Assembly: GCF_000263195.1 (NCBI RefSeq)
Contig: NC_018748.1
Location: forward strand, 2,232,001-2,296,000
DNA length: 64,000 nucleotides
Direction of reading: 5' to 3'
Source: Emticicia oligotrophica DSM 17448
Lineage (GTDB): Bacteria; Bacteroidota; Bacteroidia; Cytophagales; Spirosomataceae
The notes under the pieces are model-generated. The model was not told the DNA's origin. It was given only the letters and a program-made list of their open reading frames with translations, and searched no databases. Numbering within the stretch: position 1 is the stretch's first letter; each line of letters opens with the position of its first letter. Below, in pieces: positions 1-64,000 of this stretch. The position numbers and the translations under genes are program-made.

Positions 1-652
1 CAAAGATATTGAGTTCAGCTAAATCTTCTAAATCCTGCATTGAACTTACGCCACCGCTTGCAATTACCTGTAAATCAGGGAATTGTGCTTGCATCTTCTT
101 GTATAAATCAACCGAAGGGCCTTGAAGAAGTCCATCTTTGGCTACATCGGTGCTGATGGTATATTTTACGCCTTTGGCAATCCATTCTCCGATAAAATCA
201 TACACCCAAACGCCCGAATCTTCTTCCCAACCACTTACTGCAATTTTTTCGTTGCGTGCATCAGCACCCAAAATAATTGACTCTCCACCAAATCTTTTGA
301 GCCAATCTTCGAATAATGCTGGATTTTTAATGGCAATACTTCCGCCAGTTACTTGCTTGGCTCCGCAATCGAAAGCCAATCGGATATCTTCATCAGATTG
401 TACTCCACCGCCAAAATCAATGTGTAAATTGGTTTTACTGGCAATGGTTTCGAGTACTTTAGCGTTGGTGATTTTTTTATTTTTAGCCCCATCTAAATCA
501 ACCAAGTGAAGGCGTTTGATACCTGCATCTTCAAACATCTTGGCTACTTCGAGTGGGTTTTCGTTGTATGTTTTTTTCTGTGAATAATCACCTTGTGTAA
601 GTCTTACACACTTACCTTCGATGAGGTCAATGGCTGGAATGATTTGAAACAT
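1..652 (-). CDS. hisA: HisA, phosphoribosylformimino-5-aminoimidazole carboxamide ribotide isomerase (3' end cut by window)
   Basis: Reading the minus strand from ATG at 652 gives a protein starting MFQIIPAIDLIEGKCVRLTQ, the classic HisA N-terminus with the first catalytic Asp (D9) of the beta/alpha barrel. It continues through HLVDLDGAK, DFGGGVQ, ILGADAR and STDVAKDGLLQGPS (the second catalytic Asp) to VIASGGVSS. About 217 residues are present of a usual length near 240, so only the C-terminus lies outside the window. HisA opens the ProFAR ring in histidine biosynthesis, in the cytosol. It follows hisH on the same strand with a 98-bp gap, so the two are probably cotranscribed. No frameshift was seen. 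Confidence 0.95.
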   Translation of the reverse strand, partial: MFQIIPAIDLIEGKCVRLTQGDYSQKKTYNENPLEVAKMFEDAGIKRLHLVDLDGAKNKKITNAKVLETIASKTNLHIDFGGGVQSDEDIRLAFDCGAKQVTGGSIAIKNPALFEDWLKRFGGESIILGADARNEKIAVSGWEEDSGVWVYDFIGEWIAKGVKYTISTDVAKDGLLQGPSVDLYKKMQAQFPDLQVIASGGVSSMQDLEDLAELNIF

Positions 653-750
653 AGTTTCTAACCGAAGCGTCGGACCGTCCCTAAATTGGGAATTTATATA
701 GTTTAGAAATATAATATTGAAACGGGTTGATTTGATAAATGATTACTCTA

Positions 751-1341
751 TCAAACCCCCAAAAAATTCTTGAAAATCTGTTCGCCTACATCACCACTGA
801 TTTCTGAGTGAAACTGTGCCGCAAAGAAATTATCTCGCTGCAACATGGCCGAATATTCAAGAATATAATTGGTTTTAGCTACTGTGTAATCACAAAGTGG
901 AGCGTAATATCCGTGGTTATAATAGACGTATTCGCTTTCACGCAAACCTTTCAAAAGTGGATTTGGCTGCTCGGCCAAGATATTATTCCAGCCAGTTTGT
1001 GGAACTTTGAAGCCTTTTACTCTCGGAAACTTCAAGATTGGAATATCGAAAACTCCCAAACATTCGGTATTATTTTCTTCGGATGATTGGCAGAGAAGCT
1101 GCATTCCTACGCAAGTTCCCAAGAAAGGTTGTTTAAGTGTAGGAATTACTTTGTCGAGTCCGTTTTCTCGTAAACTTTTCATGGCAGTTGAAGCTTCTCC
1201 CACGCCTGGGAAAATTATTCTTTCGGCAGAGCGAATTACTTCGGCATCATCAGAGAGTTCGTAGCTTGCTCCGATTCTTTCAAGTGCGTACATAACCGAC
1301 TGCACATTGCCCGCATTGTATTTGATAATGACTACTTTCAA
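751..1341 (-). CDS. hisH: HisH, glutamine amidotransferase subunit of imidazole glycerol phosphate synthase
   Basis: This 196-residue class I glutamine amidotransferase matches the usual HisH length. The nucleophile elbow is LGTCVGMQ with Cys77, and the other two triad members are His178 and Glu180 in AQFHSEISG. The N-terminus VVIIKYNAGNVQSV is the expected glutaminase start. HisH releases ammonia from glutamine for HisF to form imidazole glycerol phosphate and AICAR. The next gene on this strand is hisA, the typical his operon neighbour; hisF would be expected just beyond the window edge. The ATG at 1341 gives a start that aligns with the family. Confidence 0.96.
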   Translation of the reverse strand: MKVVIIKYNAGNVQSVMYALERIGASYELSDDAEVIRSAERIIFPGVGEASTAMKSLRENGLDKVIPTLKQPFLGTCVGMQLLCQSSEENNTECLGVFDIPILKFPRVKGFKVPQTGWNNILAEQPNPLLKGLRESEYVYYNHGYYAPLCDYTVAKTNYILEYSAMLQRDNFFAAQFHSEISGDVGEQIFKNFLGV

Positions 1342-1583
1342 TTTTCAATGATTAAATGAGTACCACAATGTAATTGAACGATTTGTTTGTTGAGAAAAAG
1401 CTCCTTCTCAACATATTACAAATCTAAACTTATAGCTAGACAAAACATTATTTTTTATAAAAAAGTACTATTTAATCTTGAATAAGTTTTATAAATATTG
1501 ATTTAAACAAAAATATTCATTCAATCACCCATTCAATCATTTAGGCATTGGTTATCTTGCGGCGAAATTTTACGACCCCAAAA

Positions 1584-2948
1584 ATGAATTGGCAAACGCT
1601 TTTCTCTAATAAACGACTTGGTGCCGAACACCGCAACGCTCAAGAACATTTCCGTACTGATTATATGCGAGACTATGACCGATTGATTTTTTCGTCACAG
1701 TTTCGCCGATTACAAAATAAGACTCAAGTTTTTCCATTGCCGGGAGCAGTTTTCGTACATAATCGCCTAACTCATAGCTTAGAAGTGGCCTCGGTAGGCC
1801 GTTCGCTGGGGAAGGCAATTGGTGAGAAAATTGTTGAAAAATACCAAGATTCGCTTAATCAAGAAGCCATAGAGTTTTATAAATTTGAGCTTTCGGCGGT
1901 AGTCATGACAGCCTGTATTGCTCACGATATTGGTAACCCACCATTCGGGCATTCGGGTGAAGAAGCCATTCGTACATATTTTAGAGAATTGGAGGGCGAA
2001 AAACTTCAATTTTTAACTGAAAACCTAACTGAAAATCAATTTAACGATTTTAAATGGTTTGAAGGAAATGCAAATGCTTTCAGAATTTTAACAACAATTT
2101 TTAATAAAAGCAGTTTAAATTTAACTTATGCTACTTTAGCTTCAATCATTAAATATCCAGCTGATTCGAGTAGTGGATTTAAGAAAAAAACAGGCTTGAT
2201 TTCAACCAAAAAATCTGGTTTTTTTGATTCAGAAAGTGAGTTTTTTCGCCGAATTGCCACCGAACTAAGCTTACATCCGCTTAATGATGAACAAACGGTT
2301 TTCGCCCGTCATCCTTTCGTATTTTTGGTAGAAGCGGCCGATGATATTTGTTATCGAATCATTGATTTAGAAGATGCTCATCGCTTAAATATTATTTCTA
2401 TTCAAGAAGCTCGTGAGTTGCTCGAACCTTTCTTCGAAACACAAGAAGGCAAAAGAAGTATTAAAGAAAAAGTAGATACGATTGAAGATGACAAACAAAA
2501 ATTGTCGTTTTTACGGGCGATGTTAATTGGTAAATTGGTCAATCAATGCACAGAAGTATTTTTTGAATACGAAAAACAGCTTTTAGACGGTACGCTCAAT
2601 AAACCACTTATTGATTTGCTAGATGAAAAAACAATCTCATTGATTAAACGAATAGACGATATTTCGGTCAAGAAAATTTATAACCACAAATCGGTTATTG
2701 AAATAGAAATTGCTGGTTATCATGTGATTGGAGGTTTGTTGAAAGAGTTTGTATCAGCGGTTTTATCGCCCGAGACGGCTAAATCTCGAAAACTTTTACA
2801 GCTCATGCCAAGCCAGTTTGAGATTAAAAAAGAAGATAATGCTTACCAAAATATTTTATCGGTAGTAGATTTTATTTCAGGTATGACCGACGTTTTTGCC
2901 ATTGACCTTTACCGAAAAATTACAGGTATTCAAATTCCACAATTATAA
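1584..2948 (+). CDS. dgt: Deoxyguanosinetriphosphate triphosphohydrolase (dGTPase)
   Basis: This HD-domain phosphohydrolase hydrolyses dGTP to deoxyguanosine and triphosphate. The reading frame opens at 1548, but the ATG at 1584 (MNWQTLFSNKRLGAEH) begins where family members begin and gives 454 residues. Visible motifs are FSSQFRRLQNKTQVFPLP (substrate site), HNRLTHSLEVASVGR (His59 and His64, first metal ligand region) and ACIAHDIGNPPFGHSGE with the HD pair His114-Asp115. A later FLVEAADDICYRIIDLEDA segment supplies the distal Asp ligands. It stands alone, divergent from hisH across about 240 bp, and has no obvious operon partner. Confidence 0.93.
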   Translation: MNWQTLFSNKRLGAEHRNAQEHFRTDYMRDYDRLIFSSQFRRLQNKTQVFPLPGAVFVHNRLTHSLEVASVGRSLGKAIGEKIVEKYQDSLNQEAIEFYKFELSAVVMTACIAHDIGNPPFGHSGEEAIRTYFRELEGEKLQFLTENLTENQFNDFKWFEGNANAFRILTTIFNKSSLNLTYATLASIIKYPADSSSGFKKKTGLISTKKSGFFDSESEFFRRIATELSLHPLNDEQTVFARHPFVFLVEAADDICYRIIDLEDAHRLNIISIQEARELLEPFFETQEGKRSIKEKVDTIEDDKQKLSFLRAMLIGKLVNQCTEVFFEYEKQLLDGTLNKPLIDLLDEKTISLIKRIDDISVKKIYNHKSVIEIEIAGYHVIGGLLKEFVSAVLSPETAKSRKLLQLMPSQFEIKKEDNAYQNILSVVDFISGMTDVFAIDLYRKITGIQIPQL

Positions 2949-3109
2949 TTTTTACCCAAAGTGTGGCACACATTATTAATCGTTGAAAACTGGTTTGCCA
3001 TGCTTAATTTGTAGATTTAAGCAATTAAGGAACTTCAAAACCGAAAAAAACTGTTGTTTCTGTAAGTACCTAAACCACAAAAAGTTCACACTTTTTGGCT
3101 GAAATTCGC

Positions 3110-4357
3110 ATGAAACAAAGCAAAGACCCGTACGCAGCTCTGCGATACCCCGAATTTAGATATTTTATTTCGGCACAGTTTCTTTTTACTATTGCCGTAT
3201 TAGTTCAAGAAGTAGTTATAAGTTTTTATCTCTACGAAATCACGCACGACCCTCTTTCGTTGGGTCTGATAGGCCTTTTCGAAGCAGTTCCTTATATTTC
3301 TCTGGCTCTTTTTGGAGGATATTTTGCCGACCGACGCGATAAAAAAACAATCATTCAAATTTGTTATGGCATTATTGTACTATGCTCTTTTTTATTGCTT
3401 TGGGTTACATATCCTTTAGAAAATCATCCACTTGATATTCAGAAAATTAAATTTGTCATTTATTTAACAGTCTTTATTTTAGGTTTAGCTCGTGGATTTT
3501 ACGGCCCTGCATGGTCTTCACTTAAACCATTTTTAGTACCTGCCGAACATTATCCAAATTCGGCCTCTTGGAGTAGTCAATTTTGGCAATCAGGTATGAT
3601 TCTTGGCCCAGCTTCTGCTGGATTTTTATATAGTTGGTTAGGACTTACGAATACCCTTATTTTGGTTATTGTGCTGTTTTGTGTGGCTTTTATATTGGTA
3701 TCTCTGATTTCCAGAAAACCTATACAAGTACCCGAAGTTCACCAAAGTATTTTCAAAAGCTTAAAAGAAGGAATAGATTTCGTGCTAAAAAACAGAATTC
3801 TGTTTTATGCTATTTTGCTTGATATGTTCTCGGTGCTCTTTGGTGGAGTAGTAGCTATTTTGCCAGTATTCGCCAAAGATATTTTGCAGGTTGGAGCCGA
3901 AGGTTTAGGAATTTTAAGAGCCGCTCCAGGAATAGGAGCAGTGCTAACCATGCTCGGTACTGCATATTTCCCGCCTACACGTAAAGCATGGCGAAATATG
4001 CTTATTGCAGTAGCTGGTTTTGGTGTAGCTACTTTGGTTTTTGCCCTTTCAACCAACTTTTGGTTGTCGGTAGCAGCATTGTTTTTAACAGGTGCTTTTG
4101 ATAGTATCAGTGTAATTGTACGCCAAACAATCTTGCAAGTGCTTCCTCCCGACGAAATGCGTGGGCGTGTAAGTGGTGTAAATGGTATTTTTGTGAGTTG
4201 CTCAAACGAATTAGGTGCTTTTGAATCGGGAGTGGCAGCTAAATTATTAGGCCCAGTTAATTCTGTTTTATTTGGAGGAGTAATGACATTAGTCATTGTC
4301 AGTATTTTATATCTGAGGTCTGGCGAATTGTTTGAAGTTAAATTAGAAAGAAATTGA
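3110..4357 (+). CDS. MFS transporter of the EntS/MFS_3 exporter type
   Basis: A 415-residue inner-membrane protein with about 12 hydrophobic segments. The N-terminal half carries the MFS loop FGGYFADRRDKKTIIQ between helices 2 and 3, and the C-terminal half has RGRVSGVNGIFVSCSNELGAFESG, a signature of the EntS-like exporter group. The frame extends upstream to a TTG at 3095, but the ATG at 3110 (MKQSKDPYAALRYPEFRYF) is the better start because related proteins begin with this short cytoplasmic segment. The substrate is unknown; members of this group export siderophores or drugs. It starts 161 bp after dgt and is followed 53 bp later by the barrel protein gene. Confidence 0.85.
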   Translation: MKQSKDPYAALRYPEFRYFISAQFLFTIAVLVQEVVISFYLYEITHDPLSLGLIGLFEAVPYISLALFGGYFADRRDKKTIIQICYGIIVLCSFLLLWVTYPLENHPLDIQKIKFVIYLTVFILGLARGFYGPAWSSLKPFLVPAEHYPNSASWSSQFWQSGMILGPASAGFLYSWLGLTNTLILVIVLFCVAFILVSLISRKPIQVPEVHQSIFKSLKEGIDFVLKNRILFYAILLDMFSVLFGGVVAILPVFAKDILQVGAEGLGILRAAPGIGAVLTMLGTAYFPPTRKAWRNMLIAVAGFGVATLVFALSTNFWLSVAALFLTGAFDSISVIVRQTILQVLPPDEMRGRVSGVNGIFVSCSNELGAFESGVAAKLLGPVNSVLFGGVMTLVIVSILYLRSGELFEVKLERN

Positions 4358-4410
4358 GTTGTTAACTTAGAATCATAACAATATATTTGTGCAACCTCAC
4401 AACTGTTGTT

Positions 4411-6480
4411 ATGATTTTACTTTTTGCTGTTACTAAAAAAATATTTCAAAAAATTGCATTAAAATGCCCGCGTGTGGGCTTGCAAACGCTATTGATTTTA
4501 TTGTCAATACAGGAAATTTCTGCACAAAACAAACCACGAAGTGAAATAAACCTCGATGCGTTTATTCAGCGGGTTTTTCCTGTTCAGCAAGAAAATATCA
4601 ATTATGAAGACCTCTACGAGTCGCTTTATCAGCTTTATCAAAATCCATTAAATCTAAATACTGCAACTGCTGAAGAATTGGCTTCGATTTATATTCTTTC
4701 ACAGGCTCAGATAAATAGCATCGTACAACATCGAGAGCAGAATGGTGATTTTTTGAGTATTTATGAACTTCAAGCTGTACAGAACCTTGATTTAGAAACT
4801 ATTAGTAAAATTCTACCCTTTGTAGAGGTGAGATATAAATTTTCGGCAGGAGATTTACGAAATAGACTTACAAATCCTACGGAGCATTATTTAGTTTTAC
4901 GAAATAGTCAGACTTTAGAGCAATCGAAGGGTTTTGCAGAAGATAAATACTTGGGTTCTCCTCAACATTTATACGCTCGTTATCGCTTGAGTCACCCAAA
5001 AGATTTTCAAGTAGGATTTATTGTAGAAAAAGATGCTGGCGAAAAACACTACCTCGATTTCTATACTTTTCATTTTCAGTTAAAAAATAAGGGAAATCTT
5101 AGAAACCTAATTTTAGGCGATTACCAAGCTCAGTTTGGTCAAGGCTTGATTATGTCGGCGGGTTTTTCCTTGGGAAAAAGCAGTGAAGCCATTGCAACTA
5201 CTCGACGAAGCAATTTGGGTTTACGACCCTATGGTTCGTTGCTTGAAGGAGGCTATTTTAGGGGTGCTGCGGCCACTTATCAAATAGACAAAATTGATTT
5301 GACGGGCTTTTATTCTTATGCCAAACGAGATGCTAATATCAATGAAACAGATGGCGAACGAGAAGATTATTTTAGTTCGGTACTAACAGGAGGTTTGCAC
5401 AGAACAGCAACCGAATTAGCTCGAAAAAATCAATTAACTGAACAAAGTTTTGGCCTAAATGCTACCTTTCGCTTTAAAAATGGTCAGGTTGGAGCAACAA
5501 TTCTAAATACACAGTTTGATGCATTTTTACAAAGAACACCCGTACTTTACAATAAATTTGAATTTGTAGGGAAACAAAACTTAGTTGCTGGTACAAATGC
5601 GACCTATACTTGGCAAAATTTTAACTTCTTTGGCGAAGCTGCTCGTTCGAGTAGTGGTGGCGTGGGAGCAATTGGTGGCTTTGTTGCGGCTCTCAGTAAG
5701 CAAGTAGAATGGGCGGTGAATCTTCGCAACTTCGACCGCAATTTTCATAGTTTTTATGCCAATGCTTTGAGCGAAGGTAGTAGGAATATTAACGAACGGG
5801 GTATTTATTGGGGACTGAAATATACGCCCAAGAAAGGGCTTGTTTTTAGTGGTTTCTATGACCGTTTTCAGTTTCCGTGGCTAAGGTATTTAGTAGATGC
5901 TCCTTCGAGTGGCTTCGACTACCTCTTACGAATGAGTTATCAAATCAATAAAAAGGCCCTCTTTTATGCCCAATATCATGAAGAGCATAAAGGGAAAAAT
6001 CTACCCAATAATACCACTGTTTCAGATTTGGTAGTAAATACCATTCGGCAAAGTATTTTGGTCAATTTTGAATATGCAATTAATAGAGATTTTAAGACCC
6101 AAACTCGTGTGCAGTTGAATACTTTTCAATATGAAACACGCTCAAAATCTAAAGGGTATGTTTTGATGCAAGATATAGAAGGCACAATTAGAAAAGTACA
6201 GTTGAAAGGCCGAATCGCTTATTATAGTACCGATGATTATGATTCGAGAATTTATGTTTACGAAAATGATGTTCTTTATGCCATTTCGTTTCCTGCTTAT
6301 TACGGAAATGGTTTGCGAACTTATTTAATAGCTCGTTATGGACTGACTAAAAATCTTGATTTATGGGTACGATATGCACGAACGCAACTGAGTGGCGTAA
6401 CTAGCATCGGCAGTGGCAACGACCAAATTAATGCCCCGCATCGTAGCGAAATAAAGGCTCAGATTAAGTATTCGTTTTAA
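4411..6480 (+). CDS. Helix-hairpin-helix plus beta-barrel outer-membrane protein
   Basis: A 689-residue protein with an N-terminal hydrophobic signal ending near SIQEISAQN. A ComEA-like helix-hairpin-helix follows (NLNTATAEELASIYIL ... IVQHREQNGDFLSIYEL). The rest, about 530 residues, is rich in alternating aromatic/polar strands and ends in an aromatic residue (KAQIKYSF), as outer-membrane barrels do. The HHH is known from DNA-binding and DNA-uptake proteins; its fusion to a barrel suggests a surface or periplasm-facing DNA-binding role, which is inference. The frame opens at a TTG at 4387; ATG 4411 is preferred. Its stop is 5 bp from the stop of the convergent kinase gene. Confidence 0.75.
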   Translation: MILLFAVTKKIFQKIALKCPRVGLQTLLILLSIQEISAQNKPRSEINLDAFIQRVFPVQQENINYEDLYESLYQLYQNPLNLNTATAEELASIYILSQAQINSIVQHREQNGDFLSIYELQAVQNLDLETISKILPFVEVRYKFSAGDLRNRLTNPTEHYLVLRNSQTLEQSKGFAEDKYLGSPQHLYARYRLSHPKDFQVGFIVEKDAGEKHYLDFYTFHFQLKNKGNLRNLILGDYQAQFGQGLIMSAGFSLGKSSEAIATTRRSNLGLRPYGSLLEGGYFRGAAATYQIDKIDLTGFYSYAKRDANINETDGEREDYFSSVLTGGLHRTATELARKNQLTEQSFGLNATFRFKNGQVGATILNTQFDAFLQRTPVLYNKFEFVGKQNLVAGTNATYTWQNFNFFGEAARSSSGGVGAIGGFVAALSKQVEWAVNLRNFDRNFHSFYANALSEGSRNINERGIYWGLKYTPKKGLVFSGFYDRFQFPWLRYLVDAPSSGFDYLLRMSYQINKKALFYAQYHEEHKGKNLPNNTTVSDLVVNTIRQSILVNFEYAINRDFKTQTRVQLNTFQYETRSKSKGYVLMQDIEGTIRKVQLKGRIAYYSTDDYDSRIYVYENDVLYAISFPAYYGNGLRTYLIARYGLTKNLDLWVRYARTQLSGVTSIGSGNDQINAPHRSEIKAQIKYSF

Positions 6481-6485
6481 GTGTT

Positions 6486-7325
6486 TTATTCATGAAAATG
6501 TACCAAACCATCAATAGGACTCTTTAATATTTTGCCTATCGTTAAATGATATTTTTGAGCAGTCTCGGTGAGTAAGTTATTATAATAAAATGCCACCGAA
6601 CCGACAAAGTTGATAGTAACTTCTTGGCACATTGGATATTTAATAATGTATTTTTCGAAAAACTGTGCAAAGCAATTTTCTACTAAATTTTTACAAAAGT
6701 CATTTTCGAAGTTATCAAATAAGAACTTGGAAAAAGAAGCAAAATAACGATTTGGAAATGGCTTATGGTAAGCATTTTCGAGTACTGTAAGGCGGTCTAT
6801 TGTGCCATATTTTTGCTCAAATCTTTCTCTTATTTCAAGAGGCATTTCATTGTGCAAATAGCTCAGTAAAAGACTTTTCCCTAAATGACCACCACTCCCT
6901 TCATCTCCTAACCAAAAACCCAAAGGTGGAACCTGAAACCCCGTTTTTACACCATCAAAAAATATTGAGTTTGAGCCAGTACCTAAAATACAAGCAATTC
7001 CAGCGGTTCGCCCACAGGCGGCTCTTGCTGCACCAACAACATCGCTGTATGCTTCTATGTGTTGGCAATTGGGAAAAACCATTAAAATAGCTTCTTTAAT
7101 GATTGCGGCTTTTTCTTCATTCGTCACACCAGTTCCGTAGTAAAATACCTTTTCAATGACTTTTGTACACAATGGAGCAACTTTTTCTTTTATTTCTTGA
7201 GCAATCGAATCGGCCCCTTGGTAGTATGGATTAAAACCAACGGTTTGTATTTCGGCAATTACCTTGTTTTGGTCTAAAAGTCTCCAATCGGTTTTGGTTG
7301 AGCCACTATCTGCAATCAGAATCAT
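6486..7325 (-). CDS. BadF/BadG/BcrA/BcrD-type ATPase, probable N-acetylglucosamine kinase
   Basis: A 279-residue ASKHA-fold sugar kinase. The phosphate-1 loop is ILIADSGSTKTDWRL at the N-terminus, phosphate-2 is CILGTGSNSIFFDG, and GFWLGDEGSGGHLGK matches the conserved segment of eukaryotic and Bacteroidota N-acetylglucosamine kinases. The frame extends to 7391, but the ATG at 7325 puts the first beta strand directly at the start, as in homologues. It probably phosphorylates free GlcNAc from peptidoglycan or chitin turnover in the cytosol. It is monocistronic and convergent with the barrel gene. Substrate assignment is by family resemblance only. Confidence 0.85.
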   Translation of the reverse strand: MILIADSGSTKTDWRLLDQNKVIAEIQTVGFNPYYQGADSIAQEIKEKVAPLCTKVIEKVFYYGTGVTNEEKAAIIKEAILMVFPNCQHIEAYSDVVGAARAACGRTAGIACILGTGSNSIFFDGVKTGFQVPPLGFWLGDEGSGGHLGKSLLLSYLHNEMPLEIRERFEQKYGTIDRLTVLENAYHKPFPNRYFASFSKFLFDNFENDFCKNLVENCFAQFFEKYIIKYPMCQEVTINFVGSVAFYYNNLLTETAQKYHLTIGKILKSPIDGLVHFHE

Positions 7326-7578
7326 ATATAAAGTTGAGCTATTGATGATGATTTTGGGTGTAAATATCAGAATTGTAGGACAGGTTTGCAACCCGTCGAT
7401 GCGTAGAAATAGCTTTTACCAATTCTTTGTTATTGACAACTTAAAGTAAAAAACATAATATTTTTAATTTTTTATTAAACAAATTCAATAAAATATAGTG
7501 TTAGTTAGATAGTAATAGACGGAAAACTTAAAAAATAGTTAAATTCGCAAAAAAGCAACAACACCACTTTATAGGATT

Positions 7579-9240
7579 ATGGCAGAAGAAAAATCATTGA
7601 ACTTTATCGAACAAATTATTGAAGATGACATTGCAGCAGGCAAAAACGACGGCCGAGTACTGACTCGTTTCCCTCCTGAGCCAAATGGCTACTTGCACAT
7701 TGGTCATGCTAAATCTATCTGTCTGAATTTTGGAGTTGCCCAGAAATATGGTGGAAAAACAAATCTTAGATTTGACGATACTAACCCAGTTACCGAAGAA
7801 ACCGAATACGTTGAGTCGATTAAGGCCGATGTAAAATGGTTAGGCTTCGATTGGGCAGAGGAGCTATACGCCTCTGATTATTTTGACCAGTTATACGAAT
7901 TGGCAGTAAAACTTATCAAGAAAGGCCTTGCTTACGTTGATGATAGCACATCAGAAGAAATGGCTGCTATGAAAGGTACACCAACTGTTCCGGGCATCAA
8001 TAGCCCTTATCGTGAGCGTAGTATCGAAGAAAACCTTGATTTGTTTACTCGTATGAAAAACGGCGAATTTGCTGAAGGAACACGAGTTTTAAGAGCTAAG
8101 ATTAATATGGCTTCGAGCAATATGCTCATGCGTGACCCAATCATTTATCGTATTAAATTTGCCACCCATCATCGCACAGGCGATAAATGGTGCATTTATC
8201 CGATGTATGATTTTGCACACGGACAATCAGATTCTATTGAGCAAATTACACATTCAATCTGTACACTTGAGTTTGTGCCTCATCGTGAATTGTATGATTG
8301 GTGTATCGAAAATCTTGAAATTTTCCCTTCAAAACAATACGAATTTGCTCGTCTGAATCTTTCGTATGCCATTACAAGTAAGCGTAAACTTTTGCAATTG
8401 GTGAACGAAAAATTTGTAAGTGGCTGGGACGACCCACGTATGCCTACAATTTCAGGGATGCGACGCCGTGGTTATACACCAGAAGCCATTCGTGAGTTTT
8501 GTGATAGAATTGGTGTAGCCAAACGCGATAATTTGATTGATGTAAGTTTATTAGAATTTTGTGTTCGCGAACATCTCAATAAAGTAGCTACCCGTGTCAT
8601 GGCGGTGCTTGACCCGATTAAAGTTGTAATTACTAATTATCCAGAAGGAAAAGTTGAAGAACTAAAAGCAGAAAATAATCCAGAAGATGCCGAAAGTGGT
8701 TCAAGACCAATGCCATTTAGTCGTGAGATTTTAATCGAAAAAGATGATTTCATGGAAAACCCAACGAAAAAATACTTCCGTTTGGGGCCAGGCTTGATGG
8801 TTCGTTTGAAACATGCCTATATCATTAAATGTGATGAGGTAGTGAAGGACGAAAATGGCGAAATCGTAGAACTTCATTGTTCGTATATCGAAAACTCTCG
8901 CAGTGGTAGCGATACCTCTGGTATAAATGTAAAAGGAACTATCCATTGGGTTTCAGAGGCTCATGCAGTAGATGCAGAAGTAAGACTCTACGACCGCCTC
9001 TTTAAGGTAGAAGACCCAAGTCGTGAAGATGGAGATTTTAAAGAATACTTAAACGGAGATTCCTTAGAAGTTATAACAGCCAAAGTAGAACCTGCTCTAA
9101 AAGAAGCAACTGTAGGAACACCGTATCAGTTTTTGCGTAAAGGTTATTTCTGTTTAGACCCTGATTCAACAACCAATCAATTGGTCTTTAATAAAACAGT
9201 TGGTTTAAAAGATACTTGGGCCAAAGAAGCCAATAAATAA
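7579..9240 (+). CDS. glnS: Glutaminyl-tRNA synthetase
   Basis: A 553-residue class I aminoacyl-tRNA synthetase, the normal GlnRS length. The ATP-binding HIGH motif is in [16 protein letters not shown] (His40 to His43), and the KMSKS-equivalent is ITSKRKLLQ with Lys268 near the expected spacing. [18 protein letters not shown] and the anticodon-binding beta barrels in the C-terminal half ([35 protein letters not shown]) distinguish GlnRS from GluRS. It charges tRNA-Gln directly. It sits alone, followed 16 bp later by a strong intrinsic terminator. Confidence 0.98.
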
Positions 9241-9256
9241 TGCACCGATTAATTTT

Positions 9257-9293
9257 AAAACCTGCAAGTGTCAAAACTTGCAGGTTTTATTTT
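9257..9293 (+). terminator. Intrinsic terminator after glnS
   Basis: A perfect 13-bp inverted repeat (9257-9269 with 9276-9288, stem AAAACCTGCAAGT) closes a 6-base loop. The 3' arm ends in TTTT and runs into TATTTT. It lies 16 bp after the glnS stop. Confidence 0.9.
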
Positions 9294-9368
9294 AGTATTT
9301 CAGAGACCTTTTTATACGAACTAAGTCAAATAGGCGTTAGTAATTGATAATAACAAAGAATCCTTACG

Positions 9369-10094
9369 ATGAAAAACACAGCAATTAAGATTTTAACTTT
9401 TCTGCTTATTAGTGTAAGTACTTTTGCACAAACAGCCGATGATGTTTTCAATAAATATTATACCACTACCGGTGGAAAAGCCTTATGGGATAGTATCGCT
9501 ACATATACTATAAAACAATCTTATAAAGGCAATACCGCGGCCGATTATGATATGGAGCTCAGAGGTTCATTTAAAGAGGCAGGCCTCTATAAAGCCAAAA
9601 CAATTTTGAAGCGTACTTTTATTTTTGGAATAAAAGGAAATGAAGGTTGGAGAAAAGTGCCTCTCGGAAGTACTGATAAAGCAACGCAGTATGAGACCAA
9701 TTCATTGAGTGAAAAAGAGCAAGAAAATATGCGTAGAGAACTTAAGGAAAACTTATTGCCATTTCTTGATTATGAAGCCAAAGGGTATATTGCTACACTC
9801 GTTGGAAGCGAAACACTTAATAATGTGAAAGTAAAACAAGTAGAATTGAGTGGTAGAGGCACAAAATATAATCTCTATTTTGATGAATCAACTGGTTTGT
9901 TAGTAAGAAAAAAACTTACACTCAATACGGGAGAGGTAATTACAGAAGATTACACTAAATATGCTGATACAGCTTACGGAATTAAGTTTCCTGTAGAATC
10001 AAACTATACTAGTAGTGTTGATAAACGTACTTTAAAAGTAACAACTTCAGTTATTTTAAATGATAAAATTGCTCCTGAATATCTAATGAAATAA
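9369..10094 (+). CDS. Secreted LolA-like (outer-membrane-lipoprotein-sorting-like) protein
   Basis: A 241-residue protein with a clean signal peptide (MKNTAIKILTFLLISVSTFAQ, cleavage after about residue 20). The mature part has the pattern of the LolA/LolB-like half-barrel family common in Bacteroidota: a helical TADDVFNKYYTTTGG start, then repeated strands such as GNEGWRKVP, LVGSETLNNVKVKQVELSG and YNLYFDESTGLLVRKK. It is probably a periplasmic lipid- or lipoprotein-binding protein, but no cargo can be inferred. It is flanked by terminators on both sides, so it is transcribed alone. Confidence 0.7.
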   Translation: MKNTAIKILTFLLISVSTFAQTADDVFNKYYTTTGGKALWDSIATYTIKQSYKGNTAADYDMELRGSFKEAGLYKAKTILKRTFIFGIKGNEGWRKVPLGSTDKATQYETNSLSEKEQENMRRELKENLLPFLDYEAKGYIATLVGSETLNNVKVKQVELSGRGTKYNLYFDESTGLLVRKKLTLNTGEVITEDYTKYADTAYGIKFPVESNYTSSVDKRTLKVTTSVILNDKIAPEYLMK

Positions 10095-10118
10095 CAGAAA
10101 TATAATAACAAGGTTTGA

Positions 10119-10146
10119 GGCCTCTCATTTTTGAGGGGCTTTTTTG
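10119..10146 (+). terminator. Intrinsic terminator after the LolA-like gene
   Basis: An 8-bp stem GCCTCTCA/TGAGGGGC (10120-10127 with 10132-10139, one G-T pair) with a 4-base loop is followed by six T residues. Confidence 0.85.
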
Positions 10147-10270
10147 TGTAACTTTAATTCTAATTCTGAAAAATCTTTAATCAACTTCCAACCATTCTAT
10201 GTGAATCAGTGTCTTACTGATGTCAACCATTTAAAATTTAACACGGTTGGAATATAAAACTACCCTTTTC

Positions 10271-10822
10271 ATGTATAGCGAACAAGATTTAATACAGGCT
10301 TGTATTCGCCAAGAACGACCAGCCCAACGGCAGCTTTACGAGCGTTTTGCTAGTAAGTTGTTCGCTACGGCTATGCGTTACATGAAAAATCGGAGTGATG
10401 CCGAAGATGTTTTACAAGATTCATTCATCAAAATCTTTCAAAAAATTGACACCTTCCGATTCGACTGCCCACTTGAAGCTTGGCTGCGAAAGATTGTAGT
10501 AAATACTGCTCTCAAACAATTACAAAGCCAGCCAAACTATATGGAGCATACTGATAGCCAATTGATTGCCGATGACCTAGAGCAAGATGAGTTTACACTC
10601 TCAGGTTTTGAATTTGAGCAACTCATGGGAATAGTACAGAGTTTACCCGATGGCTGTCGTACGATTTTCAACTTATATGCCATAGAGGGATATCAACATA
10701 ATGAAATAGCAGCAATGCTTGGGATTTCTGAAGGTACATCAAAATCTCAGTATTCAAGGGCAAAAATGCTATTACAAGGTAAATTGAAGGCAATTGGTAT
10801 TGTTCCGAAAACCATAAAATAA
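10271..10822 (+). CDS. ECF-family RNA polymerase sigma factor
   Basis: A 183-residue sigma-70 factor of the ECF type. Region 2 is seen in FATAMRYMKNRSDAEDVLQDSFIKIFQKIDTFR, ending in AWLRKIVVNTAL. Region 4 is seen in GIVQSLPDGCRTIFNLYAIEGYQHNEIAAMLGISEGTSKSQYSRAKMLL, a helix-turn-helix that reads the -35 region. The frame opens at a TTG at 10247; the ATG at 10271 (MYSEQDLIQACIRQ) matches the usual start. The next gene, 36 bp downstream, is a membrane protein with an acidic cytoplasmic N-terminus and is the likely anti-sigma partner. Region 3 is absent, as expected for ECF factors. Confidence 0.93.
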   Translation: MYSEQDLIQACIRQERPAQRQLYERFASKLFATAMRYMKNRSDAEDVLQDSFIKIFQKIDTFRFDCPLEAWLRKIVVNTALKQLQSQPNYMEHTDSQLIADDLEQDEFTLSGFEFEQLMGIVQSLPDGCRTIFNLYAIEGYQHNEIAAMLGISEGTSKSQYSRAKMLLQGKLKAIGIVPKTIK

Positions 10823-10858
10823 TTTAAGATTTAGATACGAAGGCGTAAATACAATAAA

Positions 10859-12364
10859 ATGGAATTAGAAAGGCCAAATAATTTTGAAGAAGAGTGGAAA
10901 GATGCGTTTAATGACGCTTCCTTTGCTCCGCCTAATGATATGTGGGAGCGAATAGAGCGTGAATTAGATAAAAAAGAACGCCGTCCATTTTTGTTCTTCT
11001 TCAGTTCATCGGGCATGCTTGCAGGCATTGCCGCAACGCTTATTTTAGTGTTGGGTGGAATTCTATTTTTTATGAAAACCCCTTCGGATAATTTAGTAAC
11101 ATCGAGCATTGCAACTACTCCAAAATCAATTAATCAAACGCGTCAAAGTATTCAAAAAACAATAGAAGAAAGTAATCCAATAGCACTAAATTCGGCAGAA
11201 CCTGCTATTTCAATGAAAGAAAAAGCTCTGACAGCTATGGCTGAAACGAGATTTAGCAAACGTATTACTAACCATAACAACTACACTCAAGAATTAGCTG
11301 TGATAGGTGCTCCTTTCTCGGCTAATTCGAATAGTGAAATAAATGAGCGAGCAGTTACAAGTTTAAAAGTAAGTTCGATAAGTGAAGGTAAAATTGGTCA
11401 AACGTCTGCACTTTTAGCCCAAAATAACCAACCAAAGGAGTTACAATTCCTTGTGCCGAAGACTTACCAGTATTTTGGTAGTAGATATACCTTAAAGCGA
11501 AATAAATTACTTTTCGATGTTCCTGAAGAAGAGGAATCTAAAAACTTAGCTTCGAATGATTCGAAATTTTGGTTGGGAGTACAATCTGGCGTATCTCCTT
11601 TCGACCCCAATATGAAACTCAATAATTTGAATACTGTAGCATTAGCTCAGGCCGATAATTTTGCCCAAGTCTCAAACAAACCATCTGTTGGAGCATCTCC
11701 TTCGGGCGATAAACAAGGACAGGTTTTGGTTTCACAGCCAGAAAATGCCATCAGAGGTGGTATTGGTATCAATACTGGAGTAGCAATGGGATATAAAATT
11801 TCAAAAAAATGGAATTTTGAGAGTGGTATTCGCTACCTAAGAGGTAACTCTACACTTAATAGCAATACGTATGCTTTTCAGCAAAATGGTTATGTAAATA
11901 CTTTTTTTGCTGATTATTTATTGCAGAACTCAGCGAGTAAAGAATATTCCATAGCCAGTAGTACGGTCAATACAGTTGTAGCTGATGCCTCGAAATTTGG
12001 GAATAGATATGAGTATTTAATGATTCCACTACAGATGGGTTATGAAATTGCTATTTCGAAGAAAATTGGTTTAAATCTTTTGGCGGGCGTTTCGGCAGAT
12101 ATTTTCTTGCAAAACACAATTATCAACGATAATAGTCTTGTGCAAGAAAAAAGTACCATTAATGGTTCGAGTAATATATATAAGCCATTAAACATGAGTG
12201 GCTTAGGAGGATTAAGAGCTACTTATCTGATTGATAAGCACTGGCAGTTAAATTTGGGCAGCTCGTATCAACATTCATTATTTTCAGGCATCAATAATTC
12301 TACTGATTTACAGATGCGTTTGAAGATGTTTGGACTGAATTATGGTTTAAATTATAGATTTTAA
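10859..12364 (+). CDS. Putative anti-sigma-like membrane protein with C-terminal beta-barrel domain
   Basis: A 501-residue protein with no N-terminal signal peptide. Residues 1-48 are charged and presumably cytoplasmic (NFEEEWKDAFNDASFAPPNDMWERIERELDKKE). A single transmembrane helix follows at about 52-72 (GMLAGIAATLILVLGGILFF), then a low-complexity linker to about residue 230. The C-terminal 220 residues resemble a small outer-membrane barrel (GGIGINTGVAMGYKISKKWNFESGIRYLRG ... NYGLNYRF). Position directly after an ECF sigma gene suggests the N-terminus binds that sigma factor. How an inner-membrane anchor and a barrel coexist is unclear; the chain may span the periplasm. Function is inferred from context and layout. 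Confidence 0.65.
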   Translation: MELERPNNFEEEWKDAFNDASFAPPNDMWERIERELDKKERRPFLFFFSSSGMLAGIAATLILVLGGILFFMKTPSDNLVTSSIATTPKSINQTRQSIQKTIEESNPIALNSAEPAISMKEKALTAMAETRFSKRITNHNNYTQELAVIGAPFSANSNSEINERAVTSLKVSSISEGKIGQTSALLAQNNQPKELQFLVPKTYQYFGSRYTLKRNKLLFDVPEEEESKNLASNDSKFWLGVQSGVSPFDPNMKLNNLNTVALAQADNFAQVSNKPSVGASPSGDKQGQVLVSQPENAIRGGIGINTGVAMGYKISKKWNFESGIRYLRGNSTLNSNTYAFQQNGYVNTFFADYLLQNSASKEYSIASSTVNTVVADASKFGNRYEYLMIPLQMGYEIAISKKIGLNLLAGVSADIFLQNTIINDNSLVQEKSTINGSSNIYKPLNMSGLGGLRATYLIDKHWQLNLGSSYQHSLFSGINNSTDLQMRLKMFGLNYGLNYRF

Positions 12365-12398
12365 GATTAAATAAATACTTCAGTATCTATTTAATCTT
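12363..12398. terminator. Bidirectional terminator between convergent genes
   Basis: A perfect 11-bp inverted repeat AAGATTAAATA/TATTTAATCTT (12363-12373 with 12388-12398) overlaps both gene ends. It is AT-rich, so moderate strength is assumed. Confidence 0.5.
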
Positions 12399-13235
12399 AT
12401 GTTCGCTCATATAACTTAGATATTTGACTATTTCATTAGCCTCTTCGGGCTTGATTCCCAAAGTTGGCATTTTTACTTCATTCCGATAATCAGCAGGATT
12501 TTGTATAAAAGCTTTTAAATCTTCAGTTTTCCAGTATTCTGTCACACTTTTGGGGTAATTTAATTCTGGTCCCATTTTTCCACCTATTTTATTGATAGAA
12601 TGACAAGTTTGACAACGATTTTTAAAAATTTCGTAACCTGCTATCGCCGATGCTTCGGTAGGTTTTAGCACTGCATCATTTTCGTGTAGGGGTGCTAAAT
12701 GTATTTTTACCAAATTATAGGGCCATTTATATAAAATAGCATCAGCTGAAACACCTTCATAGACAACGTAAAAAGGTTCCATTTTTATAGGCTTATTATT
12801 ACTTTCAACAGATTCCCAATCTTTCCCTTTACTTGCGTCAACATCACTTACTGCCAAAAAAGCTTTTGAACCAAGTAGTTTTTCCAATGACATTTCGGGC
12901 TTATAGCCATCTTCACACTCAAATACAACCTTCAAGTCAGCTACATTCATTCGTTTGAGAGCTGTATATTTTTCAAGGATTTCTTTTAACGGTAAAGCAT
13001 TGAATTTTTTGTTTTTATGATAAACAGGGTCGGGTTTTACATTCGCAATAGTATTGGGTTTTAACAAACCTTGTTTTTGTAAGGCTACCAAATCAATAGA
13101 AAGAGAATCATTCGCTTGAACTTCTTCTTTTTCTAGTTGAGCTACCTGCAAAGAATCTTTATTGGTTGATTTTTCAGAATTAGTGCATGCAATATAAACT
13201 GTAGAAAGTAGGCAAAATGCGAGCGTTTTTTTCAT
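12387..13235 (-). CDS. Cytochrome c lipoprotein with an N-terminal extra domain
   Basis: A 282-residue predicted lipoprotein (signal MKKTLAFCLLSTVYIAC, lipobox YIAC, Cys17). The C-terminal 75 residues form a class I cytochrome c: CQTCH at 208-212 binds haem, and Met256 in VKMPTLG is the likely distal ligand. The region at about 60-195 (NALPLKEILEKYTALKRMNVADLKVVFECEDGYKPEMSLEKLLG ... PFYVVYEGVSADAILYKWPYNLVKIHL) resembles the sulfite-oxidase/YedY molybdopterin-binding fold in pattern, but I cannot confirm it. The protein probably carries electrons at the periplasmic membrane face. It is monocistronic and convergent with the barrel gene. Confidence 0.8.
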   Translation of the reverse strand: MKKTLAFCLLSTVYIACTNSEKSTNKDSLQVAQLEKEEVQANDSLSIDLVALQKQGLLKPNTIANVKPDPVYHKNKKFNALPLKEILEKYTALKRMNVADLKVVFECEDGYKPEMSLEKLLGSKAFLAVSDVDASKGKDWESVESNNKPIKMEPFYVVYEGVSADAILYKWPYNLVKIHLAPLHENDAVLKPTEASAIAGYEIFKNRCQTCHSINKIGGKMGPELNYPKSVTEYWKTEDLKAFIQNPADYRNEVKMPTLGIKPEEANEIVKYLSYMSEHKIK

Positions 13236-13363
13236 AATTTAGATGAGGTAAAGAGGGTGATTTATCTACATCAAAAGTACTACAAATCTTCATGAAAACT
13301 TTTGAGTGAAGTATTTTTCTTCGAAATGTACTATCTTTAAGGCTGTATTCAAAAATTTAACCT

Positions 13364-15421
13364 ATGAAACAATCCAAATTCCAAACGCAACTATGCGTAC
13401 TGCTATCGTGCGTATTTGCATTCAACTCTGTATTGGCCCAATGGCAAATTTCGGCCCAAAATTTCGACCCTAACAATTACTATGGCGTTACCGTTGCCAA
13501 TGGTATGGTTGGTATTACATCTTCGCCTGACCCTCTCAAAGTTAAAGAAATTGTACTCAATGGTACTTTCGATACTTATGGGCGTGGTCGTGTAGCCAAT
13601 ATTATGAAAGTATTTGAATTTGCCAATATGGAGTTAATCATTGATAATGAAATGATTAATCGAAAAAATATCAGCAATTTCGTACAGACTATTGATATGC
13701 AGAATGCCATTTTTAGTACAACTTTCGATTTTGGAGCTAAGGCATCCGTAAAATCAAATGTGTTAGCTTTACGACATTTACCACACTCTGCCATGATTGA
13801 GATGGAAATCACGGCAAAGCAAGACTTGGAGTTTACCCCGATAAGCATTATGCAAACCCCCGATATGTTGCGTGATGTGAAGAACTTCTTTCATACCATC
13901 GACCGCCCTCATTCATTAATTCCACTAATGACTTCGGTAGCCAAAACCCCAACTGGTAAACACACGATAGCGGCATCCAATTCTTTTTTATTTGAGGAAG
14001 AAAGAGGAAAAGAGCCACAATTGATTCACGAAGAATGGGATAATGGCATGCACCGTATGAAGTTTACGAAAAAATTGAAAGCGGGCGAAACTTACAAGTT
14101 TTCGGTGGTTGGTTCGGTTATTTCTACGGCACATGTAGTTGACCCGCACAATGAAGCGGAGCGATTGACAATTTTTGCCGCTCTCGAAAAGCGTGAACGT
14201 TTGTTAAAAAAACATAAAGAGGCTTGGGCAAAACTTTGGGAGTCGGATATTATTATTGAAGGTGATGATGAAGCTCAACGTGCGGCTCGTTTTTCGCTTT
14301 ATAACCTTTACTCATTTTGCCGTGAAGGACAAGCCTATAGCCTTTCGCCAATGGGGCTTTCGGGCTTAGGCTATAATGGACACGTTTTTTGGGATACCGA
14401 AATTTGGATGTACCCTCCGCTATTAGCTATGAAGCCAGAATTGGCAAAATCATTACTCGAATATCGTTTTGAGCGATTACAAGCGGCAAAATATAATGCA
14501 AAAGCACATGGATATCAAGGAGCAATGTTTCCGTGGGAGTCAGATGATTCAGGACAAGAATCTACACCAGTTTGGGCATTGACGGGGCCATTTCAGCATC
14601 ATATCACGGGTGATATAGGTTTTGCTTTTTGGAAGTATTACCAAGTAACCAAAGATAAGAATTGGTTGAAAGAACGTGGGTACCCTATGCTCAAAGAAGT
14701 AGCAGATTTTTGGACAAGTCGAGTAGAAAAAGGTAATGATGGAAAGTATCATATTATCAATGTGGTATGTGCTGATGAGTGGGCAGAAAACGTTGATGAT
14801 AATGCCTATACCAATGGTATGGCTAAGGAAGTGTTAGGTTTTGCTAACCAAGCTGCCAAAGAATTGGGTTTACCTGAGAATCCAAAATGGAAAGAAGTAC
14901 AAGATGGAATCGTGATTTTGAAGTTTCCTGATGGAACTACGCGTGAGCACGCCACATACAATGGAGAGCCAATCAAACAAGGCGATGTAAACTTGCTTTC
15001 TTACCCAATGAAACAAATTACTGACCCAGCTACTATCAAGAAAGATTTAGATTTCTATTGGAAAGTTTTGGCCGATAATCTTCCAGGAAGAAAAGGACAA
15101 AGTCCAGCGATGGCACATGGCGTTTTTTCTATCTTAAATGCTCGTTTGGGAGATACTGAAACTGCCTACAAACAATACATGGATAGCTATAAACCTAACG
15201 AAGTTCCGCCATTCGGAGTTTTGGCCGAAACCGCTGGCGGGACAAACCCATATTTTTCGACGGGAGCAGGGGGATATTTACAAACGCTCATCAATGGCTG
15301 GGGTGGACTTGATTTTACAGATGCAGGAATCATTCAGCTAAAAACCAAGCTTCCCAAACACTGGAAATCATTGACTTTGAAAGGAGTTGGAGTTGAGAAG
15401 AAGACGTTTGTAGTGAAGTAA
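13364..15421 (+). CDS. Secreted glycoside hydrolase family 65 protein (alpha-glucoside hydrolase type)
   Basis: A 685-residue protein with a signal peptide ending near FNSVLAQ, hence periplasmic. The (alpha/alpha)6 barrel core shows GHVFWDTEIWMYPPLLAMKP, typical of GH65, and ADEWAENVDDNAYTN, where Glu472 is the predicted general acid. FGVLAETAGGTNPYFSTGAGGYLQ near the C-terminus holds a second acidic residue (Glu622) in the position expected for the general base of hydrolytic members. GH65 contains phosphorylases and hydrolases acting on maltose, trehalose, kojibiose and related alpha-glucosides; export and the second Glu favour a hydrolase. The exact substrate is not determinable here. It is transcribed alone. 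Confidence 0.85.
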   Translation: MKQSKFQTQLCVLLSCVFAFNSVLAQWQISAQNFDPNNYYGVTVANGMVGITSSPDPLKVKEIVLNGTFDTYGRGRVANIMKVFEFANMELIIDNEMINRKNISNFVQTIDMQNAIFSTTFDFGAKASVKSNVLALRHLPHSAMIEMEITAKQDLEFTPISIMQTPDMLRDVKNFFHTIDRPHSLIPLMTSVAKTPTGKHTIAASNSFLFEEERGKEPQLIHEEWDNGMHRMKFTKKLKAGETYKFSVVGSVISTAHVVDPHNEAERLTIFAALEKRERLLKKHKEAWAKLWESDIIIEGDDEAQRAARFSLYNLYSFCREGQAYSLSPMGLSGLGYNGHVFWDTEIWMYPPLLAMKPELAKSLLEYRFERLQAAKYNAKAHGYQGAMFPWESDDSGQESTPVWALTGPFQHHITGDIGFAFWKYYQVTKDKNWLKERGYPMLKEVADFWTSRVEKGNDGKYHIINVVCADEWAENVDDNAYTNGMAKEVLGFANQAAKELGLPENPKWKEVQDGIVILKFPDGTTREHATYNGEPIKQGDVNLLSYPMKQITDPATIKKDLDFYWKVLADNLPGRKGQSPAMAHGVFSILNARLGDTETAYKQYMDSYKPNEVPPFGVLAETAGGTNPYFSTGAGGYLQTLINGWGGLDFTDAGIIQLKTKLPKHWKSLTLKGVGVEKKTFVVK

Positions 15422-15430
15422 GAAGTTTTT

Positions 15431-15469
15431 GAAAAAGTGTCATTGTAAGATTAAAAGTGGCACTTTTTC
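15431..15469. terminator. Possible bidirectional terminator
   Basis: A 9-bp inverted repeat GAAAAAGTG/CACTTTTTC (15431-15439 with 15461-15469) has a long 21-base loop between the stops of two convergent genes. The large loop lowers confidence. Confidence 0.4.
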
Positions 15470-15479
15470 AATTTAATTG

Positions 15480-17645
15480 TCATAAAACGCCTTCAAACTG
15501 CTCCATCCAGAGACGGTTGTAAACTCCTTCTTGATAAAGCAAGCTTTCATGAGTGCCTTCTTGTACTAATTTACCGTTGGCAAGAACTAATATTTTATCC
15601 GCATTTTTGATGGTACTCAATCGGTGAGCAATGATAATGATTGTTTTATTCAAACTTCGTAATGATTGAATGGTTTGCTGAACGTATTTCTCCGAAATTG
15701 TATCAAGAGCAGAAGTGGCTTCGTCTAAAATCAGTATTTCTGGATTACGGTATAAAGCTCGTGCGATGGCCAAACGCTGGCGTTGTCCGCCCGAAAGATT
15801 TACCCCATTTTCGCCAATGTGGGTATTAAAGCCATTCGGTAGTTTTTCTACAAATTCACTAATTCCGAGTTGACTACAAATGAATAAAATACGTTGCATA
15901 TCTGGTTCAAAATCTCCGAGTGCGATGTTTTCAATGACCGATGCTCCAAATAAATCAATTTGTTGCGGTACTACACTCACCATATTTCGGAGGTTTTTAT
16001 TATGAATGTGCTTGATGTCATAATCGCCAATTAGAATATTTCCACTACTAAGTGGATATAAGTTTTGCAACAACGACATCAACGTAGATTTACCCGAACC
16101 GCTTTCGCCAATTACAGCCGTAATCTGTCCTTTTGGAAATACAATCGTCAGATTATCAAATACTTGCACTCTCGTTCCATAGCGAAACGATACATTCTTA
16201 AACAGAATGTCGCCTACCATTTCGGGCGTAAGTTCAACTTTGTTTTCGGTGGCTTCTCGCTCCAAGTCCATGATTTCAAATAATCGGTCGGCGGCAATGA
16301 GTGCCTCTTGGATAGTCCGATTTGAGCCAATCAAGCTCATAGCAGGGCTTGTAAAATAACCAATCAAAGAGTAAAAAGAAAGCAACTCGCCAGGGGTTAG
16401 TTGCTGGTCAATGACATAAGATGTACCAAGCCAGAGTAATAGAATGGTAAAAAGTCTGGAAATAAAATCGGTGATATTACCAATAAAAATGCTGGTTTTG
16501 CCTGATGTAAAAACGGTTTCGAGTAGCCTAACGAAATTAGTTTCGGTTTTGAGGTTGGCATAAGGCTCAATGCCAAAACGTTTGATTGTGGTAGCGGCAT
16601 TCAGAGATTCGACTAATTGAGCCTCTAATTCTGCTGAATTTTCCATCAATTTTCGCCCTTGTTTGCGGTTGATATAGTTACTGACAAAGTAAATAATGAC
16701 ATAGAACGGAATAATTGCCAATAGCATTGCCGCCAATTTCCAATCGTAAGTAAACATCAGACCAAACGAAAACAGCACGATAAAAATATTGACCGCTAAA
16801 CCAATAATCACATCATTGATAAAAACCCGAATCTTGACGGCATCATTTACCCTCGAAATGATTTCGCCCACTCGCATCGTATCAAAAAACTGTTGTGGCA
16901 GTTTTAGCAGATGTTTGTAATATCCCAAAATCAGTTGTGCATCTATCTGCTGGCCAGTTTTGAGGGCGAAAATACTTTTAACCGTACCGATGATGGTCTG
17001 CAAAACTAAAATAATAATCATGCCGATACTCAGCAAATTGAGCAGGTTTTTATTGCCTTCAATGATTACATTATCTGTGATTTTTTGGATATAAATGGAG
17101 GTTGAAAGCCCTAAAATGGTATAAACAGCAGCCCCAACCAAGGCTTGAAGCATAACGGTAGTGTGTGGACGTAACAATGTCCAGAATCGGCCAATGACCG
17201 ATATTTTTTCATTGCGAACCTCAAAATCTTCATTGGGTAATAGCAAAACCAAGACACCCGTCCATTGTTTCGTAAACTCTTCGATGAATTTTTTGTGCAT
17301 TTTCCCATCGCCAGGGTCCATGATAGTAATGTGGGTCTTTGAAACTTTGTAGATGACTACGTAGTGTAGAAGCCCACCGCCAGAGGGAGTAGTGATTTGA
17401 AGATGAGCAATAGCAGGTTTGGGTATTTTTTCGAGGCTTTCCAGTGTAGCTTTTACTCCTTTTGCTTGAAAACCGAGTTTTTGTGCGGCTTCAATTAGAC
17501 CGAGTACATTTGTGCCTTTTTTATCGGTACTTGCATATTGGCGTATGCGAGCAATGGGCAGCCGTAGGCGGAAATGAGCGGCTACCGAAGCCAAACAAGC
17601 CGCACCACAATCTCGTAAGTCGTGTTGTTTTATTTTGATAGACAT
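15480..17645 (-). CDS. Peptidase-containing ABC exporter (C39 protease, double-glycine peptide exporter)
   Basis: A 721-residue exporter in three parts. First is a C39 cysteine peptidase (QHDLRDCGAACLASVAAHF with Gln7 and Cys13, His94 in LLHYVVIYKV, Asp110 in IMDPGDG). Then come six transmembrane helices (about 150-430), then an ATPase with Walker A VIGESGSGKST and signature LSGGQRQRLAIARA before ILILDEATSALD. Such proteins cut leader peptides after Gly-Gly and export the core. The frame reaches 17705, but ATG 17645 puts the protease at the start as in homologues. A 26-bp repeat lies 72 bp upstream; identical copies precede the peptide gene and the HlyD gene, tying the three together. All catalytic residues are intact. 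Confidence 0.95.
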   Translation of the reverse strand: MSIKIKQHDLRDCGAACLASVAAHFRLRLPIARIRQYASTDKKGTNVLGLIEAAQKLGFQAKGVKATLESLEKIPKPAIAHLQITTPSGGGLLHYVVIYKVSKTHITIMDPGDGKMHKKFIEEFTKQWTGVLVLLLPNEDFEVRNEKISVIGRFWTLLRPHTTVMLQALVGAAVYTILGLSTSIYIQKITDNVIIEGNKNLLNLLSIGMIIILVLQTIIGTVKSIFALKTGQQIDAQLILGYYKHLLKLPQQFFDTMRVGEIISRVNDAVKIRVFINDVIIGLAVNIFIVLFSFGLMFTYDWKLAAMLLAIIPFYVIIYFVSNYINRKQGRKLMENSAELEAQLVESLNAATTIKRFGIEPYANLKTETNFVRLLETVFTSGKTSIFIGNITDFISRLFTILLLWLGTSYVIDQQLTPGELLSFYSLIGYFTSPAMSLIGSNRTIQEALIAADRLFEIMDLEREATENKVELTPEMVGDILFKNVSFRYGTRVQVFDNLTIVFPKGQITAVIGESGSGKSTLMSLLQNLYPLSSGNILIGDYDIKHIHNKNLRNMVSVVPQQIDLFGASVIENIALGDFEPDMQRILFICSQLGISEFVEKLPNGFNTHIGENGVNLSGGQRQRLAIARALYRNPEILILDEATSALDTISEKYVQQTIQSLRSLNKTIIIIAHRLSTIKNADKILVLANGKLVQEGTHESLLYQEGVYNRLWMEQFEGVL

Positions 17646-17717
17646 AAATCTAAACAGATACTTTTTTGGCAAGATACTGCAAGAAAGTATCCAAAAAGTA
17701 AGCAAATAATGCCTATT

Positions 17718-17743
17718 TTATGACTGTGAGGAATAATTTATGA
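17718..17743 (-). promoter_or_regulatory. 26-bp repeat, copy 1, upstream of the C39 exporter gene
   Basis: Perfectly identical to copies at 21134-21159 and 22810-22835. On the coding (minus) strand it begins TCATAAATT and ends CAGTCATAA, so the hexamer TCATAA occurs at both ends with a 20-bp period. It ends 72 bp before the exporter ATG. Flanking bases are not conserved between copies, which marks the 26 bp as the selected unit. It is probably a regulator-binding site. Confidence 0.75.
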
Positions 17744-17751
17744 GTGAAGTG

Positions 17752-18615
17752 TTAATCCGCAAGTTTATCAAAAAATGATTTGAAACTATTCCATTGGTAT
17801 TTTTTGTAACAAATTCCTAAAAAAATAACAGAGCCTAAAATCATACTAAACGACAAAAATGTAGTATCATAGTCCTTTATGTGATATATTGTACTGGTTT
17901 GTAGAGCAGATGAGGTATAACCTATGAAAATTGCCGAATAAAGGTTATTGATGATATGAACCCCGATTGCCAGTTCTGTACCATCATCCATAACAGTCAT
18001 TATTCCAGCCACCAAACCCATCAACATGTAATTTAATATAAATACATACCCAAATGCTTTGAGTTCGGGATTCCCCAAGTGTAATAAACCAAATAATACT
18101 GATGTAATTAACACGGCCAGCCACGGACGTTTGGTAGCCCACGCAATGCCTTGTAAAAAATACCCTCTCATCAATAGTTCTTCACCTGCTGATTGAAATG
18201 GAATCAAGACTAATGAAATAATTAGATACTGAAAAAAAGTTGATTTATCAAACGAAAATTGGTAAGATGACGGATTTTCGAACCAACTAACCAATTCAAA
18301 CAAGAGCGTAATACTACCAAAACACCCCATTGCCCAAAAGATGCGATTCCATCTGATTTTCGTTGCATTGATGAGCGAATACCCAGAACGTCGATGTACC
18401 CATTTAAGTACCAAAAATGTACTAAAAACCAACATAGCACTTGGCAATAGTAATTGTAGATAACTTTGATAGGTATTTGGTTTAGGTTTTGATAAGATTA
18501 TGAATGCTGGTACACTAAATAAAGCCGCCAAAATAACCACATATATTGGTACAAGAATGTAATTATACCATTTATTTGAGCCTTTGGGAGTCGAAAAGAA
18601 AGTTTTTGTAAGCAT
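17752..18615 (-). CDS. CPBP-family intramembrane glutamic endopeptidase (Abi-like)
   Basis: A 287-residue polytopic membrane protein with about seven or eight hydrophobic helices. Motif 1 is QSAGEELLMRGYFLQG (Glu145, Glu146, Arg150), motif 2 is FGLLHLGNPE (His179), and motif 3 is IGVHIINNLYSAIF (His220, Asn224). These are the CPBP/Rce1-type active-site motifs, all present. Proteins of this family often lie in bacteriocin loci, where they act in immunity or maturation. Here it sits between the outer-membrane protein gene and the exporter gene, so a self-protection role is plausible but inferred. Unlike the exporter and peptide genes, it has no 26-bp repeat upstream. Confidence 0.88.
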   Translation of the reverse strand: MLTKTFFSTPKGSNKWYNYILVPIYVVILAALFSVPAFIILSKPKPNTYQSYLQLLLPSAMLVFSTFLVLKWVHRRSGYSLINATKIRWNRIFWAMGCFGSITLLFELVSWFENPSSYQFSFDKSTFFQYLIISLVLIPFQSAGEELLMRGYFLQGIAWATKRPWLAVLITSVLFGLLHLGNPELKAFGYVFILNYMLMGLVAGIMTVMDDGTELAIGVHIINNLYSAIFIGYTSSALQTSTIYHIKDYDTTFLSFSMILGSVIFLGICYKKYQWNSFKSFFDKLAD

Positions 18616-18678
18616 AGGTTGAGTATGATTTTTAGTGTTTGTTATTTAGAAAAGGCGTAAAACGGCTTGTTTTCTTCT

Positions 18679-18725
18679 GCCGTTCTAAGAACGGCTAACA
18701 CAACGGCTGATTTTTAAATCAGCCG
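18679..18725. repeat. Two adjacent hairpins in the gap before the CPBP gene
   Basis: Inverted repeats GCCGTTC/GAACGGC (18679-18685 with 18689-18695, 3-base loop) and CGGCTGATTT/AAATCAGCCG (18704-18713 with 18716-18725, 2-base loop) stand side by side. ACGGCT recurs around them. They could end the transcript of the upstream outer-membrane protein gene or be a small palindromic repeat; there is no clear T tract. Confidence 0.5.
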
Positions 18726-18766
18726 AACTTATGAAAGACTTCGCCTAACTGGGAATAGTTTATGAA

Positions 18767-20692
18767 TTAAAACCCAATTTTTAAACCAAATAAGATTCCT
18801 ATCGGTCTAACCCCATTATATAAATTATTAGGATTAAAGATAATTTCGTTAGAAAAGTTATTAGTATTAGCATTTTTATGAGACAAAAAGCCCATCTTTG
18901 ATTTAAAAAACAACTTTTCTTCTGAATATATTTCTTTAAAATATTGCATCTCAATAAAATATTTATACCTTTTTTTTCTGTATTCTAAACCAAAGCCTAA
19001 TAGGCTACTTAAATTGTTTTCTCCAATATAAACGTTTGATTTATTCCCTAAATTAGTATTTCCGATAGTGAGTGCCCCAAGAGTGCTGATTGAACCTAAA
19101 TAATACCCAGTTCTTTGTGAAGAAATTCCAATAGATACACTAAAAAACAAAGGATTGCCTATTTTTTTCAGTAGAAAGAGGTAATTATATTCAAGATTTA
19201 AAGAGTTGAAGTAATTTTCTTTTAATAAATTTTGCCTACTATTAATACTAATGCTTGATTTTCTATTCAATTCAAAGCCAAGATATGTAGTCATAACATT
19301 AAGTATGAAAGGATTCTTTAGGGTATTATGCAGATTATTAAAATTCTGAGTTTTATATGACAGCATGAACTCCCTATCAAAAATGGGTTCATATCTGATT
19401 ATATTAAAAGCGTAACCTATGCTAAACTTTTGTGCAACTTTTCTAATATTATTTAATTTGGTCTTATAAGAATCAGAATCTTTTTTTAGCACAATATTTT
19501 GTGGAATATTTATTTTATTTGCTTCATCAATTTTGTAAAATGGTTTTATTTGGTTTTTTAATAGAGAATCTGTTTCAATAGTAGTAGAATTTTCCCAAAA
19601 ATTTTCGTCATAATTATTGTTTATTTCTGCAAATACAGTCTTTCTATCTAATCTGGCCTCAAAAGGAATAGGAGTTAAATTATCATTACAACTAAAGTTT
19701 GTTCTTAAAAACTCCAATGTTTGCGTTGTTTCTTTATGTGTTTTACTATTGTAATTCCTTCCTTTCATTGAAGTATATTTGGGTAAATACAATCCATTTT
19801 CGTTTTCATATATTATTTGATAATTGCGTGAAAGAAATTTAATAGGTAAAAATGGATTTGGTATTGTTATGTTATTGTTGTTGAACTCAATTCTAATATA
19901 GGCGTATGTATGCTTATCTATCCATATCTTGCCACTGAATCTATCAAATTTATTGTTTGACCTGAAAGAAATTACGTAAACAGAATCTTTAAAAGCATTA
20001 TATGAAGAAAATGATTCTAAATTGTATAAATACTTGTGTTTGAAAGAAGATGGATTCAAAAAAGAGTTTCTATTTTTAACGGGGTCATTCCAATTGGCAA
20101 TAAAAATTCCATTGGCGTATCTTGAATTATCAATACTGTCACGATTTGGAAAATTAGAAATACGTGCTTTAATAACTTCTATTTGGGCATCTTCTTTTGA
20201 TTTTTGATAACCGCTATGTTGAATTTTTATATTTGCCTCACCAAAGTACAGGAATCTATTATCATTCAATTTCTGAGTTTCTCTATAAAACCCGATTAAT
20301 TCTGTTGGTTTTTGAGGATAATTAAATGATATTTTTGAATATGCCTTATTTAACAACTCCTTCAACGAACTGTCAGGCATCACAATAATCTCAGTTAAAA
20401 GCTGTTCATCTAATTGTAAATAAATTGCTTCTTTTTGAATTAGTGCTACTTTTTGAATCGAAGATTTATAACCAATACAACTAAACTTAATTTCGCCAAT
20501 TGCGTTAGTAACGTAAATATTAAATTCCCCATTTTGATTTGATAAAGTGCCGTTTTTAGTTCCAACTTCAGTAATACTTGCAAATGCAATTGGTTGTTTG
20601 GTCAAACTGTCCAAAATAGTTCCATGAATTAATTGCTTTTGTGCATATAAATTTGAAAATATTAAGGAGAAAAACAGTATTAAATTTTTCAT
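18767..20692 (-). CDS. Outer-membrane protein with carboxypeptidase-like regulatory domain
   Basis: A 641-residue exported protein (signal MKNLILFFSLIFSNLYAQ). Residues 20-100 form a carboxypeptidase-regulatory-like beta-sandwich (IHGTILDSLTKQPIAFASITEVGTKNGTLSNQNGEFNIYV ... CIGYKS), the domain that precedes many Bacteroidota TonB-dependent receptors. Here no plug domain follows. A middle region (ELIGFYRETQKLNDNRFLYFGEA) and a C-terminal strand-rich part ending GILFGLKIGF suggest a barrel. It is codirectional with the peptide gene, but a strong terminator separates them. It may be a surface receptor or an outer-membrane part of the locus, or an unrelated neighbour; no TolC-like features were seen. 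Confidence 0.7.
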   Translation of the reverse strand: MKNLILFFSLIFSNLYAQKQLIHGTILDSLTKQPIAFASITEVGTKNGTLSNQNGEFNIYVTNAIGEIKFSCIGYKSSIQKVALIQKEAIYLQLDEQLLTEIIVMPDSSLKELLNKAYSKISFNYPQKPTELIGFYRETQKLNDNRFLYFGEANIKIQHSGYQKSKEDAQIEVIKARISNFPNRDSIDNSRYANGIFIANWNDPVKNRNSFLNPSSFKHKYLYNLESFSSYNAFKDSVYVISFRSNNKFDRFSGKIWIDKHTYAYIRIEFNNNNITIPNPFLPIKFLSRNYQIIYENENGLYLPKYTSMKGRNYNSKTHKETTQTLEFLRTNFSCNDNLTPIPFEARLDRKTVFAEINNNYDENFWENSTTIETDSLLKNQIKPFYKIDEANKINIPQNIVLKKDSDSYKTKLNNIRKVAQKFSIGYAFNIIRYEPIFDREFMLSYKTQNFNNLHNTLKNPFILNVMTTYLGFELNRKSSISINSRQNLLKENYFNSLNLEYNYLFLLKKIGNPLFFSVSIGISSQRTGYYLGSISTLGALTIGNTNLGNKSNVYIGENNLSSLLGFGLEYRKKRYKYFIEMQYFKEIYSEEKLFFKSKMGFLSHKNANTNNFSNEIIFNPNNLYNGVRPIGILFGLKIGF

Positions 20693-20724
20693 AGAATAGA
20701 AATAATATGTTTGGAGTAAAATGC

Positions 20725-20754
20725 AAAAAAGGGTTATTTTATTAAAATAACCCT
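20725..20754 (-). terminator. Strong terminator after the double-glycine peptide gene
   Basis: Perfect 10-bp stem (20731-20740 with 20744-20753, extended by the 20730-20754 pair) with a 3-base loop. On the minus strand it is followed by a run of six T. It lies 45 bp after the peptide stop, so the peptide makes its own short transcript. Confidence 0.88.
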
Positions 20755-20798
20755 AAATTCATTATGGGAATTCTAAAATTTTAGTTACTAAGTAAAAT

Positions 20799-21023
20799 TT
20801 ATAAAATCCCTGGTCCAGTTGGACTTGGACCACCACCATTACCACCAACATCTCCTGAAAAAGTAACTATTGCTCCCCATACCATTAAACATATTGCAGC
20901 TCCAGCTACTGTATAGCCAAGTACCCTTACTACATTATCCCAAAAATCGCCCCCATCAATTCCAATCATTTCAGTGTCACTTAATTCAGCTACACCATAA
21001 TTTTCTAACGCCAACATTTGCAT
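20799..21023 (-). CDS. Double-glycine-leader peptide, bacteriocin-like precursor
   Basis: A 74-residue peptide. Residues 1-25 form a leader (LENYGVAELSDTEMIGIDGG) ending in Gly-Gly, with the spaced hydrophobic and acidic residues that C39 peptidases recognise. Cleavage would free a 49-residue core starting DFWDNVV. The core has a hydrophobic helix (VLGYTVAGAAICLMVWGAIVTF) and a Gly/Pro-rich tail (GDVGGNGGGPSPTGPGIL), with one Cys and no Ser/Thr/Cys-rich lanthipeptide pattern. This resembles unmodified class II bacteriocins. A 26-bp repeat and a perfect TAnnTTTG element lie upstream, a strong terminator downstream. The toxic or signalling role is inferred. Confidence 0.88.
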   Translation of the reverse strand: MQMLALENYGVAELSDTEMIGIDGGDFWDNVVRVLGYTVAGAAICLMVWGAIVTFSGDVGGNGGGPSPTGPGIL

Positions 21024-21113
21024 AATTTTTAAATTTTAAAAGTGTAAGATTTAATACTCCAAACCTCTGCAGCGGATTGTTGTTTCAAAAGTCTAATTTA
21101 AACTTTGGATAGT

Positions 21114-21121
21114 CAAATTTA
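21114..21121 (-). promoter_or_regulatory. -7 promoter element for the peptide gene
   Basis: On the minus strand TAAATTTG matches the Bacteroidota -7 consensus TAnnTTTG. It begins 12 bases after the end of the 26-bp repeat, so a protein on the repeat would sit just upstream of and over the -33 region. The expected transcription start leaves an untranslated leader of about 80 bases. Confidence 0.55.
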
Positions 21122-21133
21122 GAAAGTGCTAAA

Positions 21134-21159
21134 TTATGACTGTGAGGAATAATTTATGA
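21134..21159 (-). promoter_or_regulatory. 26-bp repeat, copy 2, between the peptide gene and the XRE regulator gene
   Basis: Identical to copies 1 and 3. It lies 110 bp before the peptide ATG in the same orientation relative to the downstream gene as the other copies. It also lies upstream of the divergent regulator gene, 102 bp from its ATG. Confidence 0.75.
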
Positions 21160-21217
21160 ATGTAGCCGAATAATAAGTTTTTTATGGGGCTTTAAATATC
21201 TTTTTCTGATTTTTCCT

Positions 21218-21236
21218 TTATTTGCAATACAAATAA
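21218..21236 (+). promoter_or_regulatory. Palindrome upstream of the XRE regulator, possible operator
   Basis: TTATTTG-CAATA-CAAATAA is a perfect 7-bp inverted repeat ending 25 bp before the regulator ATG. Placement suits self-regulation, but no direct evidence is available. Confidence 0.35.
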
Positions 21237-21261
21237 CTTTATCTATAAAACTTTTGCTGTA

Positions 21262-21600
21262 ATGATGAATAATATAAATACTAAACTCCGTACACTTAGA
21301 GAACTTCACAATTACAAACAAGATTACGTTGCTACCGTATTGGGTATCACACAATCAGGCTACGCCAAAATAGAAAATGGAGATATTGGCAACGTCAGCC
21401 TCAAATACCTTCAAAAACTTGCCAAACTTTACGAACTAAACTTAGAACAACTCTTAGACTGGAATGGTAAAATAAATATAGATACTATTAATGGTGTTGG
21501 GGTCAATCAAGACACAATGCACTTACACATACCAGCTGATGAGCGTATTATAGAATTAGAGGAGAAAGTAGAAAAGCTATTGAAAATGGTAAGCAAATAA
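21262..21600 (+). CDS. XRE-family helix-turn-helix regulator
   Basis: A 112-residue protein. Residues 2-62 form a Cro/C1-type HTH (KLRTLRELHNYKQDYVATVLGITQSGYAKIENGDIGNVSLKYLQKLAKLYELNLEQLL). The C-terminal third is a short linker and a probable coiled coil (ADERIIELEEKVEKLLKMVSK) suited to dimerisation. It lies inside the peptide-export locus, divergent from the peptide gene, and its stop codon abuts the stop of the convergent HlyD gene with no gap. It is the only regulator in the locus and thus the first candidate to bind the repeats or the local palindrome. ATG 21262 or the adjacent ATG 21265 could be used. Confidence 0.9.
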   Translation: MMNNINTKLRTLRELHNYKQDYVATVLGITQSGYAKIENGDIGNVSLKYLQKLAKLYELNLEQLLDWNGKINIDTINGVGVNQDTMHLHIPADERIIELEEKVEKLLKMVSK

Positions 21601-22767
21601 TTATTTACGCTCAATTTTTGGGTTTAGCCAGTCGTCGGTTTTGTCATACAAAAGTTGGTAAAGGCTACGTTTGGTTACTACAAATCTTGCTCTGAAAGTT
21701 AGGCCTTTTTTCAGAGGTGCAGTATAGCCGTTTTTTAATTGGAGGATTTTCTTATCCAATTGGCATTTTACTTTGAAAATTGGTTTTTCGTTTAGCACCA
21801 CAAAATCACGGGCAATATCAGTGATTTTTCCTTGCACCAAGCCCCATTCATTATAATTAAACGCATCAATCTGAAAACTAACGGGCATGTTTTTTCTTAA
21901 AAGTCCGATGTCGTTTGGGCTAACGTAGCATTCTGCAATAAGGCTAGAATCGGGTGAAATAATACCCAGCGTTTCGCCTATTTGCACATAACTACCCTCA
22001 TACTTACCCACAATTTGCTGAATATTTCCACCAATTGGGGCTTTTATTTCATAATAAGTTTTTTGTTGAGTAAGTTGCTTGGCTTCGCTTTGAAGCTGTT
22101 TCAAATCAAAACGATGTTTGTTTAGTTCAGCTTGCCATTGGCTCAACTGCCGCTGAAAAATTGATTCAAATTCAGCCACCAAGCGGTTCATTTCGTATTC
22201 TTTGGCGTTGAGTTCTCGGCGAGCAATTACCTTTTCTTTATATAAATATTGGTCAGCATCTAATTCTTTCTTGATTTTCTTTTGGTGAAAGATATTTTCT
22301 TGTAATTGGCTACGAAAAGTATTGAGTTGTTGGGTGTAGATGGGGGTTTGGGTAGAATGATTTCCAAAAACATTGTTTTTCCCGATTTGGGTTAGCACTA
22401 CTAAATCTTGGATAAAATCGTTTTTTTCCTGTTTTTGAAAACTATTGGTATTGAGTTTTGTATCAATATCTTCGGTAGCTATCACAAAAAGTGTAGTATT
22501 TTGTGCAATATTTTGATTTTCTGATACATTTACCGCTTTCACAGTTCCCGAAATCAACGATTTTATCTCGGTTTTTTCTGAAACTGTCCTGATGATTCCG
22601 TTGCTTTGCACCGAAATATCAATAAAAACAAGAGGCAAACTCACTAAAATTCCAAAAATAGACAGCAGAAGAAGTATATAAATCAACTGACTTCTAACCG
22701 CCACTTTGGGCAAATAAGCTTCTACGGTACTTTGAATAATATCGGATGGAAATAGTTGTTTTTGCAT
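21601..22767 (-). CDS. HlyD-family membrane fusion protein (exporter adaptor)
   Basis: A 388-residue adaptor. A short cytoplasmic N-terminus is followed by one transmembrane helix (LIYILLLLSIFGILVSLPLVF). The first lipoyl half is NGIIRTVSEKTEIKSLISGTVKAVNVSENQNIAQNT, then come long alpha-helical hairpins (about 120-240) and the second lipoyl half YYEIKAPIGGNIQQIVGKYEGSYVQIGETLGIISPD. Such adaptors join a C39 ABC exporter to an outer-membrane channel. No TolC-type channel is encoded in the window. The frame opens at TTG 22782; ATG 22767 is the better start. The third 26-bp repeat lies 42 bp upstream of this ATG. Confidence 0.93.
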   Translation of the reverse strand: MQKQLFPSDIIQSTVEAYLPKVAVRSQLIYILLLLSIFGILVSLPLVFIDISVQSNGIIRTVSEKTEIKSLISGTVKAVNVSENQNIAQNTTLFVIATEDIDTKLNTNSFQKQEKNDFIQDLVVLTQIGKNNVFGNHSTQTPIYTQQLNTFRSQLQENIFHQKKIKKELDADQYLYKEKVIARRELNAKEYEMNRLVAEFESIFQRQLSQWQAELNKHRFDLKQLQSEAKQLTQQKTYYEIKAPIGGNIQQIVGKYEGSYVQIGETLGIISPDSSLIAECYVSPNDIGLLRKNMPVSFQIDAFNYNEWGLVQGKITDIARDFVVLNEKPIFKVKCQLDKKILQLKNGYTAPLKKGLTFRARFVVTKRSLYQLLYDKTDDWLNPKIERK

Positions 22768-22809
22768 GGTACAAAAATGCAAAAAAATGCAACACTTAAA
22801 TATTAAAGT

Positions 22810-22835
22810 TTATGACTGTGAGGAATAATTTATGA
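22810..22835 (-). promoter_or_regulatory. 26-bp repeat, copy 3, upstream of the HlyD gene
   Basis: Identical to copies 1 and 2 and in the same orientation relative to its gene. Only 42 bp separate it from the ATG, so the promoter must overlap or closely follow the repeat. Confidence 0.75.
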
Positions 22836-22845
22836 TTAAGACTTC

Positions 22846-22883
22846 ATAAAAAAAGGAGAAATACCTTTCGATATTTCTCCTTT
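22846..22883 (-). terminator. Intrinsic terminator after the PpiD-like gene
   Basis: A perfect 12-bp stem (22852-22863 with 22872-22883; core GGAGAAATA) with an 8-base loop, followed on the minus strand by a T-rich run. It separates the foldase gene from the secretion locus. Confidence 0.85.
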
Positions 22884-22908
22884 CTAAAAAACTATTTTCT
22901 AAGATTTA

Positions 22909-25047
22909 TCAGAAGAATTTAGCTCTATTATCTTTGATATTTGCGTTATCACGAATTGCTTGATTGGCCATGTAAGATACTCCGTATCCACCTGTGCGTT
23001 GCAATACTTGGTTTTTGTATTGTGTATAATCAGCAATTTCTGGAGCTTTTGTGATTTTAGTAGTTTCTACTACAAAGACGCCATTTTCACCAGCAAATGG
23101 TTTTGAACGTTTGCCAGCTTGCAAGCTGAAGATTTTACCGATAGCTACTGGGTCAATACCTGGTGAAGTAAGCATACCAGAAGCTAAGTTAATATCATTT
23201 GCAGCTTCAACCAATGCACCTGCTCCATATTTTTGTGCAGCTTGCTCTAATGAGCCTGATACATTTCCAAGTTTACTGATGATTTGCTGAGACTTGATTT
23301 CGTTACGAACTTTAGCAGTAAGAGCATCTTTAAAGTCTTCTACTTTAGGGCTATCTTTTTCAGTTTTTGACGTTACAGCAGCGATGATAAAGTTATCACC
23401 AACTTCAAATACACGGTCAGAAACTTTACCAACTTTCGTATCATCATTGAATGCCCACAAAACAACTTCACGTGCATTTTGAATAGTATTGAATGTAGAT
23501 GCTTCTGGGAATACTTTATCAGCTTTTAATACAACTAACTTACCATCTTTCTTAATTGCTGCTTCGAATTCTTCTACTGAGCTACAACTTGCACGAAGAG
23601 TTTCTGCTTTTTGGTAAATAGCATTTCTTGTACTTTCACTTGCTGTCAATTCACGACTGATAGTAGCGATTTTGTATTTCAAATTGTTCTTTGCTTCTGT
23701 TACTTTAATGATGTGATAACCGAAGTCTGTTTCAACAATATTAGGAACTAAACCAGCACCACTCATGCCAAATACTGCATTCTCAAATGGCTTAACCATT
23801 GTGCCATTATTCTTGAAAGTACCTAAATCTCCACCTTGTTGAGCTGAACCATCTTGGCTGTTTGCACGAGCTAAAGTAGCAAAGTCGGCACCTTGTTGTA
23901 ATTGGCTTAAGATATCTTGTGCCTTTGTACGGGCTGCTGCTTTAACTGAATCTGGAGCTGTTTTGTCAGCACGAATTAAGATATGGCTTGCACGTGCAGT
24001 GTAAAGAGAATCTGTCGTAGTACCTTCATATTTGTAAATAGAGTAGGTGCTTCCATCTTTAAATGGCCCAATAACTGCTCCCTGAATAGCTGTTGAAAGA
24101 GCTTCTTTCAATACTGGAGTAAGTTCGTTTGAACTACGCTCATAAGGCACGCGTGAATCAGAATTTGAAGCAGCATAAGCTTTAGCATCTTTAGCTGTAG
24201 CTAAGCCTTTCGCAAAACTTTTAATGTCTTCATACAAAGCAGAGCTATCTTCTTTTGTAGGCATTACTTGATACACTACATAATCAAATGAGCGACTATC
24301 ATATCCTTTGAATTCTTCTTTGTGCTTACTCAAATAGTCTGACAACTGGCTATCAGTAACTTTGATAGTAGTATCAATGATGCTTGCATACGGAACATAC
24401 AAGTAGCGAGCATCTGCTTTTGTTACTTGAGCATCATATTCTTTCTTAGCTTCAGCAGTTGTTACAAATGATGCAGAAGAAAGTAAAGCATTATATTTTT
24501 CCAACAAACGTTGTTGAATTGCTTGCTCTTTGATTTGGTCCCAAGCCGCTTTTTGTTGTGCTGGAAGTTGATTCGAAGCAGCAGCATTGATAAACTCAAT
24601 ATGACGATTACGGTCGTATTGACCAGTTTGTGGGTCTGTGAACTGTTGCTTAATGAGAGGGCTTAAGTTTTTAGTACCTTGAACCATTTCACGAAGTTCA
24701 TCTGGCGTAACTTTCAAACCTAGTTTTTCAAACTCAGCTTTGTAAGTAATGTCAAAAATCATTTGCTCCCACACTTGGCTGCGTAATTGCTGAATTTCTT
24801 GCTCTTGCAAAGTTCTTCCTGCTTGTTGTTCGTAATTTGCACGTGCAACATCTAATTTTGCTTGGAAGGCCTGATAATCAATACTGGTGCCAGCAATTTC
24901 ACCGATTTTATTATCATTACTACTAAATAAGCCACTTTTACCATTACCACCGAATAAATCTCCTCCGACAATGAATAAAATGAGTGCAACTGCAATGACT
25001 ACGACTGCAACACCTGAACGCTCACGAATTTTGTTAATTAAAGCCAT
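22909..25047 (-). CDS. PpiD/SurA-type periplasmic peptidyl-prolyl isomerase
   Basis: A 712-residue membrane-anchored foldase. A short cytoplasmic N-terminus (MALINKIRERSG) precedes one transmembrane helix (VAVVVIAVALILFIVGGDLF). A SurA-like N-terminal chaperone region follows (IGEIAGTSIDYQAFQAKLDVARANYEQQAGRTLQEQEIQQLRSQVWEQMI). The parvulin domain at about 345-445 starts ARASHILIRADK and includes GGDLGTFKNNGTMVKPFENAVF and TDFGYHIIKVTE. It helps fold outer-membrane and secreted proteins at the inner-membrane surface. It is transcribed alone, ended by a strong terminator, and is a core gene rather than part of the peptide locus. Confidence 0.93.
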   Translation of the reverse strand: MALINKIRERSGVAVVVIAVALILFIVGGDLFGGNGKSGLFSSNDNKIGEIAGTSIDYQAFQAKLDVARANYEQQAGRTLQEQEIQQLRSQVWEQMIFDITYKAEFEKLGLKVTPDELREMVQGTKNLSPLIKQQFTDPQTGQYDRNRHIEFINAAASNQLPAQQKAAWDQIKEQAIQQRLLEKYNALLSSASFVTTAEAKKEYDAQVTKADARYLYVPYASIIDTTIKVTDSQLSDYLSKHKEEFKGYDSRSFDYVVYQVMPTKEDSSALYEDIKSFAKGLATAKDAKAYAASNSDSRVPYERSSNELTPVLKEALSTAIQGAVIGPFKDGSTYSIYKYEGTTTDSLYTARASHILIRADKTAPDSVKAAARTKAQDILSQLQQGADFATLARANSQDGSAQQGGDLGTFKNNGTMVKPFENAVFGMSGAGLVPNIVETDFGYHIIKVTEAKNNLKYKIATISRELTASESTRNAIYQKAETLRASCSSVEEFEAAIKKDGKLVVLKADKVFPEASTFNTIQNAREVVLWAFNDDTKVGKVSDRVFEVGDNFIIAAVTSKTEKDSPKVEDFKDALTAKVRNEIKSQQIISKLGNVSGSLEQAAQKYGAGALVEAANDINLASGMLTSPGIDPVAIGKIFSLQAGKRSKPFAGENGVFVVETTKITKAPEIADYTQYKNQVLQRTGGYGVSYMANQAIRDNANIKDNRAKFF

Positions 25048-25670
25048 TTGTTTTTTTAAATTTATTACTGGACTTTTAGGACAGTTTGAATGCCTGATTA
25101 TTGGTTTTTTTATTTATTTCCAAAAATTGAGGTGCAAAAATAAACAGATTCATATAGATTATCAAGGAAATCCAATTGATATATTCTTTGTTTTAACAAG
25201 TTTTATACCAAAACCTAGCCGACTTTTCTAGTTAACTGCCAGCAAGTTAGTGTTTTTTACTTATATTTACTTCATAACGAAGTTTAGGCTTAGTGCATAT
25301 CTTTAAAAATATTTGAGGCTTTAACTCACAAAAAGGCTATATTGAGTTACTAAATGTGCTGCAAATGCCTTGTAATCAGAGAAGTAATCTTTAGTTTTGT
25401 TTGTATGGTATTATTTATAAAAAATTGCAGTAGTACTTCTTGAATTTTTTAATATTAGACTCGAATATCTTCCTGAAAGATTATTTTTTAGTGCATACAT
25501 TAAATTGACTTCGCCTAATAGCCTAATATTTGATATTTTTAATGAGTTTCTCTTTTCTGGTGCTTAGTAAGCAAGTTTTTCCTAATATCTGCTAATCTTA
25601 AAAATTAAGATGATTTAGGGCAAATAATTGTCTATTTTTGTGCGTTTTTTGAAAAAATATTTAATTATTT
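25048..25670. other. 623-bp intergenic region between ppiD-like gene and gldB
   Basis: The gap between two divergent genes is AT-rich. I see no convincing reading frame, RNA gene or long repeat. A -7 type element is near its right end (25633-25640); the rest is unexplained. Confidence 0.5.
25633..25640 (+). promoter_or_regulatory. -7 promoter element for gldB
   Basis: TATTTTTG fits TAnnTTTG and lies 30 bp before the gldB ATG. No clear -33 TTG was found at the expected distance. Confidence 0.4.
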
Positions 25671-26678
25671 ATGCAAATACGGCACCTTATTGTCTGTCAA
25701 ATAAGTCTATTAATTGGCTTGTTTTTTCTAAATTCTTGTCAAAATTCAGCATCAACTGAAGATATTGATACTTCGAAGATTTCGGTAAAGCTTGATATTC
25801 TGCGATTTGACGAGGCGATGATGAAGCTCACCACTAGAGAGCAAATTAAAGGTTTTCTGAGTAAAAATGGCCGATTCGTCAATGTCTTTTATCAGACTAC
25901 TCCCGATGATAACGCTCTGATAGATAGATTAATGTTGATTCATAATAACCCAGACACGAAAGCTTTTTACGAAGAAACTAAGCAATCCTTTGGAAATCTT
26001 GATGCCTTGAAAAAACAATTTGAGGTGGCTTTTAAGCATATTAAATATTATTACCCAGACTTCAAAGAGCCTCAAATAATTACAACATTTACCGCTCTTG
26101 ATTTAGAGTTGGTGGTGGCTGATGATATGATTGTGATTCCACTCGAAACTTTTTTAGGCCCTAAAGCCAAGTATCGTCCGCAATATCCCGATTATCTTTT
26201 ACGAAGATTTGATAAACCTTATATTGTTCCATCAGTGCTCACGATTCTTGCCAAAAAATATAATGCTATTGACCCTAACGATCATACTTTGATGAGCGAT
26301 ATGGTATTTTATGGAAAAAGTTATGAATTTACACGAGCAATGCTGCCTGAGGTGGCAGACTCTTTGCTGATTGCTTATCCTGATTATGATTTAGTAAAAA
26401 CATGGAATTCGCAAGATTTAGTTTGGGGTTATTTTATTGATAATAAGCTTCTTTACGAAACCAATGACCGTATAAAAGATAAGTATTTATCCGAACGCCC
26501 AAGAGTACAAGAAATAGGAAATGATTGCCCAGGACGTATCGGTCAATGGTTAGGTTGGCGAATTGTGAGTCGTTATAGAACCGAAAACCCGTCAATTACG
26601 TTAGTTGATTTGATGAAAAATCAAAATGCTCGTGATATTTTTGAGAAGTCGAAGTATAAAGGGCAAGTAGAAGACTAA
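25671..26678 (+). CDS. gldB: Gliding motility lipoprotein GldB
   Basis: A 335-residue lipoprotein (signal ending LFFLNSC, Cys23). Conserved GldB segments are LDILRFDEAMMKL near the start, a middle IIPLETFLGPKAKYRPQYPDYLLRRF-like stretch (seen as IPLETFLGPKAKYRPQYPDY) and C-terminal DLVWGYFIDNKLLYETNDRIKDKYLSERP followed by CPGRIGQWLGWRIVSRYR. GldB is required for gliding motility in Flavobacterium and supports type IX secretion-linked motility. Its presence supports Bacteroidota origin. An ABC exporter gene follows 61 bp later on the same strand. Motility of the host itself cannot be judged from this gene. Confidence 0.92.
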   Translation: MQIRHLIVCQISLLIGLFFLNSCQNSASTEDIDTSKISVKLDILRFDEAMMKLTTREQIKGFLSKNGRFVNVFYQTTPDDNALIDRLMLIHNNPDTKAFYEETKQSFGNLDALKKQFEVAFKHIKYYYPDFKEPQIITTFTALDLELVVADDMIVIPLETFLGPKAKYRPQYPDYLLRRFDKPYIVPSVLTILAKKYNAIDPNDHTLMSDMVFYGKSYEFTRAMLPEVADSLLIAYPDYDLVKTWNSQDLVWGYFIDNKLLYETNDRIKDKYLSERPRVQEIGNDCPGRIGQWLGWRIVSRYRTENPSITLVDLMKNQNARDIFEKSKYKGQVED

Positions 26679-26739
26679 AAACTGACAAAATTATAAATCT
26701 TAAGACATTCATTAGAGTGTCTGTTGAAGACTTTTAAAT

Positions 26740-28647
26740 ATGGCAAAAGGAAGACATTTAGGGGTAGAAATTTCGGAAGAAGATAAGAAAAAGAAAGTAA
26801 CCAAAGAGGGTTTTACAAAAGCTCTCAAAATATATCGGTTCACATTGCCTTATAAAGGCACTTTTGCGATAGGTTTTGTTTTCTTAATATTATCACAAAT
26901 TACATCAATGAGTATTCCGCTCTTGATGGGGCAAATGGTAGGAGCAATAGTTTCGCCTCAAGGGCAGGGTGCAGCGGCAATGAATTCCTCGAATATGATG
27001 GGCAATAATATGGCCATGCAGAAGTTTCAAAGTCTGATTGGGTCATCTGCACATCGACTTACACTTAATGAAGTTACCTTCCTTTTTATAGGCTTATTAT
27101 TTTTGCAAGCAGGCTTTTCATTTTTAAGAGTTTATACTTTTACGAGGGTTTCTGAGCGTTCGATGCGTGATTTACGCCGTGAGCTTTATACAAAAATTAT
27201 TACTTTGCCAGTTTCGTTTTTTGAGAAAAGTCGTGTAGGCGAACTCATGAGCCGCATTACATCCGATGTTTCGCAACTACAAGATGTATTATCTATCACC
27301 TTGGCCGAGTTATTCCGCCAAATTTTTACATTGGTAGGTGGAATATTGCTCATCACAATGCTCTCGGGTAAGCTTACCCTCTTTATGCTTTCTACATTCC
27401 CGTTATTAGTAGTAGCAGCAATAGTTTTTGGGCGATTTATTAGAAAGAATTCAAGAAAAGTGCAAGATGAGTTGGCCAAAACCAATATCATTGTTGAAGA
27501 AACCTTACAATCAGTAAATGTTGTAAAGGCGTTTACCAATGAACGTTTGGAAGTAAATCGCTATGGTTTATCTATTCAACGTGTGGTTGATTATGCCCTC
27601 AAAGCGGCTACTTTTAGAGGTGGTTTTATTTCATTTATTATTTTGGTGCTTTTCGGTGGGGTTGTCGGCGTGGTTTGGTATGGTGGAAATTTGGTATTAT
27701 CAGGTGAATTAGCTTTTCAAGATTTATTTACTTTTATTCTCTACACTGGTTTTATTGGAGGTTCTGTGGGTGGTTTGGGTGATATGTACGCCCAGATTCA
27801 GCGGACAATTGGGGCTTCTGAACGAGTATTAGAAATTTTAGATGAAACATCAGAAGTAGATGTGGCTCGTAAGCTTAACTTCAAAAAGGCAAAGGGCGAT
27901 ATTCAGTTCGATAAAGTAGGTTTTGCTTATCCATCACGCACAGATGTGACGGTGCTAAAAGAACTTTCATTGAATGTAAAAGCTGGCGAAAAAGTAGCAT
28001 TAGTTGGGCATAGTGGAGCTGGAAAATCAACCATTGTACAATTACTGATGAAACTTTATCCAATCAATAAAGGTAAAATTAGTATTGATGGTGTAGATAT
28101 TGCTAGTCAGGATGTGACCGAACTCCGTAGCAATATTGCTATTGTGCCTCAAGAAGTAATGCTATTTGGTGGTACAATCTTCGAAAATATTGCTTATGGT
28201 AAACCTGATGCAACTAAAGAAGAGGTAATGGAGGCGGCACGAAAAGCCAATGCCTTAGAATTTATTGATGTTTTCCCAGAAAAATTCGAAACCATTGTGG
28301 GTGAGCGGGGTGTAAAACTTTCAGGTGGGCAGCGTCAGCGTGTGGCCATTGCTCGAGCCATCTTGAAAGACCCTTCGATATTGATACTCGATGAAGCCAC
28401 AAGTGCTTTAGATTCAGAATCGGAGAAATTAGTGCAAGATGCCTTAGATGAATTAATGAAAGGCCGAACAACCATTATTATCGCTCATAGATTAGCCACA
28501 ATTCGTAATGTAGATATGATTTATGTATTGAAAGATGGTGGAATTGCCGAAGCAGGCAAACACGAAGATTTGATTTTGAAAGAAGAAGGAATTTACGCAA
28601 ACTTAGTGAAATTACAGTTTGATAATGTAAATTTGCTCGTAGAATAA
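26740..28647 (+). CDS. ABC exporter half-transporter (MsbA/BmrA-like)
   Basis: A 635-residue fused permease-ATPase. The transmembrane domain covers about residues 40-360. It is interrupted by a Met/Asn/Gly-rich loop (AAAMNSSNMMGNNMAMQKFQ) between the first two helices. The ATPase shows Walker A LVGHSGAGKSTIVQLL, Q-loop IVPQEVMLFGG, signature LSGGQRQRVAIARAIL and Walker B ILILDEATSALD, then the H-loop IIIAHRLATIRN. Such homodimers export lipids or drugs; the substrate here is unknown. No peptidase domain is present, unlike the C39 exporter in the window. The Fur-family gene follows by 27 bp, suggesting cotranscription. Confidence 0.92.
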   Translation: MAKGRHLGVEISEEDKKKKVTKEGFTKALKIYRFTLPYKGTFAIGFVFLILSQITSMSIPLLMGQMVGAIVSPQGQGAAAMNSSNMMGNNMAMQKFQSLIGSSAHRLTLNEVTFLFIGLLFLQAGFSFLRVYTFTRVSERSMRDLRRELYTKIITLPVSFFEKSRVGELMSRITSDVSQLQDVLSITLAELFRQIFTLVGGILLITMLSGKLTLFMLSTFPLLVVAAIVFGRFIRKNSRKVQDELAKTNIIVEETLQSVNVVKAFTNERLEVNRYGLSIQRVVDYALKAATFRGGFISFIILVLFGGVVGVVWYGGNLVLSGELAFQDLFTFILYTGFIGGSVGGLGDMYAQIQRTIGASERVLEILDETSEVDVARKLNFKKAKGDIQFDKVGFAYPSRTDVTVLKELSLNVKAGEKVALVGHSGAGKSTIVQLLMKLYPINKGKISIDGVDIASQDVTELRSNIAIVPQEVMLFGGTIFENIAYGKPDATKEEVMEAARKANALEFIDVFPEKFETIVGERGVKLSGGQRQRVAIARAILKDPSILILDEATSALDSESEKLVQDALDELMKGRTTIIIAHRLATIRNVDMIYVLKDGGIAEAGKHEDLILKEEGIYANLVKLQFDNVNLLVE

Positions 28648-28674
28648 ATGTAGTCGGAGGGCTACCTTATAAAT

Positions 28675-29094
28675 ATGAATCCTGCGAAAGATACACTTAA
28701 AGAGTATGATTTACGGCACACTGGTTGTCGAGCTGATATTCTACAATCGTTTCAGAGCAATAATTATGCACTTTCGCATGGTGATTTGGAAGCGATGTTT
28801 GGACAGCGTTTCGACCGTGTGACTATTTACCGCACATTAAAGACATTTGTAGAGAAAGGAATAGTACATAAGGTGCTTGATGATGAAGGTGGAACCAAGT
28901 ACGCTCTTTGCAGGGTTACGGAGTGTAGCCACGAGAAACATCATCATGACCACGTGCATTTTAAATGTATTGTTTGTGGAAATACTACATGTATAGAAAG
29001 TGTGCATATTCCGATGATTCATTTGCCAGATGGCTATAAACGAACAGAAGTTAATATGTTGGTGCAAGGTACTTGCCCGACCTGTGTAAAATAA
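28675..29094 (+). CDS. Fur-family metal-responsive repressor
   Basis: A 139-residue protein. The winged helix covers residues 8-80 (LRHTGCRADILQSFQSNNYALSHGDLEAMFGQRFDRVTIYRTLKTFVEKGIVHKV). The dimerisation domain has a His-rich metal site (HEKHHHDHVHFKC) and paired cysteines CIVCGNTTC and CPTC for structural zinc. It could be a Fur, Zur or PerR type; sequence alone does not decide. It lies 27 bp after an ABC exporter gene and is followed by a strong terminator, so it ends an operon. Confidence 0.9.
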   Translation: MNPAKDTLKEYDLRHTGCRADILQSFQSNNYALSHGDLEAMFGQRFDRVTIYRTLKTFVEKGIVHKVLDDEGGTKYALCRVTECSHEKHHHDHVHFKCIVCGNTTCIESVHIPMIHLPDGYKRTEVNMLVQGTCPTCVK

Positions 29095-29117
29095 ATTTCC
29101 CAAAAAACCTTTACGAT

Positions 29118-29158
29118 ACCATTTTGCCAATTTTATTGGCGAAATGGTAATTTTTTTT
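29118..29158 (+). terminator. Intrinsic terminator after the Fur-family gene
   Basis: A 14-bp stem (29118-29131 with 29135-29148, one T-G pair) with a 3-base loop is followed by AA and eight T residues. Confidence 0.9.
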
Positions 29159-29177
29159 CTTTAAACTTAAAACTTTA

Positions 29178-30086
29178 ATGTCGCAGAAAACAAAAATACT
29201 CATAGCCTTAGGAATTGTGTACATCGTGTGGGGTTCGACTTATTTGGGTGTAAAATTTGCCCTAGATTCGCTACCTCCTTTGTTGATTTCTTGTACAAGA
29301 TTTTTGCTTGGAGGTTCTTTACTCTTTCTTTTTACATTACTTCGTGGACAAGGTTTGCCTACGCTTCAACAAGCACGTAATGCCGCTTTGATAGGTGTGT
29401 TGCTCAGTGGGGTGGGTAATTGTGCCGTTGCATATGCTCTTTTATTAATGCCTTCGGGTTTGGTGGCTTTATTAGTTGCCACATTGCCTGCTTGGATGAT
29501 TCTACTCGATTTCTTATTCTTTAGTAATGAGAAACCATCATTTATTGGTACTATTGGTCTGGTTTTAGGTTTGGTTGGAATGGCTGTTTTGTTGAATCCT
29601 ACCCAGCAAATTGGACAGAGAGAGGTAGCTCTTTTTCCTGCATTTATTGTTTTTTTAGGTTCGATTGCTTGGGCGTTTGGTTCGCTTAAATCACCTTATT
29701 TGGTTTTGCCAAAGTCACTTCAGTCAACCGCTATTCAGATGGTAGTGGGTGGATGTTTTTCCCTGACCATGAGCATTATTTTTGAAAAAGACCAAATTCA
29801 CTCATTGCTCAATATGAGTAATAGTACATTTTGGGCGATGGTATATTTGATTTTGATAGGTTCTTACGTAGGTTATACTGCTTATGTTTGGTTGATAAAT
29901 AATGCTCCTCCACAACTTACAGCTACTTATGCGTACGTAAATCCGGTTGTTGCTATTTTTTTAGGGTGGATTTTTATTAATGAGCGACTCACCTCTCGCT
30001 CAATGTTAGCTTCGGCGATAATTTTAGCGGGTGTAGCCATGATGACTTTGGGTAGAAAAAGAAAGCCGCATGAAGTTGATGTCTAA
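29178..30086 (+). CDS. EamA-family (DMT superfamily) transporter
   Basis: A 302-residue protein with ten hydrophobic helices arranged as two EamA repeats. The first begins GIVYIVWGSTYLGVKFALDSLPPLLISCTRFLLGG, the second GSIAWAFGSLKSPYLVLPKS and ends with NPVVAIFLGWIFINERLTSRSMLASAIILAGV. It resembles the YedA/RhaT-like branch that exports metabolites or amino acids. The ATG at 29178 lies only 19 bp after the terminator T tract, so its promoter probably overlaps that region. The substrate is unknown. Confidence 0.9.
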   Translation: MSQKTKILIALGIVYIVWGSTYLGVKFALDSLPPLLISCTRFLLGGSLLFLFTLLRGQGLPTLQQARNAALIGVLLSGVGNCAVAYALLLMPSGLVALLVATLPAWMILLDFLFFSNEKPSFIGTIGLVLGLVGMAVLLNPTQQIGQREVALFPAFIVFLGSIAWAFGSLKSPYLVLPKSLQSTAIQMVVGGCFSLTMSIIFEKDQIHSLLNMSNSTFWAMVYLILIGSYVGYTAYVWLINNAPPQLTATYAYVNPVVAIFLGWIFINERLTSRSMLASAIILAGVAMMTLGRKRKPHEVDV

Positions 30087-30150
30087 AATGCTTTATTTCA
30101 ATGGTTTTGTTAGTTTTTGGATAATATTATCAGATATAAAAAAACTAAAC

Positions 30151-30180
30151 AAGAAAGACACCCATTTGGTGTCTTTCTTC
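30151..30180. terminator. Bidirectional terminator after the EamA gene
   Basis: A perfect 12-bp inverted repeat AAGAAAGACACC/GGTGTCTTTCTT (30151-30162 with 30168-30179) with a 5-base loop lies between two convergent genes. Confidence 0.8.
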
Positions 30181-30249
30181 AATTATTTCCCTGACAAATT
30201 TAAATTTTACACTAAATCATCTACGTAAATGTAGAAATGAGAAGCATAA

Positions 30250-30963
30250 TTATTTTGGAATGCCAAAAGCTTTGGCAACTTCTTCAAAATTAGAGTAATC
30301 AAGATTTGCTCTTGATTTTATCCCGCCTGGAATAATTACATATCGAAATTGTAAGCCTGTGGCAGGTTTTCCTTGAATATCCAATAACTCTACAAACGTA
30401 ATGTTTACCTTCCCTATTGCGGCCGAAACATTGTAGTTTGTTAGTCCAGAACCAGTTTGGAGCATTAGTGGAAGTAAATAGGCTGGACCGTTCGCCACTT
30501 GTCTGCAGTAGGCCAATACCACACCTTTATCAATAATATCTTGTGTAATTTTGGCTTCTGTGATGCCAAATATGTAATTCTTCTCCGTGAGTTTTTGCCA
30601 ATCTGATGAAGTTGGTGTTGACCAATCAGAATAGATTACATTGGCAGTGCCAGGTTCTCCTTGAGCCCCTTGTGGGCCAGTTGCTCCTTGTGGGCCAGCT
30701 GGTCCTTGCGGTCCGGTTGCTCCCTGTGCTCCTGCCGGCCCTTGAGCCCCAGTTGGCCCTTGTGGGCCAGTTGCTCCTTGTGGGCCAGCTGGTCCTTGCG
30801 GTCCGGTTGCCCCTTGTGGCCCAGCAGCTCCGGTATCTCCTTTGGGGCCTTGTATTCCAGGTTGACCTTGAGCACCTTGTGGTCCTTGCGGCCCTTCGCA
30901 ACTACAGAGCATTAAATACCCTAGCAACATAACGCAAAGCGTAAGTTTAACTTTAGTTTTCAT
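30250..30963 (-). CDS. Collagen-like (Gly-X-Y) lipoprotein
   Basis: A 237-residue predicted lipoprotein (signal ending LMLCSC, Cys22). Residues 24-107 are 28 uninterrupted Gly-X-Y triplets, mostly GPQ, GAT, GPA and GAQ, able to form a collagen triple helix. The globular C-terminal domain (about 110-237) begins [17 protein letters not shown] and recurs behind collagen stalks in Bacteroidota, where it may trimerise or bind a ligand. The DNA of the collagen part is much richer in GC than its surroundings and holds a 90-bp-spaced internal duplication, so its length may vary among strains. Probably exposed on the outer membrane. Confidence 0.9.
30667..30810 (-). repeat. Internal duplication in the collagen-like coding region
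   Basis: Two identical 54-bp stretches (30667-30720 and 30757-30810) start 90 bp apart, that is ten Gly-X-Y triplets. Perfect identity suggests recent duplication or ongoing repeat homogenisation. Confidence 0.85.
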
Positions 30964-31084
30964 AATACGTGGTTGGGTTTGTTGTACTAATTTTGAAAAG
31001 CACTTTTACTAAATTTCTTCAAGTTTTATGCCAAATTTAGTTGTTTAAGAGCATAATATTAGTGATTCTCATTGACTTATAAAC

Positions 31085-31127
31085 AAAAAAAGCTCAAAAA
31101 ATCTATTTAGACTTTTTTGAGCTTTTA
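31085..31127 (-). terminator. Terminator after the small lipoprotein gene
   Basis: Arms around AAAAGCTCAAAAAA and TTTTTTGAGCTTTT (31087-31101 with 31113-31126) form a long stem with an 11-base loop, and the minus strand ends in T residues. It lies 19 bp after the stop. Confidence 0.8.
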
Positions 31128-31145
31128 TATCAATAAACTTTCTTT

Positions 31146-31694
31146 TTATTGGAGTGGCTTTGAAGATTGCGTAAATCTAACTTCTAAACCTCTATCTAAG
31201 TTATTTTTAATTACTTTGATACTTACCTTTCCGTTGGGTTTTAAGGCCCAAGTTTGTAGCTTACCATTGGGTAAAGGTTGCCCATAGAGACTGGTAAATT
31301 GCTTTACCATTTCATTTTTCAAACTATCATTGGAGGTATCAGTATTCATGTAAATGTCTAATTCAATACCAGATACACGATTATTCTTATCTTTTTGGTA
31401 GAGTATATCAATTGTTTCAAGGTTTGGAGTATCAAAAGAATATCCAACATGCGTCTCATCTTCTTCAAATAACTCAGCTTTTTCTTTCTTTTTAACGTCT
31501 GCAATAGCATCGCCAAACTGGATACCTCTAACTATACCTTCGCCTGTACCCATGATTGTTTGTAGTAGTTTCTGCGAGTTATTTATTTCAATAACTTGGT
31601 CGGATGGAGGATTTAAAACTTCCAAGGTCTCTGTTTTTTTTGGGTTACTACATTCAACAGCTAACAAAAGTAGAACTAAACAATGGGCTTTCAT
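31146..31694 (-). CDS. Small exported protein, probable lipoprotein, function unknown
   Basis: A 182-residue protein I do not recognise. The ATG at 31694 gives a short signal (MKAHCLVLLLLAVEC) with a Cys at 15, but Glu precedes the Cys, which is unusual for a lipobox. The mature part has an acidic, Lys-rich region and a segment (IVRGIQFGDAIADVKKKEKAELFEEDETHVGYSFDT) suggestive of a beta-rich periplasmic domain. The gene follows the Omp85-like gene by 53 bp on the same strand, so they may be cotranscribed. Function is not assigned. Confidence 0.65.
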   Translation of the reverse strand: MKAHCLVLLLLAVECSNPKKTETLEVLNPPSDQVIEINNSQKLLQTIMGTGEGIVRGIQFGDAIADVKKKEKAELFEEDETHVGYSFDTPNLETIDILYQKDKNNRVSGIELDIYMNTDTSNDSLKNEMVKQFTSLYGQPLPNGKLQTWALKPNGKVSIKVIKNNLDRGLEVRFTQSSKPLQ

Positions 31695-31747
31695 AAATTT
31701 ATTTGGTGAAATATACACAATGTAAAATGGTTTTTTGGTAAGTCGTA

Positions 31748-33142
31748 TCAGAATTCTCTAGATAAATTAAAAAATAATCTTCGTTCACCTGCTTGATTTA
31801 AAGAGTAGTTGAGTCTGCCAACTACATTATACCAGGTTACTACATCAAGGCCGACACCACCACCAACTAACCATTGATTTGCAAATTTAGTATTATTTAA
31901 TTCGGGAAATTTATTTTTTACATAACCCACATCAAAAAAGGTATTTATGTAAGCCGCAACGGGTAATGTATTAAACTGCTTTACTTTTAGGTAACGACTC
32001 AAATCAAAAACTTTATCTAACATGCGATACTTAGCATTCGTTTTAAGGAGTCCGTAACTCTGGCCATCAATTACGTAAAGTTCATATCCTCTAACCAAAT
32101 CATTCCGATAGCCTAATCCTTGGGTTTGTAAAAATGGTTGTCTTTGTGGAAATGAGACTTTTGCTCTAATACTATAATTCGCAAAAAAGTTTTTGTGAAT
32201 TTGAATGTATTGGCTTGCCGTTCCGCTGAAACTCAACATATTTACATCATCTTTGGCCGAGATACCATATTTAATAGCATCAAAACTAAATCTATATCCT
32301 TTCAGAGCATATTGTCGATTATCTCGACGGTCGAAAATATAAGAATAACTGATTAGAAAATACTTTTGCAGTGTTCGCCCATTTAAAAAATAGTTGGGGT
32401 TCAATCTGGCAATAGTATCCCCAATTTGGGTATGATTATAAGTTAGTTGTAAATATTGATTTTGAAAAAAGCCTGTTCTACGAGATAAAACTGCATAGAA
32501 ATTTAGGCGTTCTCGTTGCCGATTTTCACTTTCGAGAAACTGAAATTTATCTTGCCAAGTTCTGTAAACCATTGTTTTGTTAATGGCATAAAAAGCTCCT
32601 AGAGAAAACGTTGTTTGTAGGGATTTATCAAGATAAGGAGTACTATACGCAATTTCGAAATTTGGAATAAACCCAACTTCAGCTCTGATTTTTAGTTGGT
32701 CATTATTGCCTGTAAGATTCGCATGTCGGGCATAAATGCCATAAATAGTTCGCCTAAAATCTCGGTTTCGCTCATACCACCATTCATTGAGATTACGGTC
32801 AGCTAAATAAAAAACAGGTAAAACAACTAAGTAAAGTCGTTCTTTTACTTCTACTGTTATATCTACTTGATTATCTTCGAATTCTTGCGAGGTTAATTTG
32901 ACCGTAACAAACAAATTGGTATTAATAATCTTTTTCCGGTCGGCTTCAAGTGCTTCGCTTAATTTATCCTTGACTAATTTATCTCCTTGTTTGATGGCCA
33001 TATCCCTAAAAATTATTTTTTCTTTGGTTCGAAGATTACCAATAACTTTTATCTGATGCACAACCAACGAATCGGAGGCAAATACTTCTTGGAAAGCAAC
33101 TTGCACTAAACAAAGACCAATAAAAAATAGACGATTAATCAT
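31748..33142 (-). CDS. Omp85/BamA-TamA-like outer-membrane protein with one POTRA domain
   Basis: A 464-residue exported protein (signal ending VFASDS). Residues 25-105 form a single POTRA-like domain (VVHQIKVIGNLRTKEKIIFRDMAIKQGDKLVKDKLSEALEADRKKIINTNLFVTVKL). The rest is a 16-strand-type barrel. It contains LVRGYELYVIDG, which matches the VRGY motif of loop 6 in Omp85 proteins, and ends in Phe (FFNLSREF). BamA has five POTRA domains and TamA three, so this is a minimal member of unknown cargo, perhaps in lipid or protein transport across the outer membrane. A small lipoprotein gene follows it. Confidence 0.85.
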   Translation of the reverse strand: MINRLFFIGLCLVQVAFQEVFASDSLVVHQIKVIGNLRTKEKIIFRDMAIKQGDKLVKDKLSEALEADRKKIINTNLFVTVKLTSQEFEDNQVDITVEVKERLYLVVLPVFYLADRNLNEWWYERNRDFRRTIYGIYARHANLTGNNDQLKIRAEVGFIPNFEIAYSTPYLDKSLQTTFSLGAFYAINKTMVYRTWQDKFQFLESENRQRERLNFYAVLSRRTGFFQNQYLQLTYNHTQIGDTIARLNPNYFLNGRTLQKYFLISYSYIFDRRDNRQYALKGYRFSFDAIKYGISAKDDVNMLSFSGTASQYIQIHKNFFANYSIRAKVSFPQRQPFLQTQGLGYRNDLVRGYELYVIDGQSYGLLKTNAKYRMLDKVFDLSRYLKVKQFNTLPVAAYINTFFDVGYVKNKFPELNNTKFANQWLVGGGVGLDVVTWYNVVGRLNYSLNQAGERRLFFNLSREF

Positions 33143-33314
33143 TAAAAAAAGCTTATCAAAATGGGGTTTTATAGCAATGTACGAAAATCTTGTATGATAG
33201 ATAACGCCAAATCTAAACTATTTTTTAAGAAATGTGATAAAATATTGTGCCATCAGGAATGTAAAACTAACTTTAAGTCATAATTTATGGAATCAACAAT
33301 AAAAACCAATAAGT

Positions 33315-34529
33315 ATGGAAACCCTATTTGTTACCGAGAAACTTAAAGAACTCTTACCAAAGATTAAATCATTCGTAGAAACAGAGCTTTATCCACTTGA
33401 AACAACCGAAAATCTTCAACATAATTTTTCGCACATAGAGCCACTGCTACACGAAAAAAGAGTATTAGTAAAAAAAGCAGGACTTTGGGGGCTACACTTA
33501 CCCGAAGAAGATGGTGGTTTGGGTCTGAGTCTCTGTGAGTTTGGGCAGATTAGTGAAGTGTTGGCAAGTTCGCCTTTTGGGCATTTTGTATTTAATACAC
33601 AAGCTCCTGATATTGGCAATACCGAACTAATGCACAAATATGCTCCTAAGCATTTAAAAGATAAATATTTGAAGCCCTTGATGAATGGGGAAATCAGAAG
33701 TTGTTTTTCGATGACTGAACCAGAATTTGCAGGGTCAAATCCAACTCGTATGGGAACTATGGCTGTAAAAGATGGCGATGATTATATAATTAATGGCCAT
33801 AAATGGTTTACTTCTTCAGCCGATGGAGCAGCTTTTGCTGTTGTGATGGCTGTAACTAATCCTGAAGCAGCACCGCATAAAAGGGCAAGTCAGATTTTAG
33901 TGCCACTCGATACCCCAGGTTTTAAGTTTGTACGAAATATCCCAATAATGGGGCACGTAGGCGATAGCTGGGCTAGCCATGCGGAAGTAATCTACGATAA
34001 TGTGCGTGTACCTCAAGCTAATTTAATTGGAGTAGAAGGAAGTGGATTCTTACTTGCACAAGAACGCCTCGGACCCGGACGTATTCATCATTGTATGCGA
34101 TTCATTGGCATTGCCGAGCGTAGTTTCGATTTAATGTGCCGATATGCCGCTTCAAGAGAAATGGCTGAAGGTGTGATGCTAGGTGAGATGCAATTTATCC
34201 AAGGCTTTATTGCTGAAAGTAGAGCAGAAATTGATGCTGCACGATTATTAGTACTTCGTACGGCCAAAAATATAGATGAAAAAGGTGCTGCGGCTGTACG
34301 TGATGAAATTTCGATGATAAAATTTTTCACTGCCAACATGATGCTTCGTGTAATCGACCGTGCCATTCAAACTCACGGAGCATTGGGTATTACGAATGAT
34401 ATTTTATTATCTTATTGGTACGCTCATGAGAGAGGGGCACGTATTTATGATGGGGCTGATGAAGTTCATAAAACGGCCTTAGCTCGCGGTATTTTGAAAG
34501 GTTATGGCCTTGATACACGGAAGAAGTAG
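33315..34529 (+). CDS. Acyl-CoA dehydrogenase family protein (ACAD10/11-like)
   Basis: A 404-residue flavoprotein. The N-terminal helical domain is followed by the FAD/substrate beta domain with CFSMTEPEFAGSNPTRMGTMAV and KWFTSSADGAAFAVVMAVT. The C-terminal helices include LGPGRIHHCMRFIGIAERSFDLM and IQTHGALGITNDILLSYWYAHERGARIYDGADEVHK. It should oxidise a CoA-thioester at the alpha-beta bond; the sequence resembles the ACAD10/11 branch that handles long or branched chains. The molybdopterin oxidoreductase gene starts 40 bp later, suggesting cotranscription. Confidence 0.92.
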   Translation: METLFVTEKLKELLPKIKSFVETELYPLETTENLQHNFSHIEPLLHEKRVLVKKAGLWGLHLPEEDGGLGLSLCEFGQISEVLASSPFGHFVFNTQAPDIGNTELMHKYAPKHLKDKYLKPLMNGEIRSCFSMTEPEFAGSNPTRMGTMAVKDGDDYIINGHKWFTSSADGAAFAVVMAVTNPEAAPHKRASQILVPLDTPGFKFVRNIPIMGHVGDSWASHAEVIYDNVRVPQANLIGVEGSGFLLAQERLGPGRIHHCMRFIGIAERSFDLMCRYAASREMAEGVMLGEMQFIQGFIAESRAEIDAARLLVLRTAKNIDEKGAAAVRDEISMIKFFTANMMLRVIDRAIQTHGALGITNDILLSYWYAHERGARIYDGADEVHKTALARGILKGYGLDTRKK

Positions 34530-34568
34530 TTAAGTTTGAGAAAACTATTCAACACTAACAAACCTATA

Positions 34569-36668
34569 ATGAAAAACTTAACGCACTTCCGTACATGTAA
34601 TCTCTGTGAGGCCATGTGCGGCCTTGAAATAACAGTAACTGATGGAGTTGTGAGCAAGATAGAGGGCGATAAAAATGACTCATTCAGTAGAGGGCATATT
34701 TGTCCGAAAGCAGTTGCTTTGAAAGATATATATGAAGACCCAAACCGACTAAAATATCCAGTAAAACGAACCCCAGAGGGCTGGCAACAAATTTCTTGGG
34801 AAGAAGCTTTTGAAGAAGTTATTGAGAAAATCAAGCAAATTCAAGCAAAATGTGGCAATAATGCTGTAGCTATGTATCAGGGTAATCCCTCGATTCATAA
34901 TTTAGGCACAACAATGAATTCGCCATTATTTGCCAAGTCTTTGCGAACAAAAAATATGTTTTCGGCCACCTCGGCCGACCAACTTCCGCATCATTTTGCT
35001 GCTTGGCAGATGTTTGGGCATCCGATGCTCATGCCCATTCCAGATATTGATTTTACAGATTTTATGTTAATCATTGGTGGAAATCCGATTGCATCAAATG
35101 GAAGTATTATGTCGGTGCCTGATGTAGCTAATCGCTTGAAAGCTATTCAGAAAAGAGGAGGAAAAGTAGTTGTGGTTGACCCACGCTTTACCGAAACTGC
35201 GGCCAAGGCCGACCAGCACTTCTTCATTCGCCCCGGAGCTGATGCTCTTTTGCTTCTAGCAATGATTCATATAATTTTTGCGGAGAATTTAGTGAAATTA
35301 GAGCATTTAGCTGAATTTACAGATAATATTGACTTATTAAGGGAAATATCAAGCGATTTTACTCCCGAAAGAGTTGAACGCCAAACGGGTATTTCTGCTG
35401 AAAATATTCGCCAATTGACGCTAGATTTCACGCAAGCAAAAACCGCAGTTTGCTATGGTAGAGTAGGGGTTTCGGTGCAAACTTTTGGAAGTATTGCACA
35501 ATGGCTCATTAATGCCATTAATTTATTAACAGGAAATTTGGATAAAATAGGCGGAGCAATGTTTACTGCTCCAGCCGTCGATTTTCTGGCAAGAGCAAAA
35601 ACCGATAATCGTTTTAACCGTTGGCAAAGTAGGGTTAGAAAATTACCCGAATTTTTGGGTGAATTGCCAGTAGCGACGCTTTCAGAGGAAATCCTTACTG
35701 AAGGAGAAGGACAAATCAAGTGTTTAATAACAAGTTGTGGAAATCCTGTTTTATCTACACCTAATGGTGGAAAGCTCGACGAAGCCCTTGAATCATTAGA
35801 ATTCATGGTGGCAATTGATATTTACATCAATGAAACAACTCGCCACGCCGATATTATTCTGCCTCCTGCTACTGGGCTAGAAGTTCCACACTACGATATG
35901 ACGTTCCACGTTTTAGCTGTGCGGAATACTGCTAAATTCTCGGAAGCACTTTTTTCGAAGGCTAAAGGTGCAAAATATGATTGGGAAATTTACCAAGAAT
36001 TGGCCTATAGAATGGCTCATCATACCTCAAGTAATGAAGGATTCATGGCAGAACCACCAGAACAAAAACTAGATTTAGGGCTACAATTTGGTCCTTACGG
36101 ACTGTCTTTAGAAAAGCTTCGGGCAAATCCTCATGGAATAGATTTGGGGCCACTCAAAAGTTGTTTGCCAAATAGATTACTTACCGAAAATAAGCGAATT
36201 AATGCTGCTCCCGCAATTTTAGTGAAAGACATTGAGCGACTGAGTCAACAGCTTTTACAGACAGGTTCGGGTGAAGGCTTCGATTTTACGCTCATTGGAA
36301 GAAGGCATTTAAGAGATAATAATTCTTGGATGCATAATTCAGAAAGGTTGGTAAAAGGACGCAATCGCTGTACGTTAATGATACATACTGAAGATGCTAA
36401 AAGATTAAATATAGAAAATCAGGCTATCGTGAAGGTAAGTTCGCGAGTAGGTAGCGTAGAAATTCCAGTAGAAATAACCGACCAAATGATGCGTGGAGTA
36501 GTGAGCATGCCACACGGCTATGGACATGCAAGAAAGGGCGTAAAGTTAGATGTGGCCGAAAAATATGCGGGTGTAAGTATCAATGACTTAACCGATGAAT
36601 TGGTTATTGATGAACTTACTGGCAATGCCGCTTTCAATAATGTGAATGTTAGAATTGAAAAGATTTAA
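34569..36668 (+). CDS. Molybdopterin-dependent oxidoreductase (DMSO reductase family)
   Basis: A 699-residue member of the DMSO-reductase superfamily without a Tat signal, hence cytoplasmic. The N-terminal Fe4S4 motif has Cys10, Cys13, Cys17 and Cys45 (FRTCNLCEAMCGLEI ... GHICPK). The next segments GWQQISWEEAFEEVIEKI and MLIIGGNPIASNG are family core. The C-terminal dinucleotide domain includes HTEDAKRLNIENQAIVKVSSRVG and MPHGYGHARKG. The substrate is unknown; it resembles formate dehydrogenase/assimilatory nitrate-reductase-like paralogues. The frame opens at TTG 34536; ATG 34569 is preferred. A PepSY membrane protein and a TSUP transporter follow. Confidence 0.9.
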   Translation: MKNLTHFRTCNLCEAMCGLEITVTDGVVSKIEGDKNDSFSRGHICPKAVALKDIYEDPNRLKYPVKRTPEGWQQISWEEAFEEVIEKIKQIQAKCGNNAVAMYQGNPSIHNLGTTMNSPLFAKSLRTKNMFSATSADQLPHHFAAWQMFGHPMLMPIPDIDFTDFMLIIGGNPIASNGSIMSVPDVANRLKAIQKRGGKVVVVDPRFTETAAKADQHFFIRPGADALLLLAMIHIIFAENLVKLEHLAEFTDNIDLLREISSDFTPERVERQTGISAENIRQLTLDFTQAKTAVCYGRVGVSVQTFGSIAQWLINAINLLTGNLDKIGGAMFTAPAVDFLARAKTDNRFNRWQSRVRKLPEFLGELPVATLSEEILTEGEGQIKCLITSCGNPVLSTPNGGKLDEALESLEFMVAIDIYINETTRHADIILPPATGLEVPHYDMTFHVLAVRNTAKFSEALFSKAKGAKYDWEIYQELAYRMAHHTSSNEGFMAEPPEQKLDLGLQFGPYGLSLEKLRANPHGIDLGPLKSCLPNRLLTENKRINAAPAILVKDIERLSQQLLQTGSGEGFDFTLIGRRHLRDNNSWMHNSERLVKGRNRCTLMIHTEDAKRLNIENQAIVKVSSRVGSVEIPVEITDQMMRGVVSMPHGYGHARKGVKLDVAEKYAGVSINDLTDELVIDELTGNAAFNNVNVRIEKI

Positions 36669-36687
36669 AATAAATATTTGATAAATA

Positions 36688-37245
36688 GTGTCTGCCAAAA
36701 CAGAAAAAATAGCTCAATCCACCCGATTTTATCGAAAAATTCATAAATGGATTTCAATACCCTTGTTTGTATTCATGTTTTTAATTGGATTCACGGGTTT
36801 GCTTTTAGGTTGGAAAAAGAATATTGGCTTATTGCCAAGTACAAAAATGGGGTCGAATGTAGAAGTAAAAGCATGGGTTTCGCTCGATTCTATTCAAGCA
36901 TCAGCACAACGGTTTGCTAAAGATAGTTTAGGGCTTTCGACTGAAATAGATAGAATTGATGTTCGTCCACAAAAAGGAGTTGCTAAAATTGTTTTCATTC
37001 AAAACTTCACTGAGTTACAGGTTGATTGTGCCACAGGAAAGGTGGTTTCGATAGCTACTAGAAAATCAGATATTATTGAAAAAATTCATGATGGTTCAAT
37101 TCTTGATTTTTTTATTAAAACACCAAACGATGAAATTAAACTCTTTTATACAACAATTCTAGCTTTAGGTTTAATTTTGCTTTCTTTTAGTGGGTTTTGG
37201 TTATGGTATAATCCGAAACGCATCAAAAAACAAAAAGCACTTTGA
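36688..37245 (+). CDS. PepSY-type membrane protein
   Basis: A 185-residue protein with two transmembrane helices (IPLFVFMFLIGFTGLLLGW near residue 25 and LALGLILLSFSGFWLWY near the end) around a periplasmic PepSY-like domain (LDSIQASAQRFAKDSLGL ... IDVRPQKGVAKIVF ... VDCATGKVVSI). The N-terminal FYRKIHKWISIPLF motif with His is typical of PepSY_TM proteins in iron or reductase loci. It uses a GTG start, with no nearby ATG, and lies 19 bp after the molybdopterin enzyme gene. Confidence 0.8.
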   Translation: MSAKTEKIAQSTRFYRKIHKWISIPLFVFMFLIGFTGLLLGWKKNIGLLPSTKMGSNVEVKAWVSLDSIQASAQRFAKDSLGLSTEIDRIDVRPQKGVAKIVFIQNFTELQVDCATGKVVSIATRKSDIIEKIHDGSILDFFIKTPNDEIKLFYTTILALGLILLSFSGFWLWYNPKRIKKQKAL

Positions 37246-37266
37246 TAATTTTATAATTCTTAAGTT

Positions 37267-38046
37267 TTGACAATTATTACATTTTTTGCCTGTTTAGCTG
37301 CATTTGTAGCTGGTTTTATTGATTCGATAGTTGGCGGTGGAGGGCTTGTGCAAGCACCTGCTTTATTTATTTTATTCCCGCATTATTCTGTGCCACAGAT
37401 TATCGGTACTAATCGTTTCGCTTCTTTTATGGGAACGGCCGTTGCTGGTTATCAGTATTCTAAAAAAGTAAAAATACCACTAAAAACGGTACTTTTTGCT
37501 GGAGTAGGGGCAGGCGTGATGTCGTATTCAGGAGCATTGATTTCGAGCCACATGAGCGAGAAAATTTTAAAGCCAACGATTCTGATTTTAATGACACTTA
37601 TTGCGATTTATACCTACCGAAAGAAAGATTTAGGCCAACATGACCGCCATAAATTTGAACTAAGTAAAATTCCGATTTATGGTTTATTAATAGGTATGAC
37701 AACAGGTTTCTACAATGGTTTTGTTGGACCCGGAACTGGTAGTTTGTTGGTTTTTGGTTTTGTAAGTATTGTCGGATACAATTTTCTTACAGCTTCGGCC
37801 ATTTCTAAAGTAGTAAATGTTGTGGCTGATATATGCTCACTTATCTTTTTCGTGGCCAAAGGATATGTTGTTTTTGGGGTAGCTTTACCAATGATGGTTT
37901 GCAATATGGCTGGTTCATTTGTAGGAAGCCGAATGGCCTTGCTTAGAGGTAATGGCTTCATACGGGTTTTATTTTTAGTAGTAGTTTTTGGCTTAATTCT
38001 AAGATTCGGCTACGATATTCTGAAAATGTATGGATTTTATCAATGA
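37267..38046 (+). CDS. TSUP-family (TauE/SafE-like) transporter
   Basis: A 259-residue membrane protein with seven or eight helices. The N-terminal FACLAAFVAGFIDSIVGGGGLVQAPAL and the second-half ATG-rich pair GLLIGMTTGFYNGFVGPGTGSLLVFG are the two TSUP signature repeats. The family moves sulfite, sulfonates or related organic anions. It starts with TTG 21 bp after the PepSY gene, so it probably belongs to the acyl-CoA dehydrogenase/molybdoenzyme operon. No ATG lies close enough to be the start. Confidence 0.88.
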   Translation: MTIITFFACLAAFVAGFIDSIVGGGGLVQAPALFILFPHYSVPQIIGTNRFASFMGTAVAGYQYSKKVKIPLKTVLFAGVGAGVMSYSGALISSHMSEKILKPTILILMTLIAIYTYRKKDLGQHDRHKFELSKIPIYGLLIGMTTGFYNGFVGPGTGSLLVFGFVSIVGYNFLTASAISKVVNVVADICSLIFFVAKGYVVFGVALPMMVCNMAGSFVGSRMALLRGNGFIRVLFLVVVFGLILRFGYDILKMYGFYQ

Positions 38047-38320
38047 TATTTTTACTTAAATTGTAAAAGGAATATATAAAGTCTTTATGATTTGAAAGAT
38101 ATTTTTTTTCTCTATTTCAACCTCATAATCACGCCCGAACTCATACATATTCTTTTAATATCTGAATAAGTAAGGCTTTAAACCTAATCAAGCAAAGGTA
38201 TTTTCTATTATTTCTGCTAAATCATGGTGTTTTGGCTGAATTACCCTATTATTGTATATTCTTTGGCTGATATTTTTATAATTATTAGCTAAGGAATTTA
38301 CGACATATTCAACCAAAACT

Positions 38321-40279
38321 ATGACAAACTTACCAAAAATACTCTTCTTGGGTCTTTTGTGGGGTCAATCTTTTGCCCAAAATCTCCGAAAAATAGAGCC
38401 AGTCAAATTTTCAGAGGTTTCCATTACTGATGCTTTTTGGAAACCCAAAATGGATAAGGTAGCTACCACTACGCTGCAAGCCTGTATTGTGCAAACTGAA
38501 GTAAAAACACCTCGTATCAGAAATTTTGAGAAGGTAGCTCGTAAATTAGGTGAAAAACACGAAGGTATTTATTTCGACGACTCAGATGTCTATAAGGCTA
38601 TTGAGGCGATGGCCTATTCGCTAAAAAATCATCCCGACGCTGAACTCGAAAAGAAAACCGATGAATGGATTGATAAAATTGCGGCAGCCCAATTGCCCGA
38701 TGGTTATTTGAATACCTATTATACGCTCAATGGCCTGCAAAACCGCTGGACTGATATGGAAAAGCACGAAGACTATTGTGCTGGTCATCTTATCGAAGCA
38801 GCGGTGGCTTATTATAATACTACTGGCAAACGCAAATTACTCGATGTGGCTATTCGCTTTGCTAATCACATTGACGAAACTTTCCGTCTTGCCAACCGTC
38901 CATGGGTTTCGGGGCATCAAGAAATAGAATTGGCTCTTGTAAAACTCTACCGTACGACTAAAGATGAGCGTTATCTAAAGCTTTCGGAGTGGTTTCTTAA
39001 TCAACGAGGCAGAGGAAATGGCAAAGGCGTAATTTGGGATGATTGGAAAGACCCCGCCTATTGCCAAGATGCAATTCCTGTAAAAGACCAAAAAGAAATT
39101 ACGGGTCATGCCGTGCGTGCGATGTATTTATACACAGGTGCAGCCGACGTGGCGGTAAATACGGGTGATACAGGTTATATGAACGCCATGAAAACAGTTT
39201 GGGAAGATGTGGTACACCGTAATATGTACATCACGGGTGGCATTGGCTCGTCTGGTAGTAATGAAGGATTCAGTCAAGATTTTGATTTGCCTAATGAGAA
39301 TGCCTACTGCGAAACCTGTGCTTCGGTAGGAATGGTTTTCTGGAATCAGCGAATGAATGCACTCACGGGCGAAAGTAAATACATTGATGTTTTGGAAAGA
39401 AGTCTCTACAACGGAGCTTTAGATGGGCTCTCGCTTAGTGGCGACCGCTTTTTCTATGGTAATCCTCTGGCTTCCATTGGGCGTCATGCTCGCCGTGAAT
39501 GGTTCGGAACTGCTTGTTGCCCATCGAATATTGCTCGTTTGGTTGCCTCTTTGGGCGATTATATCTACGGAAAATCTGAGAATGGTATTTGGGTAAATCT
39601 TTTTGTAGGAAGCAATACGAATATCAAGCTGGGAAATACTGAAATTCTAACAAGTATCGAAACCAATTATCCGCTCAATGGAAAAGTGAAAATTTCGATG
39701 AATCCGAGTACAAAAACAAAATATACGCTGCACGTAAGAATTCCGAGTTGGACAACCAATGAGCCAGTTGCGGGCAATTTATACCATTACTTAGGTAATT
39801 ATGCGGCAAATATCGCCATGATGGTCAATGGAAGAAAGATTGATTATAAGATCGAAAATGGCTATGCTATCATTGACAGAGAGTGGTCGGCAGGGGATAT
39901 TGTGAGTTTTGAATTGCCAATGGATGTGAGAAAAATAGTGGCACGAAATGAACTGAAACAAGATAACGATAGAATGGCTCTACAACGTGGCCCCTTGGTG
40001 TATTGTGTAGAAGGCATTGATAATGAAGGTAAAGCATGGGATTTTATTGTGCCAGATAATGCCAAATTTACCGAAGTTTCGCAACAAGTTCTTAGCGAGC
40101 CAATCATTGCAATTCAGACCGATGCGACGACCTTCAAACCAACACCAGATGGTTTAGGCTTTAAGCCTGTGAAGAAGCGTATCACTGCGATTCCGTATTA
40201 TACTTGGTGTAATCGTGGAAGTGGACAAATGCAAGTTTGGCTCCCACGAAAAGTGAAAAATGCCATGGTGAATTATTGA
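38321..40279 (+). CDS. Secreted GH127-family enzyme (beta-L-arabinofuranosidase type)
   Basis: A 652-residue protein with a signal peptide ending SFAQ. The N-terminal domain shows DAFWKPKMDKVATTTLQ and DSDVYKAIEAMAYSL, typical of the former DUF1680. Conserved catalytic features are present: ETC with Glu331 and Cys333, and the CC pair Cys399-Cys400 in ACCPSN, matching the zinc-thiolate centre of HypBA1-type GH127. It should remove beta-L-arabinofuranosyl groups in the periplasm, although GH127 includes other specificities. The first Nudix-type regulator gene is convergent with it. Confidence 0.9.
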   Translation: MTNLPKILFLGLLWGQSFAQNLRKIEPVKFSEVSITDAFWKPKMDKVATTTLQACIVQTEVKTPRIRNFEKVARKLGEKHEGIYFDDSDVYKAIEAMAYSLKNHPDAELEKKTDEWIDKIAAAQLPDGYLNTYYTLNGLQNRWTDMEKHEDYCAGHLIEAAVAYYNTTGKRKLLDVAIRFANHIDETFRLANRPWVSGHQEIELALVKLYRTTKDERYLKLSEWFLNQRGRGNGKGVIWDDWKDPAYCQDAIPVKDQKEITGHAVRAMYLYTGAADVAVNTGDTGYMNAMKTVWEDVVHRNMYITGGIGSSGSNEGFSQDFDLPNENAYCETCASVGMVFWNQRMNALTGESKYIDVLERSLYNGALDGLSLSGDRFFYGNPLASIGRHARREWFGTACCPSNIARLVASLGDYIYGKSENGIWVNLFVGSNTNIKLGNTEILTSIETNYPLNGKVKISMNPSTKTKYTLHVRIPSWTTNEPVAGNLYHYLGNYAANIAMMVNGRKIDYKIENGYAIIDREWSAGDIVSFELPMDVRKIVARNELKQDNDRMALQRGPLVYCVEGIDNEGKAWDFIVPDNAKFTEVSQQVLSEPIIAIQTDATTFKPTPDGLGFKPVKKRITAIPYYTWCNRGSGQMQVWLPRKVKNAMVNY

Positions 40280-40285
40280 CATACT

Positions 40286-40324
40286 ATTTCGGAACTGAAT
40301 TTGATTCAAATTCAGTTCCGAAAT
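40286..40324. terminator. Long hairpin between convergent GH127 and regulator genes
   Basis: A perfect 18-bp inverted repeat (40286-40303 with 40307-40324; core CGGAACTGAA) with a 3-base loop overlaps the regulator stop. It is symmetrical and lacks a long T tract, but placement suits a bidirectional terminator. Confidence 0.55.
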
Positions 40325-41037
40325 CTATACAAATAGGGAGCTTTATTGGCTGCACCTGTAAATTTCTTTTCTAATCGTTCGAGTACATCCAAATCTAAGA
40401 TTTTCTTTTGGAAATTATTTCTGGCAAAAGGCTTGTCATAAACGGCCTCGTAGAGTTCTTGCACTTCACGAATGGTAAAAGTTTCGGGCAAAAGATTAAA
40501 GCCGATTAGTTTTTGGTCAAGGAATAATCTAAGCGTTTCGAGGGCAAATTGAACCATTTTATTATGATCCATAATCATGGACGGCAATTCTTTTACATTA
40601 TACCAGTCAACAGACTCATCAAATAAACCTTTCTGCGGACTCACTTTATTGATATCAACTAATGCATAATAGCCAATGGAAACAAATCTTTTTGATAGCC
40701 ATTTAATATCATTCTCATCCAAAACACCTTGTTCGAGCCATTCTTTTTTCAAACTATTGATATTCTCAAAAATTTCGTGATTAATGCGGAAAGGCTCACC
40801 AAAAACTCTGTATTGTTCCAAAAAAATATCTTTAAGTCCAGTTCTTTCTTCTAAAATACGCTTGGCTGCTTCGTCAATACTTTCTTCTTGCTTAATAAAA
40901 CCACCGGGCAAAGTATATATATCAAGTTCGACTTTTACCTTTGAAATCAATACTTTTAACTCTTTCTCTTTATACCCAAAAATCACACAATCTATTGATA
41001 GTTGCTGAATAAAATTATGTTCGTCAAAAAGTTTCAT
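40312..41037 (-). CDS. NrtR/AraR-type Nudix-domain transcriptional regulator, copy 1
   Basis: A 241-residue regulator. The N-terminal Nudix fold contains TLPGGFIKQEESIDEAAKRILEERTGL; relative to the Nudix box GX5EX7REUXEEXGU, the catalytic RE is RI and the EE pair is ER, so hydrolysis is unlikely. The C-terminal winged helix (FTIREVQELYEAVYDKPFARNNFQKKILDLDVLERLEKKF) is the NrtR/AraR DNA-binding domain. Bacteroidota AraR regulators of this type sense sugars. It faces the ThuA gene at 41217 across a shared operator. It is a close paralogue of the regulator at 56540-57256. Confidence 0.9.
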   Translation of the reverse strand: MKLFDEHNFIQQLSIDCVIFGYKEKELKVLISKVKVELDIYTLPGGFIKQEESIDEAAKRILEERTGLKDIFLEQYRVFGEPFRINHEIFENINSLKKEWLEQGVLDENDIKWLSKRFVSIGYYALVDINKVSPQKGLFDESVDWYNVKELPSMIMDHNKMVQFALETLRLFLDQKLIGFNLLPETFTIREVQELYEAVYDKPFARNNFQKKILDLDVLERLEKKFTGAANKAPYLYRFRN

Positions 41038-41108
41038 GATGGTGTGCTTTATGATTCGTAAGGATAAGTTTAATCCTTAAAATAAACCGCTTGTAAAATA
41101 TTACTATT

Positions 41109-41116
41109 CAAAGATA
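41109..41116 (-). promoter_or_regulatory. -7 promoter element for Nudix regulator 1
   Basis: Minus-strand TATCTTTG fits TAnnTTTG. The stretch TTTGAATAGTA that includes it also occurs in front of regulator 2, indicating paralogous promoters. Confidence 0.45.
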
Positions 41117-41127
41117 CAATATAAAAA

Positions 41128-41160
41128 AATAATATTGTCTATTTTTCAGACAATATTATT
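41128..41160 (+). promoter_or_regulatory. Operator-like inverted repeat, module 1
   Basis: A perfect 13-bp inverted repeat (41128-41140 with 41148-41160) around a 7-base centre ATTTTTC. The inner half-sites TTGTCT and AGACAA fit the pattern TTnTCT-N7-AGAnAA also found at 57353-57383. It lies between the divergent regulator and ThuA genes. Confidence 0.65.
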
Positions 41161-41168
41161 TTTATTTA

Positions 41169-41176
41169 TACATTTG
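41169..41176 (+). promoter_or_regulatory. -7 promoter element for the ThuA gene, module 1
   Basis: TACATTTG fits TAnnTTTG, lies 8 bp after the inverted repeat and 40 bp before the ATG. The same octamer stands at the same place in module 2. Confidence 0.55.
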
Positions 41177-41216
41177 TCTCAGAAATAATTTTTCACTTCT
41201 ATATCAGCCTGTTAGT

Positions 41217-42074
41217 ATGAGAAAGCTCATTAAGATTCTCCTGTGGTCTGTTTTAGGACTCATCGTCCTGTTAGGTGGTGCTATGGCCGTATTTGTTTAT
41301 AAAGTAAAACACGGTTTCCCCGTTTCTTATGAGACAGAAACTCCTAAAATTGATTTCCCTAACGACAGGCCAGCAATCTTGCTATTTTCAAAAACAACCG
41401 GATTTCGTCACAGTGGCTCAATTGATGCCTCAAAACCAATCATTGCCGATTTGGCCAAGAAAAATGGCTGGTTTCTTTACGAAACTGAAGAAGGTGGCGT
41501 ATTTAATGCCGAACAATTATCAAAATTCAAGACTGTTATTTTTAATAATTCAACGGGTAGAGTTTTGAATGATGAGCAACAAAAAGCTTTAGAGCAATAC
41601 GTAGAAAATGGCGGAAATCTAATTGGAATTCATGGTGCGGGTGATAATTCGCACGAATGGTCTTGGTATGTAAAAAACTTACTTGGAGCTGAATTTTCGC
41701 ACCATCCACTCAAACCGCAGTTTCAAAAAACAGATGTTTTGGTTGATGCTCAAGCCGACAGTTCGATAACTGCTCAGATTCCACAGCCTTGGAGCCATAC
41801 CGATGAATGGTATGTATTTTTTGAAAATCCACGCAAAAAGGGCTTTAAAATCTTATATACAATTAATGGCGAAACTATCATTCCGAATGGGAATGTACCT
41901 ATTTTGGCAAGTGATAAAAATTTCGGAATGGGAAAAGACCACCCAGTAGCCTGGTGTAAGCAAATCGGAAAAGGTAAAACATTCTATACTTCGATGGGCC
42001 ATGATGAATCGGTTTGGACAGACCCAAATTTTGTAAAATTGATTGAAAATGCCATTGTTTGGACGTTCAAATAA
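41217..42074 (+). CDS. Membrane-anchored ThuA-family protein
   Basis: A 285-residue protein with an N-terminal transmembrane anchor (LIKILLWSVLGLIVLLGGAMAVFVY) and a ThuA domain. The latter runs from AILLFSKTTGFRHSGSIDASKPIIADLAKKNGW through TVIFNNSTGRVLNDEQQKALEQYVENGGNLIGIHGAGD to GKTFYTSMGHDESVW. ThuA is a glutamine-amidotransferase-like fold linked to trehalose and 3-keto-sugar use, but lacks a nucleophilic Cys. It is controlled by the divergent operator above and is followed by SDR and MFS genes on the same strand. Confidence 0.88.
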   Translation: MRKLIKILLWSVLGLIVLLGGAMAVFVYKVKHGFPVSYETETPKIDFPNDRPAILLFSKTTGFRHSGSIDASKPIIADLAKKNGWFLYETEEGGVFNAEQLSKFKTVIFNNSTGRVLNDEQQKALEQYVENGGNLIGIHGAGDNSHEWSWYVKNLLGAEFSHHPLKPQFQKTDVLVDAQADSSITAQIPQPWSHTDEWYVFFENPRKKGFKILYTINGETIIPNGNVPILASDKNFGMGKDHPVAWCKQIGKGKTFYTSMGHDESVWTDPNFVKLIENAIVWTFK

Positions 42075-42087
42075 TTATCGTTGTCGT

Positions 42088-42111
42088 AGAGACAGGGCAT
42101 GCCCTGTCTCT
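42088..42111. repeat. Perfect 24-bp palindrome of a dispersed repeat type
   Basis: The 24 bases around the central GGGCATGCCC form a perfect palindrome flanked by GT and GC. A related element with a longer loop stands at 58789-58828 (shared arm GAGACAnGGCATGCC). Placement between ThuA and SDR genes may also affect transcript stability. Confidence 0.75.
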
Positions 42112-42140
42112 GCAATCGAAAAATAATAAACAAACAAAAT

Positions 42141-42899
42141 ATGAAAAAAACAGCCGTAATAACAGGTGCCGCCCGTGGAATCGGTTTAGAAATAGCCAAA
42201 AGATTCAACAAAGAAGGCTATCATGCCTTGATTCTCGACATAGATGCAGCTGAATTAGCCAAATGTGGAGAAAATTTAAAAGGTCAAGAAGGCTTTTCAT
42301 TTTTCAACTGCGATGTGTCTAATCATCAGTCAGTTAGCGAAACATTTGCACAAATTACGGCTCAATTTTCGAAGGTTCATGCCCTTGTCAATAATGCAGG
42401 AATTGCCATTTTTAAACCCGCCCAAGAAGTTAGTTTTGATGATTGGAGTGCCGTAATGGGTACAAATCTAAACGGTACGTTTCTTTGTAGTCAGGCTTGT
42501 TTAGCTGCATTGGTTGCAGGAAAAGGGAGTATCGTGAATATTGCCAGTATTTCGGGCGTTCGTGCCAGTACCTTACGTATTGCTTATGGTACAAGCAAAG
42601 CGGCCATTATGCACCTAACCAAACAACAAGCGGTTGAATATGGCAATTTGGGTGTGCGTGCCAATGCAGTTGCCCCAGGCCCAGTAGAAACAGAAATGGC
42701 CAAATTAGTACATAGTGCTGATATTCGTACCTCTTATGCTGATGCGATTCCGTTGGCTCGCTATGGTACAACCGAAGAAATCTCGAATGCCGTTTATTTC
42801 TTGTGTAGCGAGCAAGCAAGCTATATTAACGGGCAAATTCTTTGTGCCGATGGTGGTTTCGATGCAGCAGGAGTTGGTTTGCCGAGTTTGAGAAATTAA
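42141..42899 (+). CDS. Short-chain dehydrogenase/reductase
   Basis: A 252-residue SDR. The cofactor-binding motif is TGAARGIGLE (Thr8 to Gly15), NNAG lies near residue 90, and the active site is Tyr149-Lys153 in AYGTSKA with an upstream Ser in NIASISG. The C-terminal GQILCADGGF is typical of classical SDRs. Asp at the end of beta-2 (LILDID) favours NAD over NADP. The frame extends upstream to 42099, but the ATG at 42141 starts the Rossmann fold directly. Between ThuA and MFS genes it probably interconverts a sugar or sugar acid. Confidence 0.92.
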   Translation: MKKTAVITGAARGIGLEIAKRFNKEGYHALILDIDAAELAKCGENLKGQEGFSFFNCDVSNHQSVSETFAQITAQFSKVHALVNNAGIAIFKPAQEVSFDDWSAVMGTNLNGTFLCSQACLAALVAGKGSIVNIASISGVRASTLRIAYGTSKAAIMHLTKQQAVEYGNLGVRANAVAPGPVETEMAKLVHSADIRTSYADAIPLARYGTTEEISNAVYFLCSEQASYINGQILCADGGFDAAGVGLPSLRN

Positions 42900-42942
42900 A
42901 AATATTGATTAATTCTATTATTCACTCAATCACTAATAAGAC

Positions 42943-44148
42943 GTGAAAAGACATATCTGGTTAGCCATTATTGCCTCAGCTTTGGGCTTTTTTGTTGATT
43001 TATACGACATCATGATTTTGAGCGTCGTCAGAAAACCCAGTCTTTTGGCTATGGGTGTAGCCGAAGCTGATTTGCTTTCCAAAGGAGTTTGGCTTATCAA
43101 TATACAGATGGCAGGTATGCTTCTCGGAGGTTTTATTTGGGGAATTATCGGAGATAAAATGGGTCGATTATCTGTTCTTTTTGGCTCAATTATTTTGTAT
43201 TCAACTGCCACTTTTGCTAATGCTTATGCTCCCAATTTTGAAATCTACTTGTTATTAAGATTTTTGGCGGGAATTGGTTTAGCTGGTGAATTAGGAGCCG
43301 CCATCACGCTCGTAACCGAACAAATGCCTCAAAAATTTAGAGGAATTGGCCCTGCAATTATCGGTGGTTGTGGAATGTTAGGGGCAATTTTCGGAGCATT
43401 CATCGGAGGTAAATATTCTTGGCAATTTACTTATCAATTAGGTGGAGGTTTAGGTTTTGTTCTCTTGATTCTTCGTTTAGGTGTACTGGAATCTGGACTT
43501 TTCAATGAAATGAAAGGAAAAACCAGCAATAGAGGCGATTTGCGATTGCTTTTCAAAAACAAAGATTATATCAAAAAATACATCAGTATTTGTGTCTTGG
43601 GCTTTCCTGTTTGGTATGTCAACGGAGTAGTCATGACTTTCACGCCCGAAATTGCCAAGGCTTGGGGAATGACGCAAGCTCCGACTGTTTCAGAGGTGGT
43701 CATTTATTACTTTTTGGGACTAACCTTCGGGGATTTAACGGGTGGTTTCGTAAGTCAATATTTCCAAAGTCGTAAAAAAGCCATTCGCCTATATTTATCA
43801 CTTTATGCCTTAGCTGCTATTGTGTTTTTTGTAGTGGGTAATCAATCTGCCTTCATTTACAAAGCCTTGATTTTATTCTTGGGCTTTTGCGTAGGTTATT
43901 CGATTGTTTTGCTTACGCTTGCTGCCGAGCAATATGGCACAAACATCAGAGCTACCGTTACGACTTCTTCATTAAATATCCTCCGTGCAACGGTTATTCC
44001 GCAAACATTACTTTTTGAGTTTTTGAATCCGTATATCGGTACAGTAAATTCGGCAATGGCAGTAGGAGTAGTGGCTATTTTATTAGCTTTTTGGGGGCTT
44101 AGCAATTTAGAAGAAACATTTCATAAGGATTTGAATTATATGGAGTAG
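42943..44148 (+). CDS. MFS transporter, sugar/organic-acid type
   Basis: A 401-residue protein with about 12 helices. Family motifs are GFFVDLYDIMILSVV in helix 1, GGFIWGIIGDKMGRLSVLF (loop 2-3 signature) and RFLAGIGLAGELGAAITLVTEQMPQKFRG in helix 4, the last resembling sialate/benzoate-type MFS carriers. It begins with GTG 43 bp after the SDR stop, so it is probably cotranscribed with ThuA and SDR. It likely imports the substrate of that module across the inner membrane; the substrate is unknown. Confidence 0.88.
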   Translation: MKRHIWLAIIASALGFFVDLYDIMILSVVRKPSLLAMGVAEADLLSKGVWLINIQMAGMLLGGFIWGIIGDKMGRLSVLFGSIILYSTATFANAYAPNFEIYLLLRFLAGIGLAGELGAAITLVTEQMPQKFRGIGPAIIGGCGMLGAIFGAFIGGKYSWQFTYQLGGGLGFVLLILRLGVLESGLFNEMKGKTSNRGDLRLLFKNKDYIKKYISICVLGFPVWYVNGVVMTFTPEIAKAWGMTQAPTVSEVVIYYFLGLTFGDLTGGFVSQYFQSRKKAIRLYLSLYALAAIVFFVVGNQSAFIYKALILFLGFCVGYSIVLLTLAAEQYGTNIRATVTTSSLNILRATVIPQTLLFEFLNPYIGTVNSAMAVGVVAILLAFWGLSNLEETFHKDLNYME

Positions 44149-44157
44149 AATTGTTGG

Positions 44158-44653
44158 AACGCTGATGACGCAGATTCCTGCGGAAACGCTGATTTTTACG
44201 GATTTTAAAAATAGAATTAAATGGAGCTTTTACACAAAACTTTGACGGATTCAATTTTGAAAGTGTATTTCGATGTTTATAACGAACTGGGATATGGATT
44301 TTTAGAAAAAGTATATCAAAATTCAATGTATTTAGAACTTAAATCACGTGGTTTTTATGTAGAGGCACAAAAACAAATTAAAGTAAATTATAAGGGTATC
44401 GAAGTTGGTGAGTATTATGCAGATTTGATTGTCAATGAAAAAGTGATATTAGAGTTGAAAGCCGCAGAATGTATTGTAGAAGATTTTGAATATCAATTAA
44501 TAAACTACCTAAAAGCTACTAATATGGAAGTTGGTTTATTGTTGAATTTTGGCAAGAAACCCGAATTTAGAAGTAAAATATTTGAAAATAATAGAAAGAA
44601 TTTTATTAAAAATCCGTAGAAATCAGCGTTGGAACATCCGTGTCATCAGCGTT
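44158..44653 (+). mobile_element. GxxExxY gene cassette with imperfect terminal inverted repeats
   Basis: A 496-bp unit. Outer boxes AACGCTGATGAC (44158-44169 and, inverted, 44642-44653) and inner 22-bp boxes (44185-44206 and, inverted, 44609-44630, one mismatch) surround a single gene. The gene starts 14 bp after the left inner box and stops inside the right one. No transposase and no clear target-site duplication are present. The bounded shape suggests a non-autonomous mobile or repeat-borne cassette. Confidence 0.6.
44221..44619 (+). CDS. GxxExxY protein
   Basis: A 132-residue protein of the GxxExxY family, named for GFLEKVY at residues 29-35. Further conserved parts are YYADLIVNEKVILELKAAE, whose Asp, Glu-Leu-Lys arrangement recalls the PD-(D/E)XK nuclease core, and YLKATNMEVGLLLNFGKKPEFRS. 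Families like this occur in many copies per genome in Bacteroidota and Planctomycetota; the function is not established. It is flanked by inverted repeats (see cassette) and interrupts an otherwise sugar-related gene run. Confidence 0.88.
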   Translation: MELLHKTLTDSILKVYFDVYNELGYGFLEKVYQNSMYLELKSRGFYVEAQKQIKVNYKGIEVGEYYADLIVNEKVILELKAAECIVEDFEYQLINYLKATNMEVGLLLNFGKKPEFRSKIFENNRKNFIKNP

Positions 44654-44672
44654 CAAAAAATCAAGTACAAAT

Positions 44673-47600
44673 ATGAATAAATTATTTCTCAAAACAGTAT
44701 TTATGCTGTTATTTGTCAGTACTGCGTTTGCACAAACCAAAATCAATGTGTTGGTTTTTAGCAAAACGGCGGCGTTCAGGCATCAGTCTATTGAGGCGGG
44801 CAAAAAAGCCTTAGACAAAATGGCTAAAGAAAAAGGCTTTGGCGTGAGTTTTACCGAAGATGCAAGCCTGTTTACGGAAGCAAATTTGAAGAAATTCAAC
44901 ACAGTTATTTTCTTAAATACAACGGGTGATATTTTGAATAACGAACAACAAAGTTCATTCGAACGCTACATTCAAGCAGGTGGAGGTTATGTGGGTATTC
45001 ACGCCGCCACCGATACCGAGTACGATTGGCCTTGGTATAATCAATTGGCTGGTGCATGGTTTCTCGACCACCCAATGCCAAACAATGTGCAAAAAGGCAA
45101 GTTTTATGTAACAAAAAAAAACGAACTAACCGCAGGAATGCCCGACGAGTTTGAGCGTTCGGATGAGTTTTATAGCTTCAAAGATATTTCGCCAAAAATC
45201 AATGTGGTTGTAAAAATTGATGAAAAATCTTATCAAGGAGGCAAAAATGGAGCCGACCATCCCATTAGCTGGTACCAAGAATTTAACGGTGGTCGTTCGT
45301 TTTATACCGCAATGGGGCACACCGACGAAACTTTCTCGGAGTCACTTTTCTTAAATCATCTTTGGGCTGGTATCAAATACGCAGCAGGTGGTGAAACACC
45401 AAAACCATTAGATTTCTCGAAGGCTCGTCCAGAAGAAAATCGTTTTACAAAAGTGGTTTTAGAAGAAAAGCTCGACGAGCCTGTAGAATTAACAGTTTTG
45501 GATAAAGACCGTGTACTTTTCATTCAAAGAAAAGGTGAAGTAAGACTTTATAACAACAAAACTAAGACCTTAAAAACCATCGCAAAACTTCCAGTAAGTT
45601 TGAAATATGTCAACCGTGAAGGTAAAGAATCAGTAGCAGAAGATGGCCTTTTGGGCTTAAATAAAGACCCGAAATTTGCCCAAAATCAATGGATTTATCT
45701 ATTCTATTCTTCTACAAAAGGCTCTTATAACGTTCTTTCAAGATTTACAATGAAAGGTGATGAGTTGGTTTTAGAGTCGGAAAAAGAAATGCTAAAAGTA
45801 GAAACCCAACGTGAGGAATGTTGCCACACGGGCGGTTCGATTGATTGGGATAAATCAGGAAATTTGTTTCTTTCTACGGGAGATAACACTAATCCTCACG
45901 CCTCGAATGGCTATAGCCCAAGCGATGAACGCCCAGGTAGAAGCCCTTGGGATGCACAAAAGTCTTCGGCAAATACAAACGATTTACGTGGTAAAATTCT
46001 TAGAATTAAACCGCAGCCAGATGGCACTTATACGATTCCAGAAGGAAACCTTTTCCCGAAAGGAATGGAAAAAACTCGCCCAGAAATTTATACGATGGGA
46101 CACCGTAATCCTTACAGAATTTCGGTAGATAAAAGAACTGGAAAATTATATTGGGGAGATGTGGGGCCCGATGCTTCAAAAGCAGACCCGAATCGTGGTG
46201 CAGCAGGAACTTGTGAGTTTGGACAAGCCTCAGCGGCTGGAAACTATGGTTGGCCTCATTTTGTGGGCGATAATAAAGCTTACAATAAATTTGATTTTGC
46301 GACCAATACTTCTGGTGCTAAATGGGATTATCTGAAACCGATGAATACTTCGCCAAACAACACTGGTTTGATTCAATTACCCGAAGCAAAAGGAGCGATG
46401 ATTTGGTATTCTTATGGGAATAGTCAAGAGTTTCCGTTGCTTGGAGCGGGTGGTTGTAATCCAATGTCAGGTCCAGTTTATTATAAAGACGACTTTGCGA
46501 CAGCGAATAGAGCATTCCCGAAATATTATGATGGTAAACATTTTATCTACGAGTGGATGCGTGGTTGGATAATGGCCGTAAGTTTCGATAAAGATGGAAA
46601 TTATGCCTCAATGGAGCGTTTTATGCCAAGCTACAAATTCAGCAATCCGATGGATATGGAATTTGCCGATAATGGTGATTTATACATGCTTGAATACGGT
46701 AGTGGCTGGTTTACGGCCAATGATGATGCTCGCCTAATTCGTATCGAATACAATGGCGGAAATCGTAAGCCACAAATTCAGGTGGCGGCCAACCAAATGG
46801 GCGGAGCTATTCCTTTCAACCTTAAACTTACTGCTAAAGGCACAACTGATGCCGATGGTGATGTGCTGAAATATACTTGGAAGGTTACTTCTAAAAATGG
46901 CTTCGTGAAGGTAATTCCTGCACAAGATGCCAACCTAACACTTACTAAAGCAGGTGTATATAAAGCAACACTTACAGTTGATGATGGTAAAGGTGGCATC
47001 AATACGCAATCAATGGAGATTACGGCAGGAAATGAGCCACCAGTATTGAGCCTTGATATGCCAAAAGCCAATAAGAGTTTTTACATTGCCAATAAATCAT
47101 TCGATTATGAAATCAAGGTAAAAGACAAAGAAGATGGAGAATTGAATAATGGAATTTCGGCAGAAAACGTAGCTGTAAATATTGATTATTTAGCAGAAGG
47201 TTATGATAAAAATATGATTGCGATGGGTCATCGTTCGGCTGATGCAAGTGCAGCGTATGCCACAGGTAAGAAATTGATTGAAGGTAGCGACTGTATGGCT
47301 TGCCACAAAAAAGATTCAAAATCTATCGGGCCAGCTTATCGTGAAGTTTCATTAAAGTATAAAGGAGATAACAAAGCTCTCGAAACTTTAACTAAGAAAA
47401 TTATTTCGGGTGGAAGTGGCGTTTGGGGTGAAACTGCTATGGCGGCACACCCGCAAATTTCGACGGCCGATGCCTCTGAAATGGTAAAATATATCTTGAA
47501 TATCGCCAACGAAAAACCAAAATCTTCATTGCCAGTAAAAGGTTCATTCACAACAAAAGCCCCAGCTTCTGATAAAAATAAGGGTGTGTATATTGTGCGT

Positions 47601-48425
47601 GCAGCTTACGAAGACCAAGGTGCAAATGGCCTACCAGCATTGAAGTCAGAGCAAAGTTTTGTATTGAGAAACTCGAAACTCGACCCTCACGGATTTGATG
47701 AGTATGTAGATATCAACAAAATGGCTTTTGGTGGAAATAACTTGGCAATTCCTTCAAAATCAGGTGCTTATATGATTTTGAAACAAGTTGATTTGACAGG
47801 CGTTTCTGAAATTCAAGTGGCGGCTACTGCTCCAAAACCACAGCTAAATGCAGCTGGTGGAGCCGTTGAAGTACGTTTAGGTAGTCCAACTGGACCATTC
47901 CTCGGACGTTCGGCTTTCTTAGAACCTTCAGATAAAATGGACTTTACGCCAAAAATGGTTTCTGTACCTCTTAATCTACCAAATAATCTTGATGGAAAAC
48001 CTCAAGATGTTTGTGTGATTTTCTCGAATCCTAAAGCTGAAGGGTCGCTAATGGTAGTGATGGGTCTTGAATTTAAGATGGTTTACGAAAGCTCATTGAA
48101 AGAACCTGTGAAAGTAGAAACCTCTGCCGCCAATGATTTCTTTGTAGGAAAATGGGCAACCAAAATGATTGGTACACCAGCAGGAGATGTTTCAATTGAA
48201 ATGGTGATTGAAAGAAATAATGGCGTGCTTTCGGGAAAAATGATTTCTCAACAAATGGGAAGCCAAGCTTTCGAGAAAGTAGAAGAAATAGATGGCGAAA
48301 AAATCAAATTATCATTCTCTGCCAACGGTATGAATCTCAATATGGAACTCACCAAAGAAGATGCCGATAACATCAAAGGCAAACTCATGGGAATGATTGA
48401 GGTAAAAGGAAGTAGAGTGAGGTAA
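44673..48425 (+). CDS. Secreted multidomain ThuA / sugar dehydrogenase / PKD / cytochrome c protein
   Basis: A 1250-residue secreted protein (signal ending STAFAQ). In order: a ThuA domain (about 22-230); a PQQ-type glucose/sorbosone dehydrogenase beta-propeller (about 245-690; TGGSIDWDKSGNLFLSTGDN, MGHRNPYRISVDKRTGKLYWGDVGPD); a PKD domain (about 696-790); a cytochrome c with CMACH near 873-877; a beta-sandwich carbohydrate-binding-like domain (about 970-1145); and a C-terminal 100-residue domain (FFVGKWATKMIGTPAGD). The last is homologous to the next gene. The set suggests periplasmic sugar oxidation with electrons passed to the fused cytochrome. The frame opens upstream in the cassette repeat; ATG 44673 is preferred. 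Confidence 0.9.
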   Translation: MNKLFLKTVFMLLFVSTAFAQTKINVLVFSKTAAFRHQSIEAGKKALDKMAKEKGFGVSFTEDASLFTEANLKKFNTVIFLNTTGDILNNEQQSSFERYIQAGGGYVGIHAATDTEYDWPWYNQLAGAWFLDHPMPNNVQKGKFYVTKKNELTAGMPDEFERSDEFYSFKDISPKINVVVKIDEKSYQGGKNGADHPISWYQEFNGGRSFYTAMGHTDETFSESLFLNHLWAGIKYAAGGETPKPLDFSKARPEENRFTKVVLEEKLDEPVELTVLDKDRVLFIQRKGEVRLYNNKTKTLKTIAKLPVSLKYVNREGKESVAEDGLLGLNKDPKFAQNQWIYLFYSSTKGSYNVLSRFTMKGDELVLESEKEMLKVETQREECCHTGGSIDWDKSGNLFLSTGDNTNPHASNGYSPSDERPGRSPWDAQKSSANTNDLRGKILRIKPQPDGTYTIPEGNLFPKGMEKTRPEIYTMGHRNPYRISVDKRTGKLYWGDVGPDASKADPNRGAAGTCEFGQASAAGNYGWPHFVGDNKAYNKFDFATNTSGAKWDYLKPMNTSPNNTGLIQLPEAKGAMIWYSYGNSQEFPLLGAGGCNPMSGPVYYKDDFATANRAFPKYYDGKHFIYEWMRGWIMAVSFDKDGNYASMERFMPSYKFSNPMDMEFADNGDLYMLEYGSGWFTANDDARLIRIEYNGGNRKPQIQVAANQMGGAIPFNLKLTAKGTTDADGDVLKYTWKVTSKNGFVKVIPAQDANLTLTKAGVYKATLTVDDGKGGINTQSMEITAGNEPPVLSLDMPKANKSFYIANKSFDYEIKVKDKEDGELNNGISAENVAVNIDYLAEGYDKNMIAMGHRSADASAAYATGKKLIEGSDCMACHKKDSKSIGPAYREVSLKYKGDNKALETLTKKIISGGSGVWGETAMAAHPQISTADASEMVKYILNIANEKPKSSLPVKGSFTTKAPASDKNKGVYIVRAAYEDQGANGLPALKSEQSFVLRNSKLDPHGFDEYVDINKMAFGGNNLAIPSKSGAYMILKQVDLTGVSEIQVAATAPKPQLNAAGGAVEVRLGSPTGPFLGRSAFLEPSDKMDFTPKMVSVPLNLPNNLDGKPQDVCVIFSNPKAEGSLMVVMGLEFKMVYESSLKEPVKVETSAANDFFVGKWATKMIGTPAGDVSIEMVIERNNGVLSGKMISQQMGSQAFEKVEEIDGEKIKLSFSANGMNLNMELTKEDADNIKGKLMGMIEVKGSRVR

Positions 48426-48454
48426 TTTACGATTTTGTATTTTTCTTGTAGCCA

Positions 48455-48508
48455 TTGCCTGTGTCTACACAGGCAACACATAGTTAACATTTTCAGTGTC
48501 CTCACTGA
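48455..48508. repeat. Two hairpins between the large fusion gene and its small paralogue
   Basis: TTGCCTGTG/CACAGGCAA (48455-48463 with 48468-48476, 4-base loop) and TCAGTG/CACTGA (48493-48498 with 48503-48508, 4-base loop). No T tract follows, so these may be mRNA-stability structures or repeats rather than a terminator. Confidence 0.5.
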
Positions 48509-48543
48509 CAATAACTTTTGTAACAATTTAAAAATTAAATAAA

Positions 48544-48933
48544 ATGAAAAAACTAAGCTTAATCATCGTTCTTTTCGTAATGGGTCTTTCCTTCAATACA
48601 TTTGCTCAGACTGCTGCCGCTGCTGCTCCAGTAACTGATTTTTATGTAGGCAAATGGGAGGTAACAATTTTAGGCACTCCGCAAGGTGATGCTAAATTTG
48701 TCGCTACAATTACTCGTAAAGATGGCAAGTTAGTAGGCGAAATGACTAACCCTGCAGAACCAACAGCGGCGGCAAATCCGATGACTAATGTGGAAGAAGC
48801 GGATGGAAAAATGACAATCTATTTCTCGGCAAGTGGTTATGATTTAAACATTCCTTTCGAAAAAGTAGATGATAATAACCTGAAAGGTCAGCTAATGGGC
48901 ATGTTTGATGCCAAAGCTGTTAGAGTAAAATAA
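48544..48933 (+). CDS. Small secreted protein, stand-alone copy of the fusion's C-terminal domain
   Basis: A 129-residue protein with signal MKKLSLIIVLFVMGLSFNTFAQ. The mature part (DFYVGKWEVTILGTPQGDAKF ... LKGQLMGMFDAKAVRVK) aligns end to end with residues about 1150-1250 of the preceding fusion (FFVGKWATKMIGTPAGDVSI ... IKGKLMGMIEVKGSRVR). It looks like a small lipocalin-like or beta-barrel binding domain; that fold guess is unverified. It is on the same strand 118 bp after the fusion gene and is followed by a terminator. Confidence 0.8.
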   Translation: MKKLSLIIVLFVMGLSFNTFAQTAAAAAPVTDFYVGKWEVTILGTPQGDAKFVATITRKDGKLVGEMTNPAEPTAAANPMTNVEEADGKMTIYFSASGYDLNIPFEKVDDNNLKGQLMGMFDAKAVRVK

Positions 48934-48958
48934 GTATTAGAAATTTTAGTAGATAAAG

Positions 48959-48985
48959 GAGCGGTCATTGGACCGCTCTTTTGTT
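48959..48985 (+). terminator. Intrinsic terminator after the small secreted protein gene
   Basis: A perfect 8-bp stem GAGCGGTC/GACCGCTC (48959-48966 with 48971-48978), a 4-base loop and a T-rich tail. Confidence 0.9.
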
Positions 48986-49056
48986 TTTACATGAAAAAGT
49001 ACTTTGAGAAACTTTCTAAATCGGCTAAAGGTTTTATTAGAAAGTAATTGTACCGA

Positions 49057-50049
49057 ATGACAAAAATACCATTATCAGTTTTAGAACTCGCCACAGTAGT
49101 AGAAGGAGGAACCCACCAAAACGCTATTTCAAATACAGTAGCAATAGCCAAGTACGTAGAAACTTTAGGTTATCAACGTATTTGGATGGCCGAACATCAT
49201 AATATGGAAAATATTGCGAGTTCGGCAACATCGGTTTTGATTGGCCATGTGGCTGGCAAAACCAATACGATTCGGGTTGGATCGGGCGGAATTATGTTGC
49301 CCAACCATAGTCCATTGGTGATTGCCGAGCAATTTGGAACTTTAGAAACTATTTACCCCAATCGCATAGATTTAGGCTTAGGTAGAGCTCCAGGATCCGA
49401 CCAACTGACTGCAATGGCTTTGCGGAGAAATCAAGAAACTGCCCATAATTTCCCTGAAGATGTAAAGCAATTACAAGCCTATTTTAGTGAAGAAAACCGT
49501 GATGCACGTGTGAGGGCATTTCCGGGTGAAGGTTTAAATATTCCTATTTGGATATTAGGTTCGAGTACCGATAGTGCCTATCTAGCCGCCGAAATGGGAC
49601 TTCCCTATGCCTTTGCTTCACATTTTGCACCTGCACAATTTCGAACAGCCATTAAGATTTATCGAAATAATTTCAAACCTTCAGAGTTTTTAGAAAAACC
49701 TTACGTAATGGCCTGCGTAAATGTTTTAGGTGCGGATACCGACGAGGAAGCCAATGTTCTGTTAAATACACTTATTACTCTTTTTGTGGGCATTATCACC
49801 AACAAACGTAAACCTTTGAGGCCCGCTGATAGACTGCCCGAAGTTTATCAAATTCCTGAGGTAAGACAAGCCGTCAATAATATGCTTGCTTGTACATTTT
49901 ATGGTAGTAAAGAAACGCTTCATGCAAACCTTTCAGCCTTTATTGAAGAGACAGGCATTGATGAATTAATGGTGGCTTCGCATATTTTTGATTTAGATGC
50001 TAAACTAAAATCGTTTTCTATTTTGCAAGACGCACTACGCTTAAATTAG
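49057..50049 (+). CDS. LLM-class flavin-dependent oxidoreductase
   Basis: A 330-residue luciferase-like monooxygenase. The N-terminal strand is [16 protein letters not shown], followed by [29 protein letters not shown] and [42 protein letters not shown], all typical of the flavin-binding TIM barrel group that includes LuxAB-like paralogues in many bacteria. A reduced flavin is the cofactor; the substrate is unknown. The frame opens at a TTG at 49048; ATG 49057 is preferred. It is flanked by terminators, so it stands alone. Confidence 0.92.
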
Positions 50050-50074
50050 AATGAAGGTAAATTGTTGATTTATG

Positions 50075-50106
50075 AATAGCTGAGTTTTAAAAACTCAGCT
50101 ATTTTT
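50075..50106 (+). terminator. Terminator after the LLM oxidoreductase gene
   Basis: A perfect 14-bp inverted repeat AATAGCTGAGTTTT/AAAACTCAGCTATT (50075-50088 with 50090-50103), then T residues. The very short loop means the innermost pairs are probably open. Confidence 0.85.
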
Positions 50107-50120
50107 ATTTACCCTTCATT

Positions 50121-50148
50121 GTTTGATTTTCGTAAGTTTTACTTTGAA
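50121..50148 (+). promoter_or_regulatory. GTTTG-N5-CGTAAGTTT motif, copy A
   Basis: GTTTG, then ATTTT, CGTAAGTTT and a TTTGAA end. The same arrangement is seen at 60383-60410 and, with changes, at 62771-62798. The two TTTG are 21 bp apart in copies A and B, near promoter spacing. It lies 67 bp before the gene at 50215. Confidence 0.45.
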
Positions 50149-50214
50149 TATAGTTTAATTCAGTCCTACCAAATCACTACTTTTGTGGTAGATTTTATAA
50201 CTTATTATTGCAAA

Positions 50215-50982
50215 ATGAATCGTCAATTATCAATTCCTCTTTTTAAGAAAGTTTTATTTATACTTTTTTTATCAACACTTTCGGCTTTTGCTCAGAAAAA
50301 TGATTCACTCAAAAAATCTGAACCATTACGAGCTTCGGCTAATATTCAGGTAACCAACAATGGTGTTTCACTTTTTCCAAACCTGATGCTTGGCAAGCCC
50401 GCTGCAATTATCAATTTAACAGTTGGTAAAAAACATATCTTCTTTGAACCCGAACTTCGTTGGCGATTAAACGGAGAGCCTTGGTCGTATATTTTTTGGC
50501 TAAGATACCGCCCAAAGCGTACCGAACATTTTAGCTGGCATGTGGGGGCACACCCTTCTTACGTAGTTAGACCAAATCAAGTAGTAGTGAATGGAAAGAC
50601 AGAAAATCGTTGGGTGGCTCAACGTTTCTTGGCTGCGGAGTTTGTGCCTGTTTGGCATTATTCGCCTAAATTTGCTTTGGGCTTACATATTTTAGGCTCA
50701 AAAGGCTTAGATAAAAACTACGGTGTTCAGAAAAGTTCTTATGTTTCCTTACAACCACGTTTTCCGCATATTGGCATTTCAAAAGAGTATTATTTAGGCT
50801 TTTTTCCGCAGGTATTTCACTTAACTTTAGACCAAACCCAAGGAACCTACTATAGCCAAATGCTTAGTATCAATAAAATGAATTTGCCTTTTTATTTGTC
50901 AACGATTTTTACTTATAAACTTAAAGGAAATATCCCCGGTGATAATATTGTATGGAATATTGGTTTGAACGTAAAACTATAA
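50215..50982 (+). CDS. Exported protein of unknown function, likely outer-membrane barrel
   Basis: A 255-residue protein with a signal ending STLSAFAQ. The mature chain alternates short strands with aromatic residues (FFEPELRWRLNGEPWSYIFWLRYRPKRTEHFSWHVGAHPSYVVRP) and ends in VWNIGLNVKL, consistent with a small outer-membrane barrel. I do not recognise the family. Its stop is 3 bp before the start of an AraC regulator, so they are one operon. The frame extends upstream to 50119, but the ATG at 50215 starts a proper signal peptide. Confidence 0.7.
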   Translation: MNRQLSIPLFKKVLFILFLSTLSAFAQKNDSLKKSEPLRASANIQVTNNGVSLFPNLMLGKPAAIINLTVGKKHIFFEPELRWRLNGEPWSYIFWLRYRPKRTEHFSWHVGAHPSYVVRPNQVVVNGKTENRWVAQRFLAAEFVPVWHYSPKFALGLHILGSKGLDKNYGVQKSSYVSLQPRFPHIGISKEYYLGFFPQVFHLTLDQTQGTYYSQMLSINKMNLPFYLSTIFTYKLKGNIPGDNIVWNIGLNVKL

Positions 50983-50985
50983 GAA

Positions 50986-51885
50986 ATGACCACAAACAAC
51001 CCCGAATCCTTAGAAGAGTTTTATCAACGAAAGTTCGATTGGATTCCCGAAAATCTCAGTCGGGATATTGGGCATATCAATGTGTTCAGATTACCACATC
51101 CTGCCACGAAGCCTGTGCCTTATCGCCGACGTGATTTTTTTAAAGTTACGCTCTGTCGAGGCAGTAGCCGTATTCATTATGCTGATAAAGTTTTTGCTTT
51201 TGAGAAACAAGCCCTCGTTTTCTCGAATCCGTTTATACCCTACAAATGGGAGCATCTCGAAGGCGAAGTTTCGGGTTTTTATGTGATTTTCAATGCCAAT
51301 TTTTTTAACCAATTCGGAAATCTGATTCAGTACGAAGTTTTTCAACCAACTGGAACTCACGTTTTTGAATTGGAAGATACTCAATTCGAGTATTTATCTG
51401 GCATTTTCGAAAAAATCGAAACCGAACTCAGTTCTGAATACATTCATAAATATGATGCCATTCGCAACCAAATTTATGAGCTGATTCACTACGCCATGAA
51501 AACTCGCCCTTCGACACTCGTAGAGCAATTGCCCATAAATGCCTCACAGCGAATTTATTGGTTGTTTTCAGAATTGCTCGAACGCCAGTTTCCGATTGAT
51601 GAAAATCATACCGAAATTAAGCTAAGAACTGCTTCAGATTTTGCCGACCAGCTCAATGTGCACGTCAACCATCTCAACCGAGCGGTAAAAGAGACTGGCG
51701 GTAAAACTACATCTCAACTCATTACCGAACGCCTGCTGCAAGAAGCCAAAATTATGTTGAAACAAAGCCGTTGGAATGTCTCTGAAATTGCTTTTGCACT
51801 TGGGTTTTCAGAGGTTACGCATTTCAATAATTTCTTCAAAAAGCATACAAATTTAAGCCCAGTGAAGTTTCGGAAGGAGTTTTGA
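50986..51885 (+). CDS. AraC-family regulator, copy 1
   Basis: A 299-residue regulator. The N-terminal part is a cupin-type sensing domain (RIHYADKVFAFEKQALVFSNPFIPYKWEHLEGEVSGFYVIFN). The C-terminal 100 residues hold two helix-turn-helix motifs (TASDFADQLNVHVNHLNRAVKETGGKTTSQLITERLLQEAKIMLKQSRWNVSEIAFALGFSEVTHFNNFFKKHTNLSPVKFRKEF). It is translationally close to the upstream exported protein and may control that gene or the sugar genes that follow. The terminator-like hairpin at 51913-51958 ends the operon. Confidence 0.92.
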   Translation: MTTNNPESLEEFYQRKFDWIPENLSRDIGHINVFRLPHPATKPVPYRRRDFFKVTLCRGSSRIHYADKVFAFEKQALVFSNPFIPYKWEHLEGEVSGFYVIFNANFFNQFGNLIQYEVFQPTGTHVFELEDTQFEYLSGIFEKIETELSSEYIHKYDAIRNQIYELIHYAMKTRPSTLVEQLPINASQRIYWLFSELLERQFPIDENHTEIKLRTASDFADQLNVHVNHLNRAVKETGGKTTSQLITERLLQEAKIMLKQSRWNVSEIAFALGFSEVTHFNNFFKKHTNLSPVKFRKEF

Positions 51886-51912
51886 AAGCCCCCTTATTTT
51901 TAAATACTAATG

Positions 51913-51966
51913 CATTTCTTCATAAAAATTTGTTTGTATACATTTTTATGAAGAAATGTTCTTTTA
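51913..51966 (+). terminator. Terminator after the AraC gene
   Basis: A perfect 17-bp inverted repeat (51913-51929 with 51942-51958; core CATTTCTTCAT) with a 12-base loop is followed by a short T-rich stretch. Confidence 0.75.
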
Positions 51967-52044
51967 AAATAGAATCGAGCAGTAAAAGTACGATTAATTG
52001 TAATTTTTACACGAATAAAATTTACCTATATGACAGTTATATAA

Positions 52045-52083
52045 AATTGAATAAATATATTTGTTTCTTAAAATTATTCAATT
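52045..52083 (+). promoter_or_regulatory. Promoter with flanking inverted repeat before the subunit-3/GMC operon
   Basis: A -7 element TATATTTG (52056-52063) lies inside a perfect inverted repeat AATTGAATAA/TTATTCAATT (52045-52054 with 52074-52083). The layout suits an operator over the promoter or a leader hairpin; the ATG is 34 bp after the -7 element. Confidence 0.45.
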
Positions 52084-52096
52084 CTATATACGTAAG

Positions 52097-52639
52097 ATGA
52101 ACAGACGAGAAGTCATAAAAAATGTAGCCTTGATGTTAGGTGGGGCATTCTCTGCACCTACACTCATGGCAATGGATAATTGGGAAAGTGCTACAAATTC
52201 CAATATCAACGGTGCGGTCTTCAGCTTAACCGATTCTCAGCAAAAAATTGTTGCCGAAATTGCCGAACTTATCATTCCAAAAACAGATACTGTGGGAGCG
52301 AAGGACGTTGGCGTACCTGCATTTATTGAAATGATGTTGAAAGATTGTTATAAAGAACCTGAGCATCAGAGTTTTTTGGAAGGTTTGGCTTCAATGGAGA
52401 AAGTAAAGTTCTTGGAATTAAATACGGATGAAAGAAGAGGCGTTTTGAAATTATTGGAACAGGAAACTAAAAAAGTGACAGGAAAAACAACTCCTTTCTG
52501 GCGATTAATCAAAGAACTTACACTTTTGGGCTATTTTACGTCGGAGGCTGGTTTAAAGGCTTCGTTTGAATATGTACAGATTCCAGGAAAACTTGAACTT
52601 ATCAAGCTAAAACCAAATCAGAAAGCTTATGCTTATTGA
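52097..52639 (+). CDS. Gluconate 2-dehydrogenase subunit 3 family protein
   Basis: A 180-residue protein with a twin-Arg-like signal (MNRREVIKNVALMLGGAFSAPTLMA). The family core FSLTDSQQKIVAEIAELIIPKTDTVGAKDVGVPAFIEMMLKDCY is present, then PFWRLIKELTLLGYFTSEAGLKASFEYVQIPGKL. This small subunit pairs with a GMC flavoprotein and guides its export. The GMC gene starts 86 bp downstream on the same strand. In several bacteria this pair is a sugar or glucoside 3-dehydrogenase. The frame opens at 52061; ATG 52097 with RR signal is preferred. Confidence 0.92.
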   Translation: MNRREVIKNVALMLGGAFSAPTLMAMDNWESATNSNINGAVFSLTDSQQKIVAEIAELIIPKTDTVGAKDVGVPAFIEMMLKDCYKEPEHQSFLEGLASMEKVKFLELNTDERRGVLKLLEQETKKVTGKTTPFWRLIKELTLLGYFTSEAGLKASFEYVQIPGKLELIKLKPNQKAYAY

Positions 52640-52724
52640 TTTACGATTTTAGAATAACGATTTACTAACTAAATCGTCAATCAAACCAACATCGTAAATA
52701 GATTAAAATAAACAATCGAAAATC

Positions 52725-54440
52725 ATGAATCTAAATATAAAAGCAAATAAAAATAATACATTCGATGCCATTGTTGTTGGCTCGGGTATGTCGGGTGGTT
52801 TTGCTGCAAAAGAATTAACCGAAAGAGGACTGAAAGTCTTGATGATTGAGCGTGGGCATGAGATAAAGCACATCGAAGGCTATGACACAGCCATGAAACA
52901 ACCGTGGGAAATTGAGCATCGAGGCAAAACAACTAATCTTTCTGCCGAAGAACGTTGGGCCAATAGCCGTTTTTGGGGTCTTGGAAGTGAAGAGGTAGTC
53001 AATCACCTGACAAATGATAAAGAAAATCCTTATATAGAAAAGCGTGCCTTCGACTGGATTCGTGCCTATCATACTGGCGGCAAATCAATGCACTGGGGGC
53101 GTCAGTCATATCGTTGGAATAAGCAAGATTTCGAAGCGAATGCTAAAGAAGGTATCGGTATCGACTGGCCTATTCGCTATGAAGATTTAGAACCTTGGTA
53201 CACACACGTAGAGAAATTTGTGGGTGTAAGTGGGCAAAAAGAAGGCTTAGATGTATTGCCAGATGGACATTTTTTACCTGCAATGCCATTATTTGCTCCT
53301 GAGGCTCATTTCAAAAATAAAATGTTTGAAAAATTCAATCGTCCTGTTACGGTTGGTCGAGTAGCAAATCTTACGCAGCCGCAAGATGTTCATACTTCTT
53401 TGGGGCGTGCTTCGTGCCAATATCGCAATAAATGCCAAAGAGGCTGTCCGTACGGAGGGTATTATAGCTCATTATCGGGAGCAATTCCAGCAGCTATGCG
53501 AACCAATCGTTTGAGTGTTTTGCATGATTCTATTGTGGCAGAAATTATCTACGATGAACAGAAAAAACGAGCGACAGGCGTACGAATCATCAACCAAAAC
53601 ACCATGCTTACAGAAGAGTATTTTGCTAAAATAATCTTCTTAAATGCAGGCTCAATTAATACTGCTGCTTTGATGCTTAATTCAAAATCGAATCGTTTTC
53701 AGAATGGATTTGGCAATGATAGCGACCAAGTAGGCCGAAATCTAATGGACCACCAATTGGGTTCGGGAGCAACGGCTATGATTGATGGATTTGAAGATGA
53801 TTATGTCTATGGACAACGCCCCAATGCCATGTATATTCCACGTTTCAGAAACTGGGGTAATGATAAGCAAACGTCCTACATGAGAGGTTTTGGGTATCAA
53901 GGTGGAGCAAGCCGAGAAGGTTGGAATAGGGGAGTTAATGCCGATGGTTTTGGAGCAGATTTCAAGCAAGGATTAACCAAACCAGGTGCGTGGACTATCA
54001 GTATTGGTGGTTTTGGGGAGATTTTACCAAATCCAAATAATAGAATTTACCTTGACCCTGATAAAAAGGATAAGTGGGGTATTCCGATGATTGTAACCGA
54101 TGCCGCATTTGTAGAAAACGATTGGGCGATGCGTAAAGACATCATTGCCTCTGCAGTAGAAATGCTTGAAACCGCTGGTTTTAAGAAAGTAACGCCTTAT
54201 GACCGCCCGACACACATGGGTTTAGGTATCCATGATATGGGAACTGCCCGCATGGGACGTGACCCTAAAACTTCGGTGTTGAATGCTTTCAACCAAGTTC
54301 ATGATTGTAAAAACGTATTCGTAACTGATGGTGCTGCCATGACTTCGGCTTCGTGCGTAAATCCGTCTATCACCTATATGGCACTTACCGCTCGTGCAGC
54401 TGATTTTGCCGTGAAAGCTTTGAAGAAAAGAGATTTATAA
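52725..54440 (+). CDS. GMC-family FAD oxidoreductase (sugar/glucoside dehydrogenase large subunit type)
   Basis: A 571-residue flavoprotein. FAD binds at DAIVVGSGMSGGFAAKELTERGLKVLMIERG (Gly19 to Gly25). The mid-region shows SMHWGRQSYRW and CQYRNKCQRGCPYGGYYS, a Cys cluster frequent in gluconate-dehydrogenase-like enzymes. The C-terminal IHDMGTARMGRDPKTSVLNAFNQVHDCKNVFVTDGAAMTSASCVNPSITYMAL holds the active-site His and Asn region. It is followed 54 bp later by an esterase gene. It has no signal of its own and would be exported with subunit 3. 3-Keto-sugar production is an inference from the pairing and nearby ThuA genes. Confidence 0.92.
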   Translation: MNLNIKANKNNTFDAIVVGSGMSGGFAAKELTERGLKVLMIERGHEIKHIEGYDTAMKQPWEIEHRGKTTNLSAEERWANSRFWGLGSEEVVNHLTNDKENPYIEKRAFDWIRAYHTGGKSMHWGRQSYRWNKQDFEANAKEGIGIDWPIRYEDLEPWYTHVEKFVGVSGQKEGLDVLPDGHFLPAMPLFAPEAHFKNKMFEKFNRPVTVGRVANLTQPQDVHTSLGRASCQYRNKCQRGCPYGGYYSSLSGAIPAAMRTNRLSVLHDSIVAEIIYDEQKKRATGVRIINQNTMLTEEYFAKIIFLNAGSINTAALMLNSKSNRFQNGFGNDSDQVGRNLMDHQLGSGATAMIDGFEDDYVYGQRPNAMYIPRFRNWGNDKQTSYMRGFGYQGGASREGWNRGVNADGFGADFKQGLTKPGAWTISIGGFGEILPNPNNRIYLDPDKKDKWGIPMIVTDAAFVENDWAMRKDIIASAVEMLETAGFKKVTPYDRPTHMGLGIHDMGTARMGRDPKTSVLNAFNQVHDCKNVFVTDGAAMTSASCVNPSITYMALTARAADFAVKALKKRDL

Positions 54441-55691
<1,251 letters not shown>

Positions 55692-55699
55692 CATCTTTT

Positions 55700-55748
55700 A
55701 TGAATCGGCAGAAAGCATATCAATCAGATTTCTGCCGATTCATGTTTT
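55700..55748 (+). terminator. Terminator after the esterase gene
   Basis: A perfect 15-bp inverted repeat (55700-55714 with 55729-55743; core GAATCGGCAGAAA) with a 14-base loop, then GTTTTT. Confidence 0.85.
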
Positions 55749-55754
55749 TATTTA

Positions 55755-56492
55755 TCATACATCCAAAACTTGTCTGCCTTTTTCTCCAATTCTTTCAAGA
55801 GTTTCTTGAGTAATATATCGCTTCTGGTCAATTTGCTGAGGTTGGTCACGGGTACAGAAATAACTATGAACGCTGCGGCGGTCGTGTGCCGTATGATTGG
55901 TTGTTCCTCCATGCCAAACGTGTGAATTAAAAATGAATACCGACCCAGCGGGAGCAATTATACGAATCTCATCGGGATGTTTTTCGTTGGTATCGGCCAT
56001 TGCTTCATCGGGTAAAATACTCAATTTGTGGGTTTTAGGTACAATTCGTGTCGAGCCGTTTAGTTCCGTAAAATCATCTAATAACCATATACTATTACAA
56101 ACTTTATAATGGCCGTTGGCTACCGCATTTTTATAGTCAACGTGTAGCTTTTGGTGTCCTTTGCCGGGTTTTGCGGCTCGATAATTCAACGACGATAATT
56201 TATATGCTTGCCCTAATACGGCTTCAATTCCTGCCAAAACTCTTGGGTGCGTATAAAAAATATCAAAAACTTGTCCTTTATTTACCAAGTCGGCGAGTCG
56301 GTCAGCACCTTCTTCTTTTGGGTGACGAATATATTTTGATTCAGCCAATTCAGCACCAGCATTCTCTCCTTCATGCTCTTGAATAGCTGCCAACCTATCA
56401 TTAATTTCTTTGACTTGCTCTTTACTCAAAAGTTGGCCTAAATTAAGATAGCCATTTTCATCTAAAAAATCAATTTCTTCTTTTGTAAGCAT
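55755..56492 (-). CDS. Phytanoyl-CoA dioxygenase family protein
   Basis: A 245-residue Fe(II)/2-oxoglutarate oxygenase. The metal-binding HxD is His117-Asp119 in KLHVDYKNA, and the distal His is His191 or His194 in FNSHVWHGGTTNH, with Arg near SVHSY as the 2-oxoglutarate anchor. The N-terminus EIDFLDENGYLNLGQLLSKEQV is typical. Such enzymes hydroxylate lipids or small molecules; the substrate is unknown. It lies on the minus strand upstream of and codirectional with nothing but the second Nudix regulator, whose stop comes 48 bp before this gene's start region on the other side. Confidence 0.88.
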   Translation of the reverse strand: MLTKEEIDFLDENGYLNLGQLLSKEQVKEINDRLAAIQEHEGENAGAELAESKYIRHPKEEGADRLADLVNKGQVFDIFYTHPRVLAGIEAVLGQAYKLSSLNYRAAKPGKGHQKLHVDYKNAVANGHYKVCNSIWLLDDFTELNGSTRIVPKTHKLSILPDEAMADTNEKHPDEIRIIAPAGSVFIFNSHVWHGGTTNHTAHDRRSVHSYFCTRDQPQQIDQKRYITQETLERIGEKGRQVLDV

Positions 56493-56539
56493 AGTTTCAA
56501 CGATAAAAAATAAATATAATACTGTGTTAAAGCATTTAA

Positions 56540-57256
56540 TTATGCTTTTTTGAACCTGTATAAATACGGTGCTTTATTTTGTGCACCTGTGAATTTTTTT
56601 TCGAGGCGTTCGAGTACGTCTAAATCGAGAATTTTCTTCTGAAAATTATTCATGGCAAAAGGTCGGTCATATACGGCCTCATAAAGTTCTTGCACTTCCT
56701 TCATCGTGAATGTTTCGGCCAATAAATTAAACCCAATGAGCTTTCTATCAAGGTTTTGTTGGAGAGCCTCAAGGGCATAACTTAGTATTTCGTTGTGGTC
56801 GTGCATCATTTCTGGAATATCTTTTATATTTATCCATTCAACACATTCATCAAGTTCGCCTACTTGAGGGTTTACTTTACTGATTTCTACTAATGCATAA
56901 AAACCAATACAAATAAAGCGGTCTGTTATCCATTCGGCATCTGCCTCGTTATATTTTTGAGTAATATAAGGTAATAATAATTCCCGATATTTACTTTTAA
57001 TGATTCGATTTTCATTTCCAAAAACTCGAAATTGTTCTAAATAGATATTTTCGAGATTAGTACGCTCTTTCAAAATTCGGTTGGCGGCGTTTTCAATACT
57101 CTCTGTTTTCATAATATAGCCACCAGGTAGATTCCAAATTCCTTCACCAATTTTTTTCTTGGCTATCAAAACCTTTAATTCTTTATTTTCATATCCAAAT
57201 ATCACGCAATCAATCGAAAGATTGGCAATGTATTTTTCAGTTCCGAACTCCTTCAT
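56540..57256 (-). CDS. NrtR/AraR-type Nudix-domain transcriptional regulator, copy 2
   Basis: A 238-residue paralogue of the regulator at 40312-41037. The Nudix region reads NLPGGYIMKTESIENAANRILKERTNL, again with RI in place of RE and ER in place of EE, so it is probably a sensor only. The winged helix FTMKEVQELYEAVYDRPFAMNNFQKKILDLDVLERLEKKFTGAQNKAPYLYRF is almost identical to copy 1, so the two may bind the same DNA motif. Sensory domains differ more. The frame extends to 57307; ATG 57256 is preferred. It is divergent from the gene at 57430, and the phytanoyl-CoA-dioxygenase-like gene follows it on the same strand. Confidence 0.9.
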   Translation of the reverse strand: MKEFGTEKYIANLSIDCVIFGYENKELKVLIAKKKIGEGIWNLPGGYIMKTESIENAANRILKERTNLENIYLEQFRVFGNENRIIKSKYRELLLPYITQKYNEADAEWITDRFICIGFYALVEISKVNPQVGELDECVEWINIKDIPEMMHDHNEILSYALEALQQNLDRKLIGFNLLAETFTMKEVQELYEAVYDRPFAMNNFQKKILDLDVLERLEKKFTGAQNKAPYLYRFKKA

Positions 57257-57352
57257 TTTTATTGAATACTTAATGCTGCTTGCAAAAGTACATTTATCTA
57301 ATCGCATTTTAAAATACTGAGAATAATACTATTCAAATAAATTATTGTGATT

Positions 57353-57383
57353 TTTTTATTTTCTTTTTTTTAGAAAATAAAAA
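57353..57383 (+). promoter_or_regulatory. Operator-like inverted repeat, module 2
   Basis: A perfect 12-bp inverted repeat (57353-57364 with 57372-57383) around seven T residues. Inner half-sites TTTTCT and AGAAAA fit the pattern TTnTCT-N7-AGAnAA shared with 41128-41160. Confidence 0.6.
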
Positions 57384-57391
57384 TTACTTAT

Positions 57392-57399
57392 TACATTTG
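57392..57399 (+). promoter_or_regulatory. -7 promoter element, module 2
   Basis: TACATTTG, identical to the element at 41169-41176. It lies 8 bp after the inverted repeat and 30 bp before the ATG at 57430. Confidence 0.55.
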
Positions 57400-57429
57400 A
57401 ATCATCTATTCAATTTTATACTTACAAAC

Positions 57430-58731
57430 ATGAAAAAACTCATCTTATTTGTGCTGATACTAAGTAGCTTAGGCACGAAGGCTCAAATCTCGAAAGATTC
57501 ATTAGCCATTATTCGATTGTTAGAAAAAGAAGGTGTCGCTTGGCGTAAAGGCGATGTGAAAGGCTTTACCGACTGCTGGGTAGCAAGGCCTAAAGGGAGA
57601 ATTTTCAACTCATCAGCAGATGGCAAAAGTAGGGTTGCTTCGACTTCTATGATGCAGAATCCGCCTGTGAATTTAATGGGTGGAGGTGGATTTTCGGTAC
57701 ATTCTAATCATGATATGAGTGTAAGCGGTAATACGGCTTGGGTAAGCCATGATGAGGTTTCAATAAGTAAAGAAGGAAAAGAAACACTATCTCGTGAAGT
57801 TAGACTTTTAGAGAAAATTGCTGGAAACTGGAAATTAGTAGGCCAATCGGCTCATTTTTATAATCGTGAAACACCCAAAACTGATACGACGAGTTTTATT
57901 CATACAGTAGATATTACAAATGGCCATATCGAAACCATTCTCTCAATAAATAAGCATTTCGAAGCTCCCAATTGGCACCCAGATAATTATTTGATTTTAA
58001 ATAGTTTGGGTAAAATTTATACATTAGATTTGAATTCGAAAAAATTGAATTTGCTTAATACTGGTTTTGCAACAGCTTGTAATAATGACCACGGAATTTC
58101 ACCAGATAAGAAGTGGTTGGTGGTAAGTCATAATGTGAAAGATGACCCTTCGTCTAAGCGTTATAAGTCGGCTATATTTATATTACCGATTCGTGGAGGT
58201 GAGCCTCGAAGAATAACCCCAGAAGTGGTTTCGTATTGGCATGGGTGGACTCCCGACGGAAAAACATTAGCTTATTGCGGAGAACGAAATGGAAATTATG
58301 ACATATACACGATTAGTACAGAAGGAGGAGCTGAAAAAAGATTGACAGATAGCGAAGGTTTAGATGATGGCCCAGATTATTCACCAGATGGCAAGTATAT
58401 TTATTTTAATTCGTATCGAACTGGACACATGCAAATTTGGCGAATGCAGGCCGATGGTTTGAATCCCGAACAATTGACATTCGATGAAAATTCAAATTGG
58501 TTTGCTCACCCATCGCCTGATGGTAAATGGATTGCCTATATTTCGTATATGTCAGATGAAAAGCAAGCACATTTGTTTGGAAAGCAAGTGAAACTCCGCC
58601 TAATGGATGTAAAAACAAAGGAAATAAAAGACCTAACGCCTGTTTTTTTTGGTGGACAAGGTACCATCAATGTACCTTCGTGGAGTGCCGATAGCAAGAA
58701 AATAGCGTTTGTGAGCTATTCTGTGAAATAA
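57430..58731 (+). CDS. Secreted SnoaL-like plus TolB/PD40 beta-propeller protein
   Basis: A 433-residue secreted protein (signal ending GTKAQ). Residues 25-150 resemble the DUF4440/SnoaL fold ([30 protein letters not shown] ... [21 protein letters not shown]). Residues 170-430 carry PD40/TolB-like WD repeats ([76 protein letters not shown]). It probably binds or senses a ligand in the periplasm; no enzyme site is visible. It faces Nudix regulator 2 and likely is its target. The frame extends to 57397; ATG 57430 starts the signal peptide. Confidence 0.82.
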
Positions 58732-58788
58732 TTTGGTTTATATTCATTGCCATAATCATTGTAATCTGCTGTTTTCGTCGACGTAGAG

Positions 58789-58828
58789 TAGAGACAAGGC
58801 ATGCCGAGCGACGGTCGCCTTGTCTCTA
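58789..58828. repeat. Dispersed palindromic repeat, second copy
   Basis: Arms TAGAGACAAGGC/GCCTTGTCTCTA (58789-58800 with 58817-58828) enclose a 16-base loop. The left part GAGACAnGGCATGCC matches the palindrome at 42088-42111, so both belong to one repeat family. Confidence 0.7.
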
Positions 58829-58881
58829 TAATGTGGCAACACTCCCAATAAATAAAAACTATTTAACTCTATAATCAAAAC

Positions 58882-60285
58882 ATGAAAAACGACAATTCAA
58901 ATTCACGTAGGAAGTTTCTACAACAAATAGGTGCTACCAGCTTGGTGGCGGCTTCATCGCCCTTGACTTCTTTTGCTAATCAAGCAAAAGCAGAAGAGAG
59001 AATTTTACAGTATGAGAAAAAAATTACAGCTAATGATAAAATCAGAATTGGTGTTATTGGCTACGGTGTTCAAGGGCATTTTGATTTACGTACTGCTCTA
59101 AAAGTACCGGGGGTTGAATTGGCAGGTATCTGCGATTTATACAATGGGAGACTTGAAAATGCCAAGGAGCAATTTGGTAATGAGCTTTTCACTACCAATA
59201 ATTACAAAGATATTTTAGATAAAAAAGATATTGATGCCGTGTTGATTTGTACGCATGATGTGTGGCACGCTCGAATTGCCTTAGATGCTTTGGCGAAAGG
59301 AAAACACGTTTATTGCGAAAAACCGATGGTTTATAAAATTAGTGAAGGGTATCCTGTAATGGCCGCCGCTAAAAAATCGGGGAAAGTATTTCAAGTGGGT
59401 AGCCAACGTGTAAGTAGTATTGGTTATGCCAAAGCCAAAGAATTGTTGGCTGCTGGTGAAATCGGAAAACTCAACATGGTAAATGCAGTGTATGACCGCC
59501 AGAGCTCGATTGGGGCGTGGGAATACACCATTCCGAAAGATGCTGATGCCATGACAACGAACTGGGGAAAATTTATTGAAGCTACCGAAAAAATGGCTTT
59601 TGATGCTAAAAAATTCTTCTGGTGGAGAGCTTTCAAAGAAGTAGGCACGGGCGTAGCTGGAGATTTATTCATCCATTTACTAAGTGGAAGTCATTTCATG
59701 ACTAATTCAAAAGGCCCTGAGACGATATACAGTACTGGCCAGTTTAGCTATTGGAAAGATGGACGAAATCTTCCAGATGTGATGTCGGGTGTGATGCAGT
59801 ATCCTGATAGCCCAGAGCATCCAGCTTTTCAGATGACCTTACAAGTAAACTTTATTAGTGGTACTGGTGGTCAGGAAATTATTCAATTGGTTGGTTCAGA
59901 GGGAGTTATTAGAGTGCAAGGCAATAATATTTCGATAAAACATAGTCTGATGCCCGAAGCCCCAGGTTTTGGTGGCTACGATTCGGTCTTTACTTTCTCG
60001 AAAAGTATGCAAGACGAAATGACTGCCGAATACAACGCTAAATGGACAACAGAGCAACGTAAAAGAAAAACTAAAGAGGATATTATCTTTAAAGCTCCCG
60101 ATGGCTACGATGACCATTTAGACCATTTTACTAATTTCTTTGATGCCATTCGTACAGGAAAACAAGTAGTTGAAGATGCTGAGTTTGGTTTTAGAGCTGC
60201 CGCTCCAGCACTATCTTGTAATGAAAGTTATCTTAGTAAAAAAATTATCAAGTGGGACCCAGTGAATCTGAAATTGAAAGCATAG
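58882..60285 (+). CDS. Exported Gfo/Idh/MocA-family oxidoreductase
   Basis: A 467-residue protein with a Tat signal (SRRKFLQQIGATSLVAASSPLTSFA). The NAD-binding fold starts KIRIGVIGYGVQGHFDLRTALKVPGVELAGICDLYNGRLENAKEQFG, and the EKP motif is YCEKPMVYK near residue 150. The C-terminal domain includes GVAGDLFIHLLSGSHFM and HLDHFTNFFDAIRTGKQVVEDAEFGFRAAAPALSCNESYL. Tat export implies folding with bound NAD(P) in the cytosol, as in other periplasmic sugar oxidoreductases of Bacteroidota. Probable substrates are sugars or sugar derivatives; a glycosidase-type redox mechanism is also possible in this family. Confidence 0.92.
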   Translation: MKNDNSNSRRKFLQQIGATSLVAASSPLTSFANQAKAEERILQYEKKITANDKIRIGVIGYGVQGHFDLRTALKVPGVELAGICDLYNGRLENAKEQFGNELFTTNNYKDILDKKDIDAVLICTHDVWHARIALDALAKGKHVYCEKPMVYKISEGYPVMAAAKKSGKVFQVGSQRVSSIGYAKAKELLAAGEIGKLNMVNAVYDRQSSIGAWEYTIPKDADAMTTNWGKFIEATEKMAFDAKKFFWWRAFKEVGTGVAGDLFIHLLSGSHFMTNSKGPETIYSTGQFSYWKDGRNLPDVMSGVMQYPDSPEHPAFQMTLQVNFISGTGGQEIIQLVGSEGVIRVQGNNISIKHSLMPEAPGFGGYDSVFTFSKSMQDEMTAEYNAKWTTEQRKRKTKEDIIFKAPDGYDDHLDHFTNFFDAIRTGKQVVEDAEFGFRAAAPALSCNESYLSKKIIKWDPVNLKLKA

Positions 60286-60298
60286 ATTCACCCAATAG

Positions 60299-60335
60299 AA
60301 ACGCCATCAGTATTCAGTTATTGATGGCGTTTTTG
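60299..60335 (+). terminator. Terminator after the Gfo/Idh/MocA gene
   Basis: A perfect 11-bp inverted repeat AAACGCCATCA/TGATGGCGTTT (60299-60309 with 60322-60332) with a 12-base loop, running into TTTTG. Confidence 0.88.
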
Positions 60336-60382
60336 TTGATGATTGTTTTATATCCAAAATCTTTAAGAATAAATCGCCATCT

Positions 60383-60410
60383 GTTTGTTTTTCGTAAGTT
60401 TCTATTTGAA
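60383..60410 (+). promoter_or_regulatory. GTTTG-N5-CGTAAGTTT motif, copy B
   Basis: GTTTG, TTTTT, CGTAAGTTT and a TTTGAA end, as in copy A at 50121-50148. It lies 105 bp before the ATG of the xanthine-dehydrogenase-like gene. Confidence 0.45.
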
Positions 60411-60514
60411 AAACATTGTTTTTTACAGACATTTATGTAGATTTTTGTAAATTGAGTAATTTATTATGTCGGTTCATGATTAGTTAAAGAAACATTAGTT
60501 TGAAACCTAAAAAC

Positions 60515-62767
60515 ATGCAAAATACTAAAAATATCAATCGTCGTTCATTTCTTAAAGTTTCTACTCTTTCGGGAGGTGGATTTATGCTTGGTATCAGTTT
60601 TTTGTCAAGTATAAATTCACTCAGCAAGTCGGTTGATAATTCACAATTAGCTAATCTGCCGCTTGATTTCAATGAACTCAACGGATTTGTAAAAATTACG
60701 GCAGATAACATAATCAAAATCATGGCACCCAATCCCGAAGGTGGGCAAGGCGTCAAGACCTCGATGCCAATGATTGTTGCTGAAGAATTAGACGTTGATT
60801 TCTCTAAAATCATAATTGAGCAAGCCGATTTAGATACCAAACATTTTACCCGACAGTTTATTGGTGGTAGTCAAGCTATCCATCAAGGCTGGAAAGCCTT
60901 ACGCACAGCAGGTGCAACAGCTCGCCAAATGCTTATAGAAGCAGCAGCTAAAACGTGGAATGTCCCAGTAGAAGAAATTATCACAAATTTGGGCGTTATT
61001 TACCATAAAAACTCTGGTAAATTTGCAAAATATGGAGAGATGGCAACCGCTGCCGCTCAAATTTCAGTACCGAAAGAAGTAAAATTAAAAAATGTAAAAG
61101 ACTTCAAAATCATCGGAAAAAGTCAGCGAAATGTAGATTTGGAGAAAATTGTTTCAGGAAAACCTCTTTTTGGAATAGATACCAAAGTAGATGGAATGTT
61201 GATAGCCATGATTATACACCCACCTGCAATGGGTTTAACTTTCAAAAGTATTCAAAATGAAGCAATAGTCAAGAAAATGAAAGGAATTAAGGATGTTTTT
61301 CCTATCAAAATTTTTAATAATGATTACGAAAAAACATTCTTTGATACGACCCAATTTAACGAAGTAGTGGCGATTGTAGGCAATAGCACTTGGGAGGTAA
61401 TGCAAGCTAAAAAGGCTTTAAAAGTAAGTTGGGAAGAACAAGCCGCTTTTACCCAAAAACGTAATATGATGGGTAGAAAAACAGAAGAAAAAATACCCGC
61501 AGGTTTAGAAAATTCAACCAACCACGCAGCAAAATTAGCCGAAGGATTAGCTAAACCAGCAAATGTTCGTCGAAAAGATGGAGATATAGAAAATGCTTTC
61601 AAAAATGCAGCAAAAGTAGTAGAGCGAACCTATAATGCTCCATTCTTAGCACATAATTGTATGGAACCCATGAACTTCTTCGCTCATGTAACTGAAGAAA
61701 AAGTTCTTTTGTCAGGGCCGCTACAAAAACCCGAATTTACCGAACAAACACTTTCTGCTCGTTTGGGAATTCCTTTAGAGAAAATTGACATAAAAATGAC
61801 TCGTTTGGGTGGCGGTTTTGGCCGACGTTCGTATGCTCATTGGTTAGTAGAGGCTGCATTGATTTCACAAAAAGTTAAAGCACCCATAAAATTGATTTAC
61901 ACCCGTGAGGACGACATGACAGCTGGAATTTATCGCCCCACATACACCGCAAAATACCGAGCAGCACTCGATGCCGATAATAATCTGATTGGTTTTCATG
62001 TAAAAGTAGGAGGAATGCCTCAGAGTCCACTTGCAGCAAATCGTTTTCCTGCTGGAGCAATTGATAATTATTTGGCCGAAGATTTTACAATTGATACCAA
62101 TATAACCGTGGGTTCTTACAGAGCTCCACATTCTAATTTTATGGCTGCTGCCGAACAGTCTTTTCTTGATGAAGTAGCCGAAGTAGCAGGTAAAGACCCG
62201 ATTGCTTTCAGAATAGGTTTATTGAACCGAGCCAAAGATAATCCAGTAGGTAAAAACAACGATTATGATGCCAGTAGATTCATAAAAGTATTAGAGTTAG
62301 TGCGAGAAAAATCTAATTGGGAGGCCACAAAAACAAGCAAGAAATTAGGTTTTTCAGCCTATTTCTGTCATGATTCGTATGCTGCCCACGTACTTGACTT
62401 AGAGATGAAAGAAGGTGCACCACAAATAAATAAAGTTTGGTGTGCCATTGATTGTGGAATTGTCGTAAACCCCGATGCCGCCAAAAACATGGCAGAAGGG
62501 GGCATCGTTGATGCTGTTGGAGCTGCTATGTACGGAAAAATGACTTTTACAAAAGGCGTACCCGATGCCAATAATTTTCATAATTATCGCATGATTCGCC
62601 ACAACGAAGCTCCTAAAGTTATTGAGGTATTTTTTGTAGAAAATACGGAAGACCCAACAGGAATGGGCGAACCTGCTTATCCACCTGTTCATGCGGCTTT
62701 GGCAAATGCCCTTTATAAAGCTACTGGCAAGCGTTTGTATAATCAACCTTTTGGAGAAAGTATTTAG
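60515..62767 (+). CDS. Xanthine-dehydrogenase-family molybdopterin-binding subunit (isoquinoline-oxidoreductase beta type)
   Basis: A 750-residue protein with a Tat signal (NRRSFLKVSTLSGGGFMLGIS), hence periplasmic. Molybdenum-cofactor motifs are PEGGQGVKTSMPMIVAEELDVDF near the start, TRLGGGFGRRSYAHWLVEAA in the middle and GMGEPAYPPVHAALANALYKATGKRL at the end, with the active-site Glu in GEP. The size and order match the IorB-like group, in which the two large domains are fused. Its usual partner is a small 2Fe-2S subunit; no such gene is adjacent, so it may be elsewhere. The frame opens at TTG 60500; ATG 60515 is preferred. Confidence 0.92.
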   Translation: MQNTKNINRRSFLKVSTLSGGGFMLGISFLSSINSLSKSVDNSQLANLPLDFNELNGFVKITADNIIKIMAPNPEGGQGVKTSMPMIVAEELDVDFSKIIIEQADLDTKHFTRQFIGGSQAIHQGWKALRTAGATARQMLIEAAAKTWNVPVEEIITNLGVIYHKNSGKFAKYGEMATAAAQISVPKEVKLKNVKDFKIIGKSQRNVDLEKIVSGKPLFGIDTKVDGMLIAMIIHPPAMGLTFKSIQNEAIVKKMKGIKDVFPIKIFNNDYEKTFFDTTQFNEVVAIVGNSTWEVMQAKKALKVSWEEQAAFTQKRNMMGRKTEEKIPAGLENSTNHAAKLAEGLAKPANVRRKDGDIENAFKNAAKVVERTYNAPFLAHNCMEPMNFFAHVTEEKVLLSGPLQKPEFTEQTLSARLGIPLEKIDIKMTRLGGGFGRRSYAHWLVEAALISQKVKAPIKLIYTREDDMTAGIYRPTYTAKYRAALDADNNLIGFHVKVGGMPQSPLAANRFPAGAIDNYLAEDFTIDTNITVGSYRAPHSNFMAAAEQSFLDEVAEVAGKDPIAFRIGLLNRAKDNPVGKNNDYDASRFIKVLELVREKSNWEATKTSKKLGFSAYFCHDSYAAHVLDLEMKEGAPQINKVWCAIDCGIVVNPDAAKNMAEGGIVDAVGAAMYGKMTFTKGVPDANNFHNYRMIRHNEAPKVIEVFFVENTEDPTGMGEPAYPPVHAALANALYKATGKRLYNQPFGESI

Positions 62768-62770
62768 ATT

Positions 62771-62798
62771 GTTTGATTTTTGTAAGTTTATCTTTAAA
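62771..62798 (+). repeat. GTTTG-N5-TGTAAGTTT motif, copy C
   Basis: A diverged copy of motifs A and B with TGTAAGTTT and a TTTAAA end. It stands between two convergent gene ends, so unlike A and B it precedes no gene. Confidence 0.35.
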
Positions 62799-62801
62799 AA
62801 T

Positions 62802-63701
62802 TTAATTCATGCGATATTCATTGGGGGTAACTCCTACTTTTAGCTTAAAAAAACGAGTAAAATGCTGTGGATATTTAAACCCTAATTCGTAAGCAATTTC
62901 ACTGACAGATTTTGTTGTGTCAAAAATTCGTTCTTTAGCAATTTCGAGAAGTTTTAAATGGATAAATTCTAAGGCAGATTTGCCTGTTTCTTTCTTGATT
63001 AAATCTCCAAAATACTTTACTGAAATATTTAATTTTTCAGCACAATAAGCAACTGTTGGCAAACCTTCGATAGCTAATTTATCAGAATTGAAATAGTTGT
63101 CTAATAGGGTTTCAAATTTTTCAACCATACCTTTATTGGCTTGTTCTCTGACGATAAACTGGCGGTCATAAAAACGAATACAATAATTTAAGAATAGTTC
63201 AATCGTATTGGCAATAAGTTTTCTGCTGTACTTATCAATGGGGCGGTCAATTTCGGCTTGAATTTTCTCAAAACAATCCAGAACAAAAAATCGCTCTTTT
63301 TCCGAGATATGCAATGCCTCGTTTACATGGTACGAAAAGTAAGTATAGTCTTTCATGTTTTGCCCCAATGAAGTTCCTCGAATCAAATCGGGGTGAAAAA
63401 ATAAGACTATACCCGAAGGTTGATGCAAGCCCTTTTCATTTACCTCCTCAATTTCTACCACTTGACCAGGAGCAATAAAAACCAATGTGCCGCTTTGATA
63501 ATCATAGTAATTACGCCCATATTTCATGGCACTACATTTGGCATCTTTCAAGAAAATACTGTACAATTCAAAATGTACTTTCATCGCAGGACCAGCTCCA
63601 GATTTTGATAAATCTACAATCGTAACCAATGGATTACCCGTTTGAATGCCATTAAATTTATTGATTTCTTCAATATTTCCGAGTTTCATTATTTCTTTCA
63701 T
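62802..63701 (-). CDS. AraC-family regulator, copy 2
   Basis: A 299-residue regulator. The N-terminal cupin-like sensor includes YYDYQSGTLVFIAPGQVVEIEEVNEKGLHQPSGIVLFFHPDLI. The C-terminus has two HTH motifs (GLPTVAYCAEKLNISVKYFGDLIKKETGKSALEFIHLKLLEIAKERIFDTTKSVSEIAYELGFKYPQHFTRFFKLKVGVTPNEYRMN). It is divergent from the partial SnoaL-like gene at 63856 and so probably controls it; it converges on the xanthine-dehydrogenase-like gene. Start could be ATG 63701 or ATG 63689. Confidence 0.92.
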   Translation of the reverse strand: MKEIMKLGNIEEINKFNGIQTGNPLVTIVDLSKSGAGPAMKVHFELYSIFLKDAKCSAMKYGRNYYDYQSGTLVFIAPGQVVEIEEVNEKGLHQPSGIVLFFHPDLIRGTSLGQNMKDYTYFSYHVNEALHISEKERFFVLDCFEKIQAEIDRPIDKYSRKLIANTIELFLNYCIRFYDRQFIVREQANKGMVEKFETLLDNYFNSDKLAIEGLPTVAYCAEKLNISVKYFGDLIKKETGKSALEFIHLKLLEIAKERIFDTTKSVSEIAYELGFKYPQHFTRFFKLKVGVTPNEYRMN

Positions 63702-63855
63702 ATTGCTTTTTTTATGAAAACAAATTTACCTTCTTTCAGTCATATTAAGTGTTAGTTTCGGGAAAAGTGGTAGCAAAAACAGGAATTTGTATAAGAAAAG
63801 CCATGATAATATTCAGAATTTTGCATAAGAAATTTAAAACTAAATTCTCGGGAAA

Positions 63856-64000
63856 ATGAAAAAATATTTTTTATTACTTGTTCTTTCAAGCTTTTTAACA
63901 ATGACTTACGCTCAAAAAACAACCGAACAACGCCTGCAAGAAATAGAAGACCGTTTAGCTTTGAAAGCCTTAGTAGATGAGTTTTCTGTTTTAGCAGATA
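63856..64000 (+). CDS. Secreted SnoaL-like protein (3' end cut by window)
   Basis: The first 48 codons of a gene running off the window. A signal peptide (MKKYFLLLVLSSFLTMTYAQ) is followed by TTEQRLQEIEDRLALKALVDEFSVLAD, the usual first helix of SnoaL/NTF2-like proteins. A purine-rich GGGAAA stretch lies just before the ATG. It is divergent from the AraC regulator at 62802-63701, its likely regulator. The class beyond the NTF2-like fold cannot be told from this fragment. Confidence 0.7.
   Translation, partial: MKKYFLLLVLSSFLTMTYAQKTTEQRLQEIEDRLALKALVDEFSVLAD

Follow-up and report, generated by a model that had tools for sequence, protein, structure and literature searches.

In four genomes of Emticicia, a 26-bp element, here termed S, heads the units of an island for the secretion of double-glycine (GG) peptides, is confined to that island and acts as a seam between its units. 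The explanation towards which we lean, with somewhat better than even confidence, is that S serves as the shared upstream promoter element of this modular island and doubles as its seam. The island peptides are probably bacteriocins or otherwise antibacterial, and if this reading is true, a single short sequence keeps the parts of a probable bacterial peptide weapon under common control and also marks their physical limits, and whole units could come or go without breaking control. S would then be a sequence handle for tracing the regulator of this system for secreting GG peptides, and the dual use of an operator as recombination seam would be open to testing.

The island in the window

The window, the whole stretch of 64,000 nucleotides of Emticicia oligotrophica DSM 17448 that was analysed, carries three copies of S among the following features:

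15429..15471, strand not assigned: inverted repeat on the GH65 side, where the island ends, read by eye
15480..17645, minus: C39 peptidase/ABC exporter, 721 aa (Pfam Peptidase_C39, ABC_membrane, ABC_tran)
17718..17743, minus: S copy 3, ending 72 bp before the start codon of the C39 exporter
17752..18615, minus: CPBP (CAAX/Rce1-like) intramembrane protease (Pfam Rce1-like)
18767..20692, minus: carboxypeptidase-regulatory-like domain protein, 641 aa, in the peptide unit (Pfam CarbopepD_reg_2)
20799..21023, minus: GG-leader peptide precursor, 74 aa, the leader read from the sequence
21134..21159, minus: S copy 2, ending 110 bp before the GG peptide, with the divergent XRE gene on its other side
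21262..21600, plus: XRE-type HTH protein, reversed within the HlyD unit (Pfam HTH_3)
21601..22767, minus: HlyD-family periplasmic adaptor, 388 aa when counted from the ATG (Pfam HlyD_3, HlyD_D23)
22810..22835, minus: S copy 1, ending 42 bp before HlyD and joining the PPIC-gene flank (22909-25047) to the HlyD unit

The three copies are identical (0 mismatches) and share the minus strand, as the first-pass annotation had observed, and the distances that it gave as 42-110 bp, measured from the end of S to the ATG, are 42, 72 and 110 bp. No match to the 26-mer at three or fewer mismatches occurs in 100 dinucleotide shuffles; at the same tolerance the source genome (G000, 5,220,361 bases) holds the three window copies only, and the reversed control pattern of the 26-mer has no match there. 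The copies scattered over the genome that would have marked S as a dispersed repeat were thus not found, the search returning a single locus. The gene types named in that annotation hold for the exporter and the adaptor, which Pfam identifies, while the 74-aa peptide is without a family match in Pfam (E 0.001) or NCBIfam (E 0.1) and owes its assignment to the GG leader. The exporter has all three domains, C39 peptidase, ABC membrane and ATPase, and scores 513.2 bits against NCBIfam TIGR01193, just under the curated cut-off of 523.85; the adaptor reaches 110.8 bits against type_I_hlyD, below the cut-off of 208.65. Three other genes, rather than the two initially counted, lie between the copies, encoding the CPBP protease, the 641-aa protein and the XRE protein. 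The CPBP protease is possibly an immunity or processing protein, a role suggested by part of PMC9298176, and a 35% relative of the 641-aa protein stands near C39-HlyD in locus L101.

S among relatives

Four Emticicia genomes carry S, in 17 copies altogether, among them G002 with six and G009 with three; eight further congeners are without it, and it occurs in none of the 219 other family genomes searched. When the 17-bp core of S is allowed up to one mismatch, 12 of 12 matches in 11 genus genomes fall in these islands, and an empty island slot without S is seen in G003, G004, G008 and G010. The stretch at 15429..15471 is, by eye, present in G002 and G009 and absent from the four empty slots. 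A dispersed or selfish repeat without function, for which the repetition of S in one locus of several genomes might speak, is barely credible given that, at the tolerances applied, the 11 genus genomes have no copy outside the islands. Wider occurrences were set aside: the 10 viral contigs that carry the 15-bp core plus ATAA have one site each, with 4-7 mismatches to the 26-mer, and a Ruminiclostridium match (L020) is one site with four mismatches beside unrelated genes, so that the viral sites and this match are ascribed to chance and phage origin was rejected. A wider TCATAA-N14-TCATAA regulon was also rejected, as one extra place (G000:C5:667038) was found beside the three and the reversed control gave two forward and two reverse.

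Within S, the left 15 bp are invariant in all 17 copies. The two TCATAA hexamers had been likened to the paired sites of response regulators; their spacing of 20 bp start to start (a 6-bp repeat with a 14-bp gap) is as described, but the right hexamer is intact in just 12 of the 17 copies, which, set against the constancy of the left 15 bp, weakens the direct-repeat reading. This conserved left part is accompanied by differing flanks (the 60-bp flanks of differing unit types stay under the 0.72 similarity threshold), in agreement with the earlier statement that flanking DNA is not conserved. In the orthologous pair of window C39 and EMP C39, identity within S (23/26) does not exceed the 88% of the left flank.

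Thirteen of the 17 copies head a forward unit, which begins with a peptide in seven cases, HlyD in four and C39 in two, at distances of 109-148 bp, 42 bp and 69-72 bp, respectively. The remaining four have no forward gene and stand where reversed toxin-antitoxin (TA) modules have their 3' end, two of these copies having just a 54-aa ORF 201 bp off, antisense to a PIN gene. The proposal of a shared operator uniting one regulon is consistent with the confinement to one locus and with forward units that are all peptide, HlyD or C39, but does not extend to the four TA-associated copies; a regulon is what the arrangement would suggest. In G009, S is kept before peptides, yet the best C39 there has 32% identity, and the matches listed, for which 4 of 16 candidates were scored, include none to HlyD at E<=1e-50.

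The XRE protein is the only regulator-type protein among the island genes scanned, and it might bind S as a repressor, which would fit the window and L019, where its gene lies divergently next to a copy of S. We regard this as very improbable since no XRE match at E<=1e-12 is present in G009 and the gene is broken in G002, although both genomes have several copies of S; by eye, S also lacks a long inverted repeat. A C39 gene on contig C53 of G002, considered as the missing island exporter of that genome, was rejected as a different unit, given a DNA identity to the window of 71% for this gene against 82-90% for HlyD and the flanking genes.

Joints between units

S is a seam where whole units were gained, lost or exchanged. 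Twenty-six of 66 homology-block ends lie 12 bp or less from S in each of the two sequences (the actual distances being 0-8 bp), with S and its margins making up 1.1-3.1% of each compared sequence; HSPs below 100 bp and block ends that coincide with the end of a sequence do not enter the count, and G009a/G009b, one of the pairs compared, consists of two contigs of one genome. Left and right flank types meet at S in all four combinations, terminator or TA on the left with HlyD or peptide on the right, which argues for recombination at S. If S were purely an operator, ordinary homologous recombination would have reassorted the units, with breaks at the sole shared intergenic stretch. It would agree with such a role that all 13 copies with a forward unit stand before secretion genes and that recombination has been proposed at the pneumococcal blp peptide locus (in part of PMC4860687). 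The block ends together with the four flank combinations, however, make crossovers in S likely for some joints, and the TA modules have S at their 3' end; a pure operator is therefore considered unlikely. The part that S plays at these joints had escaped the first-pass annotation.

Alternatively, S might be the attachment site of a cassette system in which a trans-acting recombinase moves S-bounded modules (peptide units, HicAB, VapBC-like) in and out, the upstream position of S being a by-product. The block ends would fit such a system, as would two unrelated TA modules (HicAB and VapBC-like), both with an S copy at either end. Between G002 and G009, the HicAB module is 98.2% identical from S to S, compared with 92.5% for the PPIC-side block and 93.2% for the GH65-side block, the S copies share one orientation within each island, and a unit of a peptide and a 167/170-aa ORF (70.9% over 660 bp) stands ahead of the TA module in G009 and behind it in EMP. 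Unit order across the islands is, however, otherwise largely conserved, no recombinase was found among the island genes scanned, and S is without the inverted arms given for pdif sites in the pdif table of PMC13141974, seen here in part. Moreover, the 11 genus genomes contain no close copy of the TA modules outside the islands (a single 67% match to half of HicAB lies at G002:C1:230233), and two island stretches searched in plasmids have no relatives there. A cassette system of this kind is thus improbable, and an undescribed one, which would move peptide, adaptor, exporter and TA modules alike and in which the attachment site doubles as a promoter element co-regulating captured forward modules, appears quite unlikely. 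With S as promoter element and seam at once, recombination between two copies could insert or delete complete S-to-S units, with a single intact S remaining ahead of the unit that follows, since the copies stand in direct orientation at unit heads, so that control element and island seam would coincide.

Putative promoters and comparison with known systems

Two candidate boxes, both consensus matches only, lie downstream of S in the peptide unit of the window:

21114..21117, minus: TTTG, putative -33 box, 16 bp beyond S
21086..21093, minus: GACTTTTG, putative -7 box, 1 mismatch to TAnnTTTG

Of 13 forward units, 11 have a TTTG box at a distance of 8-17 bp beyond S and two are without it, whereas one of the four TA-associated copies has it, though this position relative to S was noticed after the fact. 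None of the 13 forward units contains an exact TTG-N17-22-TAnnTTTG promoter; 11 contain it with one mismatch in the -7 box, and an exact one lies inside hicB, past two TA-associated S copies. The forward units (peptide, HlyD, C39) begin with S, which mostly lies 9-16 bp ahead of the TTTG box, a placement at which an activator would touch RNA polymerase, and some regulator encoded in the genome would switch on all units via the invariant left 15 bp. Regulator and activation, like the loop-out, are predicted here from sequence comparison. Rigid activator spacing to the -7 box was discarded, there being no fixed spacing; a position upstream of the TTTG box fits better.

LytTR direct repeats are 9 bp each. 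At LytTR-regulated bacteriocin promoters, repeats lie just upstream of -35 with a spacing of 11-13 bp (in part of PMC6193735). Class II GG-leader bacteriocin regulons (LytTR, blp) resemble the island in having several promoters with one shared upstream element. S, in contrast, contains no repeat pair of the LytTR spacing, the host is Gram-negative, S is itself the joint, and no pheromone, kinase or LytTR regulator is encoded among the island genes scanned. In Acinetobacter pdif modules, TA and other genes are bounded by short repeated sites and rearranged (in part of PMC13141974), much as the TA genes of the island are bounded by sites and gained or lost as units. Whereas pdif sites have inverted 11-bp XerC/XerD arms and a 6-bp spacer, S copies and their flanks are by eye without them, and S keeps to one orientation in a chromosomal peptide-secretion island. 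Integron cassettes go with an IntI integrase and attC sites; no integrase was found among the island proteins scanned. Bacteroidetocins combine GG-leader peptides with a peptidase-ABC exporter in Bacteroidetes and have at least two cysteines (both from part of PMC6671954); the window peptide has one, no thiol oxidoreductase is among the eight window proteins scanned, and the window differs further in its HlyD adaptor and separate units. Of the HlyD adaptor and TolC channel that type I export of GG peptides would require, the analysis covered the adaptor, which is present.

Elsewhere in the order, C39-HlyD loci were compared by reading 18 of 55 positive genomes, HlyD being 44-55% and C39 65-71% identical in these loci. 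Thirteen of the 18 were tested for an exact shared upstream word, using only some of the listed peptides in a locus; L099, L102, L105, L108 and L113 were left out because they have no usable GG peptide. No word beyond shuffles was found in 12 of the 13. HlyD and C39 adjoin in 17 of the 18 loci, the only locus with the two apart being L109, from a relative in another family, where the C39 gene is without the shared element of that locus and an inverted repeat unrelated to S heads HlyD and two peptides.

Element S and its distribution

Element S, a 26-bp sequence reading TCATAAATTATTCCTCACAGTCATAA on the gene strand, is a real repeat that is confined to one island and suggestively placed, and it is best read as both a common promoter element and the seam of a modular peptide-secretion island. 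As the first-pass annotation had proposed, three identical copies with the same orientation stand 42-110 bp ahead of genes for an HlyD adaptor, a double-glycine (GG) peptide and a C39 exporter:

22810-22835, - strand, S before HlyD, 42 bp to gene
21134-21159, - strand, S before GG peptide, 110 bp to gene
17718-17743, - strand, S before C39 exporter, 72 bp to gene

The 26-mer was absent from 100 shuffles of the window. Pfam bears out the C39 and HlyD identities; the 74-aa peptide has no match in Pfam or NCBIfam, its putative GG leader being our own reading of the sequence. Other genes do intervene between the copies, though there are three (a CPBP protease, a 641-aa carboxypeptidase-regulatory-like protein and an XRE protein) and not the two first counted. 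A dispersed repeat, which many further copies would have indicated, was not seen, the whole genome holding these three copies and no fourth at up to 3 mismatches (reversed control pattern, 0).

At the same tolerance S occurs in 3 of 222 family genomes, namely that of the window (3 copies) and the relatives G002 (6) and G009 (3), and 3 of the 11 genomes of the genus set are S-positive. A stricter exact pattern run over genome contigs returned five stretches: one in G002, two in G009, one in Emticicia sp. EMPMRC01 (EMP), which is represented by the 8-kb stretch L019 only and has five copies on rescan, and one in Ruminiclostridium, which is chance-like and was rejected. A 17-bp core (at most 1 mismatch) was found at 12 places in the 11 genus genomes, every one inside these islands. 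Judged by titles and abstract openings, S is described in none of the papers listed, nor, by title, in those on Emticicia and bacteriocins.

Across the 17 copies in four genomes, orientation is uniform within each island. The expected conservation of the unit in relatives holds for its left 15 bp, invariant in 17/17, but less so for the right end, which is TCATAA in only 12/17 (GAATAA in 4, TCATAT in 1); variation is greatest at positions 18 and 20-22. A forward gene follows 13 of the copies: a peptide gene in seven, HlyD in four (one truncated to 185 aa) and C39 in two. Compared with its relatives, the G009 peptide ORF at copy L016:12729 begins further into the leader. The other four copies have no forward gene; each sits immediately beyond the 3' end of a toxin-antitoxin (TA) pair oriented in reverse:

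HicAB pair, reversed, 3' end at S: G002, G009
PIN-domain VapC-like gene and small partner, reversed, 3' end at S: G002, EMP

HicA scores under the Pfam cut-off, and 'VapB' is a label of ours only, because the VapC partner is a weak DUF2683 match.

S as a seam between exchangeable units

When 60 bp on each side of every S were compared at a threshold of 0.72 (shuffled 99th percentile 0.67, maximum 0.72), right flanks fell into peptide, HlyD, C39, PIN-gene end and HicB end classes, and left flanks into PPIC terminator, XRE, TA promoter, 139-aa ORF end, CPBP end and others. These flanks are joined in different combinations:

Terminator-HlyD: window
Terminator-peptide: G002, G009
TA-HlyD: G002
TA-peptide: G009, EMP

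All four gametes are present, and exchange at S therefore took place. Homology ends at S as well: 26 of 66 block ends (inner ends of blocks of at least 100 bp among five sequences, not mutually independent) lie within 12 bp of it, actually 0-8 bp, in both sequences, S with margins making up 1.1-3.1% of each compared sequence. A further 16 of the 66 belong to peptide units and fall at 116-180 bp beyond S, near the start codon and leader; the heads of these units are alike and their cargo differs beyond that region.

Where units are present their order is terminator, peptide to 139-aa ORF, TA, HlyD-XRE, peptide to CPBP, C39, with two exceptions: G002 has a second TA-HlyD segment, and a unit of peptide plus 167/170-aa ORF (70.9% identity, 660 bp) precedes the TA module in G009 and follows it in EMP, reflecting either paralogues or movement. 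By loop-out via S, S-to-S units would be lost between direct repeats, which would account for many island differences. Over 620 bp the HicAB modules of G002 and G009 share 98.2% identity. The PPIC-side block reaches 92.5% and the GH65-side block 93.2%, suggesting recent exchange of HicAB; HlyD in the window and G002 is 90.0% identical, against 82.4-84.4% for the side blocks. Beyond S itself, the copies behind PIN modules match the C39 head for about another 18 bases (47-bp matches with S included, 89-94%):

L015:11432-11476 (G002), S behind PIN module
L019:996-1040 (EMP), S behind PIN module
window 17699-17743, C39 head

The copies behind PIN modules look like former heads of C39 units, a hint that a TA module either replaced a C39 head or inserted into one.

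In the window genome and G002 the island has a GH65 gene on one side and a PPIC/SurA-like gene on the other. The G009 island probably occupies this slot too, because there the two genes are on separate contigs, C43 and C29, and 41 identical bases are shared between the contig ends. The slot is empty in G003, G004, G008 and G010, where the genes adjoin 194-218 bp apart with no S at up to 5 mismatches; in G001, G005, G006 and G007 the GH65 neighbour was not found within the stretches read.

The islands also hold a second repeat of CCGTTCTnAGAACGG / CCGTTTTTAAAACGG-type palindromes:

window 18670-18753
L015 (G002) 5618, 5679
L016 (G009) 13783
L017 (G009) 1849
L019 (EMP) 5560

Homology of the truncated G002 HlyD ends where such a segment starts. 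Although G009 retains TA and GG peptides headed by S, its best C39 has only 32% identity, and at E<=1e-50 no HlyD appears among the matches listed (4 of 16 candidates scored); its peptides may be orphans or served by another exporter. A C39 exporter of 74% identity at the end of G002 contig C53 (L049:5877-8030) has another context, adjoins by eye a small XRE-like ORF, and is apparently a separate locus.

Promoter features and candidate regulators

Downstream of S the three unit types diverge in sequence. TTTG starts 8-17 bp past S in 11/13 forward units vs 1/4 TA copies, a box picked post hoc that letter shuffles yield in 3-16% per unit, related units not being independent; its offset is 16 in peptide, 9 in HlyD and 11 in C39 units, and the window HlyD unit and one G002 peptide unit lack it in this interval. 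The consensus -33 box is TTG, and six of seven peptide heads have TTG, a 20-bp gap and GACTTTTG, which departs from the TAnnTTTG -7 box at one base. Forward units contain TTG-N17-22-TAnnTTTG exactly in 0/13 and with one mismatch in 11/13. An excerpt of PMC9723704 gives TAnnTTTG as the -7 consensus. An exact TTG-20-TATATTTG promoter lies outside S in 3/4 copies with a TA module to the left, and the TA genes therefore seem not to need S. The unrelated HicAB and PIN/VapC-like modules have a near-identical 47-bp promoter segment next to S, with TTG-20-TATATTTG exact in three of four, giving the impression that TA genes were exchanged behind a constant promoter:

L015:9447-9493 and 10750-10796 (G002)
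L017:694-744 (G009)
L019:1653-1703 (EMP)

We infer that S serves in regulation, probably through an activator, and it would sit just upstream of the -33 region. This position resembles that of LytTR repeats, placed just upstream of the promoter -35 region in an excerpt of PMC6193735. The likeness to response-regulator direct repeats drawn in the first-pass annotation is nonetheless weak, as S differs from LytTR sites in length and spacing. The hexamer pair by itself gives no genome-wide motif. That annotation was right that the locus encodes no response regulator, XRE being the only regulator among the island proteins scanned. XRE is matched in the window genome, broken by 2 stops in G002, weak in G005 (41%), present in EMP and unmatched in G009 at E<=1e-12; the intact S of G009 makes XRE unlikely to be the binder.

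Split exporter loci in other lineages

Of 390 genomes of the order, 55 have HlyD relatives at E<=1e-50, and HlyD and C39 overlap or lie within about 150 bp in 17 of 18 loci read. The exception, locus L109 of another family, has a 17-bp inverted repeat with 6-bp arms, TTCCGAAATTCTCGGAA, ahead of HlyD and two peptides, one copy with 1 mismatch:

L109 10730, inverted repeat
L109 12619, inverted repeat
L109 15756, inverted repeat

The repeat is followed by TAACTTTG or TACCTTTG, a TAnnTTTG box; the C39 gene lacks it and sits downstream of a same-direction peptide. In 13 loci, exact words common to the 200-bp regions preceding the exporter unit and the peptides were compared with 200 shuffles; L109 alone exceeded all shuffles, as the window does. 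Two loci with split units therefore each have a shared element, the two elements differing in sequence, and by analogy L109 supports the reading of S as a putative control element.

The 641-aa carboxypeptidase-regulatory-like protein (window 18767-20692) has a 35% relative in another genus (L101:11873-13882) near C39-HlyD, and so may belong to the peptide system.
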